Shown here: piece by piece, positions 1 to 53,883 of the stretch
Layout: each line of letters begins with the position of its first letter
How positions within the stretch are numbered: the first letter of the stretch is position 1
Source: an uncultured Bacteriovoracaceae bacterium
Lineage (GTDB): Bacteria > Bdellovibrionota > Bacteriovoracia > Bacteriovoracales > Bacteriovoracaceae
DNA length: 53,883 bases
Assembly: GCA_938034385.1 (NCBI GenBank)
Contig: CALHLC010000047.1
Coordinates: 1-53,883, forward strand
Direction: 5' to 3'
Program-made: the position numbers and the translations under genes
Notes under the pieces: model-generated
What the model saw: only the letters and a program-made list of their open reading frames with translations
Told to the model about the DNA's origin: nothing
Database searches by the model: none

Positions 1-99
1 GTAACCTAGTAAGTGGGATAAATCAGATTGTGATAAACCTTGTGGGTGAGACAACCTTTTTGATTTAATTAGTGCAGCTATGTGCGTGAACTTTCTCAT
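1..99 (-). CDS. Partial gene, N-terminus of an HTH-like (XRE-type) regulator
   Basis: An open frame runs from ATG at 99-97 off the left edge of the window, giving 33 residues that begin MRKFTHIAALIKSKR. A good ribosome binding site, GGAG at 107-110, lies 7 nt before the ATG. The basic start followed by the segment GLSQSDLSHLLGY looks like helix 1 and helix 2 of a Cro/C1-type helix-turn-helix, in which an Arg/Lys-rich helix is followed by 'sQsdLAkllGy'. Such very short start segments are common in small XRE regulators. The rest of the gene is outside the window, so the family call rests on about 13 residues. It is divergent from the coaD-like gene at 209, and the two share the AT-rich 100-208 interval as their upstream region. 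Confidence 0.5.
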   Translation of the reverse strand, partial: MRKFTHIAALIKSKRLSHPQGLSQSDLSHLLGY

Positions 100-208
100 T
101 CGTAAACTCCTTTAATTTGCAGTCCCATTATTATCAATAAATTTTAAGATGTCATTGATAAATTAAATTATTTTGATCTTTTCTTTCAGATGAAATATTA
201 ATGACTAA

Positions 209-718
209 ATGGGAAATGAAAAGAATAAAAATAAAAAAATTATCGTCTATCCAATAAGTGCTAGTCCTCCTACATGGGGTCATGCGGATATCATGATGCG
301 AGCAGCTCATAAATTTGATCATGTCTATTGGGTTGCAGCAAAAAATAGTCTAAAGACACCCATTTTCACTAACCTTGAAAGAACAGAAATGATGCAAGGG
401 TACGTAGAATACTATAAATTGAGTAATGTCACTGTCGACTCTCATGATGGAGCGATGGTTAGATATGCGAATGATAAAGGTGCAAACTTTCTCTTAAGAG
501 GATTACGTAATACTTCTGACTTTCACAAAGAACTTGAATTAGCAGCAGGTAATAGAGGAATTGATAAAGGAGTTGAAACAATTTGCATGTTCTCAAAACC
601 TCACTTTGCTACAATCAGCTCTTCTCTTGTAAGAGAGCTAGCCACTTTAAATGAGAGAATTGATCAATATGTCTTGCCTTCTATTACCAAAAAGATTTTA
701 GAAAAACTTAAAACATAA
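209..718 (+). CDS. coaD: Phosphopantetheine adenylyltransferase-like protein (CoaD family)
   Basis: This 169-residue protein has the size and layout of CoaD, which joins 4'-phosphopantetheine to ATP to make dephospho-CoA in the cytosol. The nucleotidyltransferase motif T/HxGH is present as TWGH (residues 22-25), the central LLRGLRN segment matches the family's 'RGLR' stretch, and the C-terminal ISSSLVREL motif is intact. The strand-1 motif normally written GxFDPxTxGH reads SASPPTWGH, so the usual Phe-Asp pair is missing. The start is ATG 209; no strong Shine-Dalgarno is visible. The stop overlaps by 11 nt the end of the convergent barrel-protein gene. It could be a diverged paralogue rather than the essential CoaD, because the motif change is at the substrate pocket. 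Confidence 0.85.
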   Translation: MGNEKNKNKKIIVYPISASPPTWGHADIMMRAAHKFDHVYWVAAKNSLKTPIFTNLERTEMMQGYVEYYKLSNVTVDSHDGAMVRYANDKGANFLLRGLRNTSDFHKELELAAGNRGIDKGVETICMFSKPHFATISSSLVRELATLNERIDQYVLPSITKKILEKLKT

Positions 719-1466
719 ATCCTATAGATGCTAATAAGTCATAACTTCTAACAAACTCTGTGCTTTCAGTATGTGATCCTGTTCCTCCGGCTTGAAAGCC
801 ATTAAAATCAAGAGAAGGAATAGTTGCTAGGTAATTTACAAAATCAAACTTAAATTTAATAGTTTTTGTAATATGCCATTTGAATTGAAACTTCCAATTA
901 TATGATATTGTTGAATCAGACTCATAAGCATCCTTTTTTAAGTTTGCTTGAGTTGCCGCGGTATTGTGTGAATACTTATTCCATGAAGCTCCAAGACCAA
1001 AGCCTAAGTCTATATAAAAAATTAAATTGAAAGTATTAATTTTTCCATAAAATGGAGTGTATAAAACATTTAACCCCATCATGTTATCCCACCTTACAAC
1101 GTGAGGTAGTACAATATTAGTTGTTCCTCCCCCTCCAGTATTAGTCTGAGTTAAAACGGCTTTATACGCACCATTATTAGAGTTCATATAATGATTGTAA
1201 AAACCTTCAACTGCCCACTCTTCTGAAAAGTAATATCCTGCAGTTCCATTTATACCCGTGACGCTTTGAAACTCAGATAACTTATGATCCAGAAACCCAG
1301 CACTTATAAAGAATCGACCTTCGTTTTCATGCATTTTATCTTGAAGTACAAAAACTTCTTTTTTAGGATCTAACCATCTATATTTATAGACGTCTTTCAA
1401 TCCAGCGAACGTATTCATGGATATGAGAAATATTACCAACAGTGACAGTTTTTTAGTGGATATCAA
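708..1466 (-). CDS. Outer-membrane beta-barrel protein of the gliding-type cluster (GltA/GltB-like)
   Basis: The 252-residue product starts with a signal peptide (residues 1-21, ending NTFA) and continues as alternating polar and aromatic strands, ending in Phe. This is the pattern of an outer-membrane barrel. Tracts such as FFISAGFLDHKL, GINGTAGYYFSEEWAVEGFY and LGFGLGASWNKY look like successive transmembrane strands. It is the last gene of the 10532-708 operon. In Myxococcus the equivalent position in the glt clusters is filled by the barrel proteins GltA and GltB; that match is inferred from fold and context. The start is a TTG at 1466 preceded by GGGAGGA at a spacing of 5 nt, and it overlaps the 3' end of the upstream gene by 14 nt, suggesting translational coupling. 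Confidence 0.75.
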   Translation of the reverse strand: MISTKKLSLLVIFLISMNTFAGLKDVYKYRWLDPKKEVFVLQDKMHENEGRFFISAGFLDHKLSEFQSVTGINGTAGYYFSEEWAVEGFYNHYMNSNNGAYKAVLTQTNTGGGGTTNIVLPHVVRWDNMMGLNVLYTPFYGKINTFNLIFYIDLGFGLGASWNKYSHNTAATQANLKKDAYESDSTISYNWKFQFKWHITKTIKFKFDFVNYLATIPSLDFNGFQAGGTGSHTESTEFVRSYDLLASIGFMF

Positions 1467-1701
1467 TTAAATCCTCCCTAATATAATCATCAAAATCTTT
1501 TCTTATAAAATTTTTGATTTGAAATTTTACTCTTTTATCAGCATTACTAGTTAGGTCTCCTGGAGAGAGTAATTGCCCTTGAACTTCTAGAGCATCAAAG
1601 TCAAAATATTCTTCTTTTTTATATTTGTATTCAATTTTATCTTCTCCTTTCTGAGAATATAAAGTTCCTGATAAAAACATAAGTATTAATAAATATTTCA
1701 A
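1453..1701 (-). CDS. Small exported protein of the gliding-type cluster, function unknown
   Basis: I place the start at the TTG at 1701-1699, inside a TTGA overlap with the stop of the upstream gene (TGA 1700-1698). This gives 82 residues with a clean signal peptide (MKYLLILMFLSGTLYS). An in-frame ATG at 1725 would add eight charged residues in front of the hydrophobic stretch and looks less likely. AAGGGAAG at 1720-1713 can serve as the ribosome binding site. The mature part is highly charged, with a conserved-looking core EYFDFDALEVQGQLLSPGDL, followed by a basic segment. No domain is recognised. Its position between the TPR gene and the barrel gene suggests it belongs to the same envelope complex, which is inference from context. 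Confidence 0.7.
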   Translation of the reverse strand: MKYLLILMFLSGTLYSQKGEDKIEYKYKKEEYFDFDALEVQGQLLSPGDLTSNADKRVKFQIKNFIRKDFDDYIREDLIDIH

Positions 1702-3074
1702 AACGCTGACTTCTTCCCTTTGCATGAACTCTCTAGCAGAGGAATATAATTCCCAAGCTCGTCGGCCCAGAACTCTCCTGCAAAGTTATAAATATGCTGA
1801 TTTCTTTTTCTTTTATAATTATATACTAATTCCTTAGAGCTTCTTCTTCTCTTTTTCTTCTTATTCTTCTTATCATAAAGCTCATTTTTCAAAAAAGTAT
1901 AGATATCTAATTCCATTTCACTCATGATATTACTGACTCTAATAATTTCCTTAGCGTATCCAACAAACTTTACTTTAATATACATATTATAAAATTTTAC
2001 GAAGTCAGCCTTAGCAGACTTGAAAGCTCGTTTATCCGAAAGATTTGTCTTTTTCTCTTCTTTCTTAAGGATTTTATAATGATATTCTAAAATTTTAATC
2101 CCAGGTTTCATTGCTAAGACATCGTACATTTTACTAATAAAATCTTTCTTGAACTTTTTCTTCTTCTTTTTCCTGGTTTTCATATAGTCAAGGAATGGAA
2201 AAGATCTATTGGTTTTGAGGTCAAAACTTTTCTGAAAATTCTGCAACTTTTTTCGAACATTTTTATCAAAGTTTTTAATAATATTAATAGTTTCATCGTA
2301 ATCACACAATCTAAGATAAGTAATTGCTTTTACAAATTCAGATTCAGGAAGAAAGTAATTATCTAAGATTGGAGCTTGGAATGTTAGATTTCGACCAACA
2401 GCTCTATTATAATTTTTCAATCTAAAATATGGCCATGAAGAATCAAATAAAAGATGAGGGAATTGATAAGATCTTGAATCAATTCTTTTAAAATGAGCAA
2501 CTGCTTTTTTTATTTTTCCTTGCTTATAATAAGCTCTAGGAATTAAGATTTCGCAAGTGTCATGTATATAAGCTCTAAAGGCTGCAGAAACTCTCTTTAC
2601 TCTTGCTGGACTAACCCTTCCGCCTCTCGAAGCAACCCTTACACATTTTTTTGCAAGTTTTATGGCCTTAGAAACTTTGCCGTTAATCTCATAAAGAGAA
2701 GCTAAGTTAAGTAAAGATTGTAGATAAAAATTACTACCCTTAGATACTTTTGAAAAATATTTAATTGCTTGTTTATCTTTTTTTAAGAAAAACATTTTCT
2801 TTGCTTTTACATAATTTACTACAGGAGAAGATCCCATTTTATCTAAATCTTTAATAGATAAATCAAGAAAAGCATAAATTCCTGTTTTAGGAACAATCTT
2901 TTCCATTAAAGAAGCTATCTTTTTCCCACTTGTTCTTCCAATTCCTCTCTTTAGATATACTGAAGCTACAAAATATTGTTTTTCAGCAACTGCTTTGGCT
3001 GCTTTTCTATAACTTGCATATGAGTTTATCGACAAGATTTGGAAAATAAAAAGAATTAGTATTTTTTTTATCAT
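1698..3074 (-). CDS. Exported TPR-rich protein of the gliding-type cluster (GltC-like)
   Basis: A 458-residue protein with an N-terminal signal peptide (MIKKILILFIFQILSINSYA, cleavage near residue 20). It has repeated helical hairpins of TPR type, for example the segments around residues 95-160 (QAIKYFSKVSKGSNFYLQS, INGKVSKAIKLAKKC) and 185-235. A very basic Lys/Arg-rich stretch lies near residues 408-420 (KKNKKKKRRRSS). It starts 1 nt downstream of the FHA-protein stop (ATG 3074) in the same operon. TPR proteins in the periplasm are a hallmark of the Glt gliding and envelope-traffic machinery. GltC is the nearest equivalent by position, but sequence-level orthology cannot be shown here. Its role is probably as a periplasmic scaffold. 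Confidence 0.7.
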   Translation of the reverse strand: MIKKILILFIFQILSINSYASYRKAAKAVAEKQYFVASVYLKRGIGRTSGKKIASLMEKIVPKTGIYAFLDLSIKDLDKMGSSPVVNYVKAKKMFFLKKDKQAIKYFSKVSKGSNFYLQSLLNLASLYEINGKVSKAIKLAKKCVRVASRGGRVSPARVKRVSAAFRAYIHDTCEILIPRAYYKQGKIKKAVAHFKRIDSRSYQFPHLLFDSSWPYFRLKNYNRAVGRNLTFQAPILDNYFLPESEFVKAITYLRLCDYDETINIIKNFDKNVRKKLQNFQKSFDLKTNRSFPFLDYMKTRKKKKKKFKKDFISKMYDVLAMKPGIKILEYHYKILKKEEKKTNLSDKRAFKSAKADFVKFYNMYIKVKFVGYAKEIIRVSNIMSEMELDIYTFLKNELYDKKNKKKKRRRSSKELVYNYKRKRNQHIYNFAGEFWADELGNYIPLLESSCKGKKSAF

Positions 3075-3075
3075 A

Positions 3076-5232
3076 TTAAAACTTTGGTTCCATATTTAAA
3101 GGTTGCTTTACTTTTACAATCCCGCCACCTTTAGGCTTTGGAAATTGAATTCCAAGTAACACTGTATTAAAACATGTTAAGCCTTTGGATGTTAAATTAA
3201 AAGCTCTGGATTTTATATTAGGAGATTGAACTCTACCTTGACCTGTGATTGTAAAGCGTAACTCTAAAGTTGTTCCTAGTTTCTTAGAGATTCGCTCAAG
3301 TTCTTGCTCGTAACAATAACTAAACTGAGGCATGTGCTGTCTTAAGATATTTTGAATCAATCTTGGATCTAAGCTTCCAAGTAAAACAGTCTTTGTTCCT
3401 GTCCCATTTCCGACTGCACCAATTCCACCTGTTCCAAAGCCTTTCCCTCCACTATTAATTGAAGACCCAGTTCCGAAACTTCCTTGTGACTTTCCAATAT
3501 CTCCGATACCAGCACTGTTTGCTCTTACCGTTCCAACACTCGCTCCTGAAATACTTCCAGCTCTACTAGCAGATAAGTCAGTACTTTGTGTATCATCATA
3601 GCTGACTGCAGATGTATCATTATTTACCTTGTTAAGAAGTTTAGAAAATTTTCCTTTTAACTTTGAAAAGCGTCCTAAATTTGCTTTTTTTAGCTTCTCT
3701 GCTGCTGATAACTTTGGTGGTTGAGGAATAGTAACAGGTGTAACAACTTTCCTTGGTGGTGCAGGTGCCTTAGGTTTTGGTTTAGGCTTTGGTGCAGCTA
3801 CTGCTTGAGGTCTAGTTGTTCTTGGAGGCCTTGTTGTTGGAGGTCTTGTCGTTCTTGGCGGTCTAGTTGTTGGTGGCCTAGTTGTTGTTATTGGCCTTGT
3901 TGTTGTTGGTGCTCTAGTTGTTGTGGTACGCTTAATTTTTTTTCTTATTAAAATTCTATCAATTTCTTCTGGAATATCCTTTTTTTCTTTTACCAGGGAA
4001 CCAATCGATATTGATAAGAAAGTTAAGCCAACCCATAGAAGAGAAAAAGAAAAAATTAATCCAAATAAAAATTTGTCTTGCTCGTACCACTTAGGAGCGA
4101 TAGTTTTCGGAGGTGTTCTTGTTTTTCTCAAATAAAGATTCATCACATCTTTATGCAGCTTAATGACCTGATCATCCTCGATAGGGATGTTTTTTTCAAA
4201 TTCAAATGGATTCTCAAGCCTCCCATCTGAATCATAGACTTCATATTCAAGCCCTACTACTTCATTAAGAAAAAACTTATCTTTCTTGATTGTTACAATT
4301 TCTTTATCAAGCCCAAAGCTTTCCAAAGGAACTGCCATTATTTTATTTTTTGGATTACTCTTTTTTTCAACATCTGCAGTTAAATTTAAACTACTATAAC
4401 TAGAATTTGTATAATCAATTTCATGAATATAGTTTCCAAAAGTTAAAGTTGACTCAATCGATGGTCTATTATCTGCAAAATTTAATGATTTTCGTTTTAC
4501 ATCTTCTTCAAAAATGAACTCAGTAAATTCAAACTCCGGGAACAATTCCAGGATTGCACGTCCATCGCTTTCTTCTTTTAGTCTAATATTATGATCATGA
4601 TGACTTTCTTCACCTTCAAAGATATTTTCCATGACAGCTTTTTCATTTAATGTCCTTGTGCTGTCTTGATGATCTTGAGATTTAATAAAAGGTGTATGGT
4701 CTCGTGCACTTTCCTTATTTATATTCTCAACAGTATGATCAACCTTAGTCTCTAAGCTTCTTTTAACAAAGTCCTCAGTTGACTCTCCTTCAATAGCTTG
4801 CTCTCTCTTTTTTTCTACTGGCTTAATCTCTTTAATTGGCTGGTGAGAAAAATTATTTACCACTTTAGTACTATTTAATAACTCTTTAGTGCTAGGCGGT
4901 TCTATCAGATCTTTAGATTTAGGTACTACTTTTTTAGTTTCAACTTTAACTAGTTCGTATCTGACAGAACCGAATTTAATTTTATCGCCATTTCCTAAGA
5001 TAGCTCGACTAATTCTTTGATCATTTACAAATGTTCCATTACTACTACCTAAATCAACAAGAATGATGCTATCGGCTTTTTTAACAATTGATGCATGTAT
5101 AAAAGACAAGAAATGATTATCAACCAAGATATCACTACTTTCAGCTCTTCCAATAACCTTTACTCTATTAGTAGGAATAATAGACGGATATTCAGAAACA
5201 ACTGGTTTTAAAAAATAATAATCTTGACTCAC
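3076..5232 (-). CDS. gltG: FHA-domain/AgmX C-terminal membrane protein (GltG-like)
   Basis: 718 residues in a distinctive order. An FHA phosphothreonine-binding domain (about 24-95) carries VIGRAESSDI, FIHASI and the LGSSNGTFVN signature. An acidic, low-complexity cytoplasmic stretch follows, then one transmembrane helix (388-410). A Thr-Arg-Pro repeat (436-475), Pro/Lys and Gly/Ser-rich linkers come next, and then an AgmX/TonB-like C-terminal domain (about 614-712) with two Cys (640 and 687). This is the architecture of GltG in Myxococcus, which links the inner-membrane AglRQS motor to periplasmic and outer-membrane partners. The start is GTG 5232, with AAAGG upstream, 3 nt after the lipoprotein gene. 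FHA suggests control by Thr phosphorylation, but no kinase gene is nearby. Confidence 0.85.
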   Translation of the reverse strand: MSQDYYFLKPVVSEYPSIIPTNRVKVIGRAESSDILVDNHFLSFIHASIVKKADSIILVDLGSSNGTFVNDQRISRAILGNGDKIKFGSVRYELVKVETKKVVPKSKDLIEPPSTKELLNSTKVVNNFSHQPIKEIKPVEKKREQAIEGESTEDFVKRSLETKVDHTVENINKESARDHTPFIKSQDHQDSTRTLNEKAVMENIFEGEESHHDHNIRLKEESDGRAILELFPEFEFTEFIFEEDVKRKSLNFADNRPSIESTLTFGNYIHEIDYTNSSYSSLNLTADVEKKSNPKNKIMAVPLESFGLDKEIVTIKKDKFFLNEVVGLEYEVYDSDGRLENPFEFEKNIPIEDDQVIKLHKDVMNLYLRKTRTPPKTIAPKWYEQDKFLFGLIFSFSLLWVGLTFLSISIGSLVKEKKDIPEEIDRILIRKKIKRTTTTRAPTTTRPITTTRPPTTRPPRTTRPPTTRPPRTTRPQAVAAPKPKPKPKAPAPPRKVVTPVTIPQPPKLSAAEKLKKANLGRFSKLKGKFSKLLNKVNNDTSAVSYDDTQSTDLSASRAGSISGASVGTVRANSAGIGDIGKSQGSFGTGSSINSGGKGFGTGGIGAVGNGTGTKTVLLGSLDPRLIQNILRQHMPQFSYCYEQELERISKKLGTTLELRFTITGQGRVQSPNIKSRAFNLTSKGLTCFNTVLLGIQFPKPKGGGIVKVKQPLNMEPKF
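3808..3927 (-). repeat. Thr-Arg-Pro repeat encoded within the GltG-like gene
   Basis: The codons for residues 436-475 form degenerate tandem units encoding TTRP, TTRPP and TTRPPR variants. On the plus strand this appears as recurring TTGTTGTTGG and GGTCTTGTCG-like units. The segment lies just outside the transmembrane helix, so it would be an extended periplasmic spacer. Internal repeats of this kind can change length by slippage between strains. It is a coding repeat and not a CRISPR or intergenic element. Confidence 0.8.
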
Positions 5233-5235
5233 TTT

Positions 5236-5919
5236 TTACCTTTGTAAGTTTTTAATATTACTCGATTGCCACTTCGATTTTTTTATCTCTTTATCGAGTT
5301 CTTTGTTTAGTCCAAGAGACTTCAAAGCAAAAAGATAATTTGTATAATCTCTTTCTTGCTTAATGGTCTTTTTATAAGAGCTTCTCATTTCATCTTTGTT
5401 TTTCTCATGTAAATGAACTGCTCCATTTAAAGCATGATTTTCTGAGTTGGTCACAATAGGAACAAGGTTTGGATCTAGCTTGTAAGCACCTTTATTTACT
5501 TGGGCCTGAATTTTATTATTTGCATTTATTTTACTTACTTTTCCGGAAGTAGATTTTTCAAACAAACTGTAACTTCTAGAGTCATGACCTAATAAACTTT
5601 GTATTACCCCTAAATTATTTAAAACTTTATACTTTAAAGAAGATTTCATTTTTGGATTACTCAAAGCTGATTTATATAAGAAATATGATTTCTTGATCTT
5701 TTTTTCATCAAAACATTTTTGAGCAAGGCTTAATATAGAACCAACATCAACACTTTTAGATCCTGAATCACAATTGTCTTCTACCTTTGTACTGTTATCA
5801 CTTTCTTCATCAAGAGATTGCTTAACACTCTTACTTCGGGACTTTCTGGTTTGCTTATCCTCAGAAGAAGAACAAGCTAACAAGAAGAAAATCATCAATT
5901 TAGAAACTAAAATTTTCAA
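5236..5919 (-). CDS. TPR lipoprotein of the gliding-type cluster (GltE-like)
   Basis: 227 residues with a short lipoprotein signal and lipobox LLAC (Cys16), followed by a Ser/Glu/Lys-rich linker. The folded part, about residues 58-130, contains TPR-like helices (ILSLAQKCFDEKKIKKSYF, LGVIQSLLGHDSRSYSLFEK). The Ser residues after Cys16 are compatible with outer-membrane sorting. Its 5' end overlaps the 3' end of the 939-residue TPR gene by 20 nt, and its stop lies 3 nt before the FHA gene, so the three are probably co-translated. In Myxococcus, GltE is an envelope TPR protein in the same neighbourhood. The match is by architecture and position. Confidence 0.75.
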   Translation of the reverse strand: MKILVSKLMIFFLLACSSSEDKQTRKSRSKSVKQSLDEESDNSTKVEDNCDSGSKSVDVGSILSLAQKCFDEKKIKKSYFLYKSALSNPKMKSSLKYKVLNNLGVIQSLLGHDSRSYSLFEKSTSGKVSKINANNKIQAQVNKGAYKLDPNLVPIVTNSENHALNGAVHLHEKNKDEMRSSYKKTIKQERDYTNYLFALKSLGLNKELDKEIKKSKWQSSNIKNLQR

Positions 5920-8719
5920 AATTTTCTCCTCTATAGATTACGTAATTAGGCTCTCTCATCGATTTATACCTTAAAGAAATTCTTTTATTTAAATTACTAT
6001 TAACAGCTTTTCTTACAACAAGATGTTTGGCCCTAAATGGATCAATGATTTCCTTGATTAGTCCCGCAAGTTCAGCTTTACTTGATCCCTCTTTAAATTT
6101 TATATTATCGAAAACATTCAAGAAGTCGGAAAACACTGTGTTCTCTACTATTTTCTTATAAAAGATAAGTACTGGTATCGAAGTATTTATATCTGTTACT
6201 TTTTTTAATCTTTTAGAAAATAAATCGAGATTTTTCTCCACGACTTCTGCCACATTTTCATCAGTAAGTTCCGAAGTATTATAAGCTAATTCGCTTGCAC
6301 CTAATGTTGTAATTGTTTTATATGTTTTAATAATCGAATTTTGTGAAACCTGAAAAGCCGATAAATTTTCTTCTAAGTCTTTAATTGGTCGAAGGAATTG
6401 TTTTGGCTCAATTGTTTCTAGCTTATTCATAAGATGTAACAAGTATTGTTCAGTAAAACTTTGAATGTCTTGAGAATTGTAAATTCTATTATCAACTACT
6501 AAACGCGTGAACTCTTTCACCTCATTAGGGTTATTCCAATTTATGTACTCTAAACTTAATTTTTTAAATAGATCTAAGCTCGAAGCTGAGACATTACACT
6601 TCTTCCCAACATTATAAAGCTTAACTAGTCTCGAATGAGAACTTTTTGAAAACAATAGCTCTTGGATTAATTCAAAATGTCTATTTCTAGATTCTTTTTG
6701 ATCTTTACAGTCACGAGTAAACAATCTCTTCATAACTTTCATGGAAAAGTCTTCATCGTGAAAAAGTTCTTTTTTAGCAAGCTGTTCTATTTTTGCAGAA
6801 TAATCTTTATACAACTCTGGGGTTGCTCCTGATACAATAGCATTTAGAACATTATAGGCTTTATCGTTTGCTCCCGCCTTATTATATAAAACACTCGCAT
6901 TAAAACCTGAAATCAATCTATTGTTTAAATCTAGTTTTTTATCTTTAAAAAATGCATATAATTTATCTGCTTTTTCAAGATCTTGCCCATCTTTACCTTC
7001 GAGCAAGCTATTAATCTTCTGAGTTGAAACTAGTTTATACCCTTCCCTCAAAGCTTTTTGCAACTCTGAAGAAGAAGCAAGGTTAGGCCTTGTATTTACG
7101 AAGCTTTTTAATTTTTCATAAAACTTAGAGTCATTATTTACTTCTTTAACTGCAATTAAGTTCAAAATCATTGCACTCGTTTTCTTAACATCTTTTGGAT
7201 CAGTTTTATAGAAATCACCTGCTATTGCTAACGTTTTTGGATAATCTTTTTTCTTAAATGCTTTATCATAAAGTCTTAGATAAATAGTCTTTTTTATCTT
7301 TTTATCTGTCCCAATCTTTAAGTAGTCATCAAAATAAGCGAGTTCTTTTGCTGATATAGTAGATTTCTTTGAGTTTTTCTTATCATAATAAGCAAGAATT
7401 TCTTCTAAGATCTTAACTGCATCTTTCTTCTTATCTTTTTTAACTTTGTAACTTTTATATAATCTTTCGAAAACCTTTATTGCTTTATCTTTTTGATTTA
7501 ATGAATTATAGATTTGAGCTAATTTGTAATCATAATCATCACTTTCTTTTGGACTCATTTGCTTTAGAACTCTAACTATACTAATTGTATCTTCTAGAAT
7601 AGGTGCAAAATATTCGTCTTTTTCTTTAGTCTTTTTATCATTAATAAATTTAATATTATTATTTAAAAGATCTATGTTTTTTTGTTTAAACTCGAGTTTT
7701 TGATCCTTATTAAGCCCGCCAGTTTTATAAGATTTAAAGATTTGATCCCTAAGGTTTATGACTACTTTTCTTGATTTCTTAAATTCCGAATCGACTAAGT
7801 GATTGAACATATCAACTCTAAATTGCAATAAGTCTTTCTTTTTATTTTTTGACTTTAGATGTGACTCGATAAGTCTAACATGATTATCAAATTGCTTAAA
7901 AAATCCTTTACTATAAACATACTTAACAAAGGCGGTAAGAGATTCAACACTGTCATCTCCTTTATTAAGAATAAATTTCAAACCACTATCTGGTTTTCCT
8001 GCAAATACATAAAATTCAGGAATCTTCTTTCGACTCTGCATATAAAAGTAATTTTGAGCATTTTTTTGTTTTGTTTTATTAAATATTTCCAAAAGATTTG
8101 ATACTGATTTACCATATTGATCTTTTTTGAAATAACACCAAGCTCTGTTATACAAATAACGCTCTTTCCATTCTGAGTTTTTATCGATCTTTAGGGCCAT
8201 TGAGTAATACTTAATAGCTGGATCAAATTTTGCATTATTGTAATAATAATCAGCAAGCTTTCCTGCAGCAACAGACTTTAACCCTCTTTCTTGTATCTTT
8301 GTTACACCTATTTTTAGATACTCTGGGATTTTCATATCCATTGGCTGGTACTCTGCAATCATAAGTCCATGCAACAGATAAAACTTCCCATCGTTTTCAA
8401 AGTTTTTATACTTCTTTGAAATCAAGTCCCCAATTTTTCTTGTTTCTTTAAAGTACTCAAGGTTATCACCAAGAGCTCTTTTTACAGCACTCGATTTTTT
8501 ATCTCTAAACTTTAATTCCCTTAACTTCTTACCTTTAAACTTAAGAATCTCTATTCGAGAATTATATAATCGATAATAGTTTCTAGCATTTTTTGATTTT
8601 GCGACTAAAACTTCAGCTGCTTTTTTCTCTTTCTGCAAAATATATAAAATTTTCGCATCAATATTAGGCTGAGCGTAAAAGTTCAAAGACATTAAAATGA
8701 GTATTACTATTTTTTTCAT
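5900..8719 (-). CDS. Large periplasmic TPR protein (GltD/AgmU-like)
   Basis: 939 residues with a signal peptide (MKKIVILILMSLNFYA) and then an almost entirely helical protein. Recurrent TPR-like units are visible around 150-250 (DYYYNNAKFDPAIKYYSMAL), 400-450 (LAQIYNSLNQKDKAIKVFERL) and 480-530. The size, signal and TPR content resemble AgmU/GltD of Myxococcus, a periplasmic partner of the gliding motor. The start ATG shares its A with the TAA stop of the ExbD-like gene upstream (TAATG), and the 3' end overlaps the lipoprotein gene, so it is embedded in the operon. It probably serves as a long periplasmic scaffold reaching towards the outer-membrane components. Confidence 0.75.
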   Translation of the reverse strand: MKKIVILILMSLNFYAQPNIDAKILYILQKEKKAAEVLVAKSKNARNYYRLYNSRIEILKFKGKKLRELKFRDKKSSAVKRALGDNLEYFKETRKIGDLISKKYKNFENDGKFYLLHGLMIAEYQPMDMKIPEYLKIGVTKIQERGLKSVAAGKLADYYYNNAKFDPAIKYYSMALKIDKNSEWKERYLYNRAWCYFKKDQYGKSVSNLLEIFNKTKQKNAQNYFYMQSRKKIPEFYVFAGKPDSGLKFILNKGDDSVESLTAFVKYVYSKGFFKQFDNHVRLIESHLKSKNKKKDLLQFRVDMFNHLVDSEFKKSRKVVINLRDQIFKSYKTGGLNKDQKLEFKQKNIDLLNNNIKFINDKKTKEKDEYFAPILEDTISIVRVLKQMSPKESDDYDYKLAQIYNSLNQKDKAIKVFERLYKSYKVKKDKKKDAVKILEEILAYYDKKNSKKSTISAKELAYFDDYLKIGTDKKIKKTIYLRLYDKAFKKKDYPKTLAIAGDFYKTDPKDVKKTSAMILNLIAVKEVNNDSKFYEKLKSFVNTRPNLASSSELQKALREGYKLVSTQKINSLLEGKDGQDLEKADKLYAFFKDKKLDLNNRLISGFNASVLYNKAGANDKAYNVLNAIVSGATPELYKDYSAKIEQLAKKELFHDEDFSMKVMKRLFTRDCKDQKESRNRHFELIQELLFSKSSHSRLVKLYNVGKKCNVSASSLDLFKKLSLEYINWNNPNEVKEFTRLVVDNRIYNSQDIQSFTEQYLLHLMNKLETIEPKQFLRPIKDLEENLSAFQVSQNSIIKTYKTITTLGASELAYNTSELTDENVAEVVEKNLDLFSKRLKKVTDINTSIPVLIFYKKIVENTVFSDFLNVFDNIKFKEGSSKAELAGLIKEIIDPFRAKHLVVRKAVNSNLNKRISLRYKSMREPNYVIYRGENFENFSF

Positions 8720-9219
8720 TAACTCTCTATTACTATAAATTTGAATTGTTCATAACCTGAGTCCGCAGAAATATCCATTAGCTTATCAATATGCTCATAA
8801 TTTAACTCTCTATCCATGATCAGATTTATAATTCCGTTAAATCCTGAAGCTTTATCGGATTGCATTTCAATTTGCTCTGTATTTTCTTTCAAGGCTAATA
8901 ATTCATTTTTAATTAATACGTCTTGTTCATCTGACCACTGCCCATCATTTTCAAGTGTTGTAATTAATTTTTCTTCAATGAAAACTTCAAAGTCCTTAGA
9001 CATCTGAATAGTTATACCTTTTCTTGTTAGAGTCTTCGAGATTGAATCAGGAATAGAAATACCCTTGTTAATTTTTAAAGCAAACTCATCGACTGAATAA
9101 TTTTTCAAAAGAAAAACTAATAAAATCACAAGAATATCTAAGAGCGAACTCATCTCTAATTCGAATGGCTCAGCACTTGCTCTTCTAGTTCTATTTCTAA
9201 TAAATCGTTTATTTGCCAT
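8719..9219 (-). CDS. aglS: TolR/ExbD-family motor stator protein (AglS-like)
   Basis: 166 residues: a short basic cytoplasmic tail (residues 1-20), one transmembrane helix (about 23-40), then a periplasmic domain. The helix carries Asp28 in the context MSSLLDILVILLVF, the position of the proton-binding Asp of TolR, ExbD and MotB-like subunits. It is the second of two ExbD-like genes directly after a TolQ-like gene. In Myxococcus, AglR (TolQ-like) with AglQ and AglS (two TolR-like proteins) forms the proton-driven gliding motor. The start overlaps the region between the two genes with a 3-nt gap. AglS rather than AglQ is chosen by gene order only. Confidence 0.8.
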   Translation of the reverse strand: MANKRFIRNRTRRASAEPFELEMSSLLDILVILLVFLLKNYSVDEFALKINKGISIPDSISKTLTRKGITIQMSKDFEVFIEEKLITTLENDGQWSDEQDVLIKNELLALKENTEQIEMQSDKASGFNGIINLIMDRELNYEHIDKLMDISADSGYEQFKFIVIES

Positions 9220-9222
9220 AAT

Positions 9223-9894
9223 CTAATCTTCAAAAATTATTTGGTTAAATAAATTTCCTATTTTCACTTCGGTTACTAATTCAAGAATTTCCTCGTCAGT
9301 TTTACCTTGCTCCCGATATTTTTTAGTTAAAAGTCTTCTTCTCTCATCTAAGATTTCTTCATTTAAAATATCGTCAATTTCTTCTGCTCTCTTGCCTTCA
9401 TCTTCTAACTCTTGTCTTCTCTTTTCTTGTTGAGCTAGTCCCATTTCATAGATCCTGTCTGCTCCTCGCAGTTTATCCAGAATCATTACTAGATTGTTGT
9501 AAGTAACTTTTTTATGAGTAGCTATAACAACTCTCCTCTCTGTTGGATGCTCATTTTTTATCTCTTGAATTTTTTGCTCTATACTTTGTTCAAACTCTTC
9601 ATTGCCCCAATCAGTTTCAAATCGCTCTAACTCTTTTCTACTTAAAGAATTAACAAAACGAATACTTTTATTACTGACATACACTTTTAATTCAAACTTC
9701 TTCTTTTTTTGTTGAGGTGTGCTTTCTGCAGGTTCTTGATAAATCGGAAGATCTGATCCTATTTCATAAATTCTCAATAATTGAACTGAAAACAAAAGAA
9801 AAAAGATTAGAACAAATACAACATCCAGGATGGGAGTTAAGTTTAACCCATCAGCTTTTGGCTTTTTTCTTCTTGCACTTGGTAAGGAATACAT
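9223..9894 (-). CDS. aglQ: TolR/ExbD-family motor stator protein (AglQ-like)
   Basis: 223 residues, longer than a typical ExbD (about 140). After a basic tail there is one transmembrane helix (about 19-42) with Asp24 in LTPILDVVFVLIFF, matching the conserved proton-path Asp. The periplasmic region contains a DKLR/ExbD-like fold (THKKVTYNNLVMILDKLRGA, about 126-147). An additional charged, coiled-coil-like C-terminal extension of about 60 residues follows (QQEKRRQELEDEGKRAEEID). It begins 5 nt after the TolQ-like stop and precedes the second ExbD-like gene by 3 nt. The extra coiled-coil tail is unlike standard TolR and may contact the periplasmic TPR partners; that is inference. Confidence 0.8.
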   Translation of the reverse strand: MYSLPSARRKKPKADGLNLTPILDVVFVLIFFLLFSVQLLRIYEIGSDLPIYQEPAESTPQQKKKKFELKVYVSNKSIRFVNSLSRKELERFETDWGNEEFEQSIEQKIQEIKNEHPTERRVVIATHKKVTYNNLVMILDKLRGADRIYEMGLAQQEKRRQELEDEGKRAEEIDDILNEEILDERRRLLTKKYREQGKTDEEILELVTEVKIGNLFNQIIFED

Positions 9895-9899
9895 TCTTT

Positions 9900-10532
9900 T
9901 TAATCTCTTCCAACAACTTTCATTGTTCCTAAAATATCAAGTAACTTCACTGAATATTGATCAATATTCGAAATAACTCTTCCGGCCCTTGATGATAGAA
10001 GATTATGAAAAACCATTAAAATGATTGCAGAGATTAGTCCTGCAGCAGTTGTATTCATGGCTTGAGAAATACCCTCTGATAAAACCCGTGCCTTATCTGC
10101 AGGATCAGCGGCTCCAACAGCTTCAAAAGCTGCAATTAGTCCAAAGATTGTACCTAAAAGTCCCAATAAGGTTGATACATTCGCCAAAAGTCCTAATAGA
10201 CTTAAATTTTTCTCTGCTCTTGGAATCATATCTAAAGCAGTGGCATCAATTGCATTTTGAATCTGATCAGTCCCTTGAGAAGATCTTTTCAAACCACTTT
10301 TTATTATTTGAGGAAGTGCCGCTTTAGAACCCGAACAATATTGAATAGCTTCCTTAACATTATTTGATAACACTAGTTTTTGAATTTCATTCATAAAACT
10401 GGAAGAATTTATATCTAAACTTTTTAATCTAATAAGCCGCTCTAAAACAAATGCAACTCCAATTAAAAATATTGCTAAAATTATGTACATGAATGGTCCA
10501 CCCTGTACGAAAAAGTTTTGAATCCACTCCAT
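9900..10532 (-). CDS. aglR: TolQ/ExbB/MotA-family proton channel (AglR-like)
   Basis: 210 residues with three predicted transmembrane helices (about 13-30, 110-135 and 155-178). The characteristic TolQ/ExbB segment LLGLLGTIFGLIAAF lies in helix 2, and NTTAAGLISAIILM lies in helix 3. The cytoplasmic loop between helices 1 and 2 is of normal ExbB size. It is the first gene of the 708-10532 operon, followed by two ExbD-like stator genes, as in the aglRQS gliding motor. Generic tolQ or exbB is the alternative name. No tolA, tolB, pal or tonB receptor gene is nearby, and the downstream FHA/AgmX and TPR genes favour the gliding-type assignment. Confidence 0.85.
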   Translation of the reverse strand: MEWIQNFFVQGGPFMYIILAIFLIGVAFVLERLIRLKSLDINSSSFMNEIQKLVLSNNVKEAIQYCSGSKAALPQIIKSGLKRSSQGTDQIQNAIDATALDMIPRAEKNLSLLGLLANVSTLLGLLGTIFGLIAAFEAVGAADPADKARVLSEGISQAMNTTAAGLISAIILMVFHNLLSSRAGRVISNIDQYSVKLLDILGTMKVVGRD

Positions 10533-10576
10533 TTTTATCCTTCCTTGGTCTGTAATAATTAAATTCCTGATAAAAG

Positions 10577-10604
10577 AATATAAAGAAGTGGGTCAATGAG
10601 TCAA
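10577..10604 (-). promoter_or_regulatory. Sigma70-type promoter of the gliding-type operon
   Basis: Reading on the minus strand, a -35 box TTGACT (10604-10599) is separated by 16 nt from a -10 box TATATT (10582-10577). Transcription would start near 10570, leaving a leader of about 38 nt before the aglR-like ATG at 10532. The ribosome binding site AAGGAAGG falls in that leader. This is the only strong promoter seen for the nine-gene run down to 708. Confidence 0.7.
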
Positions 10605-10625
10605 TTTAAAGAAAATTTAATGAAC

Positions 10626-11261
10626 TTAAAAAATTTGGAAAAAAGTGTTGAGACAATACATTGAAAAACCCGAGAGTAATGGTATGGATAAATTATCATT
10701 AATTTTAGTAAAAGATACTAATTCACTAATAGCGCCCATAAAGCCAGCAATAAAGCTAAATACAAATGCATTTAGTCCTACAATACCCAAGGACTTCAAG
10801 TAAAGATGACAAATAAAATAACAAATTAACCAACAAGATAGGCAGCCTTCTAAACTTTTATTTGGTAAAATTTTATTCTTACCAAATAAAACACCCATTA
10901 ACGAACTAAAAGGGTCAGCAAAGACCAAAAAGAAAATCGAAATTAGTGCGATATGTTTTGGGAATAATAATAAGCTTAATCCTGCACCCATTGCATAGTA
11001 TGGCAACCCAGAAACCTTCTCGGCTTCATCTTGCCTAAGCAATCTACTACCAACTTTTAAAAAAAATGTATTCAAAAAATTGCTCTTTAACCGTAAAAAC
11101 TCAAAAGAAAACGTAACAAGGGCAAACGAGATACCAAACTTAGCAAGGACATTTAAAGGAACATTTAAAAAATAGAAAGTATATAAAGCAAATAATCCAG
11201 TTCCTATATGCCAAGCCTTTCTTGATAAATGCAGATCTGATCTATGATTTAATGTTTTCAT
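10626..11261 (-). CDS. Dolichol/phytol kinase-like integral membrane protein
   Basis: About 211 residues with six or seven hydrophobic helices. Near the N-terminus is the motif LSRKAWHIGTGLFALY, the conserved RKxxHxxxG signature of the CTP-dependent dolichol/phytol/diacylglycerol kinase group (SEC59/VTE5-like). The segment VFADPFSSLMGVLFGKNK later in the chain matches the family's 'aDpfAsliGrrfGk' motif. A TTG at 11270 would add three residues; I prefer the ATG at 11261. The substrate cannot be told from sequence and could be a polyprenol, diacylglycerol or another lipid alcohol. It is divergent from the ParA-like gene and ends about 20 nt before the gliding operon promoter. Confidence 0.75.
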   Translation of the reverse strand: MKTLNHRSDLHLSRKAWHIGTGLFALYTFYFLNVPLNVLAKFGISFALVTFSFEFLRLKSNFLNTFFLKVGSRLLRQDEAEKVSGLPYYAMGAGLSLLLFPKHIALISIFFLVFADPFSSLMGVLFGKNKILPNKSLEGCLSCWLICYFICHLYLKSLGIVGLNAFVFSFIAGFMGAISELVSFTKINDNLSIPLLSGFSMYCLNTFFQIF

Positions 11262-11321
11262 TTTCTTCAAAAGCTTTATTGCTCCCCACTATTCCGAGTA
11301 AAAAAGTCAGACTTGTGCTAA

Positions 11322-11349
11322 ACTATATTTTACCAAACAATCTTTTAAA
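11322..11349 (-). promoter_or_regulatory. Possible promoter for the kinase-like gene
   Basis: On the minus strand TTTAAA (11349-11344) and TATAGT (11327-11322) are 16 nt apart. The -35 is weak (4 of 6) and the -10 good (5 of 6). The site faces the promoter of the divergent operon and shares bases with the palindrome at 11347-11370, so both directions could be controlled together. Confidence 0.35.
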
Positions 11350-11358
11350 CCTTATACT
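11329..11358 (+). promoter_or_regulatory. Possible promoter of the ParA-like/rluD operon
   Basis: TTTACC (11329-11334) and TATACT (11353-11358) lie 18 nt apart, giving a start near 11365 and a leader of about 42 nt ending in a GGAAG ribosome binding site at about 11394. The -10 box lies inside a palindrome, so a bound repressor would block it. The -35 match is moderate. Confidence 0.4.
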
Positions 11359-11370
11359 TTAATAAGGTTT
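11347..11370. promoter_or_regulatory. Perfect 9-bp inverted repeat overlapping the -10 region (operator-like)
   Basis: AAACCTTAT (11347-11355) and ATAAGGTTT (11362-11370) are exact inverted copies separated by six bases. The element lies between two divergent genes and covers the putative -10 box of the plus-strand operon and the -35 of the minus-strand gene. There is no T-run after it in either direction, so a terminator is unlikely. A dimeric repressor site is the simplest reading; an mRNA leader hairpin is the alternative. Confidence 0.45.
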
Positions 11371-11406
11371 CATAATGAAATCTAGTTTATCACGGAAGAA
11401 ACAACC

Positions 11407-12387
11407 ATGACGCATCATGAAAATTTTACATCTATAAGTTCTACCAAGATTCTCAGTCAGTTTAACTTAAAACTCAGCCTATTTGAAGATAAGAAGGTTT
11501 GGGCAATTGGTGGTGGAAAAGGAGGCGTAGGAAAAAGCTTCCTATGTGCAAATATTGCCATCGAACTCGCAGCAATGGGGTCAAAAGTTATTGCTATAGA
11601 TTTAGATCTCGGAGGTGCAAACCTTCATACTTGCCTTGGTCAAAAGATACCAGAGCATACTTTAAGTGATTATTTCAGCAAAAAAGTTCTAGATATAAAA
11701 GAAATATTAACTCCTACTGACCATGAAAACTTAAGCCTTATTAGTGGGGCCCAAGATGAATTAGCTATTGCAAACTTAAAGTCTTCTAATAAAAATAATT
11801 TTTTGCACGATTTAAAAAACCTTGATGCTGATTACATTATTTTTGATCTTGGTGCGGGAACATCTTTAAATACTTTAGATTTCTTTATTAGTGCTGATGT
11901 AGGAATTCTAGCGACTCTTCCTGAGCCTACTTCTATTGAAAACACTTATCGATTTCTAAAATCTTGTTTTTTTAGAACAGTACAACTAAGTGAGAACTTC
12001 CATAAAATTTCTCACTTATTAAAGAAGGTCTCTCAAGGTAAGATTACTAATATATCTATGAGCCCGGTCGAAGTTTTAAATGAAATAAAATCAATAGATC
12101 CTCAAATTTATGATGAGCTAAAAGTTGAACTTGATAAAATGAACTACTACTTGGTTATGAATCAAGTAAGAAGTTTTTCAGAAGAAAAGCTTGGATACTC
12201 TATTGAGAAAATATGTAAAAAATATTTTGGATTTCCTGTCAATTACTTAGGACAAATTAGTTATGACCCAGCTGTATGGCAAAGTATAAGAGTAAAGAAA
12301 TCTTTACTTCAAAGATACCCAAATTCAAATAGTGCAAGTGAGCTAAAAGAGCTCGTGACCAAGTTATATCAAAAGGAATTATTATGA
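11407..12387 (+). CDS. MinD/ParA/FlhG-family ATPase
   Basis: 326 residues with the deviant Walker A motif GGGKGGVGKSFLCANIA (about residues 36-52), the IDLDLGGANLHTCLG switch region and a downstream IIFDLGAG Walker B. This is the P-loop family that includes FlhG/FleN, MinD and ParA. The first 30 residues are family-variable. It is the first gene of a run with the J-like/HTH gene (ATGA overlap) and the RluD gene, which is not a ParAB or MinCDE context, and no DNA-binding ParB partner is next to it. FlhG-like control of polar structures is the closest comparison, but the function is unassigned. Confidence 0.85.
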   Translation: MTHHENFTSISSTKILSQFNLKLSLFEDKKVWAIGGGKGGVGKSFLCANIAIELAAMGSKVIAIDLDLGGANLHTCLGQKIPEHTLSDYFSKKVLDIKEILTPTDHENLSLISGAQDELAIANLKSSNKNNFLHDLKNLDADYIIFDLGAGTSLNTLDFFISADVGILATLPEPTSIENTYRFLKSCFFRTVQLSENFHKISHLLKKVSQGKITNISMSPVEVLNEIKSIDPQIYDELKVELDKMNYYLVMNQVRSFSEEKLGYSIEKICKKYFGFPVNYLGQISYDPAVWQSIRVKKSLLQRYPNSNSASELKELVTKLYQKELL

Positions 12388-13010
12388 GCTCAACCTATTA
12401 TGATTTACTAGATATACCTCATAGTGCAACTCCTAAAATGATTGAAAGTGCATACTTTAGTGCTTTAGGCCTATTTAATGATCATAACCTTGCTGGCTAT
12501 TCAATCTTTTCAGAAAATGAAATAGAATCAAACAAAAATTTAATCGAAGAAGCCTATCTTGTTCTAAGCTCCGAGGATAAAAGAAAGGAATATAATGAGA
12601 TAAGAAATATCTCCAATGAGATTGATTTTTCTCTAGATAATAATAGAACAGGAAAAAAAGAAAATGCTTATGTGAACCCACTAGAAGCAAAAGAGAAGTT
12701 TAAATTAGATTATAGAATTAATAATGAATATGAAATAAGAATAGAACAAGAAATAGAGTATTCTGGACCATTCCTTCAATTTGTAAGAGAGTATAAAAAA
12801 GTTAGTCTTGATAGAATGGCAAATTTAACAAATATATTAAAAAGTTACCTTATTTCTATAGAGCAAGAACGATTTGATATGCTTCCAGCAACAGTTTATG
12901 CTAGAGGCTTTGTTTTCCAATACGCAAAAATCTTAAGACTCAATCCAGACCTAGTCACAGATGCTTATATTTCTAGACTCAAGCAGTATAGAAATGCTAA
13001 GTTATCGTAA
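12384..13010 (+). CDS. Degenerate J-domain/RodZ-type HTH protein
   Basis: 208 residues. Residues 1-73 have the outline of a J domain (TYYDLLDIPHSATPKMIESAY, then NLIEEAYLVLSSEDKRKEYNEI), but the catalytic His-Pro-Asp loop is absent, so it should not stimulate Hsp70 ATPase. Residues about 128-205 match the RodZ-type helix-turn-helix (FLQFVREYKKVSLDRMANLT, followed by LPATVYARGFVFQYAKIL). The RodZ transmembrane and periplasmic parts are missing, so it is soluble. The start overlaps the ATPase stop by ATGA, which argues for linked function, perhaps as an adaptor for that ATPase. Confidence 0.75.
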   Translation: MSSTYYDLLDIPHSATPKMIESAYFSALGLFNDHNLAGYSIFSENEIESNKNLIEEAYLVLSSEDKRKEYNEIRNISNEIDFSLDNNRTGKKENAYVNPLEAKEKFKLDYRINNEYEIRIEQEIEYSGPFLQFVREYKKVSLDRMANLTNILKSYLISIEQERFDMLPATVYARGFVFQYAKILRLNPDLVTDAYISRLKQYRNAKLS

Positions 13011-13970
13011 ATGAACTCAATAGAAATTCACGAACTAAAAATCACTGAAGAGGATCGCGATTTAAAAAGATTAGATCTTTTTTTGAAAAAGCATTTACCA
13101 GATCTTAGCCGAAGTTATATTAAAGACTTATTTGAAAAAAATCATATCACTTGTGATTCGGTGAAAATCAATTTAAAAAAGCTTCCACCTCTTGGATCTA
13201 ATATTATCGTCAAAATTCCTGAGCCAGAAAAAAGTGAACTTATTGCTCAAGACATAGACTTAGAAATTTTATACGAAGATGAGTTCTTATTATTTATAAA
13301 TAAGCCAGCGGGTATGGTCGTTCATCCAGCTCCTGGACATTGGAATAATACTCTCGTTAATGCTCTATTATTTCACTGTGATGATCTCAAAGGAATAGGA
13401 AATATTGAAAGACCAGGCATTGTCCATCGTCTAGACAAAGGAACATCAGGAGTTATGGTTGTTGCAAAAGAACAAAGAACTCATGCTGCCTTAGTTGATT
13501 TATTTAAGGCCCATGATTTATCAAGAGAATATATTGCTCTTACTTATGGAAAACTTCATCCAAAAAAAGAAACTATTGAAACTTTTATAAAACGAGATCC
13601 ACGCAATAGACAAAAAATGAGCTCACTTGTGAAGAATGGGAAAGTAGCTACAACTCACTATCAAGTCCTTAAGGAGTTTGATAAATCTAGCCTTGTAAGC
13701 CTTAAACTAGAGACAGGTAGAACTCATCAAATTAGAGTTCATTTATCTCAACAAAAACGAACTCCCATTTTAAATGATCATACTTATGGGAACCCTAAAA
13801 ACCATATAAAGTCTTTAGTTGGTCTAGGGGATATTCTGGGAGATTATACTCATCCTTTTTTGCATGCAAAAGCTTTATCACTAGTTCACCCAATGACAGG
13901 CAAAGACTTATCTTTTGAAAGTCCCGCTCCAGAAATGTTTCAGAAAGTTCTAACATTTTTAAAGCAATGA
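13011..13970 (+). CDS. rluD: RluD-family 23S rRNA pseudouridine synthase
   Basis: 319 residues: an S4 RNA-binding domain (about 16-75), then the pseudouridine synthase core. The signature RLDKGTSGVMVVAKE contains the catalytic Asp142. ETGRTHQIRVHL, which lines the active site, is also present. RluD modifies helix 69 of 23S rRNA during ribosome assembly. The length is typical for the RluA/RluD group. The ATG follows the previous stop without a gap, and its own stop overlaps the next gene by ATGA. RluC or another RluA-group enzyme remains possible because specificity is not readable from motifs. Confidence 0.85.
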   Translation: MNSIEIHELKITEEDRDLKRLDLFLKKHLPDLSRSYIKDLFEKNHITCDSVKINLKKLPPLGSNIIVKIPEPEKSELIAQDIDLEILYEDEFLLFINKPAGMVVHPAPGHWNNTLVNALLFHCDDLKGIGNIERPGIVHRLDKGTSGVMVVAKEQRTHAALVDLFKAHDLSREYIALTYGKLHPKKETIETFIKRDPRNRQKMSSLVKNGKVATTHYQVLKEFDKSSLVSLKLETGRTHQIRVHLSQQKRTPILNDHTYGNPKNHIKSLVGLGDILGDYTHPFLHAKALSLVHPMTGKDLSFESPAPEMFQKVLTFLKQ

Positions 13971-14545
13971 ATATTTATGAACAAAAATTAGATCTAGGAA
14001 ACTTTTGGGTACAAACTCAAAAGCCTCAAGATATTTTGATTCTTAATCAATGCCATAGCAATGTCATTGTTCCAATACATAAAAAAAGTGCAAATGCAGA
14101 TGGTTTCATCTGGAACAGTTCTGAGATTCAAAACAAAACGATTGCAATTTATACAGCAGATTGTTTACCAATTTTAATCGAAGGGTCTCTTGGAGGGGTC
14201 TTTCTTCATGCAGGTTGGCGAGGTGTTCAGAAAAAAATTCATACTCACGAAATAATTGATTCTATCAAACCAAAAAAGATCTTAATTGGTCCTAGCATTC
14301 AAGTCAGTAGCTTTGAGGTTACCAAAGAGTTCTATGATTACTTTCCAGTTTCTCGGAACTTTCAAACTCTTAACAAAAAGATTTACTTTAATTTACAAGC
14401 TCAAGTAATTGAAGATTTACAAAGAAAATGGCCCAAAGCTTCCATTATAGACGATAAAATAGATACTTTTTCGAATCTAAACTTCCATAGCTTTAGAAGA
14501 ACTGGAAAAACTGATCGTAATTACAATTTATATAAAATATATTAG
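13967..14545 (+). CDS. pgeF: PgeF/YfiH-type (LACC1-like) multi-copper fold protein
   Basis: 192 residues, shorter than most relatives (about 240). The family residues are present: LNQCHSNVIV with the metal-binding His, YTADCLPIL with the Cys, and FLHAGWRGV with the second His, plus the C-terminal SFRRTGKTDRN segment. Members act as purine nucleoside phosphorylase/adenosine deaminase-like enzymes or as a peptidoglycan editing factor that removes wrong muropeptide precursors. It sits directly downstream of rluD, an arrangement seen in many bacteria (rluD-yfiH). The shorter length comes mainly from the N-terminal part. The substrate is not certain. Confidence 0.85.
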   Translation: MNIYEQKLDLGNFWVQTQKPQDILILNQCHSNVIVPIHKKSANADGFIWNSSEIQNKTIAIYTADCLPILIEGSLGGVFLHAGWRGVQKKIHTHEIIDSIKPKKILIGPSIQVSSFEVTKEFYDYFPVSRNFQTLNKKIYFNLQAQVIEDLQRKWPKASIIDDKIDTFSNLNFHSFRRTGKTDRNYNLYKIY

Positions 14546-14578
14546 TATTTAGAAAAACATCTTTTAAAGGATAGGTTC

Positions 14579-15733
14579 ATGGCAAATAGAAGAACTCTCA
14601 CTACTAACGGTCTCAGTGTTTCAAATATGATTCTCATATTTTTAAATTTAGTTGGAATTGGGGTAACGATTTATCTTACTAATCATTATTTTAATGTTCA
14701 TTACCCGTCTCAAGGATTAACTGATACTAGTGGATGTGATTTTAACTCATTCTTTAATTGTGATGCCGCTACTTTTTCTCCTATTTCAAGTTTTAAAGGT
14801 GTTCCCCTTGCTATCTTCGGACTTGCGATGCATGTCATCTTTTTAATTGGATCCCTTGTTGGAAAGGAGAGCTTTGAAAGTACTAACAAATCTCTATCAC
14901 TTCTAAACGCAATTGGATGCCTTCTTTTATTTGTCTATTCACTAGTTGCTCTAGGTTCTCTTTGTCCTTATTGTACAGTTTACTATATTTTATCATGGGC
15001 GATCTTTTATATGTTTTGGAGAAAAAGCGATCTCCCATTTGCATCTATCTCACCTGTTCCTGCATTAGTCGCATTTTTAACAATGGGAGCATTTGCTGGG
15101 GCCACTTATAAAATCGCAAGCGGAAAAATTGCTGATCAGGAATCTATTGCTAGTCAAATTATCGAGCAATACTATGGACTCCCTAATCTTGGTAAACCTG
15201 AATTTGTATCTCCATTCACAATTGCAAAGTCTTTTGAAAATATCGATGACGCTCCTATTTGGATTGCTAAATTTTCAGATTTTCAATGTCCGTTCTGTAT
15301 GAGAGTTGCAAAGCAATTAGAAACTTTTGCTAAAAAATATGCCGGGAAAATTAATATTTATTATTATCCATACCCACTTAGTAATCTTTGTAATTCAAAT
15401 TTAAAATCAAGCTTTCACAAACATGCTTGTCAAGCTGCTCGAGTAGCCATGTGTAATCCTTCAAAATTCCATACTGTTCATGATGAAATTTTTGCTAATC
15501 AAAATGGCATAGATGCAAAATTCCTTGGTAGTTTACAAGCCAGTCATGGACTAAATGATTGTGACTCCGATCAAAGTAAAGATCTTCTTTCAAGGTTAAT
15601 AAGGCAAGGTGATGCTTACAAGGTAAAATCAACACCTACTCTTATTGTTAATGGAGTTAAAATTGAAGGAGCTCTTCCTGATGTACAATTTTTCAAACTC
15701 TTTGATGAGATTATAAAAAGATCAGAGAAATGA
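14579..15733 (+). CDS. VKOR-DsbA fusion, disulfide-forming membrane protein
   Basis: 384 residues. The N-terminal half has about five transmembrane helices with the VKOR cysteines: a loop pair Cys53 and Cys61 (SGCDFNSFFNCD) and the CPYC active site (129-132) that works with quinone. The C-terminal half is a thioredoxin-fold DsbA-like domain with CPFC at 237-240 and the cis-Pro region KVKSTPTLIVNG. One polypeptide thus combines the oxidant and its quinone-linked regenerator, replacing DsbA plus DsbB in the periplasm. The TatD gene overlaps its stop by ATGA. AAAGGATAGG before the ATG is a fair ribosome binding site. Confidence 0.9.
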   Translation: MANRRTLTTNGLSVSNMILIFLNLVGIGVTIYLTNHYFNVHYPSQGLTDTSGCDFNSFFNCDAATFSPISSFKGVPLAIFGLAMHVIFLIGSLVGKESFESTNKSLSLLNAIGCLLLFVYSLVALGSLCPYCTVYYILSWAIFYMFWRKSDLPFASISPVPALVAFLTMGAFAGATYKIASGKIADQESIASQIIEQYYGLPNLGKPEFVSPFTIAKSFENIDDAPIWIAKFSDFQCPFCMRVAKQLETFAKKYAGKINIYYYPYPLSNLCNSNLKSSFHKHACQAARVAMCNPSKFHTVHDEIFANQNGIDAKFLGSLQASHGLNDCDSDQSKDLLSRLIRQGDAYKVKSTPTLIVNGVKIEGALPDVQFFKLFDEIIKRSEK

Positions 15734-16500
15734 TAGATTCTCACTTTCATCTAGATTACCTAAAGGCCAGTGAAGAAGAAATTCTGATTCAGGAAGCAAA
15801 AGATGAAGGTGTCGAATTATTTATGACAATTTCAGTGAGTCCTAATAACTTACAAACAGTCATTGATATTTCAAAAAAATATGAAGAGATTTTTTGCACT
15901 CAAGGTATCCATCCCCATAGTGCTAGTGAATTCAATGATGATGTCGGAAAGATTATCAAGGATAATGCTTCAACACATGATAAAGTTTTGGCCATAGGCG
16001 AGATAGGACTAGATTATCATTACGATAAGTCCCCAAGAGAAATACAAAAAAAAGCTTTTATAGATCAACTAGAAATTGCAACTGACTTAAAACTACCTAT
16101 TGTCATTCATACTCGTGATGCCGAAGAAGACACATTAGAAATTATAAATAATCACGCAAAAAACTTAGATAGAAAAGGTGTCTTTCATTCTTTTACTTCA
16201 AAAATAGAGCTTGCTCACTTTGCCTTAGAGCAAGATTTCTATATTGGCTTCAATGGAATTATTACTTTTAAAAATGCTGAAAACGTTCGTAAGGTCGTAG
16301 AGATAACTCCGATGAATCGTATTTTATTAGAAACTGACTCTCCTTTTCTAACACCTACTCCTCACCGAGGAAAAGAAAACTCTCCAAAGTACTTAAAATA
16401 TATCGCTGAAAAAATTGCAGAGATTAAAAATGTTTCATTTGAAGAAGTTGTTAAGCAAAGCAATCTTAACTTTCATAATTTATTTAATCCCAAAGTCTAA
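15730..16500 (+). CDS. tatD: TatD-family metal-dependent DNase
   Basis: 256 residues with the TatD metal sites in order: HFH near the N-terminus (DSHFHLDY), the EIGLDYHYD motif, IHTRDAEE, FHSFTS and ETDSPFLTP. The chain length matches the family (about 260). Members are cytosolic 3'-5' exonucleases acting on single-stranded DNA or RNA, or D-aminoacyl-tRNA deacylase-like hydrolases. The start overlaps the VKOR-DsbA stop by ATGA. The gene ends 21 nt inside the convergent DUF72 gene. Confidence 0.9.
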   Translation: MIDSHFHLDYLKASEEEILIQEAKDEGVELFMTISVSPNNLQTVIDISKKYEEIFCTQGIHPHSASEFNDDVGKIIKDNASTHDKVLAIGEIGLDYHYDKSPREIQKKAFIDQLEIATDLKLPIVIHTRDAEEDTLEIINNHAKNLDRKGVFHSFTSKIELAHFALEQDFYIGFNGIITFKNAENVRKVVEITPMNRILLETDSPFLTPTPHRGKENSPKYLKYIAEKIAEIKNVSFEEVVKQSNLNFHNLFNPKV

Positions 16501-17331
16501 TTGATCTTTTTCTAATTTATTACACCCAATAACTAGATCTCCTAATTTTTCTTTTAAATATAAGCCCAACTCATAACAATTTGATTCATCAGGTTGGTGT
16601 AAAATAAAATACACTTCTCGCATTCCACGGTCTTTCCACTCTAATAATAGATCACACCAATCATCTAAACGTTTAAAGTCACTATTATGTAATGAATTTC
16701 CAACAAATCGAACCATCGTCCAATCACGAGCAAGAGTTAGATCAAATAAGTCTCTCCTCCCAGCTACATCTAAAATCACTTTTGGAAAAGCAAAAGGAGT
16801 ACCCATAAAATCTTTTGATCGAAGCTCTGTTGCAAGCTTTAGCCCTTTTGGCATTCTAGATAAAAAGCTCTCCAACTCATGAAGATAATCTAGAGTAAAA
16901 GTTTCTGGAAATTGAATAAAGCTTAATCCAAGTTTTTCTTTAAAATGAACAATAGAGCTTAAATATTCACTAATTATAGAGTTTAGTGTTGAAAACCCTG
17001 TGCCATGCTGACTGATTGTTTTTATAAACTTGGGAGCAAACTTAAAGTCAGCTCCTACTTTTAACGACCAACTCAGAATTTGATCTTTAGATGGAATAGA
17101 ATAGAAACTCGAATTTAATTCTATGCATGAAAAAAACTTTGAATAAACCGATAAATTATCTGAAATACTCCCTACTGGTAAGATTTTTCTAAGCAGTGCT
17201 TGATTCGTAAACACAGGAGCACCTACATAAACTTTAAATTCAGTCGATCCCCAATTGTTTAAATTTGATTCAGGCTCAGCCGGAAAGCTAAAGTCTACAG
17301 TTGCAAAATTATCAATCTTGCCAAATTCCAA
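16480..17331 (-). CDS. DUF72 (YecE-like) TIM-barrel protein
   Basis: 283 residues of the DUF72/YecE family. Recognisable parts are the N-terminal YVGAP strand, the SKFFSCIELNSSFYSIPS motif (family 'l..vEvNstFYrlp'), the FAPKFIKTISQH segment (family 'favKapr.iTH'), and the strand LSFIQFPETFT. The biochemical role of DUF72 is not established. The N-terminus is about 30 residues longer than usual. It starts 2 nt after the YhaM-type gene and runs convergent into tatD with a 21-nt overlap. Confidence 0.8.
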   Translation of the reverse strand: MEFGKIDNFATVDFSFPAEPESNLNNWGSTEFKVYVGAPVFTNQALLRKILPVGSISDNLSVYSKFFSCIELNSSFYSIPSKDQILSWSLKVGADFKFAPKFIKTISQHGTGFSTLNSIISEYLSSIVHFKEKLGLSFIQFPETFTLDYLHELESFLSRMPKGLKLATELRSKDFMGTPFAFPKVILDVAGRRDLFDLTLARDWTMVRFVGNSLHNSDFKRLDDWCDLLLEWKDRGMREVYFILHQPDESNCYELGLYLKEKLGDLVIGCNKLEKDQLDFGIK

Positions 17332-17333
17332 AA

Positions 17334-18434
17334 CTAACTCTTTTTAAGATCAATATTTTCAAACAAGCTCCCAAGGTTTTGTTTTAAATCCTCATCTTGT
17401 TTTTTTGATTTGTTTTTTTTAGCACCTTGAGAAATAGACCTTCGCTCTTGGGCCTGCTCATCTGTTAACTCATTTTCATAATGAGGTAACTCAGATTTAA
17501 AAATAATCCTATCCATATGTTTAACAAACCCTGACCAATGACCAGTGTTTTGATCACTTCTCATAATTTCATCTATAGTTCCCATCTTAGAATCCATCAA
17601 GTCAATTAAATGCAATAAGTAAGCTTCTTTGGTTTGAGGGATCTTGGGTGAGCCAAACTCATAATGCCCATGATGAGAGAGTAATATATGCTTCAAATGT
17701 AGCTTAGTATTATGAGGAAAGTTTTTGATTCTATAAGAGTACCTATCTAGTATCTCCACACCTTTCACAAGATGCCCAACTAATTTTCCTTCTTCTGTAT
17801 AATCAACAGTTAAGCCACTGCTTAGTTCATAGATCTTACAAAGATCATGCATGATTGCTCCAGCGACAACAAAGTTTTTATTACAATTGTAATGACTAGA
17901 TAAACTCACAGCTAATTGAGTACAGGATAAGATATGCTCTAAAAGACCTGATTGATAAGCATGGTGAATAGTCTTTCCTGCTTGCCAAATTTTAAGTCTT
18001 CTTTTCACTTCCTGGTCTGCTAAAATATTTTGAAGAAGTGATCTAATATAAAAATCATCTAATTCTGAAACAATTTCTTCTAATTTTTCATACATTTCAT
18101 CAGGATCAAAAGATGAGCTATAGACAAAATCTTTTAAATCAACTTCGCCTTTATTTACCTTTGTAATATTAGAAACAATTAATTGCTTTCTGCCTTGATA
18201 AGCATTTATCTTCCCTTCAACTTTAGCAAAATCACCTTTTGAGCATTGGCTTACTATTTCTTCTGCCCTATTCCATGCACGTCCTTCAATCTGCCCGCTC
18301 GAATCAGAGAAAATAATATTTAAATACTTTTTTCCATCTCGTGAGCTCATTAGTGAACAATATTTAATGAGATAAACCTCAGAAACTGAGCTTTTCACTT
18401 TTAATTCTTTTACAGATATCCTTGAATTAGCCAT
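17334..18434 (-). CDS. yhaM: YhaM-type OB-fold/HD-domain 3'-5' exoribonuclease
   Basis: 366 residues with an N-terminal OB fold (about 12-85, containing GQIEGRAWNRAEE) and a central HD domain. The metal residues appear in IHHAYQSGLLEH (about 155-166) and IMHDLCKIYEL (about 193-203), followed by SHHGHYEFGSPKIPQT. This matches YhaM/CBF1, a 3'-5' exonuclease of Bacillus and relatives. The C-terminal 40 residues are Lys/Gln-rich. The ATG has AAAGGT upstream. Transcription from here may continue into the DUF72 gene 2 nt away. The gene is divergent from gap across a 126-nt interval in which I see no convincing promoter. Confidence 0.85.
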   Translation of the reverse strand: MANSRISVKELKVKSSVSEVYLIKYCSLMSSRDGKKYLNIIFSDSSGQIEGRAWNRAEEIVSQCSKGDFAKVEGKINAYQGRKQLIVSNITKVNKGEVDLKDFVYSSSFDPDEMYEKLEEIVSELDDFYIRSLLQNILADQEVKRRLKIWQAGKTIHHAYQSGLLEHILSCTQLAVSLSSHYNCNKNFVVAGAIMHDLCKIYELSSGLTVDYTEEGKLVGHLVKGVEILDRYSYRIKNFPHNTKLHLKHILLSHHGHYEFGSPKIPQTKEAYLLHLIDLMDSKMGTIDEIMRSDQNTGHWSGFVKHMDRIIFKSELPHYENELTDEQAQERRSISQGAKKNKSKKQDEDLKQNLGSLFENIDLKKS

Positions 18435-18560
18435 TTCTCTACCTTTGGTACTGAAAATATTCTGAAGATTCTACTAGATAATAAATGAGAGCTACCCAAG
18501 AGGCCACAAATATGGCATTTTAGGAAGAAATTTGAACATATATATAGGAATAGATTAGTT

Positions 18561-19577
18561 ATGAAAAAACTCAGAGTCGCTATCAATGGTATGGGCCGTA
18601 TCGGTCGATCTTTAATTAGAGAATATTACAAAAGACCCGCTGCATTTAATTTTGAAATTGTAGCTATCAATAATCCTGGAGAGATAGATACTTATCTTCA
18701 TTTATTAAAATATGATTCAGTTCATGGAGCTTTCAAGGATGATTTAAAAGTAAAAGATAATTCCTTTTATATTAATGATCATAAGATTTCTTTTTATTCA
18801 CTTCGTGATCCATCTAAAATTCCTTGGGAAAAAGATGTTGATATAGTCTTTGATTCAACGGGAGTATTTAGAGATAAAGAAAGTTTATCTCAACACCTAA
18901 GAGGTGATATTAAAAAAGTTGTTCTTTGTGCCCCAGGAAAAAACATGGACGGTACTTATGTCTATGGAATTAATCATACTGATTTTAATCCTGAAACTGA
19001 TCACATAGTATCAAATGCAAGTTGTACAACAAATTGCCTCTCTCCTTTAGTTAAAATTTTAAATGATGAATATGGAATTGTTGATGCTTTCATGACTACA
19101 ATTCATGCTTATACTAGTGATCAAAATTTACTGGATAATTCTCATAAAGATTTAAGAAGAGCTAGGGCTGCTTCTATTTCTATGATTCCTACAACTACTG
19201 GTGCTGCTATTGCGACAACTCAAGTTATCCCAGAGCTAGCTGGAAAGTTAAATGGATACGCAATTAGAGTTCCAACAGCTGATGTTTCTATGGTTGATTT
19301 AACTGTCACTTTAAAAACAGAAGTTACCAAAGAAAAAATTAATAATTTATTTTCTCAAAAAAGCCAAAATGAATATAAAGAAGTTCTTGGCTATACTGAT
19401 GAGCCTCTTGTTTCAATTGATTTTACTGGAAGACCAGAATCTTCAGTAGTTGATTCAGGCTTGACTATGGTTAATAAAAACACTGCAAAAATCGTATCTT
19501 GGTATGATAACGAAATTGGTTTTTCTAATCGAGTGTTAGATCTTGCTAATTATATAGGTGGAAAAACTTGGGGTTAA
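18561..19577 (+). CDS. gap: Glyceraldehyde-3-phosphate dehydrogenase
   Basis: 338 residues. It has the Rossmann motif INGMGRIGR (about 8-16), the catalytic SNASCTTNCL with Cys155, and the C-terminal SWYDNEIGFSNR. It converts glyceraldehyde-3-phosphate to 1,3-bisphosphoglycerate with NAD(P). The residue position usually Asp in NAD-specific enzymes is Asn (AINNPG), so use of NADP is possible. It is the first gene of the gap-pgk-tpiA run and overlaps pgk by 10 nt. The only ribosome binding site is a weak AGGA 10 nt before the ATG. Confidence 0.95.
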   Translation: MKKLRVAINGMGRIGRSLIREYYKRPAAFNFEIVAINNPGEIDTYLHLLKYDSVHGAFKDDLKVKDNSFYINDHKISFYSLRDPSKIPWEKDVDIVFDSTGVFRDKESLSQHLRGDIKKVVLCAPGKNMDGTYVYGINHTDFNPETDHIVSNASCTTNCLSPLVKILNDEYGIVDAFMTTIHAYTSDQNLLDNSHKDLRRARAASISMIPTTTGAAIATTQVIPELAGKLNGYAIRVPTADVSMVDLTVTLKTEVTKEKINNLFSQKSQNEYKEVLGYTDEPLVSIDFTGRPESSVVDSGLTMVNKNTAKIVSWYDNEIGFSNRVLDLANYIGGKTWG

Positions 19578-20749
19578 AAAATATTGCTGATTCAGATTTA
19601 GAGAATAAAAAAGTTCTTGTTCGTTTTGATTTTAATGTTCCTATTAAAAATAAAGTCATTAAAGATAGTTCAAGAATTGATTTAGCTCTTCCTACAATAA
19701 AGCTCTTATTAGAAAAAAATGTTTCAAAATTAGTGATGATGAGCCATCTCGGCAGACCTCAAGGTCAAAATCATCCGGAGCTTAGTTTAGAACCTGTAGC
19801 CCACTATATTGCAGAAAAATTAGGAATAGAAGTTTATCTTTCTGAATCCGCAACTGACTCAGGTATAAAAACTCTTTTAAACTTAGGTCATATTAAAATT
19901 ATCATGTTAGAAAACCTACGGTTTCACCCAGAAGAAACCAAGGGTGATAATGAATTTGCCAAAATTTTATCTGAATATGGAGATATTTATATCAATGATG
20001 CTTTTGGAGTTTGTCATCGAAAGCATAGCTCAGTTTATGAATTGCCAAGTTTGTTTACCAGGCAAAACACTTTCGCCGGCCCTTTAATTCAAAAAGAATT
20101 ATCTTCACTTACTAAACTCATAGAAAAACCAGCAAAGCCATTTGTCTGTGTTGTTGGTGGAGCAAAAGTTAAAGATAAGATCAATACATTAGAAAAATTA
20201 CTTATCAAAGCTGACTCAATCTTAATTGGTGGAGCAATGGCCTATCCATTTTTAAAAGCAAAAGGGATAGAGGTCGGAAATTCACTGTGCTCAGATGAAG
20301 ATGTATCAATTGCAAAAAGTTTATTAGATAGAGATAAAGGATCAAAAATTCATCTTCCTAGTGATCATATTATTGCTGCTGATCCAAACTCCAAACCAAA
20401 AATACAAGATTCTCAAGGTATTCCAGAGGATAAAAGTGGATTCGATATAGGACCTAAAACACAAAAAAAATATCAAGCATTTTTATCAAATGCCAAAACA
20501 ATTTTTTGGAATGGCCCAATGGGATTATTTGAAACTGAAAATTTTTCTCATGGAACTTTCTTTATTGCTGAAGCAATTTCTAAAACAAATGCCTTTAGCG
20601 TAGTTGGTGGAGGAGATTCAGTAAGTGCAATAAATAAGTCAGGTTTTTCTGATAATATTTCTCACGTCTCAACTGGCGGTGGAGCTAGCTTAGAATTCAT
20701 TGAAAAAGGAAGCCTTCCAGCAATCCAAATTTTAAAGTACACTCACTAA
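19568..20749 (+). CDS. pgk: Phosphoglycerate kinase
   Basis: 393 residues with VLVRFDFNVPI near the N-terminus, the MLENLRFHPEETKGDNEFA segment, and GPMGLFETENF and GGGDSVSAI near the C-terminus. All are standard for Pgk, which forms ATP from 1,3-bisphosphoglycerate. The start is a TTG at 19568 inside gap. AGGTGG lies 6 nt before it, and no in-frame ATG or GTG keeps the conserved start of the protein. The 10-nt overlap suggests that pgk translation depends on gap translation. Confidence 0.95.
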   Translation: MGLKNIADSDLENKKVLVRFDFNVPIKNKVIKDSSRIDLALPTIKLLLEKNVSKLVMMSHLGRPQGQNHPELSLEPVAHYIAEKLGIEVYLSESATDSGIKTLLNLGHIKIIMLENLRFHPEETKGDNEFAKILSEYGDIYINDAFGVCHRKHSSVYELPSLFTRQNTFAGPLIQKELSSLTKLIEKPAKPFVCVVGGAKVKDKINTLEKLLIKADSILIGGAMAYPFLKAKGIEVGNSLCSDEDVSIAKSLLDRDKGSKIHLPSDHIIAADPNSKPKIQDSQGIPEDKSGFDIGPKTQKKYQAFLSNAKTIFWNGPMGLFETENFSHGTFFIAEAISKTNAFSVVGGGDSVSAINKSGFSDNISHVSTGGGASLEFIEKGSLPAIQILKYTH

Positions 20750-20751
20750 AT

Positions 20752-21468
20752 ATGAAAAAATATTGTCTTGGAAATTGGAAAATGAATCAAAGTCTTGAGG
20801 AAGTAAAAGCTTTTTCAAAAGACTTTCAAGAAAGTTCAAATGATCTTTATATTGGAATCGCTCCTCAAGCCATTCACATACCCTATCTGTTGGAAAATAC
20901 TCAGATCTTTATTGGTTCTCAAAATTGCTCTGAACACAAAAGTGGTGCTTTCACTGGCGAGCTTGGACCTCAATTTTTAAATGAGCTTGGTGCTAAGTTT
21001 AGCCTCATAGGACATTCTGAAAGAAGGCAACTTTATAAAGAAACAACTGAGAGCTGCATAGAGAAAATTAAGAATGCTTTATCAAATGATTTATTAGCAG
21101 TTTATTGCATAGGAGAAACACTTCAAGAATTTGAACAAAATCAAACTAAAGAAGTCTTAAAAAACCAACTTCTGCCTCTACTTGAGACTTTCTCTATTAA
21201 TGATCAAGATAATATCGTTATAGCTTATGAGCCTGTTTGGGCCATTGGGACTGGCAAGGTTCCAACTCTTGATATCATCTCAGATGTGACCAGCTATATT
21301 CATGACCTATGCCTTCAATATAAGCAAGACTATAGCGTTGTCTATGGTGGTAGTGTAAAACCAGCCAATATTAAAGATATTAGCCAAATCCCTAGCGTTC
21401 AAGGTGTCTTGGTTGGCGGAGCGAGCTTAAAAGCTGAAAGCTTTGGTGCTCTTTGCAGAGCTTTCTAA
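20752..21468 (+). CDS. tpiA: Triosephosphate isomerase
   Basis: 238 residues with catalytic residues in context: GNWKMN (Lys10), IGHSERR (His), and AYEPVWAIGTG (catalytic Glu and loop 6). The C-terminal YGGSVKP and GVLVGGASL form the phosphate site. It interconverts dihydroxyacetone phosphate and glyceraldehyde-3-phosphate. It lies 2 nt after pgk, completing a three-gene glycolytic operon. It is slightly shorter than the common 250 residues but no motif is missing. Confidence 0.95.
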   Translation: MKKYCLGNWKMNQSLEEVKAFSKDFQESSNDLYIGIAPQAIHIPYLLENTQIFIGSQNCSEHKSGAFTGELGPQFLNELGAKFSLIGHSERRQLYKETTESCIEKIKNALSNDLLAVYCIGETLQEFEQNQTKEVLKNQLLPLLETFSINDQDNIVIAYEPVWAIGTGKVPTLDIISDVTSYIHDLCLQYKQDYSVVYGGSVKPANIKDISQIPSVQGVLVGGASLKAESFGALCRAF

Positions 21469-21552
21469 AACATCTGGAACAGTGAGTCATTCGTAAATTT
21501 CTATCTCAAGACCTTCACTCTTACATAGACAACTTGAGTGCTTCTTAGTATT

Positions 21553-21558
21553 TATAAT
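21553..21558 (+). promoter_or_regulatory. Possible -10 box (TATAAT) upstream of secG
   Basis: A perfect TATAAT stands at 21553-21558, 26 nt before the secG ATG at 21584. The -35 at optimal 17-nt spacing would be CAACTT (21530-21535), a poor match. secG may therefore have its own start site besides read-through from tpiA, but the assignment rests mainly on the -10 box. Confidence 0.35.
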
Positions 21559-21583
21559 CTCAAACTAATATTAAGGATTTTCC

Positions 21584-22120
21584 ATGATAACCGGCTTAAT
21601 TGTATTTCACGTGATTTTATGTATTTTTTTATGTCTTTTAGTTCTTTTACAATTTGGTAAAGGTGCTGAAGCTGGTGCAATGATGGGTACTGGTGGAGCT
21701 TCTCAAAATATATTCACAACTTCTAATAGAGGAAACTTTTTTACAAAACTAACTGCTTTAATGTCATTTGGTTTTGTTGTTACTTCATTAGCTTTAAGTC
21801 TTATGATGTCTAAATCTAAATCTGGTTCTGTTCTTGATGGAGACGGACCGGTTGCTCCAGTCTTAAATAGAGATGCTGGAAATACTGAGTCAGTTTTAGA
21901 TAAAGCAAAAGATGCAGCCGCTGGTGCTACAGAAGCAGTTACAAATACAGTTGAAAAATCAGTGGAAGCTGTCAAAGATGCTGGGGCAAGTGCAACTGAA
22001 ACAGTAAAGGATGCTGCAACTTCAGCTAAAGAGGCAGTGACAACAGGTGCTGAACAAGCAACTGAGGCAGTAAAAGATGCTGCGGAGTCAGCTAAAGAAG
22101 CTGTTACTCCTGAACAATAA
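21584..22120 (+). CDS. secG: SecG translocase subunit with long Ala/Lys-rich repeat tail
   Basis: 178 residues. Residues 1-77 are a normal SecG with two transmembrane helices (about 2-22 and 55-75) and the conserved loop FGKGAEAGAMMGTGGASQNIF. SecG supports SecYEG protein export. The remaining 100 residues are unusual: a linker (78-102), then 11-mer-like repeats built on KDAA, ATEAV and SAKEAV units (103-175). These resemble the amphipathic helices of LEA or apolipoprotein-like proteins. Typical SecG is 75-110 residues, so the tail more than doubles it. secG after tpiA is a common gene order. Confidence 0.9.
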   Translation: MITGLIVFHVILCIFLCLLVLLQFGKGAEAGAMMGTGGASQNIFTTSNRGNFFTKLTALMSFGFVVTSLALSLMMSKSKSGSVLDGDGPVAPVLNRDAGNTESVLDKAKDAAAGATEAVTNTVEKSVEAVKDAGASATETVKDAATSAKEAVTTGAEQATEAVKDAAESAKEAVTPEQ

Positions 22121-22126
22121 ACATAT

Positions 22127-23272
22127 ATGTTTTCTGATTCCGAACTTCAGTTAATTCAATATGAATTTTCGGATATATCATCGATATATCTAAATACCGC
22201 TTACTTTGGACCTATCCCCAAGAGAACCCAAAAAATTATTGAGTTAGCAACGAAAAGAGCTGCTGACCCATCATTTTATTCGATGGAAGAATGGCTCTCT
22301 ATTCCTGATCAAACTCGGGAATCTATAGCTACTCTTTTAGGCTGCCTCCCGAAAAATATAATGCACTCTACCTCCACGGGAGATATTGTAGCCCTCATAG
22401 GAAGAAGCCTTAATAGGGCCAAAAATGAAAGAGTAGCTCTCATTGATGAAGAATATCCATCCAACGTTTTACCTTGGATGTTTTTAAAAGATAAAAAAGA
22501 AATCACCTTAGATATTCTCCCAAAAACTCCAATAGTAGATATTGAGTATTTAGAAAAACATTTAGACAAAAAAACTACCATCTTAAATATTTCGTATATC
22601 TCTTTTAAAAGTGGTCGAAAAATTAATCTTCTAGAAATTGGACCATACTTAAAAAGAAAAAATATAACATTGATACTTGATGCGACCCAAGCTTTTGGAT
22701 CCTTAGGGATATCAAAACAAGAACTCTCTTATGTAGATGCATTTGTCTGCTCTACATATAAATGGCTTCTCTCTCCTTACGGTCACTCATTTGCTTACCT
22801 TTCTGATGACTTCTTAACTCATCTTGAATCAGAAAAGATTAGTTGGATAAATTCAGATTCATTTGTTAACTGCCAAGAACTAACTAAGTATTCAACTAAG
22901 CTTATTACAGGTGCAGTTAGGTTTGATAGAGGTCAATCACCTAATATGCTTAATATGCGTGGAGTCTTGTCTTCTATCACATTATTAAGTGAATTAGGGT
23001 TAGATAAAATAGAATCTTATAATAAGTCTTTAGTTAATCATTTTTGTGATAAATTTGACTCAAAAAACTTCTCTCTAGAAGTTCCAAGAGAATTCCTTGC
23101 CAATATTATTTCACTCAAGTCAAAATCAGGTGATTTGAAAAATGTAATTGAAAAGCTTAATCAAAATAATATTGATGTAAGTGTTCGAGAAGGAAGCCTT
23201 AGAATTTCTCTTCATTTTTTCAACACAGTAAAACAAGTCGATAAAATTTTAGAAATTTTAGAAATTTTATAA
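22127..23272 (+). CDS. Class V aminotransferase-fold PLP enzyme
   Basis: 381 residues of the cysteine desulfurase/kynureninase-like class V fold. The N-terminal YLNTAYFGPIPKRT is typical. The PLP lysine is probably in CSTYKWLLSPYG. The phosphate-binding Thr/Ser is in STSTGDIVALIG, and the Asp pairing with the PLP ring is in LILDATQAFG. The Cys-containing loop of NifS/IscS enzymes is not evident. The substrate cannot be inferred; isopenicillin-N-epimerase-like and kynureninase-like enzymes share this pattern. It starts 6 nt after secG. Confidence 0.8.
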   Translation: MFSDSELQLIQYEFSDISSIYLNTAYFGPIPKRTQKIIELATKRAADPSFYSMEEWLSIPDQTRESIATLLGCLPKNIMHSTSTGDIVALIGRSLNRAKNERVALIDEEYPSNVLPWMFLKDKKEITLDILPKTPIVDIEYLEKHLDKKTTILNISYISFKSGRKINLLEIGPYLKRKNITLILDATQAFGSLGISKQELSYVDAFVCSTYKWLLSPYGHSFAYLSDDFLTHLESEKISWINSDSFVNCQELTKYSTKLITGAVRFDRGQSPNMLNMRGVLSSITLLSELGLDKIESYNKSLVNHFCDKFDSKNFSLEVPREFLANIISLKSKSGDLKNVIEKLNQNNIDVSVREGSLRISLHFFNTVKQVDKILEILEIL

Positions 23273-23316
23273 ATTTTTAATCAAAAACATATTTATTTTT
23301 TTCAAAGGAGAAAATT

Positions 23317-24198
23317 ATGATTAACACTGCCCAAGCCCAAGACGTTGCTGCCGCAGCTACTGACACAGTAAATACAGTTACTGGTCCCCTTGCATCTTTA
23401 ATGGAAAATGGAATGAAATTTTTATGGGACTTTGGTCCTAAAATTGTTGGAGCAATTTTATTATGGATTATTGGTAAGTTTATTATCAATAAAATTGTAG
23501 GATTTATTGGGAAAAGAATTGATAACTCTAAAGTAGATAAAACTCTTGCTCCATTTATAAAAAATACAATTCGATTTTCTTGTCTTGCATTGCTTGCAAT
23601 TAGTACAATCGGAATCTTAGGAGTTCAGACCGCTTCTTTTGCTGGTATCTTAGCAGCTTCTACTTTAGCGATCGGTATGGCCTTCCAAGGTTCGCTAGGA
23701 AATCTTGCTGGTGGAGTTTTACTCTTAGTATTTAGACCATTTGATGTTGGTGATGTTATTAAGGCCCAAGGTTTTGAAGGTGAAGTTCAAGATTTACTAT
23801 TATTTGTTACAAAATTAAAGACTCTCGATAATAGAATTATTTATATTCCAAATGGTGCTTTATCTGGTGGTCCAATTGAAAACTACTCAAGAGAAGAGTG
23901 GCGAAGAGTTGATATGGATTTTAAAGTTGGAGCAGGTCAAGATGTTGATGCTGCTAGGAAAGTAATGCTTGCTGCACTTAATGGTGTAAGTGGTGTTACA
24001 AGTTCTCCTGCAGCTCAAGTAGCAGTGACAGGTTTAACTGAATATGCCACACAACTTCAAGCAAGACCATTTTGTAAGCCAGGCGATTATTATAATGTTT
24101 GGGTTGATTGCCAAGAAGCAGTTAAGAAAGCATTAGTTTCAAATAATATTCAAGGACCTGTTCCTAGCCAAAATTTGTTCATGCACAATACAAAGTAA
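23317..24198 (+). CDS. mscS: MscS-family mechanosensitive channel, copy 1
   Basis: 293 residues. An N-terminal polar stretch precedes helices at about 50-65, 85-105 and 110-130. The pore helix and beta-domain junction read LAIGMAFQGSLGNLAGGVLLLVFRPFDVGDVI, the MscS signature. The soluble part has IYIPNGALSGGPIENYS and a C-terminal RPFCKPGDYYNVW. Such channels open on hypo-osmotic shock. AAAGGAG lies before the ATG. A hairpin terminator follows at 24207. It is closely similar to the next gene, so the pair arose by tandem duplication. Confidence 0.92.
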   Translation: MINTAQAQDVAAAATDTVNTVTGPLASLMENGMKFLWDFGPKIVGAILLWIIGKFIINKIVGFIGKRIDNSKVDKTLAPFIKNTIRFSCLALLAISTIGILGVQTASFAGILAASTLAIGMAFQGSLGNLAGGVLLLVFRPFDVGDVIKAQGFEGEVQDLLLFVTKLKTLDNRIIYIPNGALSGGPIENYSREEWRRVDMDFKVGAGQDVDAARKVMLAALNGVSGVTSSPAAQVAVTGLTEYATQLQARPFCKPGDYYNVWVDCQEAVKKALVSNNIQGPVPSQNLFMHNTK

Positions 24199-24206
24199 GC
24201 TAATAT

Positions 24207-24240
24207 GAAGCCGATCATCATGGTCGGCTTCTTTCTTTTT
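24207..24240 (+). terminator. Rho-independent terminator after MscS copy 1
   Basis: GAAGCCGATC (24207-24216) pairs with GGTCGGCTTC (24222-24231), a 10-pair stem with one G-T wobble and a five-base loop, followed by TTTCTTTTT. It is positioned 9 nt after the MscS stop. Confidence 0.85.
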
Positions 24241-24287
24241 CTTTTTCTCACCTTTAGAATTCATTATTACTTTATAAAGGAGAAAAA

Positions 24288-25124
24288 ATGGGAAGTATCA
24301 ATATAGACCATTACATTAAACTTATTACTGAGATGGCCATTCAATATGTACCTAAAATTGCAGGAGCTATAATTGTTTGGATTATTGGTAGTTGGGTTAT
24401 TAAAAGAATTGTAAATTTTGCAAGAAAGAGGTTTCAAGCTTCAGAGAGTATAGATGAAACTCTTGCACCATTTTTTACTAATATGCTTGGAACATGCTTA
24501 AAGCTCTTATTAGCATTATCTACTATTGGAATCTTAGGAGTTGAAACAACTTCATTTGCAGCGATTATAGCTGCAGCCGGTCTAGCTATAGGTATGGCCC
24601 TACAAGGTTCTTTAGGAAATTTTGCAGGAGGAGTTTTACTCTTAATTTTTAGACCATTTAGTGTAGGTGATTATATTAAGGCACAAGACCAAGAAGGAGT
24701 CGTTGAAAGAATTCAATTATTTGTTACAGTTTTAAGGACTTTAGATAATAGAATTATTTATCTTCCAAATGGTCCTCTTGCTGGCGGTGCTATGGAAAAT
24801 CTAACGGAGGCTGATATTCGAAGAGTTGATATGACTTTTGGGATTGGCTATGATGATGATATAGATCAAGCAAGGTCAGCTTTTAAAGAAGTCTTATCAA
24901 ATATTCCAGAAGTATTACAAAGCCCCGCTCCAGATATTATTGTTACAGAACTTGCAGATAGTTCAGTGAATTTTTCAGTTAGACCGTGGTGTAAACCAGA
25001 GCATTATTGGAAAGTTTATGGTGATGCTCATGAAGCAGTTAAAAAGACTCTTGATCAGAAAGGAATATCTATTCCATTTCCACAGCAAGACCTTCACATG
25101 CATCAAATTGCTGTGAAATCTTAA
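24288..25124 (+). CDS. mscS: MscS-family mechanosensitive channel, copy 2
   Basis: 278 residues with the same layout as its neighbour: helices near 15-35, 60-80 and 90-115, the junction LAIGMALQGSLGNFAGGVLLLIFRPFSVGDYI, then IYLPNGPLAGGAMENL and a C-terminal RPWCKPEHYWKVY. It starts with AAAGGAG before the ATG. It lies between two hairpin terminators, so it is probably transcribed on its own from a promoter within the 24241-24287 leader, or by leak-through. It lacks the extra polar N-terminus of copy 1, so the two may have different gating or partners. Confidence 0.92.
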   Translation: MGSINIDHYIKLITEMAIQYVPKIAGAIIVWIIGSWVIKRIVNFARKRFQASESIDETLAPFFTNMLGTCLKLLLALSTIGILGVETTSFAAIIAAAGLAIGMALQGSLGNFAGGVLLLIFRPFSVGDYIKAQDQEGVVERIQLFVTVLRTLDNRIIYLPNGPLAGGAMENLTEADIRRVDMTFGIGYDDDIDQARSAFKEVLSNIPEVLQSPAPDIIVTELADSSVNFSVRPWCKPEHYWKVYGDAHEAVKKTLDQKGISIPFPQQDLHMHQIAVKS

Positions 25125-25147
25125 TTTTTCAAACTTAATATGTAAGA

Positions 25148-25179
25148 GAAGCGTCGAAATCTTGGCGCTTCCTATTTAT
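25148..25179 (+). terminator. Hairpin terminator after MscS copy 2
   Basis: GAAGCGTC (25148-25155) pairs with GGCGCTTC (25164-25171), eight pairs with one T-G wobble and an 8-nt loop, followed by a moderately T-rich CTATTTATT. It is weaker than the copy-1 terminator. Confidence 0.6.
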
Positions 25180-25265
25180 TGTCTAATAAAAATCTAGAAA
25201 AACAACAAGATTACTGATTCAATTTTACTAGTAATGATATTTTCTTAATTTCATAAGGAGGAATT

Positions 25266-26036
25266 ATGAGTAGAAAACTAATGGCTGAAATGTTCGGTAC
25301 TTTTTGGTTAGTATTTGGTGGATGTGGTTCAGCGATTTATGCTGCAAACCATGCAAGTTCTTTAGGAATTGGATTCTTAGGAGTTTCACTAGCTTTTGGA
25401 CTAACTGTTGTGACTATGGCCTATGCCATTGGACACATTTCAGGATGTCACCTTAACCCTGCTGTCTCATTTGGATTAATGATTGGTGGAAGATTTAGCT
25501 CAAAAGATCTTATCCCATATTGGGTAGCTCAATGTATTGGTGGAATCCTAGCTGGATTTTGTCTTATGTTTATCGCTTCTGGTATGCCTGGTTGGATGGC
25601 AATGGGGGCTGATGGTATCAATCCTTGGACCGGAGCTGGAGCCTTTGCAACAAATGGCTGGGGTCATTTATCTCCGACAAATTTTTCAATGATGGCGTGC
25701 TTTATGGCCGAAGTATTATGTACGGCATTTTTCTTATTTGTAATTATGGGAGCTACAAGTAAGAATGCTCCTAACAAAGCTGCTCCAGTAGCAATTGGTC
25801 TTTGTTTAACTCTTATTCACTTAATAAGTATTCCTATTACAAACACTTCAGTTAATCCTGCAAGAAGCTTAGGCGTAGCTCTTCCTGCTGCGATGAATGG
25901 ATCTGAGGCATTATTCCAATCATGGATGTTCTGGGTTGCTCCTCTTATTGGTGCAGCTATTGGTGCGACGTGTTATAGGTTTTGTGCAACAGGTGAATTT
26001 GGATCTTCTCATACATCTAAGAGAGCTACTGCTTAG
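25266..26036 (+). CDS. aqpZ: Aquaporin Z-type water channel
   Basis: 256 residues with six transmembrane helices and the two NPA boxes: HLNPAVSFG (about 62-70) and [10 protein letters not shown] (near 197-206). The N-terminal [20 protein letters not shown] is typical AqpZ. The Arg after the second NPA and the absence of a GlpF-like Asp after it favour water over glycerol. A strong AAGGAGG lies before the ATG and a hairpin terminator follows. With the two MscS genes upstream this forms an osmotic-balance group, though each has its own terminator. Confidence 0.93.
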
Positions 26037-26067
26037 TTCACTAGATACTTTCACTTAGAATTTACAG

Positions 26068-26093
26068 ACCCTGCTTTTTGAGCAGGGTTTTTT
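26068..26093 (+). terminator. Rho-independent terminator after aquaporin
   Basis: ACCCTGCT (26068-26075) pairs perfectly with AGCAGGGT (26081-26088), with a five-base loop and a run of T at 26088-26093. It separates the aquaporin gene from the signalling run that begins at 26154. Confidence 0.9.
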
Positions 26094-26153
26094 ATTGACT
26101 TCTCCTTGCCACATATGTCATCCTTGAGTCAGTATTATCAAGGGGTACGAAAT

Positions 26154-27491
26154 ATGTCTCAAGGACTAAATAGAAAAAGAGCACTTATTATTGATGACGA
26201 AAGGCTAGCATTAGAGTTTTATTCTGAAGTTTTAGAAGCTCAAAATTTAAATGTTATTAAGTATACATGTCCAAGAGCACTCCTTACCGAAATGGATGGA
26301 AACTTCAGTGCTTTTGATCTAATTCTTATCGATTATAATTTGCCTGATATGAAAGGGGTCGATCTTCTTAAAACAATTAAGAAGTATACGGATGTTCCAA
26401 AGTTAATTTTTACATCTCAATCAAATATGGCACAAGCCATTGAAGTGATGAGACTGGGAGCCTTTGATTATATCGAAAAAAACTTTTCTGATACAAAATC
26501 ACTTACCGTTTCTATTCAAAGAGCCCTTCAACATAGAAATCTTCAAGTAGAAAACACTCAATTAAAAAAGCAAATTAATAATACAGGAGTAAGTAATCTA
26601 AATTTGAATTCAAACAACGAATATATGAATAAGATTATTTATACTCTAAAAAAGGTCTCTCCTACTAAGGCGTCAGTTCTTATTACAGGAGATAAAGGAA
26701 CTGGAAAGGATTATCTTGCAAACTTCATTCATCAAAACAGTTTAAATTCTCAAGGTTCATTTATAAAATTAAATTGCTCCGCGACTCCTCAAAATATTAT
26801 TACTCAAGAGCTTGCTCTCGAAAATTCTCAAAATATTTTTTACAGAGCTAGTAATGGTAGTTTATATATTGATGAAATCTCTGAACTCTCAACTGACAAT
26901 CAAAGATTATTATCAGCTTGTATTGAGCAATTATCTGAAAACTTGAATGTTCGAGTGATTTCAAGCTCAAATGAAAAGCTTCTTCCTAAGGTAAAATCCA
27001 ACTTGTTTAAAGAAGAGCTTTTCTATAAATTATCTATTGTAAATATTGATCTTCCTCGATTAAAAGATAGAAAAGAAGATCTACATCACTTAACTAATCA
27101 TTTTTTGAATGTATTTGCTCAAAAGCATCAGAAAACAATTCACTCGCTAGATGAAAGTGCTATTAAAATTCTATTAAATTCAAACTTTGAAGGAAATATT
27201 AGAGAACTTGAAAATATGTTAGAAAGAGCAATCATCATGTGTGAAGGAACGAGAATTACCTCTACTCATTTCATTCCTAATATTAGCTCAAATAGTGCTA
27301 GTGATATTTTTAACCCTCACTTTGTACCAGATCTAAACCTTAAACAAATAGAAAAAGAATATACCAAATTCGTTATCAACCATTGCCAAGGAAACTTAGT
27401 ACAGGCCGCTAAAATTTTAGAAGTTAGCAAAAGAACAATTTATAGAAAGATTCAAGATGAAGCTGCTATGAACCCAACAATTTCGCAATAA
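26154..27491 (+). CDS. Response regulator of NtrC family lacking the GAFTGA loop
   Basis: About 445 residues. Receiver domain 1-125 with phospho-acceptor Asp60 (LILIDYN) and Lys109. The AAA+ domain has Walker A GDKGTGKD (169-176) and Walker B LYIDEIS (Asp230, Glu231). A Fis-type HTH closes the chain (NLVQAAKILEVSKRTIYRK). The stretch where sigma54 activators carry ELFG-GAFTGA is replaced by QELALENSQNIFYRASNG, so contact with sigma54 is unlikely. It probably acts with another sigma factor or as a repressor. I prefer ATG 26154 (AAGGGG ribosome binding site) over a TTG at 26106. It heads the GTPase island. Confidence 0.85.
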   Translation: MSQGLNRKRALIIDDERLALEFYSEVLEAQNLNVIKYTCPRALLTEMDGNFSAFDLILIDYNLPDMKGVDLLKTIKKYTDVPKLIFTSQSNMAQAIEVMRLGAFDYIEKNFSDTKSLTVSIQRALQHRNLQVENTQLKKQINNTGVSNLNLNSNNEYMNKIIYTLKKVSPTKASVLITGDKGTGKDYLANFIHQNSLNSQGSFIKLNCSATPQNIITQELALENSQNIFYRASNGSLYIDEISELSTDNQRLLSACIEQLSENLNVRVISSSNEKLLPKVKSNLFKEELFYKLSIVNIDLPRLKDRKEDLHHLTNHFLNVFAQKHQKTIHSLDESAIKILLNSNFEGNIRELENMLERAIIMCEGTRITSTHFIPNISSNSASDIFNPHFVPDLNLKQIEKEYTKFVINHCQGNLVQAAKILEVSKRTIYRKIQDEAAMNPTISQ

Positions 27492-27503
27492 AGGGGAATT
27501 ACA

Positions 27504-27839
27504 TTGAATCAAGAAACTAAGTTCAACAAAATTAAAGAATTAATTTTCGGAGAAGAAAGAGAAAGTTTTTTAAATCTTTTTAAACTTCTAGAAGAAAAAC
27601 TCACTGATCTCAAAAAAGATAATACTTTACTTCAAGCTAAAGTAAATTCTCTAGATGAGCACTATCAATCTGAATTGAAAGCATTGAAATTAGAAGTCAA
27701 TAATACTTTAAATATGTTTGATAAAAAAATGATTACTAAATCAGAGCTTTCTGTTTTATTAGGGTCTCTATCAAAGTCCATTACCAACTCTCTAGATGAA
27801 AAAAGTAATAAAGAAGAGAATTTTTTAAACTTACACTAA
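27504..27839 (+). CDS. Coiled-coil protein of the GTPase island, function unknown
   Basis: 111 residues from a TTG start with AAGGGGAA upstream. The central part (about 25-75) has heptad-like Leu spacing (LFKLLEEKLTDLKKDNTLLQ, then SLDEHYQSELKALKLEV), predicting a coiled coil. A short amphipathic segment follows (LSVLLGSLSKSI). No signal peptide or membrane helix is seen. It lies 12 nt after the response regulator and 9 nt before the membrane protein gene, so it is co-transcribed. A role as a bridge between the two neighbours is inferred from position only. Confidence 0.75.
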   Translation: MNQETKFNKIKELIFGEERESFLNLFKLLEEKLTDLKKDNTLLQAKVNSLDEHYQSELKALKLEVNNTLNMFDKKMITKSELSVLLGSLSKSITNSLDEKSNKEENFLNLH

Positions 27840-27848
27840 GAAATCTGG

Positions 27849-29165
27849 ATGGAACTTAACAAAAACGACTATTCAGAACTGAGATCATTATTGCTTGATA
27901 GTGAACTTTCAAGAATTAAAAACCTTGAAGATGATTTTTCTAATAAGGAGCATATTAAAGATGCTATTATAGATGTTTTAAAAACGGCAAAAGACAAACC
28001 AAATTCAGAAGAAACAATTTCCTTATATGAGTTGATTCCTATTGGGTTCAGAGAACATGTAAAGACTAACCCTGAAAAAACAATTGATACTCTATATCCT
28101 ATATTGGGTCCCCTAGTGAATAAATATGTTTCAGAAGCTATGGGAGATACTTTAGATTCTATTAATTCTAAAATTGAGAATCAAATTCCTTTAGAAAAAA
28201 TCATATTAAAAGCAAAGTCTAAAATCCTTAGGGTTTCAGAAGAAGAACTCTTATTGAGTAAAATGAATGATGTATCACCTAAGGCCTTCATGGTGATAGA
28301 AAAAGAGACAGGGTTAGTAAAATATCAAAAAGTTTGTGATGAAGCCTTAGAAATGAATCCTGATTTATTTGCAGGGTTAGTAACGGCATTACAGGATTTC
28401 TCTAAAGATTGTATTGGTAATCAAGACACTAAATTAGATCAAATTGAATATGGCGATCTTCAGGTCGTTCTCGAAGAAGCTGGAAGCACATTTTTTGCAT
28501 TCGTAACTTCAGGAAAAATCAGACTGGATTTTAAAAGAAGATTAAGGAAAATTCTATCAAATATAATTTATCAACATCCAAATTTCATTGAAGACTTCAA
28601 TGACCCATCTTCAAGAATACATGAAAAATTTGATACTTTTTTCACAACTTTAAAAAATAATTCTGAAAAAACTAAAAAAGCCAGCTTACTGAAAACTATT
28701 CTCATTTATTCATTATTAGTATTGTGCTTATTCATCCCTGTAAAATACTCATGGGACAGTTATTATACTAAATATTTTTCTAACACTTATAATAAAATAT
28801 TTTTTCATAAGTCTTCTCCTCTGAAATTTAAAAAGAAAATCAGCGGAGACGTGGTGATTACAGGAGAGCTTTCATTTAAAAAGCATCTCGCTTTAGTAAA
28901 AGAGCACTTCTATGAGAATCATAAAAACACACATTTTATATTCAACACTAAGATCCTTAATCATTATCCTCTAAACTCTGTTGAGCATAGATTAAAAACA
29001 ATCTCTCTTTTATTAGAAAATAAAGATATATTTTCTTCTTTTACCACTAGTGCAGAAGGCGTGACTTTCATCACTCCACAGTTAGAAACAAAAAACAAGG
29101 TTTACCTGGAAAAACTACTTAATCATTACCAAGTAAAGAAACATGTTAATTTAGTACAACTTTAA
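27849..29165 (+). CDS. Membrane protein with roadblock/longin-like segment, GTPase-partner candidate
   Basis: 438 residues. The N-terminal 1-110 has a helical LRSLLLDSELSRIKNLEDDF start and TIDTLYPILGPLVNKYVSEA. Residues about 145-235 contain AFMVIEKETGLVKYQK, DPDL-like NPDLFAGLVTALQDFSKD and DQIEYGDLQVVLEEAGSTFFAFVT, a pattern like roadblock/longin domains that bind small GTPases. One transmembrane helix lies at 281-299, then about 140 residues outside. From memory, this N-terminal layout occurs in large OmpA-family proteins beside Rab-like GTPases in cyanobacteria and Bacteroidota. Here no OmpA peptidoglycan-binding end is present. Its 3' end overlaps the opposite-strand gene by 20 nt. Confidence 0.75.
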   Translation: MELNKNDYSELRSLLLDSELSRIKNLEDDFSNKEHIKDAIIDVLKTAKDKPNSEETISLYELIPIGFREHVKTNPEKTIDTLYPILGPLVNKYVSEAMGDTLDSINSKIENQIPLEKIILKAKSKILRVSEEELLLSKMNDVSPKAFMVIEKETGLVKYQKVCDEALEMNPDLFAGLVTALQDFSKDCIGNQDTKLDQIEYGDLQVVLEEAGSTFFAFVTSGKIRLDFKRRLRKILSNIIYQHPNFIEDFNDPSSRIHEKFDTFFTTLKNNSEKTKKASLLKTILIYSLLVLCLFIPVKYSWDSYYTKYFSNTYNKIFFHKSSPLKFKKKISGDVVITGELSFKKHLALVKEHFYENHKNTHFIFNTKILNHYPLNSVEHRLKTISLLLENKDIFSSFTTSAEGVTFITPQLETKNKVYLEKLLNHYQVKKHVNLVQL

Positions 29166-29562
29166 TTTTATTCCCTTCTTTTTCAATAAAAACTTCTTTT
29201 TTATTCTTTATGGCAATTACAGAGATTTTAAAAAACTCTAAAAAAGGGTTGAAATATGAATCAAGGTTTTCAAAGTGATGCAAGTCTTCACTAAAAAACG
29301 TTAGTTTTTCTTGGTCAATTCTTAGTTCTGAGTATAAGTTTTTTAGCTCTGAAATATCTATTGGACATTCTCTACTTAGAATATCAAGTTTTTCACTACA
29401 GATTTTCAACTCAGAAATGCATTCATTTAATTTTTCTAAATACTTTTGTTCACCTTTATATTTATACAAGTCTAAAAAACCATTTAAAGCTCTTAAGACA
29501 TTTTTTTCTTTGTGTACTATTATTTTAAGTAAATATTCAAAATCTAATTCAATCTTTTCCAT
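29146..29562 (-). CDS. Small helical protein with DHp-like start
   Basis: 138 residues, mostly helical and charged. The first 55 residues (YLLKIIVHKEKNVLRALNGF, then ECISELKICSEKLDIL) resemble the dimerisation/His-phosphotransfer hairpin of histidine kinases, with His17 where the phospho-accepting His would fall, although the usual HExxN/HDLxxP is reduced to HKEKN. No ATP-binding domain follows, so it may be a phosphotransfer-type or inhibitory protein. It is the only minus-strand gene in the 26154-31557 island and is divergent from the GTPase gene 29 nt away. The similarity is by eye and weak. Confidence 0.6.
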   Translation of the reverse strand: MEKIELDFEYLLKIIVHKEKNVLRALNGFLDLYKYKGEQKYLEKLNECISELKICSEKLDILSRECPIDISELKNLYSELRIDQEKLTFFSEDLHHFENLDSYFNPFLEFFKISVIAIKNKKEVFIEKEGNKIKVVLN

Positions 29563-29591
29563 TCTCTAGTATTTAGTATAAATTAGGTTAA

Positions 29592-30089
29592 ATGAGAATA
29601 TCTAAAAAAATATGTTTATTAGGCGATGAATCTGTTGGGAAGAGTAGTATTTCAACAAGGTTTGCTGATGATGAATTCAGTGACAAGTACAAAGCAACTA
29701 TTGGTGTAAAATTATTCCAAAAGGTCGTTGATCTTAATGAGAAACAAGTTAATCTTATCGTTTGGGATATCCAAGGAGGAAAAGAGCTTATTAGCTCTCC
29801 TCAACAATACTACAGAGGAGCCCATGGTCTAATTTTTGTTTGCGATATTTCCAATAATGAGAGTATTCAAAATATTTCTTATTATTATGATATTGTGAAA
29901 AAGAAATACCCTACTGCAAAAAAAATCTTATTACTCAATAAATGTGACTTGAGTGAGTTTTCTTTAACAGCAAAAGAAGCAATGCTTACTTATAAGGACA
30001 TGTTTGACAATATTATCAATACCTCTGCAAAAACTGGACTAGGAGTTAACGAAGCCTTTAAATTGTTAGCATCAGACTTTATTGACTAG
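29592..30089 (+). CDS. Ras/Rab-like small GTPase
   Basis: 165 residues, a single G domain. G1 GDESVGKS (11-18), G2 Thr36 in KATIGVK, G3 WDIQGG (Asp59, Gly62), G4 NKCD (116-119) and G5 TSAK (144-147). The pattern is Rab/Ras-like rather than Era or MglA-like: MglA has a different Switch region and no such compact Rab motif set. The residue equivalent to Ras Gln61, needed for hydrolysis, is Gly63, so intrinsic hydrolysis should be slow. No lipid-modification Cys is at the C-terminus. It lies between the roadblock/longin-like membrane protein and a receiver/kinase pair. Confidence 0.9.
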   Translation: MRISKKICLLGDESVGKSSISTRFADDEFSDKYKATIGVKLFQKVVDLNEKQVNLIVWDIQGGKELISSPQQYYRGAHGLIFVCDISNNESIQNISYYYDIVKKKYPTAKKILLLNKCDLSEFSLTAKEAMLTYKDMFDNIINTSAKTGLGVNEAFKLLASDFID

Positions 30090-30098
30090 GGTAAAAGA

Positions 30099-30503
30099 AT
30101 GAATATTTTAATGATAGAGGACAATTCTTTAGATATCGAAATTATTGAACTTGCTGTTAGTGAAGTTAACTCTGATTTATCTTCTGAAATTAAAATGACC
30201 TATATTAAAACATTGCATGAGTTCGATGAACACTTAGATAAAAATCAATCATTACTTAAGAAACAAGATATCATTCTTAGTGATATGAATATCCCAGGAA
30301 CTAATGGTGTTGAATTAATGAAGTCTTTCAAAAAGTTTGAACAATTAGTTAATATACCTTTTATCTTTTTTACTAGTTCTCTTTTTGAAAAAGAAGTAGA
30401 AGATGCATATCTACATGGAGCTAGTGACTATATTTTGAAACCAGAAAGCTTTGAAGACAATTGCAAAGTTATAAAAAAGCTTCATGAAGTCTATGGATCA
30501 TAA
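30099..30503 (+). CDS. Single-domain response regulator (CheY/Rcp1-like)
   Basis: 134 residues forming one receiver domain. The acidic pair is Glu7-Asp8, the phospho-acceptor is Asp62 (LSDMNIPG), the switch Thr is 92 and Lys114 is in YILKP. There is no output domain. The stretch between the first helix and the Asp strand is longer than in CheY, as in Rcp1-type regulators that pair with PAS kinases. The stop overlaps the kinase start by 20 nt, so the kinase at 30484 is the expected partner. The GTPase stop is 9 nt upstream. Confidence 0.9.
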   Translation: MNILMIEDNSLDIEIIELAVSEVNSDLSSEIKMTYIKTLHEFDEHLDKNQSLLKKQDIILSDMNIPGTNGVELMKSFKKFEQLVNIPFIFFTSSLFEKEVEDAYLHGASDYILKPESFEDNCKVIKKLHEVYGS

Positions 30504-31557
30504 AAAAAACTACCCATCCAAACAGTTTGATTTTGAAAACTTCAACTTTGATGGATGGTGGATTTACGAACCAGGAATAGAAAATGAATTTTTCATCGCA
30601 CCATTTTTAAAAAAAATGCTTGGAGTTGAAAATGAAATGGTTCCATTTTCCCTTGAATGGTTTTCTGAAAGAATTCACTCTAGAGAACGACAAGGATTCC
30701 TTGAAACCTTAAGAAAGCCAAATCCTAAAACTAAAAATCTTGAATATCGCTTAAGAATGGCCGACGGTACTTATAAATGGATGCTTTGTAGAATAAAAAC
30801 AGACCAAGATCAGAAACGAATCTCTGGTATACAAACAGATATTACAAATCAAAAAGAGACCGAGCTTCAGCTGATTAGATCAAATAAAGAATTAGAACAA
30901 TTTGCTTATATTTCTTCTCATGATCTTCAATCACCTTTAAGACATATTTGGACTTTTGGAGATTTAGCTCGAATCAATATTAACAAAGACAAGAAAGAGC
31001 AAGCAATTAAAAACATTGAAAAAGTTCTTACGACTTGTGCTCACTTAAAAAACCTTGTCAGTGATCTCTTAAATTATTCTAGACTCGGAAGAAATCAGAT
31101 TACTTTTTCTAATTCAAATGTATATTCCCTTATTTCTCATGCACAAAATATTCTCGCAGATAAAATTGAAGCTAGCGGTGCAACATTTACAATTCCAACA
31201 AATCTACCAAAGAAGCTACTTGCAAATGAAGAATATCTTATTGATGTTTTTGTAAATCTTTTCTCCAATGCAATCAAATACAAAAAAGAAAATGAACCTC
31301 CTAAAATTGATATTTCTTATAAACTTGAAAATCATAAGAATGTTTTTTGCATTACTGATAACGGAATGGGAATACCAACCAATGAACTTAAATCAATCTT
31401 TGATATCTTTAAAAGATCTTCTTCTGAATCGTCCTTAAGAAAGCCTGGCTCGGGAATTGGCCTATCAACAGTAAAGAAAATCATTGAATTACACGGCGGG
31501 AATATTGAAGTAAACTCCAAAGAAGGAGTTTACTCAACATTTAAGTTTTCTATTTAA
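30484..31557 (+). CDS. PAS-domain histidine kinase
   Basis: 357 residues, no transmembrane segment. A PAS domain (about 20-125, with the PAC-like end ADGTYKWMLCRIKTD) leads to a HisKA hairpin with phospho-accepting His146 (SSHDLQSPLRHIW). The catalytic ATPase domain (about 240-355) has N-box NLFSNAIKYK, G1 DNGMGI and G2 GSGIGLSTVK. The HDLxxPLR sequence is typical of kinases that work with Rcp1-like receivers. ATG 30484 is given; ATG 30493 is possible. It is cytosolic and probably senses a small molecule or light through PAS. Confidence 0.9.
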   Translation: MKSMDHKKNYPSKQFDFENFNFDGWWIYEPGIENEFFIAPFLKKMLGVENEMVPFSLEWFSERIHSRERQGFLETLRKPNPKTKNLEYRLRMADGTYKWMLCRIKTDQDQKRISGIQTDITNQKETELQLIRSNKELEQFAYISSHDLQSPLRHIWTFGDLARININKDKKEQAIKNIEKVLTTCAHLKNLVSDLLNYSRLGRNQITFSNSNVYSLISHAQNILADKIEASGATFTIPTNLPKKLLANEEYLIDVFVNLFSNAIKYKKENEPPKIDISYKLENHKNVFCITDNGMGIPTNELKSIFDIFKRSSSESSLRKPGSGIGLSTVKKIIELHGGNIEVNSKEGVYSTFKFSI

Positions 31558-31559
31558 TT

Positions 31560-32903
31560 TTATAATAATTGCATTAAGAACATTGTGAATATCGTTGGAA
31601 AGAGGGCTGACTTTAACAATCCAAGAGGACTAACTCCTTCTTCTCCGAAAGCGTCTTTTAATATACTTAATCCTGCAGGGTTTGGTGCGTTTGCAATAAC
31701 GGTAAGTCCCCCACCTGTAACCGCTCCGGCCATCACTGAATACTTAGCAGAGTCAGTTAAGCCTTCAACCTGTGAAGCAAGGTAAGTTAGTGCAGCATTG
31801 TCTGTAATACCAGTTAGAGCAGTAGAACCAATAAATAATGGAAGATCTCCTAAAGTACTAAGAATAGGTTTTAACCACCAAGCTTGTTTACCTCCAAGAA
31901 CAACTAAACCAGCTAGAAAAAATCCAACCAGAAGTGATTCTATAATTTTAATCTTATCTTGATATGTTGCTGTAATAGTTACAAATCCTAAGAAGAAAAT
32001 AAAAATCCCTAAGAACACAACTGGGTGATGAGCTGTTAACACCACCAATGCTAAAAAGATCAAATGAACTATATATTTCCAAAGTCTAGGTTCTGGCTTA
32101 CCATCATCTCCTCCTACTCCTTCTATATTTCCAACAAGTTCACTCTTAAAAAGTTGTGAAATAATTAAAGTACAAATAATAATAGATATGATTGCTTTAT
32201 AACCAAAGTTAAAGAACATAAAGTCCATTCCCCAACCCCATTTAGCTGCAACCATTACAACTGGAGGAGCAGCATAATTTGTTAATGTTCCTCCAATAGA
32301 AATATTTACAAATAAGAGACCTAAAGTAGCGTATTTAAACTTTGTACTCATTGATCCATCCATGTAAAAACAATTTAATAAAATAATTGCAGTTACAGTC
32401 ATTGCCGCTGGCTCTGTAATAAACGATCCTAATAGTGGACCTATTACTAGAGCTGAAATATAAAATGATCTTTTAGAGCCAAACGGCAATACCTTAGAAC
32501 ACATTACTATTATTTTCTCAGCTAATTTAATGACTGGCCTTGTTGCGGCCATACACATAATAACAAAAACAAAAGCCGGTTCTGTGAAATTTAATTTGTG
32601 CTCTAGATAATAGAGGACTTCTCTAACCTTTTCTGTATGGCCATGCACATCAGCTTCGACATGTCCTCCTATGAAGAAATAGACAATGACAAAGATCCCT
32701 GCCCAGATCCCAAATACCGCTTCAACCTCACCAAGGAAATGATAAGCATGATAGCTTATTGAACCTTTAGGGCAATGATGCGCCAAATCTTGAAATTTCT
32801 TCACTACAAAAGTGTGAATAATAGCCAAAAAGAAAATGATAGTCGCGATAACCTCAATTGTCGTAGGGTTAACTTGCGATAGTTTTGATAATAACTCTTC
32901 CAT
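31560..32903 (-). CDS. Putative Na+/H+ antiporter
   Basis: 447 residues with about eleven hydrophobic segments. The set FVIMCMAATRPVIKLAEKII, LVIGPLLGSFITEPAAMTVTAI, GGTLTNYAAPPVVMVAAKWGW and ALTGITDNAALTYLASQ is characteristic of the arsenic/NhaD-like ion transporter superfamily group annotated as putative Na+/H+ antiporters. It contains conserved acidic residues at helix breaks (Glu in TEPAAM, Asp in TDNAAL). The first 40 residues form an extra helix. It is monocistronic and convergent with the kinase gene 2 nt away. Transport specificity is assigned by family only. Confidence 0.8.
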   Translation of the reverse strand: MEELLSKLSQVNPTTIEVIATIIFFLAIIHTFVVKKFQDLAHHCPKGSISYHAYHFLGEVEAVFGIWAGIFVIVYFFIGGHVEADVHGHTEKVREVLYYLEHKLNFTEPAFVFVIMCMAATRPVIKLAEKIIVMCSKVLPFGSKRSFYISALVIGPLLGSFITEPAAMTVTAIILLNCFYMDGSMSTKFKYATLGLLFVNISIGGTLTNYAAPPVVMVAAKWGWGMDFMFFNFGYKAIISIIICTLIISQLFKSELVGNIEGVGGDDGKPEPRLWKYIVHLIFLALVVLTAHHPVVFLGIFIFFLGFVTITATYQDKIKIIESLLVGFFLAGLVVLGGKQAWWLKPILSTLGDLPLFIGSTALTGITDNAALTYLASQVEGLTDSAKYSVMAGAVTGGGLTVIANAPNPAGLSILKDAFGEEGVSPLGLLKSALFPTIFTMFLMQLL

Positions 32904-32987
32904 AAATTATATATTCTCCAAATAAAAATAATATTTTCATAAATTCAATAGCTTGCTTTGAATTTATTTTATAAAATAGTTTAGAAT

Positions 32988-34697
32988 ATGAATATACCAC
33001 AATTGTTAATTTTATTTAGCTTAATCGTACAACTTTCGTGTATCCAAAAGTCCGACAAAATAATTCGGGCGTCTATTAAATCAGAAGTGACTACTATTGA
33101 CCCTCACCGATCTTATGATCTTGTTTCCAATATCATTGTTTATCAAATGTATGAAACGCTTTATCAACTCCACTATTTGAAAAGACCTTATACCTTAGAG
33201 CCTCTCCTTGCTAAAGAAATGCCAAGTATTTCCAGCGATGGAAAAGTGTATACAATAAAAATAAAAAAAAATATTCCTTATCACAATAAAGAGAATATCT
33301 TTAATAAGAAAACCTATGTAAAACCTCAAGATTTTTTAAATAGTTTTAAGAGAATTGCATTTAAGAAGACTGATTCTAAAGGTTGGTGGTTATTTAAAGA
33401 TAAAATTATTGGGTTAAATGAATTTAGAGAAAAAGCTAATTCATTAGACGATTTTTTTAATACTCCTGTTTCAGGAATTATTATTCCAGACGAAGAAACT
33501 ATTATTATTAAATTAACAAAAAGATATCCTCAATTTATTCATAATTTATCTATGGCCTTTAGTGCACCGATTCCAGATCAAGCGATTAGAAAATACTCGA
33601 ATAACTTAGAAGATAAAGATATTGGAACTGGGCCATTTGAATTGGTTAGTATCGATAAATCAAAAGAAATTAAACTTAAAAAATTCAATGATTATATTTC
33701 TAGTGTTTACCCTTCTACAGGAGATAGAGAAGCAAATGAGAGAAAACTTCTAAGAAGAATAAATGCAAAACTTCCACTAGCCAATGAATTACATTTTAAT
33801 GTCATTGGTGATGACAATGAAAGGTGGAAAAGGTTTCAAAGTTCTAAGCTAGATTTTGTAGATATCCCAGCTAAAGAGCTAGACAAGATACTAGATTCTA
33901 CAGGAGATCTCAAAGAAGAGTTTAAAAAAGAAGGAGCTAGATTAGATATTAACTCAAGTTTAATTTTCTGGTGGCTTGCATTTAACATGAAAGACCCAAT
34001 AGTAGGAAGAAACAAGCTATTGAGAAAAGCTATTGCCCATGCTTTTAATATGAATAAATATATTGAAAATTTCTATTTCCACACAGGAAGAATTGCAAAT
34101 TCTCTATATCCACCTGGTGTTCCAGGCTTTAGCCCCACTCACAAATATCCATTTGAATACGACTTAAAAAAAGCTCGTGAATTAATGAACAAAGCTGGGT
34201 ATCCAGATGGTAATGGACTACCCGTTTTAGAATTTAATACTCGACGAGACTCTGAACGTCACATCATCATGGCTCAATATGTAAAAAGAGAACTTAATAA
34301 AATTGGAATTAGTGTTAAAATTGTAGTCAATACCTTTAAAGAATTTCTAGCAAAAGCTAAGAAAGGAAAAATGCAAATTTGGCAGGGAGGGTGGCTAATG
34401 GACTACCCTGAGCCTGAGAATATTTTACAACTTCTTTATTCTAAAAATGCTAATGGTGGCCCTAATAAAACAAGTTTTAATAATAAGAGATTTGATGAAC
34501 TCTTTGAGAGCTACTCTATATCTAATGACGAATTTAGTAATCAAATAAGCTTAAAAGAGATGCAAAAAATTGTTATCGAAGAAGTCCCATGGATATTTTC
34601 AAATTATACTATTCATTACCACGCAAGAGATAAAAAACTTAAAAACTTTAGATTCTCTGATTTAATTTTTAATTTTTACAAGTATTTAGAAAAATGA
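32988..34697 (+). CDS. Peptide-type solute-binding lipoprotein (SBP_bac_5 family)
   Basis: 569 residues with a lipoprotein signal and lipobox QLSC (Cys18). The family motif TIDPHRSYDLVSNIIVYQMYETLY follows, plus LRKAIAHAFNMNKYIENFYFHTGRIANSLYPPG, typical of OppA/DppA-like binding proteins. No ABC permease or ATPase gene is adjacent, so it is an orphan or serves a transporter encoded elsewhere. There is no visible ribosome binding site before the ATG. The deoC gene follows with an ATGA overlap. The ligand is probably a short peptide by family. Confidence 0.88.
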   Translation: MNIPQLLILFSLIVQLSCIQKSDKIIRASIKSEVTTIDPHRSYDLVSNIIVYQMYETLYQLHYLKRPYTLEPLLAKEMPSISSDGKVYTIKIKKNIPYHNKENIFNKKTYVKPQDFLNSFKRIAFKKTDSKGWWLFKDKIIGLNEFREKANSLDDFFNTPVSGIIIPDEETIIIKLTKRYPQFIHNLSMAFSAPIPDQAIRKYSNNLEDKDIGTGPFELVSIDKSKEIKLKKFNDYISSVYPSTGDREANERKLLRRINAKLPLANELHFNVIGDDNERWKRFQSSKLDFVDIPAKELDKILDSTGDLKEEFKKEGARLDINSSLIFWWLAFNMKDPIVGRNKLLRKAIAHAFNMNKYIENFYFHTGRIANSLYPPGVPGFSPTHKYPFEYDLKKARELMNKAGYPDGNGLPVLEFNTRRDSERHIIMAQYVKRELNKIGISVKIVVNTFKEFLAKAKKGKMQIWQGGWLMDYPEPENILQLLYSKNANGGPNKTSFNNKRFDELFESYSISNDEFSNQISLKEMQKIVIEEVPWIFSNYTIHYHARDKKLKNFRFSDLIFNFYKYLEK

Positions 34698-35344
34698 AAT
34701 ATCATAAATTTATAGACCATACACTTTTAAAACCAAATGCTCTTATAGATGATTATCTTAAATTATTTTCAGAAGCTAATGAGTTTGATTTTTGTTCTGT
34801 CTGCATACCTGCCAGTTTTCTTAGTTTAGCTAAAAAGCATGTATCCTCTACTGTTAAACTATGTACTGTTGTTGGGTTCCCTTTAGGATATGGATCTGCC
34901 AAAAAAGAGGAAGCGAAGAAAGCAATTGAACAAGGAGCTCAAGAGATTGATATGGTTATCAATATTTCAAAATTACGAAGTGGAGATTTTCAATATGTGA
35001 AAAGCGAAATTCAGTCTCTTGCTTCTATAAACGAAGATATTGTTACAAAAGTCATCATAGAAACAGATTATTTAAATGAGAGTGAAAAAATTAAAATGTG
35101 CCATATTATTAATGAAACTGATGCTCACTTTATAAAAACCTCTACTGGCTTTGCAAACTCCGGAGCACAAATTGAAGATATGATCCTTTTTAAGAAGCAC
35201 CTTAACTCTGAAAAGAAAATTAAGGCCAGTGGAGGGATAAGAGATTCACAACAATTCCTTCAATTTATCAATGCTGGAGCTGAAAGAATTGGTCTGAGTG
35301 CTGGGGTAAAAGTAATGAACGAGCTTATTTCTTCTAACATTTGA
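34694..35344 (+). CDS. deoC: Deoxyribose-phosphate aldolase
   Basis: 216 residues of the DeoC TIM barrel. The N-terminal FIDHTLLKP, VVGFPLGYG and the Schiff-base Lys148 in FIKTSTGF are intact. The second active-site Lys177 is in IKASGGIRD. It cleaves 2-deoxyribose-5-phosphate to acetaldehyde and glyceraldehyde-3-phosphate, feeding DNA-derived sugar into glycolysis. That would suit a predator consuming prey DNA. Its coupling to a peptide-binding lipoprotein (ATGA overlap) also suggests use of external nutrients, but that is inference. Confidence 0.92.
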   Translation: MKYHKFIDHTLLKPNALIDDYLKLFSEANEFDFCSVCIPASFLSLAKKHVSSTVKLCTVVGFPLGYGSAKKEEAKKAIEQGAQEIDMVINISKLRSGDFQYVKSEIQSLASINEDIVTKVIIETDYLNESEKIKMCHIINETDAHFIKTSTGFANSGAQIEDMILFKKHLNSEKKIKASGGIRDSQQFLQFINAGAERIGLSAGVKVMNELISSNI

Positions 35345-35465
35345 CCTTTATTCAGCTGCTTAGCTTCATTTTCTATAAATTTTTACTGCAAAATTTTTAC
35401 AAATCCACTTCATGTGCGTCGCGTTATAGGTTAGAGTCCAGGTTCATCCCAATAAAGGAGAAAAG

Positions 35466-36110
35466 ATGAATTTTATGACAACCTCTGTTTTGGCCCTAAT
35501 ATTAGGTTACGGATCAACGGCATTATCTCAAGCAAAAGTTCGCGGGAGTATCATAACAAAGGGACATCAGGCTTTAGGCTCTAGTATAACACTCAAGCCC
35601 TATGGCGACATAAATTGGGCGAAATGTGATCAAAGAATTTTAACCCTTGATCAAGTTAAACAATTATCTCTTCCTATTAATCAGCCCTATGGATTTTGTA
35701 ATCAAAGTCCTCCAGGTTCACTTACTTCTTTTCACTATACAGGAGATATCCAAACAGGCGATGTAAACCTTTTAATGAGTGTTAATCAAGCAGACTGTGG
35801 TGATAAAAATAAAGGAAAATATGAAATTTGGAATATAAAAGAAATGTTAGACTCTGCTAAAATCACTCTTTTGGATAAAGCTAAGTTTGATGGGAGAGAT
35901 TATAGGATTATAACGGACTCTCCAATTAAAGCATATAAGACAGGATTTAATACTTTTAAACTTTTAGTTATTCCCTTTGATACACCAAAAGGAAAAAGAG
36001 TTGTAGCTTTAGTTCGAAACTCTAAAAGAGAATTTCATCTATATGCCCAAGATCATGACTTAAAATCACTTCTTATAAAAGTTCAATCTGAATTTGATAA
36101 AATTCTCTAA
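35466..36110 (+). CDS. Exported protein of unknown function
   Basis: 214 residues with an N-terminal hydrophobic signal (MNFMTTSVLALILGYGSTALS, cleaved around residue 21) followed by a globular part. It contains Cys at about 57, 79 and 119 (WAKCDQR, GFCNQS, ADCGDKNKG) that could form disulfides. A Gln/Pro-rich middle (INQPYGFCNQSPPG) precedes GKRVVALVRNSKREFHLYAQ. I recognise no family. A strong AAAGGAG precedes the ATG and an inverted repeat follows 16 nt after the stop. It seems to be transcribed alone and to be periplasmic. Confidence 0.75.
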   Translation: MNFMTTSVLALILGYGSTALSQAKVRGSIITKGHQALGSSITLKPYGDINWAKCDQRILTLDQVKQLSLPINQPYGFCNQSPPGSLTSFHYTGDIQTGDVNLLMSVNQADCGDKNKGKYEIWNIKEMLDSAKITLLDKAKFDGRDYRIITDSPIKAYKTGFNTFKLLVIPFDTPKGKRVVALVRNSKREFHLYAQDHDLKSLLIKVQSEFDKIL

Positions 36111-36125
36111 AGCGACTTTTTAACA

Positions 36126-36154
36126 CTTAGGTGTCTATAAACTAGACACCTAAG
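36126..36154. repeat. Perfect 12-bp inverted repeat (terminator-like hairpin without T-run)
   Basis: CTTAGGTGTCTA (36126-36137) and TAGACACCTAAG (36143-36154) are exact inverse copies with a five-base loop. It lies 16 nt after the stop of the exported-protein gene. No run of T follows on either strand (CCTCTTAACC on the plus strand), so it is either a weak terminator, an RNA-stabilising hairpin, or a protein-binding palindrome. Confidence 0.7.
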
Positions 36155-36187
36155 CCTCTTAACCACTCAAAATCATGTCTTAAGTTT

Positions 36188-36203
36188 TGGCACAAAACTT
36201 GTA
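36188..36203 (+). promoter_or_regulatory. Possible sigma54 (-24/-12) promoter
   Basis: TGGCAC (36188-36193), five bases, then TTGTA (36199-36203): the spacing and -24 element are exact for sigma54, and the -12 TTGC is TTGT. The start would fall at about 36214, one base before the lipoprotein ATG, leaving no leader. That is awkward, so the match may be chance. A complete sigma54 activator is encoded at 41171-42745. Confidence 0.3.
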
Positions 36204-36214
36204 TTAAAGACTAT

Positions 36215-36733
36215 ATGATTAAAGTACTTTTCACCCTTGTTATTCTCATTACTTCAACATCTTGCTCAAAGCTCTTTGGCAGTCAAGTAGAAGGACTGGA
36301 AGAATCAGTTGACGGTCTTTTGACTTCCTCATCATCTCTCTCTATATCTGAGCTTCAAGGGTCTTGGAAATCAAATGAGACTTACCAACATCTTTCCTTA
36401 GCACAAGTCTTTAACAAGGCTAAAGACTTAAGCTCGTCTCCATTTACTAAAACAAATGCCAGTGGTGAAGCGACAAAGAATCAAAATTGTGAAATTGATT
36501 GGTCACAATCTCATCAAATAGAGACTAGGTATTTGATTACTTTCGAGAAAAGTATTTACAAATTCTTTGCTATTCTAACAGTTGATAAATCCAACACTAT
36601 TTGCTCTATAGAATTAAGTGAAGGGTCATTTTCAACATATGGATCCTTTATTTATCTCAAAGAGATTCAAACTGTCTATGAGATTAAAGAGACAGGCACA
36701 AATCAAATTAATATAGGGTTTACAGCTCCATAA
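36215..36733 (+). CDS. Putative lipoprotein, function unknown
   Basis: 172 residues starting with a lipoprotein signal and a lipobox TSC (Cys17, STSCSKLFG). The mature part has a Ser-rich region (residues about 30-50) and a globular domain with LQGSWKSNETYQ, CEIDWSQSHQIE and IYKFFAILTVDKS. These resemble a small lipocalin-like or beta-rich domain only in general texture. I assign no family. The predicted +2 residue is Ser, which allows outer-membrane sorting. A sigma54-like sequence lies upstream. The next gene starts 21 nt later in the same direction. Confidence 0.7.
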   Translation: MIKVLFTLVILITSTSCSKLFGSQVEGLEESVDGLLTSSSSLSISELQGSWKSNETYQHLSLAQVFNKAKDLSSSPFTKTNASGEATKNQNCEIDWSQSHQIETRYLITFEKSIYKFFAILTVDKSNTICSIELSEGSFSTYGSFIYLKEIQTVYEIKETGTNQINIGFTAP

Positions 36734-36754
36734 ATCCTTATATAAGCTCTAAGT

Positions 36755-37651
36755 GTGGATAATTTAAAAATACTAAGGCGTCTTGATCAGAGTATAGAAA
36801 AACTCAAAAAAGACTCTCTATTGCTTGAACAATACCCAGATTGTTACACTCACAAAAATCCAAGTAAAAGACTTTTATCTTTTGTTATACATGGTAATGA
36901 AACTATTGGATTAAATATTTTAGAAGAACTCTTAGAAAATTTTGAAGCAAGTCCTTTTTCTTTTATCATAGCTAACAGAGAGGCCGTAAAAAAAAACAAA
37001 CGGTTTGTTGATTCTGACTTGAACCGGTCTTTCATGACTAAGAATCAAAATGGATTTGAGCAAAAACATGTTAAGAACATTGAACTTTTTTCAAAAAGCT
37101 TTGATTATATTCTAGATTTTCATCAAACAACCCATGATAGTGAAACCCCATTTTGCTTAGTGAGAAGCTCAGATAAAAGTAATGCTCTTTATAAAAGGTT
37201 AGAAAAATCTTTGCCTTTTCCTATCATTTATATACAAAATCAAAATTTGAGTAAAGACGGAACAACTTTTTCAGAGTTTGCAACTCAAAACGATATAGGA
37301 TTTATTACTCTTGAATTATCTAAAGCTGGATTTAGTTTAGAAATGAAGAACCTTGGTTTCAAGATCAGTCAATCGTTCTTAAATGCTCAAAACTTCTCCC
37401 CCATGCCTTCAAAATCATTTAATGTTTTCAATATCTCGCAAAGTATAGAAAAGATAAATCATGATGATCATTTACTTGATGGCTTCAACAACTTTACAAA
37501 AGTTGATAAAAAAACAGTTATTGCAATAAGAGAAAAAAAGAAAATCTCTTTTGATACAGACTATTATATTCTTTTTCCAAAATATAATGAATATAGAAAG
37601 TACTCTAATGAATTATGTAAGTTAATGAAACGTGAAACAATTATCTTTTAA
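36755..37651 (+). CDS. AstE/aspartoacylase-family zinc hydrolase
   Basis: 298 residues, zinc-dependent M14-like fold. The zinc ligands are visible in VIHGNETIGL (His and Glu, about 44-52) and in LDFHQTTHDSETPFCL (His about 123). SDLNRSF provides the Asn/Arg substrate residues. The family includes succinylglutamate desuccinylase (AstE) and aspartoacylase. There is no Ast pathway gene nearby. The start is GTG 36755. Its stop overlaps the convergent FliF-like gene by 11 nt. The substrate, a small N-acyl amino acid or a peptide, remains unknown. Confidence 0.8.
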   Translation: MDNLKILRRLDQSIEKLKKDSLLLEQYPDCYTHKNPSKRLLSFVIHGNETIGLNILEELLENFEASPFSFIIANREAVKKNKRFVDSDLNRSFMTKNQNGFEQKHVKNIELFSKSFDYILDFHQTTHDSETPFCLVRSSDKSNALYKRLEKSLPFPIIYIQNQNLSKDGTTFSEFATQNDIGFITLELSKAGFSLEMKNLGFKISQSFLNAQNFSPMPSKSFNVFNISQSIEKINHDDHLLDGFNNFTKVDKKTVIAIREKKKISFDTDYYILFPKYNEYRKYSNELCKLMKRETIIF

Positions 37652-39134
37652 ATAACTCTGACTTAATTCTTTGAAATTCTGAAACCTTAATAGGCAGAAA
37701 GCTTTCTTGTAAACTTAAAGAGTTTTCTTTTAAATACCAATCCACAGCTTTCTTTTCATCACTATCTAAATACTGGTAAATGCTAGAGAGTTCATCCAAT
37801 CTAATCGATTCTGGATTTTTTAAGTAGTTAGAATATATTTTATATCTTTCATAAATATAGTCTTTCACTTTATTTTTTAATTTATCAGATACCTCGCCGA
37901 CATTTTCCACATGAACCAAAACCTTGTTAAATAATTCTTGGCCAACAATACTTTTGATTTGCTCTCTATCTGACCTCTTGAGGCCTTGTAGTCCTGCTGC
38001 TACTAAATACTCAGGTTCTTCTTTAAACATATTTTTCAGAGAGGAGCGATCCAAATTCTCAAATAACCAGTTATCAGACTTCTTTAATACTATTTTTAAG
38101 TTTGTGTATAAGCCTAAAACTAAAAACAAGCTCACAGAAAATAAAAAACTCCATTTAAAATAATTTATTAAACTAGAAACTGGAGAGGACAAGGTCTTAA
38201 TCGATATTTCATTGATTGATTTCTGACTATCCTCTGAAAAAATCGTTTCTTTAATAGTTAGTTCAAAATTCCCGAAAAATTTCATCATAACTTCATTGAG
38301 AATATAACCTTTATAATTTTCAATGTTTTCTTTATTAAATCCTAATCCTTTTTGATGAATTGAATTTCCATCAACATAAATAGATGACTTCAGATTAAAA
38401 CGCTTACTCTCGACGCCCTTATCTATATTAACAAAAACAAGATGTTTTCTTTTAGATTTTTTACTTGTAACAATGACTTCCTCGAGAATATTTTCTAATT
38501 CAATAGCCTCTCGTAATTTTGTTACAATCTCAGTACTTGTCTGGAGAGATCCTGTTTTACTAGAATCATATACTAACTTTCCTTTCGTATTAATAAATAT
38601 CACTTGATGCCCATCAACTTTAGATACGACCTTTAAAATTTCTTTTATTTTTGAAACATCTTTATGAGATATATCTTTGCTTTTATCATTGAACAAAAAA
38701 ACATATACATCTTTATTGTTCTTCAATTTTTTAAACTTCTTAACCTTTAAAATATTAAAATCCCTTAGAAGTAACCCTTCCAAAGCAGCTTCTTCTTGCT
38801 TTATTTTAATATTCTTTTTTAAAAAAGATGGCTGTGTAAGACGTCCCAGTATATGGTGCTTATTAATTAAGTTCCTACTGGCTAACATTTTCTCCCTAAT
38901 AACATGCACCTGACTAGCAGGAACTAATATAGAGTCTCCAGTATCTGAGATAGTATATTCAAATTGATTCTTCTTTAAAAAAAGTTCCAATTTATCAATA
39001 GACTTATTTTCAAGATTACCAATAAGTGTAATAAACTCTTGCTGAAAAAGAAGGCTACTTATTAAAAATAATAGTCCTAGAAGTAAGGAAACTACTCCTA
39101 GGATAAATAAAGGCTTTTTTACAAAAGAATCCAT
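37641..39134 (-). CDS. FliF-like ring protein with FliG-middle-domain-like tail
   Basis: 497 residues. Helix 1 (9-30) and the periplasmic part that follows match the FliF/YscJ ring-building motif: FITLIGNLENKSIDKLELFL, ISDTGDSILVPASQVHVIREKM, and FLKKNIKIKQEEAALEGLLL, as in FliF 'vnyqrALEgELartI'. Helix 2 lies at about 328-350. The cytoplasmic tail (357-427) reads EEPEYLVAAGLQGLKRSDRE, IVGQELFNKVLVHVENVGEV, close in pattern to the FliG middle domain ('NEHPQtiAlILsyL...lp.elqadVv.RIa.l..v'). No other flagellar structural gene is in the window. It may be a repurposed M-ring protein. Alternative: a distant FliF of a second flagellar system. Confidence 0.72.
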   Translation of the reverse strand: MDSFVKKPLFILGVVSLLLGLLFLISSLLFQQEFITLIGNLENKSIDKLELFLKKNQFEYTISDTGDSILVPASQVHVIREKMLASRNLINKHHILGRLTQPSFLKKNIKIKQEEAALEGLLLRDFNILKVKKFKKLKNNKDVYVFLFNDKSKDISHKDVSKIKEILKVVSKVDGHQVIFINTKGKLVYDSSKTGSLQTSTEIVTKLREAIELENILEEVIVTSKKSKRKHLVFVNIDKGVESKRFNLKSSIYVDGNSIHQKGLGFNKENIENYKGYILNEVMMKFFGNFELTIKETIFSEDSQKSINEISIKTLSSPVSSLINYFKWSFLFSVSLFLVLGLYTNLKIVLKKSDNWLFENLDRSSLKNMFKEEPEYLVAAGLQGLKRSDREQIKSIVGQELFNKVLVHVENVGEVSDKLKNKVKDYIYERYKIYSNYLKNPESIRLDELSSIYQYLDSDEKKAVDWYLKENSLSLQESFLPIKVSEFQRIKSELFKR

Positions 39135-39138
39135 TTCA

Positions 39139-40080
39139 TTATCTTAAGTTAAGAAAAAATTGAGATCCTTCTCCACGATATTCATTAATTTTATTTCGAA
39201 GAGTTCTAATCGAAACTCCTAATATCTTTGCAGCTTGAGTTCTATTTTCAGAAGTATGAATTAAGGCCTTTTTTATAAGTAATTTCTCAGCTTCTTTTAA
39301 AGACATTAATTTTAATGAATCTTCTTCTACTCTACCATTTTTTGAACTAACTGAAGACCTCTCAGACTCTTCAATCGCATGCCTATCTAAAACAGTAATC
39401 GAAGGGTTCTTCACTATGCTCTCAATTACTGAAGATAACTCTAGATAATTTTGCGACCAATAAGAGTTCCCTATCACTTCCAAAGCAACATCTGCTATTG
39501 GCATAGGAGATCTTTGATATTGAAAAGAATACTTGGCTACAAAGTATGAGACGATTGTTTTTAAATCTTCTTTTCTATCTCTCAAACTAGGTACAGTTAT
39601 TTGAGTTCCACTAAAAATAGAAAACAAGGGTCTACAGAAACGATTAGAGCTGACATATTTTGATAAATTCTTTGTAGTCGTTGCGATTAATCTAATATCA
39701 AGATCATAATCAGGAAGTTCATTTAAAATTACATTTAATTTTTTCTGAAACTCAAGGTCTAAACCCTCGATATTTGCAAGAACAACCATTCCATTATTCG
39801 CTCTTTCTAATACCCCTTTGTGAAATTTTCCTGCTTCATCTCTGTATCCCAGAATATTTTTCTCAATATTTTCCTTTGTATCACTACAATCAACAATTAG
39901 ACAAAGTTGCTCTCTTCTAGCTGAATTCTCATGAATATAGCTACAAAGTTGTCTTTTTCCTGTTCCTTCTTCTCCTACTAATAATACAGGGTTTTTTGTA
40001 ACCGCTACATTTTTTGCAAATTCAATTGTTCTTAAATACTTTGGACTAATTCCTAAAACTTCATTGTTCTCAATTAACAT
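39139..40080 (-). CDS. FlbD-like NtrC-family regulator with defective ATPase motifs
   Basis: 313 residues, no receiver domain. Walker A GEEGTGKR (36-43) is present. Walker B, normally LFLDEI, is VVLANIEG with no Asp-Glu. The GAFTGA stretch is missing (GYRDEAGKFHKGVLERANNG). Sensor I/R-finger regions are partly kept (SLRDRKEDLKTIV). The C-terminal HTH NRTQAAKILGVSIRTLRNKINEY is of the FlbD type that controls flagellar class genes. It probably binds DNA, but ATP-driven activation of sigma54 seems unlikely. It lies 4 nt before the FliF-like gene, so they are co-transcribed. Confidence 0.8.
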   Translation of the reverse strand: MLIENNEVLGISPKYLRTIEFAKNVAVTKNPVLLVGEEGTGKRQLCSYIHENSARREQLCLIVDCSDTKENIEKNILGYRDEAGKFHKGVLERANNGMVVLANIEGLDLEFQKKLNVILNELPDYDLDIRLIATTTKNLSKYVSSNRFCRPLFSIFSGTQITVPSLRDRKEDLKTIVSYFVAKYSFQYQRSPMPIADVALEVIGNSYWSQNYLELSSVIESIVKNPSITVLDRHAIEESERSSVSSKNGRVEEDSLKLMSLKEAEKLLIKKALIHTSENRTQAAKILGVSIRTLRNKINEYRGEGSQFFLNLR

Positions 40081-40097
40081 GAAAGACCTCCTGTCTT

Positions 40098-40982
40098 TTA
40101 ACCTTTATTTTTTCCTAATATATCACTCACAGCAATCTTCCTTGATGCCATAACTAATTTTTCAATTTTTTGATTTCTTATTCCATATATTTTTTTGCTT
40201 TTATAGGTTCTTGAAAGCTTGAGTAACTCTCTATATTCTTTCTTTAAGAATAAATTACTCATTTTTTCAAAATATATTTCACTGACTAGTGTATTAAATT
40301 TTTCTTTATTTTTAATTTGATTTATAGGTAAAGTTTCTACATATTCTAATGCTCTTTCAATAGGCCAATCTTTGTATAATGACTGAATCCTCAAAATCCA
40401 TTTTAGTTCTAGAAGGTTTGATTTATCTTTGGAAATCTCACTTATAACATCATCTAGAATATTCTTTGATGCATTTGGTTTATTTATGTTTCGTAAATAA
40501 TCTGCTCCAAAAAGTCTTAGTTTCGCTTCTTGTACTTCTTCTACAACTGAAGAGTTCCCAATCACTTGTAGGTAACTCTCTACGGCTAAATACCTTGGCA
40601 ATGATAATCTTTCGCTTAACTGACCTATTCTCAATAAAGCAAGATTCACATTTTTGCTATTTTTATAAATAGCTATAAAAGTTCGAAAAAATTCAATTGA
40701 TCTTGGATATTGCTTTTTTCGAAATAAAGCTTCACCTATATTGAAATAGACTGACTCGCAAAAAGGTCTTTTCATTTTTGAATTACTAAAAACCTTAAGT
40801 ACTTCTTCTAATTCTCCATTCTTAAGAAAGGTGTATATTTTATATTCAGTACTTTCAAAATTGTCAGAACTTGGTATTAAAGCTTGGTAATCCCAAGTAA
40901 TATCTAAACTATCTTTAAATGTACTTTTTTGAATAAAAGCAAAAACATTAAAAGTGAATAATAAGAGAAATAGGCTTTTCAA
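40098..40982 (-). CDS. Exported TPR protein linked to the FliF-like operon
   Basis: 294 residues with a signal peptide (MKSLFLLLFTFNVFA) and TPR-like helices: VYFNIGEALFRKKQYPRSIEFF (about 80-105), LALLRIGQLSERLSLPRYLA (115-135) and VQEAKLRLFGADYLRNINKP. It is smaller than the Glt TPR proteins. TTG 40982 is the start, with AAGGA 6 nt upstream; an overlapping ATG in another frame is not used. It lies 17 nt before the FlbD-like regulator and with it and the FliF-like gene forms a three-gene operon. Confidence 0.78.
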   Translation of the reverse strand: MKSLFLLLFTFNVFAFIQKSTFKDSLDITWDYQALIPSSDNFESTEYKIYTFLKNGELEEVLKVFSNSKMKRPFCESVYFNIGEALFRKKQYPRSIEFFRTFIAIYKNSKNVNLALLRIGQLSERLSLPRYLAVESYLQVIGNSSVVEEVQEAKLRLFGADYLRNINKPNASKNILDDVISEISKDKSNLLELKWILRIQSLYKDWPIERALEYVETLPINQIKNKEKFNTLVSEIYFEKMSNLFLKKEYRELLKLSRTYKSKKIYGIRNQKIEKLVMASRKIAVSDILGKNKG

Positions 40983-41170
40983 AAAACATCCTTGTTTTTT
41001 ACTTTCATCTTCGCGAAAGTCTTAAGAATATTTTACCCTGTTTTTGATTTTGAAAAAGGAAAAATCTGCTTACCTGGAAAAATATTCACTTACATTTTGA
41101 AGTAAACAACTCCGGTAACAAGACATTGGTGGCAAAATGACTCTGAAAAGTTCAGTTTTATATAATTTTA
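40983..41170. other. Intergenic region between the sigma54 activator and the TPR gene
   Basis: 188 bases without an open frame of note. A small palindrome CTGAA-AAG-TTCAG stands at the activator end near the T-rich TTTTATATAATTTT. I see no clear -35/-10 pair or -24/-12 pair for the minus-strand operon that begins at 40982. A promoter is expected here but not identified. Confidence 0.5.
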
Positions 41171-42745
41171 TTACAGTAGTAGTTGCTTTTTCTTGATCTT
41201 TTCAATCAAGGTAGTTCTATTAAGGTTGAGTAATTTAGATGCTTTATTTTTATTACCCTTAGTCCTATCTAATGCCTGAAGGATTAACGAGTTTTCAATA
41301 TCAGATAGAATATTCTTCAAAAACACACCTTCTTCAGGTAATTCAAATAAAGTTTTATAAGTTCGATTTGTCAGAGGGTTACCTTTAAAAATTTTATTAG
41401 GTAGATCTTGGGGAACTATAGTGGCTCCGCCTCTTAGAATAACTAATCGTTCAACAACGTTTTCTAGTTCTCTAACATTACCCGGCCAATTATAAGACAT
41501 TAAAAGATCATAAGCCTCTGGTGAGAAAGCAATAGTGTTACTCTGATCTGCACTAACATACTTCTTTAAAAAGAAAGAAATCAATAAAGGTATATCTTCC
41601 TTTCTATCTCTAAGAGCTGGCAAATTCACAGGGATGACATTTAATCTATAAAATAAATCTTCTCTAAACCTTCCCTCATCTACTTCATTTTCTAAGTTTT
41701 TATGAGTAGCTGCAATCACTCTTGTATCAATAGAGCAAAGTTGGCTAGAACCAACAGGTTCAAATTGTCTTGCTTGAAGAACTCTTAAAAGTTTTACTTG
41801 TAAAAGAAGTGGCATATCGCCAATCTCGTCTAAGAAAATACTTGTTTTATCTGCTAATTGAAATTTTCCTTTTCTATCAGAGATAGCACCAGTAAAGGCA
41901 CCTTTAACGTGACCAAAAAGTTCGCTCTCTAATAGGTCTCTAGGAATGGCTCCACAATTGACTGATATCATAGAACTATTTTGTCTATGAGATAATTGAT
42001 GTATTGCTTTAGCCACCAATTCTTTACCTGTTCCTGATTCACCGAAAATTAATATAGTAGAATCAGATTGAGCTACCTTTTTAATTCTATCAAAAACTAA
42101 TCTCATAGCAGTTGATCTTCCAATCATAGATGCAAATACATCGTCATCAGTTAAAGTTGGAAGAGTTGGACTATTAAGACCTACTTCTACTTGTGAATCA
42201 GAGCTCGAGTTAGTCGATCCTGAAACTTGATGAGGGTTTTGGCTCTTAATTATCATTCTTAATTTTTGGGCAAACCCATCAACAATTAATTTATTAAGAT
42301 GTTCTAATTCAAAAGGTTTAGTTAAATAATGATAAACACCTTTTTTAGTCGCTGAAATGGCAGTTTCAATACTTGCAAATCCAGTCATAACAATAGAGAA
42401 AAACCGAACTTCTCTTTCAAATAAAAGATCTAATAAAAATAGACCATCATGACCTGCACCAAGACTGATATCTGCAATAAGACAGAATGGATCTTTGGGA
42501 GGGTTGTTTACAAAATTTTCTAAAAAGTCACTACCGTTATTAAATACTAATACTTCTGCATTAAGAATATTTTCAAGATAAACTTTAAGGCTCATTGATA
42601 AGGCCTTATCATCTTCAAGAATTATTATCTTTGGAGTATCACAAAATATAATGCGATGAGGGTAGTTTGCACTATTCATAGCTGACAAGCCTGATGAATT
42701 GTCGCCTAAGTTATATGAGTTAGCTGAGTTGTTTAAATCTTCCAT
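41171..42745 (-). CDS. Sigma54-dependent response regulator (NtrC family, intact)
   Basis: 524 residues. An N-terminal disordered segment precedes the receiver (about 37-160) with Asp92 (LIADISL), Thr121 and Lys143. The AAA+ domain has Walker A GESGTGKE (235-242), the sigma54 loop GAFTGA (282-287), and Walker B FLDEIGD (306-307 Asp-Glu). The Fis-like HTH at the end is NKNKASKLLNLNRTTLIEKI. It should open sigma54 promoters when phosphorylated. No kinase gene is adjacent. ATG 42745 is used; an in-frame ATG at 42679 (residue 23) would drop the Asn/Ser-rich N-terminus. It lies beside the FlbD-like/FliF-like operon. Confidence 0.93.
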   Translation of the reverse strand: MEDLNNSANSYNLGDNSSGLSAMNSANYPHRIIFCDTPKIIILEDDKALSMSLKVYLENILNAEVLVFNNGSDFLENFVNNPPKDPFCLIADISLGAGHDGLFLLDLLFEREVRFFSIVMTGFASIETAISATKKGVYHYLTKPFELEHLNKLIVDGFAQKLRMIIKSQNPHQVSGSTNSSSDSQVEVGLNSPTLPTLTDDDVFASMIGRSTAMRLVFDRIKKVAQSDSTILIFGESGTGKELVAKAIHQLSHRQNSSMISVNCGAIPRDLLESELFGHVKGAFTGAISDRKGKFQLADKTSIFLDEIGDMPLLLQVKLLRVLQARQFEPVGSSQLCSIDTRVIAATHKNLENEVDEGRFREDLFYRLNVIPVNLPALRDRKEDIPLLISFFLKKYVSADQSNTIAFSPEAYDLLMSYNWPGNVRELENVVERLVILRGGATIVPQDLPNKIFKGNPLTNRTYKTLFELPEEGVFLKNILSDIENSLILQALDRTKGNKNKASKLLNLNRTTLIEKIKKKQLLL

Positions 42746-42756
42746 AATACTTGATA

Positions 42757-42785
42757 ATGCTAGCCAAGTTTAAAATTCATGTCAA
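42757..42785 (-). promoter_or_regulatory. Sigma70-type promoter of the sigma54 activator gene
   Basis: On the minus strand a perfect TTGACA (42785-42780) stands 17 nt from TAGCAT (42762-42757). Transcription would start near 42750, giving only about 5 nt before the ATG at 42745. Either translation is nearly leaderless or it begins at the next in-frame ATG. Confidence 0.5.
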
Positions 42786-42823
42786 TCATCTGACATTGGC
42801 TTACAGCGATGTGGAAAACTATT

Positions 42824-43987
42824 TTATAGATGGCTTTTTATTTCTTCAACTTTATTTAATCTTTCCCAAGTAAATAGATTGTCATCACCATCTCTTCCAA
42901 AGTGTCCGTAAGCAGCACTAGGAGAATAAATTGGTCTTAATAAATCTAAAGAATCAATAATTGCTTTAGGTCTTAGGTCAAAAACTTTTCCAATGATATC
43001 CACAATATGTTTTTCATCAATTTTTGCTGTTCCGAAAGTATTAACATTTACTGACATTGGATGAGCAACTCCAATAGCATAAGCAACTTGAACTAAAACT
43101 CTATCACATACTCCTGCCGCAACTAAATTTTTAGCAATATGCCTTGTTGCATAAGCAGCTGACCTATCAACTTTACTTGGGTCTTTTCCTGAGAATGCTC
43201 CACCACCGTGAGCTCCATGACCACCATATGTATCAACAATAATCTTTCTACCAGTCAACCCACAATCTCCTTGTGGACCACCTATAACAAACCTTCCTGT
43301 TGGATTAATATAATACTTTGTATTTGAATCAATAAACTCATTTGGAACGACTTTTTTAATAACTTCTTCTTGGATTCCTTCTGTTATTTGAGAAAGAGTC
43401 ATGCTTTCAGCATGTTGTGTAGAAACAACAATGCTATCGATTCTAGCTAATTTCCCATCTTTATATTCAACAGAAACCTGTGTTTTACCATCTGCTCTCA
43501 AGTCACCTAGTGGACCGTTTTTTCTAGCTTGAGCTAATTGCTTAGCAAGCTTATGAGATAAATCAATACTTAGAGGCATTAAAGAATCAGTTTCATTAAT
43601 TGCGTATCCAAACATTAATCCCTGATCTCCAGCACCTTGATCTTTAAAAGTTCCTTCTCCTTCTGTTACCCCTTGGGAGATATCTGGAGATTGCTTATCA
43701 AGACTCACCATTACGCTACATGTATTACAGTCAAAGCCTTTCGCTCCATCATCGTAACCTATGTCTTTAATTTTATTTCTAACAACATCTTGAAAATCAA
43801 CATTTGATTTAGAAGTAACTTCTCCAGCCAGGACTACTAGACCAGTTGTGATCATTGTTTCACATGCTACTCTTGAGTTTGGATCATCCTTAAGATATGC
43901 ATCCAATACGGCATCAGAGATCTGGTCTGCCATTTTATCTGGATGACCTTCTGTAACTGATTCTGAAGTAAAAATATAATCTTTCAT
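42824..43987 (-). CDS. metK: S-adenosylmethionine synthase
   Basis: 387 residues with the MetK motifs: [21 protein letters not shown] at the N-terminus, [12 protein letters not shown] in the middle and [20 protein letters not shown]. It makes S-adenosylmethionine from methionine and ATP. The length is standard. The start ATG at 43987 is preceded by TTAGGAGAAT, a good ribosome binding site. Only 51 nt separate it from the upstream gene stop, too short for a SAM riboswitch, so it is likely part of the long minus-strand run. Confidence 0.96.
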
Positions 43988-44038
43988 CTATTCTCCTAAA
44001 TTTGACTGGATTATAGCTAGATTGAAATATTTGAGCAA

Positions 44039-45631
44039 TTACTTCTTAGCAAAAAATTTGAAAATATTGGAATCTCTTAAATTATAAAAAGAGCTATTAC
44101 TTAGATCTACAGCATATGACTTATTTTTCACTTCTATTGCCATGTACTCTTTTAGATTCTCTTGAAATCTAAATAAATATCTAAATCTTTCTTCTTTAAG
44201 ATGCTTCTTTAGTGATTTCTCTTTAACCAAGCTCCCAACCCTAGTCGAAATAGGATTACTATCTTTGTACCAGATTTTAGTCATATTTATTCTTCCCAAC
44301 ATTGATACACGAGAAAAATAATAAAAAAGCTTAAAAGGTTCTTTATTTGGATCGAAGTTTTCAAAATCTTTAATTAACTTCAGATTTTTCTTCCGTAATG
44401 AGTTTGCCCATTTCGACATAGGAGCACAGAAAATATTTTTAACAGCAGAAAAGTAGTGATAGGTAAAAGAAAACTGCCCTTTTTTAAATAAAGCATTCAT
44501 CCATTTATAATTTTGAGTATTAAATCCATTCAAGGGCTTCCAAACAAGATCAGACTTATCTAAGTCATTAAAGCCTTTAGTAACAGTTCTGTTAATAAAA
44601 GTTTTTAAAACATCTCTTTTATCAACACCTTCAGGGTCAAGAGAACCAACCTCATTATATAAAACTGTATCTAAGACATAAGTATGTCTATAAACATCTG
44701 GGATTTTGGCCCAATATTTATAGGCCATTGCTTCTTTTGAGTAAACGAAATCTTCTAACGCTTTCGTTGCAAATTCTTTTTCTTTTGAATTATCTTTGTA
44801 CTTCCCAGCAAGAATTTTAGAATAAAAATCTATTTGATCATTTATCTTATTTCTCCAACGAGTAAAACCTGCTTTATATTTTATTGGATCAGTATAAACC
44901 CTTTTAGATTTTAACTTTCCCATTAACCATTCCAGGTCATATCTTAAATCATCTCCTAGAAAATTATATGTTTTATCAAGCTCTAGCTTAATTGTATCAA
45001 GGCTTGTTCTAAATAACAGGTCACTGCTCTTGCTTGCTCTTGTTCCATCTTCAAGAATTTTTCTTTTAACATAAGCAATATTTTTTTTAACTGAATTTTT
45101 ATCTGCTTTATATTTTTCATAAATAGCTCTATTGTTTAAATGATCGACTGGATACCTAAAGCCTTTGAGATAAAAAAGCTTGTCTTCAATCTTTGAAAAA
45201 TGCTCCTTAATATTATCAATGCTTTTTTTAGCAGAATTTACTAATTCAACTCCATATTTGAGTTTTATTTCTTTTTCATATTTATAACGAAGGTTTTGAT
45301 TAATATTTTCTTCTATTGCTTTAATATGTTTAGCAATATTTATAGAACGCTTATATTTACTAAGTTGAACAAGGTTTTGATCTATCCATCTAAGTTTTTC
45401 AAATAATAATCCCATATTTTCAGACAAGGCATTCTTATCAATTCTTCCTAAACGATATGGTATATAAAACCCTTTGGTCTTATACGCACTTTTTAATTTG
45501 TCATACTTTGACATATCGAAACTTGAACAAAGTTGCGAATTCATACTGCCAAGATATCGATAGTACTGATCTTCATTAAACTTTGAAAAAGAGTTTAGCC
45601 CCAAAAAAAGTAATACAAAAAGTATTTTCAT
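44039..45631 (-). CDS. Exported protein of unknown function
   Basis: 530 residues with a signal peptide (MKILFVLLFLGLNSFS). The first 300 residues are helical and Lys-rich. The second half has YRHTYVLDTVLYNEVGSLDP and FINRTVTKGFND, followed by several Tyr/Trp-rich stretches (WMNALFKKGQFSFTYHYF). I know no family for it. It overlaps mpl by ATGA (start ATG 45631) and is followed by metK, so it shares an operon with a muropeptide-recycling ligase. Cell-wall-related function is only a guess from that position. Confidence 0.7.
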   Translation of the reverse strand: MKILFVLLFLGLNSFSKFNEDQYYRYLGSMNSQLCSSFDMSKYDKLKSAYKTKGFYIPYRLGRIDKNALSENMGLLFEKLRWIDQNLVQLSKYKRSINIAKHIKAIEENINQNLRYKYEKEIKLKYGVELVNSAKKSIDNIKEHFSKIEDKLFYLKGFRYPVDHLNNRAIYEKYKADKNSVKKNIAYVKRKILEDGTRASKSSDLLFRTSLDTIKLELDKTYNFLGDDLRYDLEWLMGKLKSKRVYTDPIKYKAGFTRWRNKINDQIDFYSKILAGKYKDNSKEKEFATKALEDFVYSKEAMAYKYWAKIPDVYRHTYVLDTVLYNEVGSLDPEGVDKRDVLKTFINRTVTKGFNDLDKSDLVWKPLNGFNTQNYKWMNALFKKGQFSFTYHYFSAVKNIFCAPMSKWANSLRKKNLKLIKDFENFDPNKEPFKLFYYFSRVSMLGRINMTKIWYKDSNPISTRVGSLVKEKSLKKHLKEERFRYLFRFQENLKEYMAIEVKNKSYAVDLSNSSFYNLRDSNIFKFFAKK

Positions 45632-47067
45632 TGCAGCTCTTTAATAAAATCAGATTCCCACAAACCAAGAATAGTTCTATTCCCCATGATGAGAAGAACT
45701 GACTCTTCTTCGCTGAGAGTATCAATATGAGCTCTTAAAGTGCTAAGCTCGGTTGTTGACCAAGTCGGAATATTAAAAGTTTTATTAATGTCTTGAGCTA
45801 ATTGATCATAGTCTAAATTTTCAAATTGCTTTGCATTTGTAGTAATTTGGGGATTTGCCACAACAACCGCACTTGCTTCTTTGAAACAATCGATGAAGCT
45901 TGTTTGGAAAGCAGTACTCCTAGAAGTAGATGTACTTGGCTCTATTACCGTGAAAATTTTTCTATTTGGAAATTTTTTCTTAATGGCATCTATAGTTAAT
46001 TCCACCGATGTAGGGTGATGGGCAAAGTCATCTACCACAAAAGATTTTTTATAGGTTCCTCTTAATTCTTGACGTCTTTTTACGTTCTTTAACTCGAGTA
46101 CACTTCCTTTAATTTGCTCATAAGAAAACCCATTATTAAAGCAAAAAAGAATACACGTTGTTAAGTTAAAAATATTATGAGTACCAATGACGGATGTCTG
46201 AAAGTTGTATTGATTTCCATTTAAGTTGATCTCAAAAAATGTATCACCATTTTCAACTCGAATATTGTTAGGCCCAAGTTTTGATGATTCACCATAATAA
46301 GTTATATCTTCATCTCTTCCTAATTTCTCTGCTACGTTACGTGCACTTTGATAATCACTATTAGCAATCACTTTTTTTACATTTGGAAGAATTGATTCAA
46401 ACTCCATCTCAATTGATTTCATGTCTGGGTAAATATCTGCATGGTCGTACTCTAAAGAAGTAATAATAAGTTGATCAATATTATATTGCCTAAGTTTTGC
46501 AATTTTTTGAAAATAAGCACTATCGTATTCATCAGATTCAATTACAAAATACTTTCCAGACCCAATAGCAGCGGGAGGTCTATCTAATAAAACGCCTCCA
46601 ACTAAATAACCTGGTCCTTGTTCTAAATGATCAAGCATTTGAGCAAGATAATAAGTAGTAGTTGTCTTTCCATGAGTTCCGGAAATCCCAACAACTTCCT
46701 TTTCCTTTAAAAGAAGCTCACCTAACAAGCATGGAAAAGATGTAAAAGGGATTCCAGTCTCTTCAAGCATTCTCGCATCGTCACTATTTCTACCAACTGA
46801 GTTTCCAACAACGATGAGATCATAGTCACCTAAAAGTTCTTGATTAACTTCGCTTAATTGAAAACATGTTATTTTTTGATCTTTAAGATAATCACCCATA
46901 GGAGGAAAGAAAGCATTATCAGCACCAGCTATTGTTTTTCCAAGCTCTTTCATTAAGATGGCACAAGTCCCCATCCCCATTCCACAAATCCTATAAAAAA
47001 AGATCTTATTTATACTTTTTGCATTGGATTGAATTTTGTCGGCATCCCAAAAATTTTCTAAATTCAT
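45628..47067 (-). CDS. mpl: UDP-N-acetylmuramate-tripeptide ligase (Mpl)
   Basis: About 479 residues of the Mur ligase family. The Rossmann-like start IFFYRICGMGMGTCAILMKE, the P-loop GISGTHGKTTTTYYLAQML, ESDEYDSAYF and DFAHHPTSVE belong to Mpl, which attaches recycled L-Ala-D-Glu-mesoDAP tripeptide to UDP-MurNAc. The MurC-like 'GIGGxGMS' is here CGMGMGT, as in Mpl. ATG 47067 is chosen; a TTG at 47085 would add six residues. Recycling of peptidoglycan is reasonable for a predator that digests prey walls. It lies 43 nt downstream of glyQS. Confidence 0.9.
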   Translation of the reverse strand: MNLENFWDADKIQSNAKSINKIFFYRICGMGMGTCAILMKELGKTIAGADNAFFPPMGDYLKDQKITCFQLSEVNQELLGDYDLIVVGNSVGRNSDDARMLEETGIPFTSFPCLLGELLLKEKEVVGISGTHGKTTTTYYLAQMLDHLEQGPGYLVGGVLLDRPPAAIGSGKYFVIESDEYDSAYFQKIAKLRQYNIDQLIITSLEYDHADIYPDMKSIEMEFESILPNVKKVIANSDYQSARNVAEKLGRDEDITYYGESSKLGPNNIRVENGDTFFEINLNGNQYNFQTSVIGTHNIFNLTTCILFCFNNGFSYEQIKGSVLELKNVKRRQELRGTYKKSFVVDDFAHHPTSVELTIDAIKKKFPNRKIFTVIEPSTSTSRSTAFQTSFIDCFKEASAVVVANPQITTNAKQFENLDYDQLAQDINKTFNIPTWSTTELSTLRAHIDTLSEEESVLLIMGNRTILGLWESDFIKELQ

Positions 47068-47110
47068 AATAATAAATTCTAGCAAAATCTTTGAGATCTT
47101 TGGAAGTAAT

Positions 47111-48427
47111 TTACATATTTGTTTTTAGATATTCATGGATTTTATCCATAGACACTCTTTCTTGAGTCATTGAGTCTCTATTTCTTATTGTTACGCAGTT
47201 ATCTTCTTTAGATTCATAGTCTACAGTGACACAAAATGGAGTACCTATCTCATCTTGTCTTCTATATCTCTTTCCAATTGATCCCGCTGCGTCATACTCA
47301 GACTTATACTCACCATTAATATCATTAAAGATTTTCTCTCCAAGCTCACCTAGTCCATCTTTTTTCATCAGCGGTAAAACACTCACTTTTATGGGAGCAA
47401 GAGAATTCTTTATTTTAAGAACAGTTCGCTCTTCACCTTCTTTAGTTGTCTCTAATTCATAAGCATCACAAAGCACCGCCAATAAACATCGATCACACCC
47501 TACAGATGTTTCAACAACATATGGTAAATATTTTGCATTATTATCAGCTTGATCAACATAATGAAGATTTTTCTTTGAAAACTCTTGATGTTGTTTTAAA
47601 TCAAAATCAGTTCTTGAATGGATTCCTTCCATCTCAGACCAACCAATAGGGAATTTATATTCAATATCAAAAGCGCTATCTGCATAATGAGCTAGTTCTC
47701 CATCTCCATGTTCATGAAATCTTAAGTTCTCTTTTGCTATCCCATTATCAAGGTGCCACTGAAACCTTAACTCTTTCCATTGATCCATGAAATCTTTTTG
47801 AGTACCAGGCTTAATAAAGTATTGCATCTCCATTTGTTCAAACTCTCTCGTTCTGAAAATAAAGTTCCCCGGAGTGATTTCATTTCTAAAAGCTTTTCCA
47901 ATTTGAGCAATTCCAAAAGGAAGTTTCTTTCTCATGCTAGATTGAACATTTAAGAAGTTTACAAATATACCTTGAGCTGTTTCTGGTCTTAAATATACTT
48001 TTGCAGAGTCATCTTCGACCGGTCCCATTTTAGTTGAAAACATAAGATTAAATTGTCTAGGCTCCGTGAATGAACCTTGTGCCTTGCAATTTGGACAACC
48101 GGCTGTAATATCTATTTTATCTTCACGAAACCTCGCATTACACTCTCTACAATCAACTAATGGGTCAGAGAAGTTATCAATATGACCAGAAGCTTTCCAT
48201 GTTGTTGGATGCATTAGAATTGAAGCATCAAGACCTTCAACGTCTCGCCTATAAGTCATCGTTTTCCACCAAGAGCTCTTAATATTATTTTTAAGCTCAG
48301 ACCCTAATGGCCCATAATCCCAACATGATCCAAGTCCACCATAGATTTCAGAACTTTGAAAAATAAAGCCTCTTCTTTTACAAAGAGAAACTAATTGGGC
48401 CATGGATTCTAATTTTTTTACTGTCAT
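47111..48427 (-). CDS. glyQS: Glycyl-tRNA synthetase, homodimeric type
   Basis: 438 residues, a class II synthetase of the eukaryote/archaea/Bacillus-like alpha2 type. Motif 1 is near [17 protein letters not shown], motif 2 is [19 protein letters not shown], and motif 3 is [16 protein letters not shown] zinc-like CRECNARF and CPNCKAQG pair lies in the N-terminal insertion. It charges tRNA-Gly. The ATG (48427) overlaps the ABC transporter stop as ATGA. Length is at the short end for this type (450-570). Confidence 0.95.
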
Positions 48428-50127
48428 GCTTTTCCTATATTTAATTCAAATAATCTTTTATACCTATCATTATTAAGTAGCAAATTCTCATGAGAATCGT
48501 TTCCTACTACTTCGCCTTGATCTAGAATTATTACTCTATCATAATCTTGAATCGAATTTAATCTATGGGCAATTGAAATAATCGTTTTATCTTCCAGTTT
48601 TTCCATTATCGCCCTATTCACTGATTGCTCAGTTGCGTTATCTAGAGCTGAAGTTGCTTCATCGAAAATATAAATATCTGCCTTTTTAAGTAATGATCTT
48701 AGAATAGAAATCCGTTGAATTTGTCCTCCAGAGAAGTTTTTTCCTGACTCTTTTATCAAACTCTCAAAGTTCTCCTTCCCGAGAAAATCGACTTCTAAAC
48801 TCTTAGCTAATTGCTCAATCTCTATCGTCTTGCCTTGCCCTAGTAAAATATTTTCAAAAACACTATCTTCCAAAACAAAACTTCTCTGATCAATATAAGA
48901 AAAGTAAGATCTTAATTCATCCTCTTCAAGTGAGTTTATATTCTGACCATCAATAAGGATCTCTCCTTCATCTATCTGGTAGAGACCTAATAATAAGTTT
49001 AGAAGAGTTGTTTTTCCGCAACCAGATTCTCCAACAATTGCAATCTTTTCATTCTTTCTAATTTTCAAACTAACATTTTTTAAAACTTGTGATTGACCAT
49101 GGGAAAAGCAAACATCTCTCAGTTCTATTTCTTTGTTAAAGTTTAACTTAGAAACATTAGTTTTCTCTTCATTTACTTCAGTGTTGATTAAAGAAAATAT
49201 TCTCTCTCCTGCCGCTTTTGCTTGATTCAACCCAATATTAGCAACATTAATTTTCTTTATAGGTTCTAAAAACAAAACAAGAGCTGCAATGAAGCTCATA
49301 AATTCAGCTGTCGTTAAATTTCCTTGTTGAATTCTATAATAAGCAAATAAGATCACTCCTATAATTGCAAATGTCCCAACTAATTCTATAGATGGTTTTG
49401 AATGTTCCTCATATTTGATTGAAGATTCTTTTGCCTTCAAAAAATTCTCATTATCCGTTTCAAACCTCTTAAGATGTATCCCTTCTACAGCATAGAGCTT
49501 AATAGGAATAATACCTTCAATAATCTCATTCATCTTCTCACTTAAATTTCCCATTAACTTTTGAGAAACCTTTGTATGTTTTTTAACTTTCTTACCAGTA
49601 AAATTTAATATCCAAATAATAATAGGAACAATTGCCAGAACAAACATTGTTAATTGCCAGTCGTGATAAAATGCAACTCCAAGTAGAACAAATGCTATCA
49701 ACGGCTCTCTTAACAAACTTGCAGCATAATTTAGCGAAAACGCAAAAGAATTCGTATCAAAAATGGCCAGCGAAATTAATTCACCAGGTTTAAATTTCAG
49801 GTAATCATTAAATGGAATATTCGTCACTGTTGAATAGATTTTCTCACGAATCCTACAAGATAGGAGTTCTATAATATTTCTAATATTCCCATAATAAAAC
49901 ACTCTTAAAAAAACCATGATCAATTGCGACCCACAAAGTATTAAACATTTAAAAACCAAATCCGACACATCGGATTGATTCTCAAAAATATATTCAAAAA
50001 TTTCTTTAACAAAGTATGCTTGAAAGCCTTTGATTAATGCTATTGGCAAAGCACAAATAAGAGCTAAAATTAAAAGCAATTTTTTATCTTGGATTAATGG
50101 AAGTATTTTTTTAATGACCTCAGCCAT
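48424..50127 (-). CDS. MsbA-like ABC exporter
   Basis: 567 residues, a half transporter. The N-terminal half has six transmembrane segments (ABC_membrane). The ATPase domain has Walker [11 protein letters not shown]-loop [17 protein letters not shown], the signature NFSGGQIQR, Walker [13 protein letters not shown] and the H-loop ISIAHRL. It resembles MsbA-type lipid or lipopolysaccharide flippases but peptide or drug exporters share this plan. It lies 13 nt after the small anchored protein and overlaps glyQS by ATGA. Confidence 0.9.
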
Positions 50128-50140
50128 ATAGCTATACTAC

Positions 50141-50665
50141 TTATTTTTCGTTACAGATTTCATACTTATTGAAAATATACTTATTGTTTTTTTCAATATA
50201 CTGCTTCACCTGAGTGTATAATGTTGGGTCTGAAATCAGAGTTCCTAAAAATGAACAAAAAAGAGTTTTCTCAGCTTGCTCGATCGCTCTTGTTTGGTTT
50301 TGAGTATTTGTTTTTTTATTACCAACACTTTCTTCCTGAGTCTTCCAATCAAAGACGTCATACTTAGTATCTCTAGGCCATCCATAAAGGTGCTCATTAT
50401 AATAAAGAACAACTTCTCTATTTTCTAGATCATATAATTGCTGAGCGACTGCTTTATCTTTTACTGAAAAGTGAAAAGTTAATTGCTCTCCATAACCTGT
50501 ATCAAGAGTGCCTTCCCAAGTTTTAATAATCTTACCTTTTTGAGTAATCTTAGTAAGATTTCCTACTCTTTTCCCATCAGAAACGACGTAATCAAAAAGA
50601 GCATATTTAGCAACAAATCCTGCTGCAATCAGAAAGAGTAAAAAAAAGAAACCGAATTTTTTCAT
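50141..50665 (-). CDS. Small membrane-anchored conserved protein
   Basis: 174 residues with one N-terminal transmembrane anchor (about 5-27) and a compact outside domain. Segments VVSDGKRVGNLTKITQKGKI, FHFSVKDKAVAQQLYDLENR, VVLYYNEHLYGWPRDTKYDV recall a short conserved family of Bacteroidota membrane proteins with a 'SdGxRaGxlxkfsxkG' start, sometimes mislabelled as 6-phosphogluconate dehydrogenase. I am unsure of that link. The C-terminal 60 residues carry a Cys pair. It has its own promoter and precedes the ABC exporter by 13 nt. Confidence 0.7.
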   Translation of the reverse strand: MKKFGFFFLLFLIAAGFVAKYALFDYVVSDGKRVGNLTKITQKGKIIKTWEGTLDTGYGEQLTFHFSVKDKAVAQQLYDLENREVVLYYNEHLYGWPRDTKYDVFDWKTQEESVGNKKTNTQNQTRAIEQAEKTLFCSFLGTLISDPTLYTQVKQYIEKNNKYIFNKYEICNEK

Positions 50666-50693
50666 GATTTTTCCTTCATAACAAACACTTAAA

Positions 50694-50722
50694 TTTCTAA
50701 ACGATTATTAAGTATTTGTCAT
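50694..50722 (-). promoter_or_regulatory. Possible promoter of the small anchored protein/ABC exporter run
   Basis: ATGACA (50722-50717) and TAGAAA (50699-50694) lie 17 nt apart on the minus strand, giving a start near 50687 and a 21-nt leader with AAGGAA. The -10 match is moderate. Confidence 0.4.
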
Positions 50723-50743
50723 GAAGATTATATTTAAAAGGTG

Positions 50744-50938
50744 TTATTTAGCTAGAATATCGTAAGGTCTGATAGTTTTTCTACCATTAGCAGCACATTT
50801 CTTTTGAGCTTGATCAATTAGCCAATAAACATATTCATTCATAGCTTCCATAGTATCAGAAGATACATTGTATCCTTTACCCTTAAGAGCTTCTTTAGTT
50901 TTTGATCCTACTAGTAACATTTCTTTTTTCTTAGACAC
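50744..50938 (-). CDS. Bacterial histone-fold protein (Bdellovibrio Bd0055-like)
   Basis: 64 residues, one histone fold. After a short basic tail comes VGSKTKEALKGKGYNVSSDT (helix 1 and loop), then a long helix TMEAMNEYVYWLIDQAQKKCAA, then GRKTIRPYDI, the loop-2/helix-3 motif R-x-T-I-x-P-x-D-I typical of histones (Arg53, Thr55, Asp60). Archaeal and bacterial histones dimerise through the central helix and use these residues for DNA contact. A histone of this size is an abundant chromatin protein in Bdellovibrio. GTG 50938 is the start, with AAGGAG 6 nt before it. Confidence 0.9.
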   Translation of the reverse strand: MSKKKEMLLVGSKTKEALKGKGYNVSSDTMEAMNEYVYWLIDQAQKKCAANGRKTIRPYDILAK

Positions 50939-50980
50939 GATGACTCCTTTATAATTTATGATCGTTATTTGATTCCTAAA

Positions 50981-51008
50981 ATTCTAGTTAAGAATTTTTA
51001 AATATCAA
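50981..51008 (-). promoter_or_regulatory. Strong sigma70-type promoter of the histone gene
   Basis: TTGATA (51008-51003) and TAGAAT (50986-50981), each five of six matches, stand 16 nt apart on the minus strand. The start would lie at about 50974, with a 35-nt leader ending in AAGGAG before the GTG at 50938. The strong site separates this gene from the recO operon upstream and fits high expression. Confidence 0.65.
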
Positions 51009-51031
51009 GCTATAAGTTTTTGAATACGTCG

Positions 51032-51781
51032 TTATTGCCCATATATAAACTGAGAAGATTTAATATGATGGGGGTTAATTTGAAATTGCTGAATAAAGTA
51101 AGTGTAAATTTGTCGGCTTTGCTCTATGTTTAGTTGAGTAAACTGAGAATATTTCTTAAATGGAATAGTCATCACCTTTCTCAAATTCGTAAAAACTTCA
51201 CTAGGTCGATGAAAATCAGAGCAACTTGAACACTCAAAACCTCCATCCTTTACATTAAAATACGTTCCAATATTTAACTTATTTTTACAAACTATACAGT
51301 TTTGAAGGTCAGGAAATATCCCTAAAGAATAAAGTAGCTTTCCTAGAAACATAAACGTACTCCTATACATATCAAAGTCATCTTGCTTCAAGCTTTCATC
51401 TAGATAAAAGCAGGCATTTGATAAAATAGTATAAAGCTCTCCAACTTCTGATGATTCATTCATATCCTCAAAGGAAACATTATTAATAACCTCGCAAAAG
51501 AAGTTTAATAAAAAGTAAGCTTTATAATTATTCTCAATAGATAAATGTCTCCAATGAACACTCCATTCCTTGCAATTATAAATTCGAGATTTGCTACTCT
51601 CTTTTAGTGAAAGATTTAATGCAAAGCCAAGCTCAACTGTACTGGGTTTAGACTTGGCTCCTCCTCCCTGCCCACCAAAAAAAAGAACTGTTTTTTTCGA
51701 TCCATCTTCTAAGAGAACATCTGAGATGAGATGCCTGTCCTTGAAAATCTTTTTACTTAAAACCATCGCCTTAACATGCAT
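51032..51781 (-). CDS. recO: DNA repair protein RecO
   Basis: 249 residues. N-terminal OB fold (residues 1-75: VKAMVLSKKIFKDRHLISDV, then GGQGGGAKSK), then a helical region with LLNFFCEVINN and FMFLGKLLYSLGIFPDLQNC. The zinc-binding part is CIVCKNKLNI and ECSSCSDF. RecO loads RecA on gaps with RecF and RecR. Sequence conservation in this family is low, so the call depends on the overall layout and the Cys set. The first 25 nt overlap the end of the helicase gene. Confidence 0.85.
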   Translation of the reverse strand: MHVKAMVLSKKIFKDRHLISDVLLEDGSKKTVLFFGGQGGGAKSKPSTVELGFALNLSLKESSKSRIYNCKEWSVHWRHLSIENNYKAYFLLNFFCEVINNVSFEDMNESSEVGELYTILSNACFYLDESLKQDDFDMYRSTFMFLGKLLYSLGIFPDLQNCIVCKNKLNIGTYFNVKDGGFECSSCSDFHRPSEVFTNLRKVMTIPFKKYSQFTQLNIEQSRQIYTYFIQQFQINPHHIKSSQFIYGQ

Positions 51782-52707
51782 TTAATTAACTCTCCCCATT
51801 GAAGAAATGGTACTGATGTCTGCTTAAAATTTAAATTATCATTCATTGAATAAACTTGAAACTCTTCTCCTGCTCTTCCTGCCCTTGAGATCATTTGTAA
51901 GAAAAAAATCTCACTATCAAGCTTATAATTTATAATAACTGTCTTAATTTTGGGTAAATTTACTCCATGACTTAATACAGTAGTAGAAACAAAAAACATT
52001 GCTTCTTTTAATGGTTGCTGTGTGAATTGATAAGCTTCTCCTCCTACACATCCTAAAGCTTTAATGCCTAATTGCTCTGCCCACTGTATATACTCTTGAA
52101 CTTCTCTTCTGTATTTCACAAATATAAGAACTCTTCCTTTCCTAAGCCTTGTGAGAATCATTAATGAGATAAAGAAATTATTTTTATACAACCTGCAATG
52201 CTTTTGTGGAAGATTTTTCAACTTAAGGTTACCTAAATCTATCTCTATATTATTTTCATAATTTAAGAAGAACTCGCCTAAGTATCTCTTCTTTAATTCC
52301 TTAGTCATTGTTGCACTCAAGCATAGAGCTTTATTAAATTCAGGAAAGACCTCTTCTCTAAAGCTCAGTAACTTTTCTCTAAAATTTTGCCAAAGATAAA
52401 ATAAATGTATCTCATCTATAACAAGTAAATCTTTCATAGAAATTTCAAACTTAGACTTATCAATCAAAAACTTTTCTACTGTATTAACATAAATTTTAAA
52501 ATTCACCTTAGACTTTGAATAAAGCTCATCTTCTTCAAAGTTCTTTCTAAATTCTTCTGACAAGGCCCTTAAAGGAGAAACAAAAAATATTCTACCTTCA
52601 AAGCTATTTTTAATCTCCAAGATCATTCTAGTTTTCCCCCAACCCGGAGGAGCTAGAAATAAGACAGCAAGATCATCAATTTTTAAAAGATCGCATATAG
52701 ATTTCAC
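51757..52707 (-). CDS. Short DEAD/DEAH-box helicase
   Basis: 316 residues with a two-domain helicase core compressed into a small protein: Walker A APPGWGKTRM (17-26), FVSPLRALSEEF (motif Ia), VIDEIHLFY (DEIH), LSATMT (motif III), FVKYRREVQEYIQWAE (motif IV), STTVLSHGVNLPKIKTVIIN (motif V) and MISRAGRAGE (motif VI). It resembles a cut-down Ski2/Hel308-like enzyme without the winged-helix or ratchet parts. The start is GTG 52707. It overlaps recO by 25 nt, suggesting involvement in DNA repair. Confidence 0.85.
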   Translation of the reverse strand: MKSICDLLKIDDLAVLFLAPPGWGKTRMILEIKNSFEGRIFFVSPLRALSEEFRKNFEEDELYSKSKVNFKIYVNTVEKFLIDKSKFEISMKDLLVIDEIHLFYLWQNFREKLLSFREEVFPEFNKALCLSATMTKELKKRYLGEFFLNYENNIEIDLGNLKLKNLPQKHCRLYKNNFFISLMILTRLRKGRVLIFVKYRREVQEYIQWAEQLGIKALGCVGGEAYQFTQQPLKEAMFFVSTTVLSHGVNLPKIKTVIINYKLDSEIFFLQMISRAGRAGEEFQVYSMNDNLNFKQTSVPFLQWGELIKCMLRRWF

Positions 52708-52777
52708 CTAAATCACCTTGCAAGACGGAACATCTTCTTCTAAATTCTAACTAGTTAATTTTTCAAGGAATCAACAT

Positions 52778-53032
52778 ATGATGCGTAGACTAGAGAAAGT
52801 TTTTGATAAACAAGTAAGACCTGTCCTTGCTCAGCATGGTGGAAATATTGAACTCGTTGATTATGATAATGATATTTTATACGTCTCCTTCAAAGGTGGA
52901 TGCCAAGGATGCTCTAGCGCAAGTGCTACTTTGAGAGATGGAGTTGAAAAAATTTTAAAAGAAAAATTTCCTGAAATTGAAAAAATAGTAGATGTCACTA
53001 GTCACTCCGATGGTGAAAACCCTTATATGTAA
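52778..53032 (+). CDS. NifU C-terminal-type Fe-S scaffold (Nfu)
   Basis: 84 residues, the Nfu domain alone: RPVLAQHGGNIELVDYDNDI, then FKGGCQGCSSASATLRDGV, in which the CxxC motif (GGCQGC) binds the [4Fe-4S] cluster, and a C-terminal helix EKILKEKFPEIEKIVDVT. It transfers Fe-S clusters to client enzymes. AAGGAA lies 7 nt before the first of two adjacent ATGs. The N-terminal HesB-like part found in NfuA is absent. It precedes the acetyltransferase gene by 2 nt. Confidence 0.93.
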   Translation: MMRRLEKVFDKQVRPVLAQHGGNIELVDYDNDILYVSFKGGCQGCSSASATLRDGVEKILKEKFPEIEKIVDVTSHSDGENPYM

Positions 53033-53034
53033 AA

Positions 53035-53508
53035 ATGATCTCTTTTCATATCCCAGAATTAAAAGATGAAAAAGAAGACTTTGATTTTTGCTTTGACCTT
53101 TTTGAAAATACCGCTTTTCAAACTTATCTATCAAGAAATCTAGAGATACAAAGAGGTATAAACCTTGGTCATATGGTTCAAGCAAGCTTCTTTCTAGTTA
53201 GAAATACGCGTGATGAATTAGTTGGACGAGTTTCAATCAGGCATAGATTAAACTCTCACTTACTTAGCTTTGGAGGCCATATCGGCTATGCTGTTCTACC
53301 TAATTTTCGAAAAAATGGTTATGCTACTCAAATCTTGAAAAGGGCACTCATTTTCTTAAAAAACAACACAATAGAAACCAAAGCTCTCTTAACTTGTAAT
53401 TCTCTTAATCAAGCCTCAATCAAGACTATACTCAAAAATAATGGGGTTTTAGAAGATCAAGTTCAGCATGAAACTAGACTCACAAATAGGTATTGGATTG
53501 AGCTGTAA
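53035..53508 (+). CDS. GNAT-family acetyltransferase
   Basis: 157 residues of the GNAT fold: ASFFLVRNTRDELVGRVSIRH (strands 2-4), GGHIGYAVLPNFRKNGYATQIL (acetyl-CoA pyrophosphate loop, R-x-x-G-x-A), and TCNSLNQASIKTILKNNGVL (motif B). It is close to the RimI/RimJ-like group that acetylates small molecules or proteins. The target is unknown. It follows the Nfu gene by 2 nt and ends 105 nt before the Tat-signal gene. Confidence 0.88.
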   Translation: MISFHIPELKDEKEDFDFCFDLFENTAFQTYLSRNLEIQRGINLGHMVQASFFLVRNTRDELVGRVSIRHRLNSHLLSFGGHIGYAVLPNFRKNGYATQILKRALIFLKNNTIETKALLTCNSLNQASIKTILKNNGVLEDQVQHETRLTNRYWIEL

Positions 53509-53613
53509 AATCTATACACAATATCTGTAAAAAGCACATTCTTAACAAATGTATACTCAAAAATCTCTATACTAAGGTATAAATCTACAAGTTTAAGTGC
53601 ATAGGAGCCGATA

Positions 53614-53793
53614 ATGAGTAATAAGATCAATAGACGTGATTTCTTAAAAAATTCAGCAAAAATAGCAGCTGGGACTAGTGTCATTGCAAATTCTGCTAAA
53701 TCTCAAATCATCAAAGAGGCTCCAAAAGTTGAAACTGATGGATATGACCTTTCCCCCTTATTTCATACCACTATCAAACTCGGTTTAACATAG
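53614..53793 (+). pseudogene. Truncated gene with Tat (twin-Arg) signal, likely interrupted by an IS element
   Basis: The frame from ATG 53614 (AGGAG 7 nt upstream) starts MSNKINRRDFLKNSAKIAAG and continues SVIANSAKSQ, a twin-arginine signal (RRDFLK) with a hydrophobic run. It stops at TAG 53791 after 59 codons. Tat substrates are normally large folded cofactor proteins, so the full gene would be longer. The sequence from about 53760 on reads as the C-terminus of a transposase on the other strand. The signal peptide is intact but the mature protein is gone in this copy, unless the true gene is short. The identity of the original enzyme cannot be told. Confidence 0.65.
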
Positions 53794-53883
53794 CTTTTTT
53801 CTATTTTTATAATTTTAGCTTTGGGTGCAGGTGGCCTGTAATTCAATGAACTATGAGGCCTATAGTGATTATAGTGATACACC
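53763..53883 (-). mobile_element. C-terminal fragment of an IS3-like transposase, continuing beyond the window
   Basis: On the minus strand, reading from the window edge (frame beginning 53882), the codons give VYHYNHYRPHSSLNYRPPAP followed by a Lys/Ile-rich tail and TGA at 53765-53763. The RPHSSLNYRPPAP motif is typical of the C-terminal end of the IS3-type DDE transposase (OrfB). The catalytic domain lies outside the window. The exact IS end and any target duplication are not resolved; the junction with the Tat-signal gene is somewhere around 53720-53765. Confidence 0.75.

Follow-up and report, generated by a model that had tools for sequence, protein, structure and literature searches.

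Alpha3 histones are defined, in the main text of a survey of prokaryotic histones, by a truncated alpha3 helix of 3-4 residues and a shortened alpha2 (PMC11390915). In the same main text, face-to-face (FtF) histones are described as ring tetramers with a conserved Arg48 and Asn52 (HMM numbering), positively charged tails are reported for most bacterial FtF histones, and the bacterial dimer histones (HBb-type) are described as lacking both Arg48 and Asn52 (PMC11390915). FtF histones with predicted tetramers have already been reported there in the Bdellovibrionota class Bacteriovoracia, although the main text names only the group. Our literature search found no paper on an individual Bacteriovorax or Halobacteriovorax FtF histone.

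Three histones with solved structures are the closest individual systems. In HLp of Leptospira perolatii (PDB 9QT0-9QT2), which wraps DNA as a ring of four subunits, R49, N53 and R55 are located at the dimer-dimer interface, R49 is part of a network contacting F63, the C-terminal residue, in the partner dimer, and R59, K21, K15, S14 and K17 account for 52% of the calculated DNA-binding energy (PMC12701072). HTkC of Thermococcus kodakarensis (PDB 9F2C) is a tail-less archaeal FtF histone, and HBb (Bd0055) of Bdellovibrio bacteriovorus (PDB 8FVX, 8CMP, 9EZZ) bends DNA as a dimer.

We analyzed a stretch of 53,883 nucleotides (the window) from an uncultured Bacteriovoracaceae bacterium (assembly GCA_938034385.1, contig CALHLC010000047.1). 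It contains a histone gene that joins the FtF kind already known from the class Bacteriovoracia. The features of the locus are as follows:

50141..50665, minus strand: gene of 174 aa, downstream, no confident family in the Pfam/NCBIfam search
50674..50728, minus strand: strong RNA hairpin (-24.5 kcal/mol, z -6.3) in the gap downstream of the histone stop codon, ahead of the 174-aa gene
50744..50938, minus strand: FtF-type alpha3 histone gene (64 aa, starting with GTG)
50747..50767, minus strand: C-terminal end, codons 58-64, with the single-turn alpha3 (58-61) followed by L62-A63-K64, from the alignment and the model
50939..50951, minus strand: ribosome-binding site AAGGAG and spacer before the GTG, from the sequence
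50981..51008, minus strand: sigma-70-like promoter TTGATA-N16-TAGAAT, from a motif scan, at a conserved position
51032..51781, minus strand: recO (PF02565), upstream neighbor, by Pfam match

The open reading frame at 50744-50938(-) encodes MSKKKEMLLVGSKTKEALKGKGYNVSSDTMEAMNEYVYWLIDQAQKKCAANGRKTIRPYDILAK. A previous reading of the locus, made from the sequence only, had placed AAGGAG before this 64-residue frame, and the motif is indeed found 7 nt upstream of the GTG; an equivalent ribosome-binding site also precedes most of the histone orthologs. The start is confirmed by an ortholog with 94% identity, the ATG of which aligns to this GTG. The gene is real and strongly conserved, and a search of the 2.67-Mb genome found no second FtF-like gene.

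The one-domain histone fold proposed in the sequence-only reading was corroborated by sequence matches, a profile, an AlphaFold model and Foldseek. In single-sequence comparison with solved histones, the protein matched HLp (9qt0, E 4e-11, 45.6 bits) and HBb (8cmp, E 8e-5, 25.9 bits), and the profile search suggested in that reading, run with a 59-sequence profile, gave E 5e-21 (77.7 bits) for HLp and E 5e-14 (55.4 bits) for HBb. The Pfam model PF00808 (18.1 bits, cutoff 21.4) and the NCBIfam model archaea_histone (13.6 bits, cutoff 50) both scored the open reading frame below threshold, and family models alone would therefore miss this histone. AlphaFold2, run on a single chain with the 59-sequence alignment as input, produced a model with a mean pLDDT of 89 and helices at residues 11-20, 27-50 and 58-61, that is, the short alpha2 (24 residues) and one-turn alpha3 (58-61) of the alpha3 histones. 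Foldseek ranked HLp bound to DNA first (TM 0.84/0.94, rmsd 0.8), followed by HBb and HTkC; over Foldseek and VIA-align together, the TM scores against HLp were 0.82-0.94. The RxTxxxxD motif, or RD clamp, reads R53-K-T55-IRPY-D60, with R53, K54, T55 and D60 invariant in the 59 rows; the R-T-I-x-P-x-D-I motif noted previously is thus present, its exact form being R53-K-T-I-R-P-Y-D-I61. A DUF1931 histone, which is a pseudodimer that has lost its DNA-binding residues, was ruled out, as the protein has a single fold, keeps the DNA residues and scores below the PF09123 cutoff.

The class of this histone cannot be read from its fold by itself, since the monomer Z scores from VIA-align are tied between HLp (8.6-8.8) and HBb (8.3-8.7). 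This near-equality, the SK.K motif and RKT loop common to both proteins, and the origin of the Bdellovibrio HBb in the same phylum would fit a bacterial dimer histone of the HBb type, bending or coating DNA as a dimer, but HLp is the closer match by both the single-sequence and the profile bit scores. Moreover, the FtF residue Asn51 and R57 are present here and absent in HBb, which is 30-34% identical, lacks the FtF interface residues and shows Asp at the N51 position and Met at the R57 position of the alignment. In a tree built from 83 rows and 60 columns, with long branches and weakly supported deep forks, the window histone was grouped with HLp and other FtF-like rows, whereas HBb, the ZZ histones and the doublet halves lay together, apart from it, in splits that are themselves weakly supported. 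The HBb-type assignment was rejected on the closeness to HLp and the FtF interface residues, and we consider it unlikely. An extension of the Bdellovibrio histones to another member of the group, as had been suggested from the sequence, is not supported; the protein falls in the FtF (HLp/HTkC) class, with the tree split weakly supported. The position of HTkC among the ZZ histones in the tree was regarded as a long-branch artefact.

HLp and the window histone are about 44% identical and superpose at an rmsd of 0.8, with an alpha3-truncated fold, the same S-K-K-K-R DNA residues, the RD clamp, and an interface Asn with a basic residue in both. The five DNA-binding residues S14, K15, K17, K21 and R59 of HLp correspond to S12, K13, K15, K19 and R57, which are the same five residues and hardly vary across the family. 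N51, the interface Asn (HLp N53), is invariant in 59/59 rows, as are R53 and D60, matching HLp R55 and D62. The two proteins differ by K47 in place of Arg, by three extra C-terminal residues and by Cys48. K47 occupies the interface Arg position (HLp R49), where the conservative change from Arg to Lys is seen in 16/59 rows, the other 43 having Arg. The extra residues L62-A63-K64, past alpha3, are absent from HLp and from a paralogous group of the family (kind B, below). Because of K47 and these three residues, the dimer-dimer interface must differ in detail from that of HLp. K47 was found only in chains running past residue 61 (16/44 extended versus 0/15 short, the rows being related), and since the Arg network of HLp contacts F63 of the opposite dimer, K47 and the extended C-terminus may be coupled, which is a lead and not a test. 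The Cys in the central helix, put forward earlier as distinctive, is a family trait, with Cys in 43/59 rows. HTkC, of the same FtF class and with a similar monomer (rmsd 0.9-1.1), is about 33% identical and differs in being tail-less and archaeal.

By homology to HLp, we infer that the protein likely acts as an FtF alpha3 histone, forming a ring tetramer that wraps about 60 bp of DNA and serving as an abundant, general nucleoid protein. Two monomers would pair into a head-to-tail handshake dimer, and two dimers would join through both ends (alpha2 end, L2 loop and alpha3) into the ring, with the ~60 bp of DNA wrapping its basic rim without sequence specificity. The histone would be expressed from its own promoter, probably at a high level, and would act together with HU/IHF proteins and with a histone doublet distinct from it. 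The genome encodes three HU/IHF genes, so packaging need not fall chiefly to the histone, which is not the sole candidate for it as it is in Leptospira, whose species are said to lack HU (PMC12701072). Such a role would place DNA-wrapping histones of the HLp type, not the HBb type, on that side of the predatory bacteria to which Bacteriovorax and Halobacteriovorax belong, beside HU/IHF.

In a sample of 115 genomes of the same family, 81 had a histone match at E 1e-3, and the gene is present in most genera of this family (Bacteriovoracaceae/Halobacteriovorax kin). Its closest relatives in named genomes come from uncultured Bacteriovoracaceae (94%), from Halobacteriovorax (89-90%) and from Bacteriovorax. 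The histones of the family are of four distinguishable kinds. Kind A comprises the orthologs of the window histone, with a C-terminus D-I-L-A or similar. Kind B, the starred clade of the 83-row tree, is a second FtF paralog, 48-64% identical, that ends in D-F like HLp and has no basic tail. Kind C consists of ZZ-finger histones of about 160 aa, and kind D is the histone doublet. The core of kind A is under strong purifying selection: in relatives of 82-95% identity, dN was 0.03-0.14 and dS much larger, giving a dN/dS of about 0.02-0.1 against most near orthologs. The kind B paralog (e.g., L045-L055 and L123-L154) coexists with a tailed histone in several genera and is absent from the genome of the window; its promoters are mostly TTGAAA-N16-TAGAAT-like.

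The promoter TTGATA-N16-TAGAAT lies 42 bases before the histone start. The near-consensus promoter of the sequence-only reading was exact at 51008-50981, but this site taken alone is no better than chance, as 2 promoter-like sites were found in 1.1 kb of AT-rich DNA versus 5.0 expected from shuffles; for a site in the 120 nt upstream of the histone, p=0.045. It is nonetheless conserved across genera, a near-consensus promoter (per-sequence p <=0.05) being found upstream of 24/39 A-type genes, in nearly all cases at a distance of 20-60 bases to the start and most commonly as TTGACG-N18-TA(A/G)AAT. In members of the genus, its position is kept despite diverged surrounding DNA. The codon adaptation of the histone gene (0.789) is the highest of the 53 window genes (next maximum 0.747) and is also above all 19 reference genes of the ribosomal-protein contig (0.62-0.77), bearing in mind that such scores are noisy for short genes, 4% of random 63-codon segments reaching this value. 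With the same reference, the doublet scored 0.667 and two HU/IHF genes 0.70 and 0.67.

A terminator scan at the 3' end of the histone gene was negative, the hairpin located there having no T-run. In two sister species, a hairpin with a T-run was read from the sequence at the same place, resembling a terminator. The hairpin at 50674-50728 is likely a 3' end or a stabilising structure, and its 3' arm touches the GAAGGA ribosome site of the next gene. Given the conserved promoter and the 3' hairpin, with its T-run in sister species, the histone gene is probably transcribed as a single-gene unit. This agrees with the separate transcription unit proposed before, the promoter being conserved and kept while the neighbors change outside the genus.

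The histone gene does lie between recO and an ABC exporter, separate from both, as previously described, although that description left out the intervening 174-aa gene, downstream of which the exporter is found. The order recO, histone, 174-aa gene and exporter is kept in the three nearest fetched members (L076, L086 and L091), recO and the 174-aa gene flank the histone in one relative outside the genus (L088), and the neighborhood is kept nowhere else among the fetched loci. A functional tie to these neighbors is thus unlikely, and one to recO or the exporter was dismissed, the full order being confined to the genus. No Rfam family was found in the window.

A-type relatives carry Lys/Ala-rich N-terminal tails, such as MAKKKATKKAAPKKAAKKAAPKKAAKKTAKKATKK, the longest having 41 residues in L090, with 20 K/R and no acid. 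Tails of this composition resemble the tail of eukaryotic H1. The tail of the window histone has four residues and is among the shortest of the family; the longer N-terminus reported previously is longer than that of HBb by a few residues, but not in its own family. A nearly invariant core combined with a tail of about 3 to 41 residues amounts to a natural experiment on the function of histone tails. The loss of most of the basic tail could also point to an FtF-derived fold that acts locally or in regulation, for instance at a few sites or as a partner of another histone, rather than in bulk packaging. The HU/IHF genes and the doublet encoded in the same genome would be compatible with such a role, as would the complete absence of the FtF gene from some genera of the family, which makes it dispensable over evolution. 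Nevertheless, the near-invariant core with all DNA-contact residues kept, the ribosomal-like codon usage and the conserved promoter argue against a local role, which we judge very unlikely.

At G000:C48:54182-54574 (-), the same genome encodes a protein of 131 aa in which two HBb-like folds follow each other; the N-terminal half carries RKTVMGRDF and the C-terminal half RKTVMDRD. This doublet was found in 42/125 family genomes, in about 12 genera (a 43rd match was partial, to a ZZ histone), and an alignment of 30 copies shows conservation of both RKTVMxRD motifs. Further copies include L003:1276-1671 (-) and the relatives L161-L189. Known bacterial doublets, of the DUF1931 type, are described as lacking DNA-binding residues in the HLp study and a review (PMC12701072, PMC13088155). 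A doublet retaining these residues seems undescribed in the main texts of the papers found, and its presence is more surprising than that of the FtF histone itself. One may speculate, with some doubt, that chromatin in this genus involves two histones, an FtF ring with an almost lost H1-like tail wrapping DNA and a DNA-binding-competent doublet acting on different DNA or in a different life phase. If true, the doublet would represent a bacterial class so far undescribed as DNA-binding.

A search of 50,697 phage records for a phage origin of the histone gave no match. Four relatives on viral contigs were all distant, none close enough to be its source: three contigs carry a single histone each (L156, L157 and L159), and one carries a 117-aa histone doublet with RKTV in both halves (L158:3007-3357, IMG/VR 3300019755_000003). 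Histones about 68-81% identical to that of the window were found in Omnitrophota-labelled MAGs (L095, L096, L102, L104, L106 and L109), which suggests gene transfer or misnamed bins. Finally, FtF-like histones were also observed in Acidobacteriota and Krumholzibacteriota (L125, L132, L133, L143 and L149), where their Lys/Ala-rich tails are 22-33 residues long.
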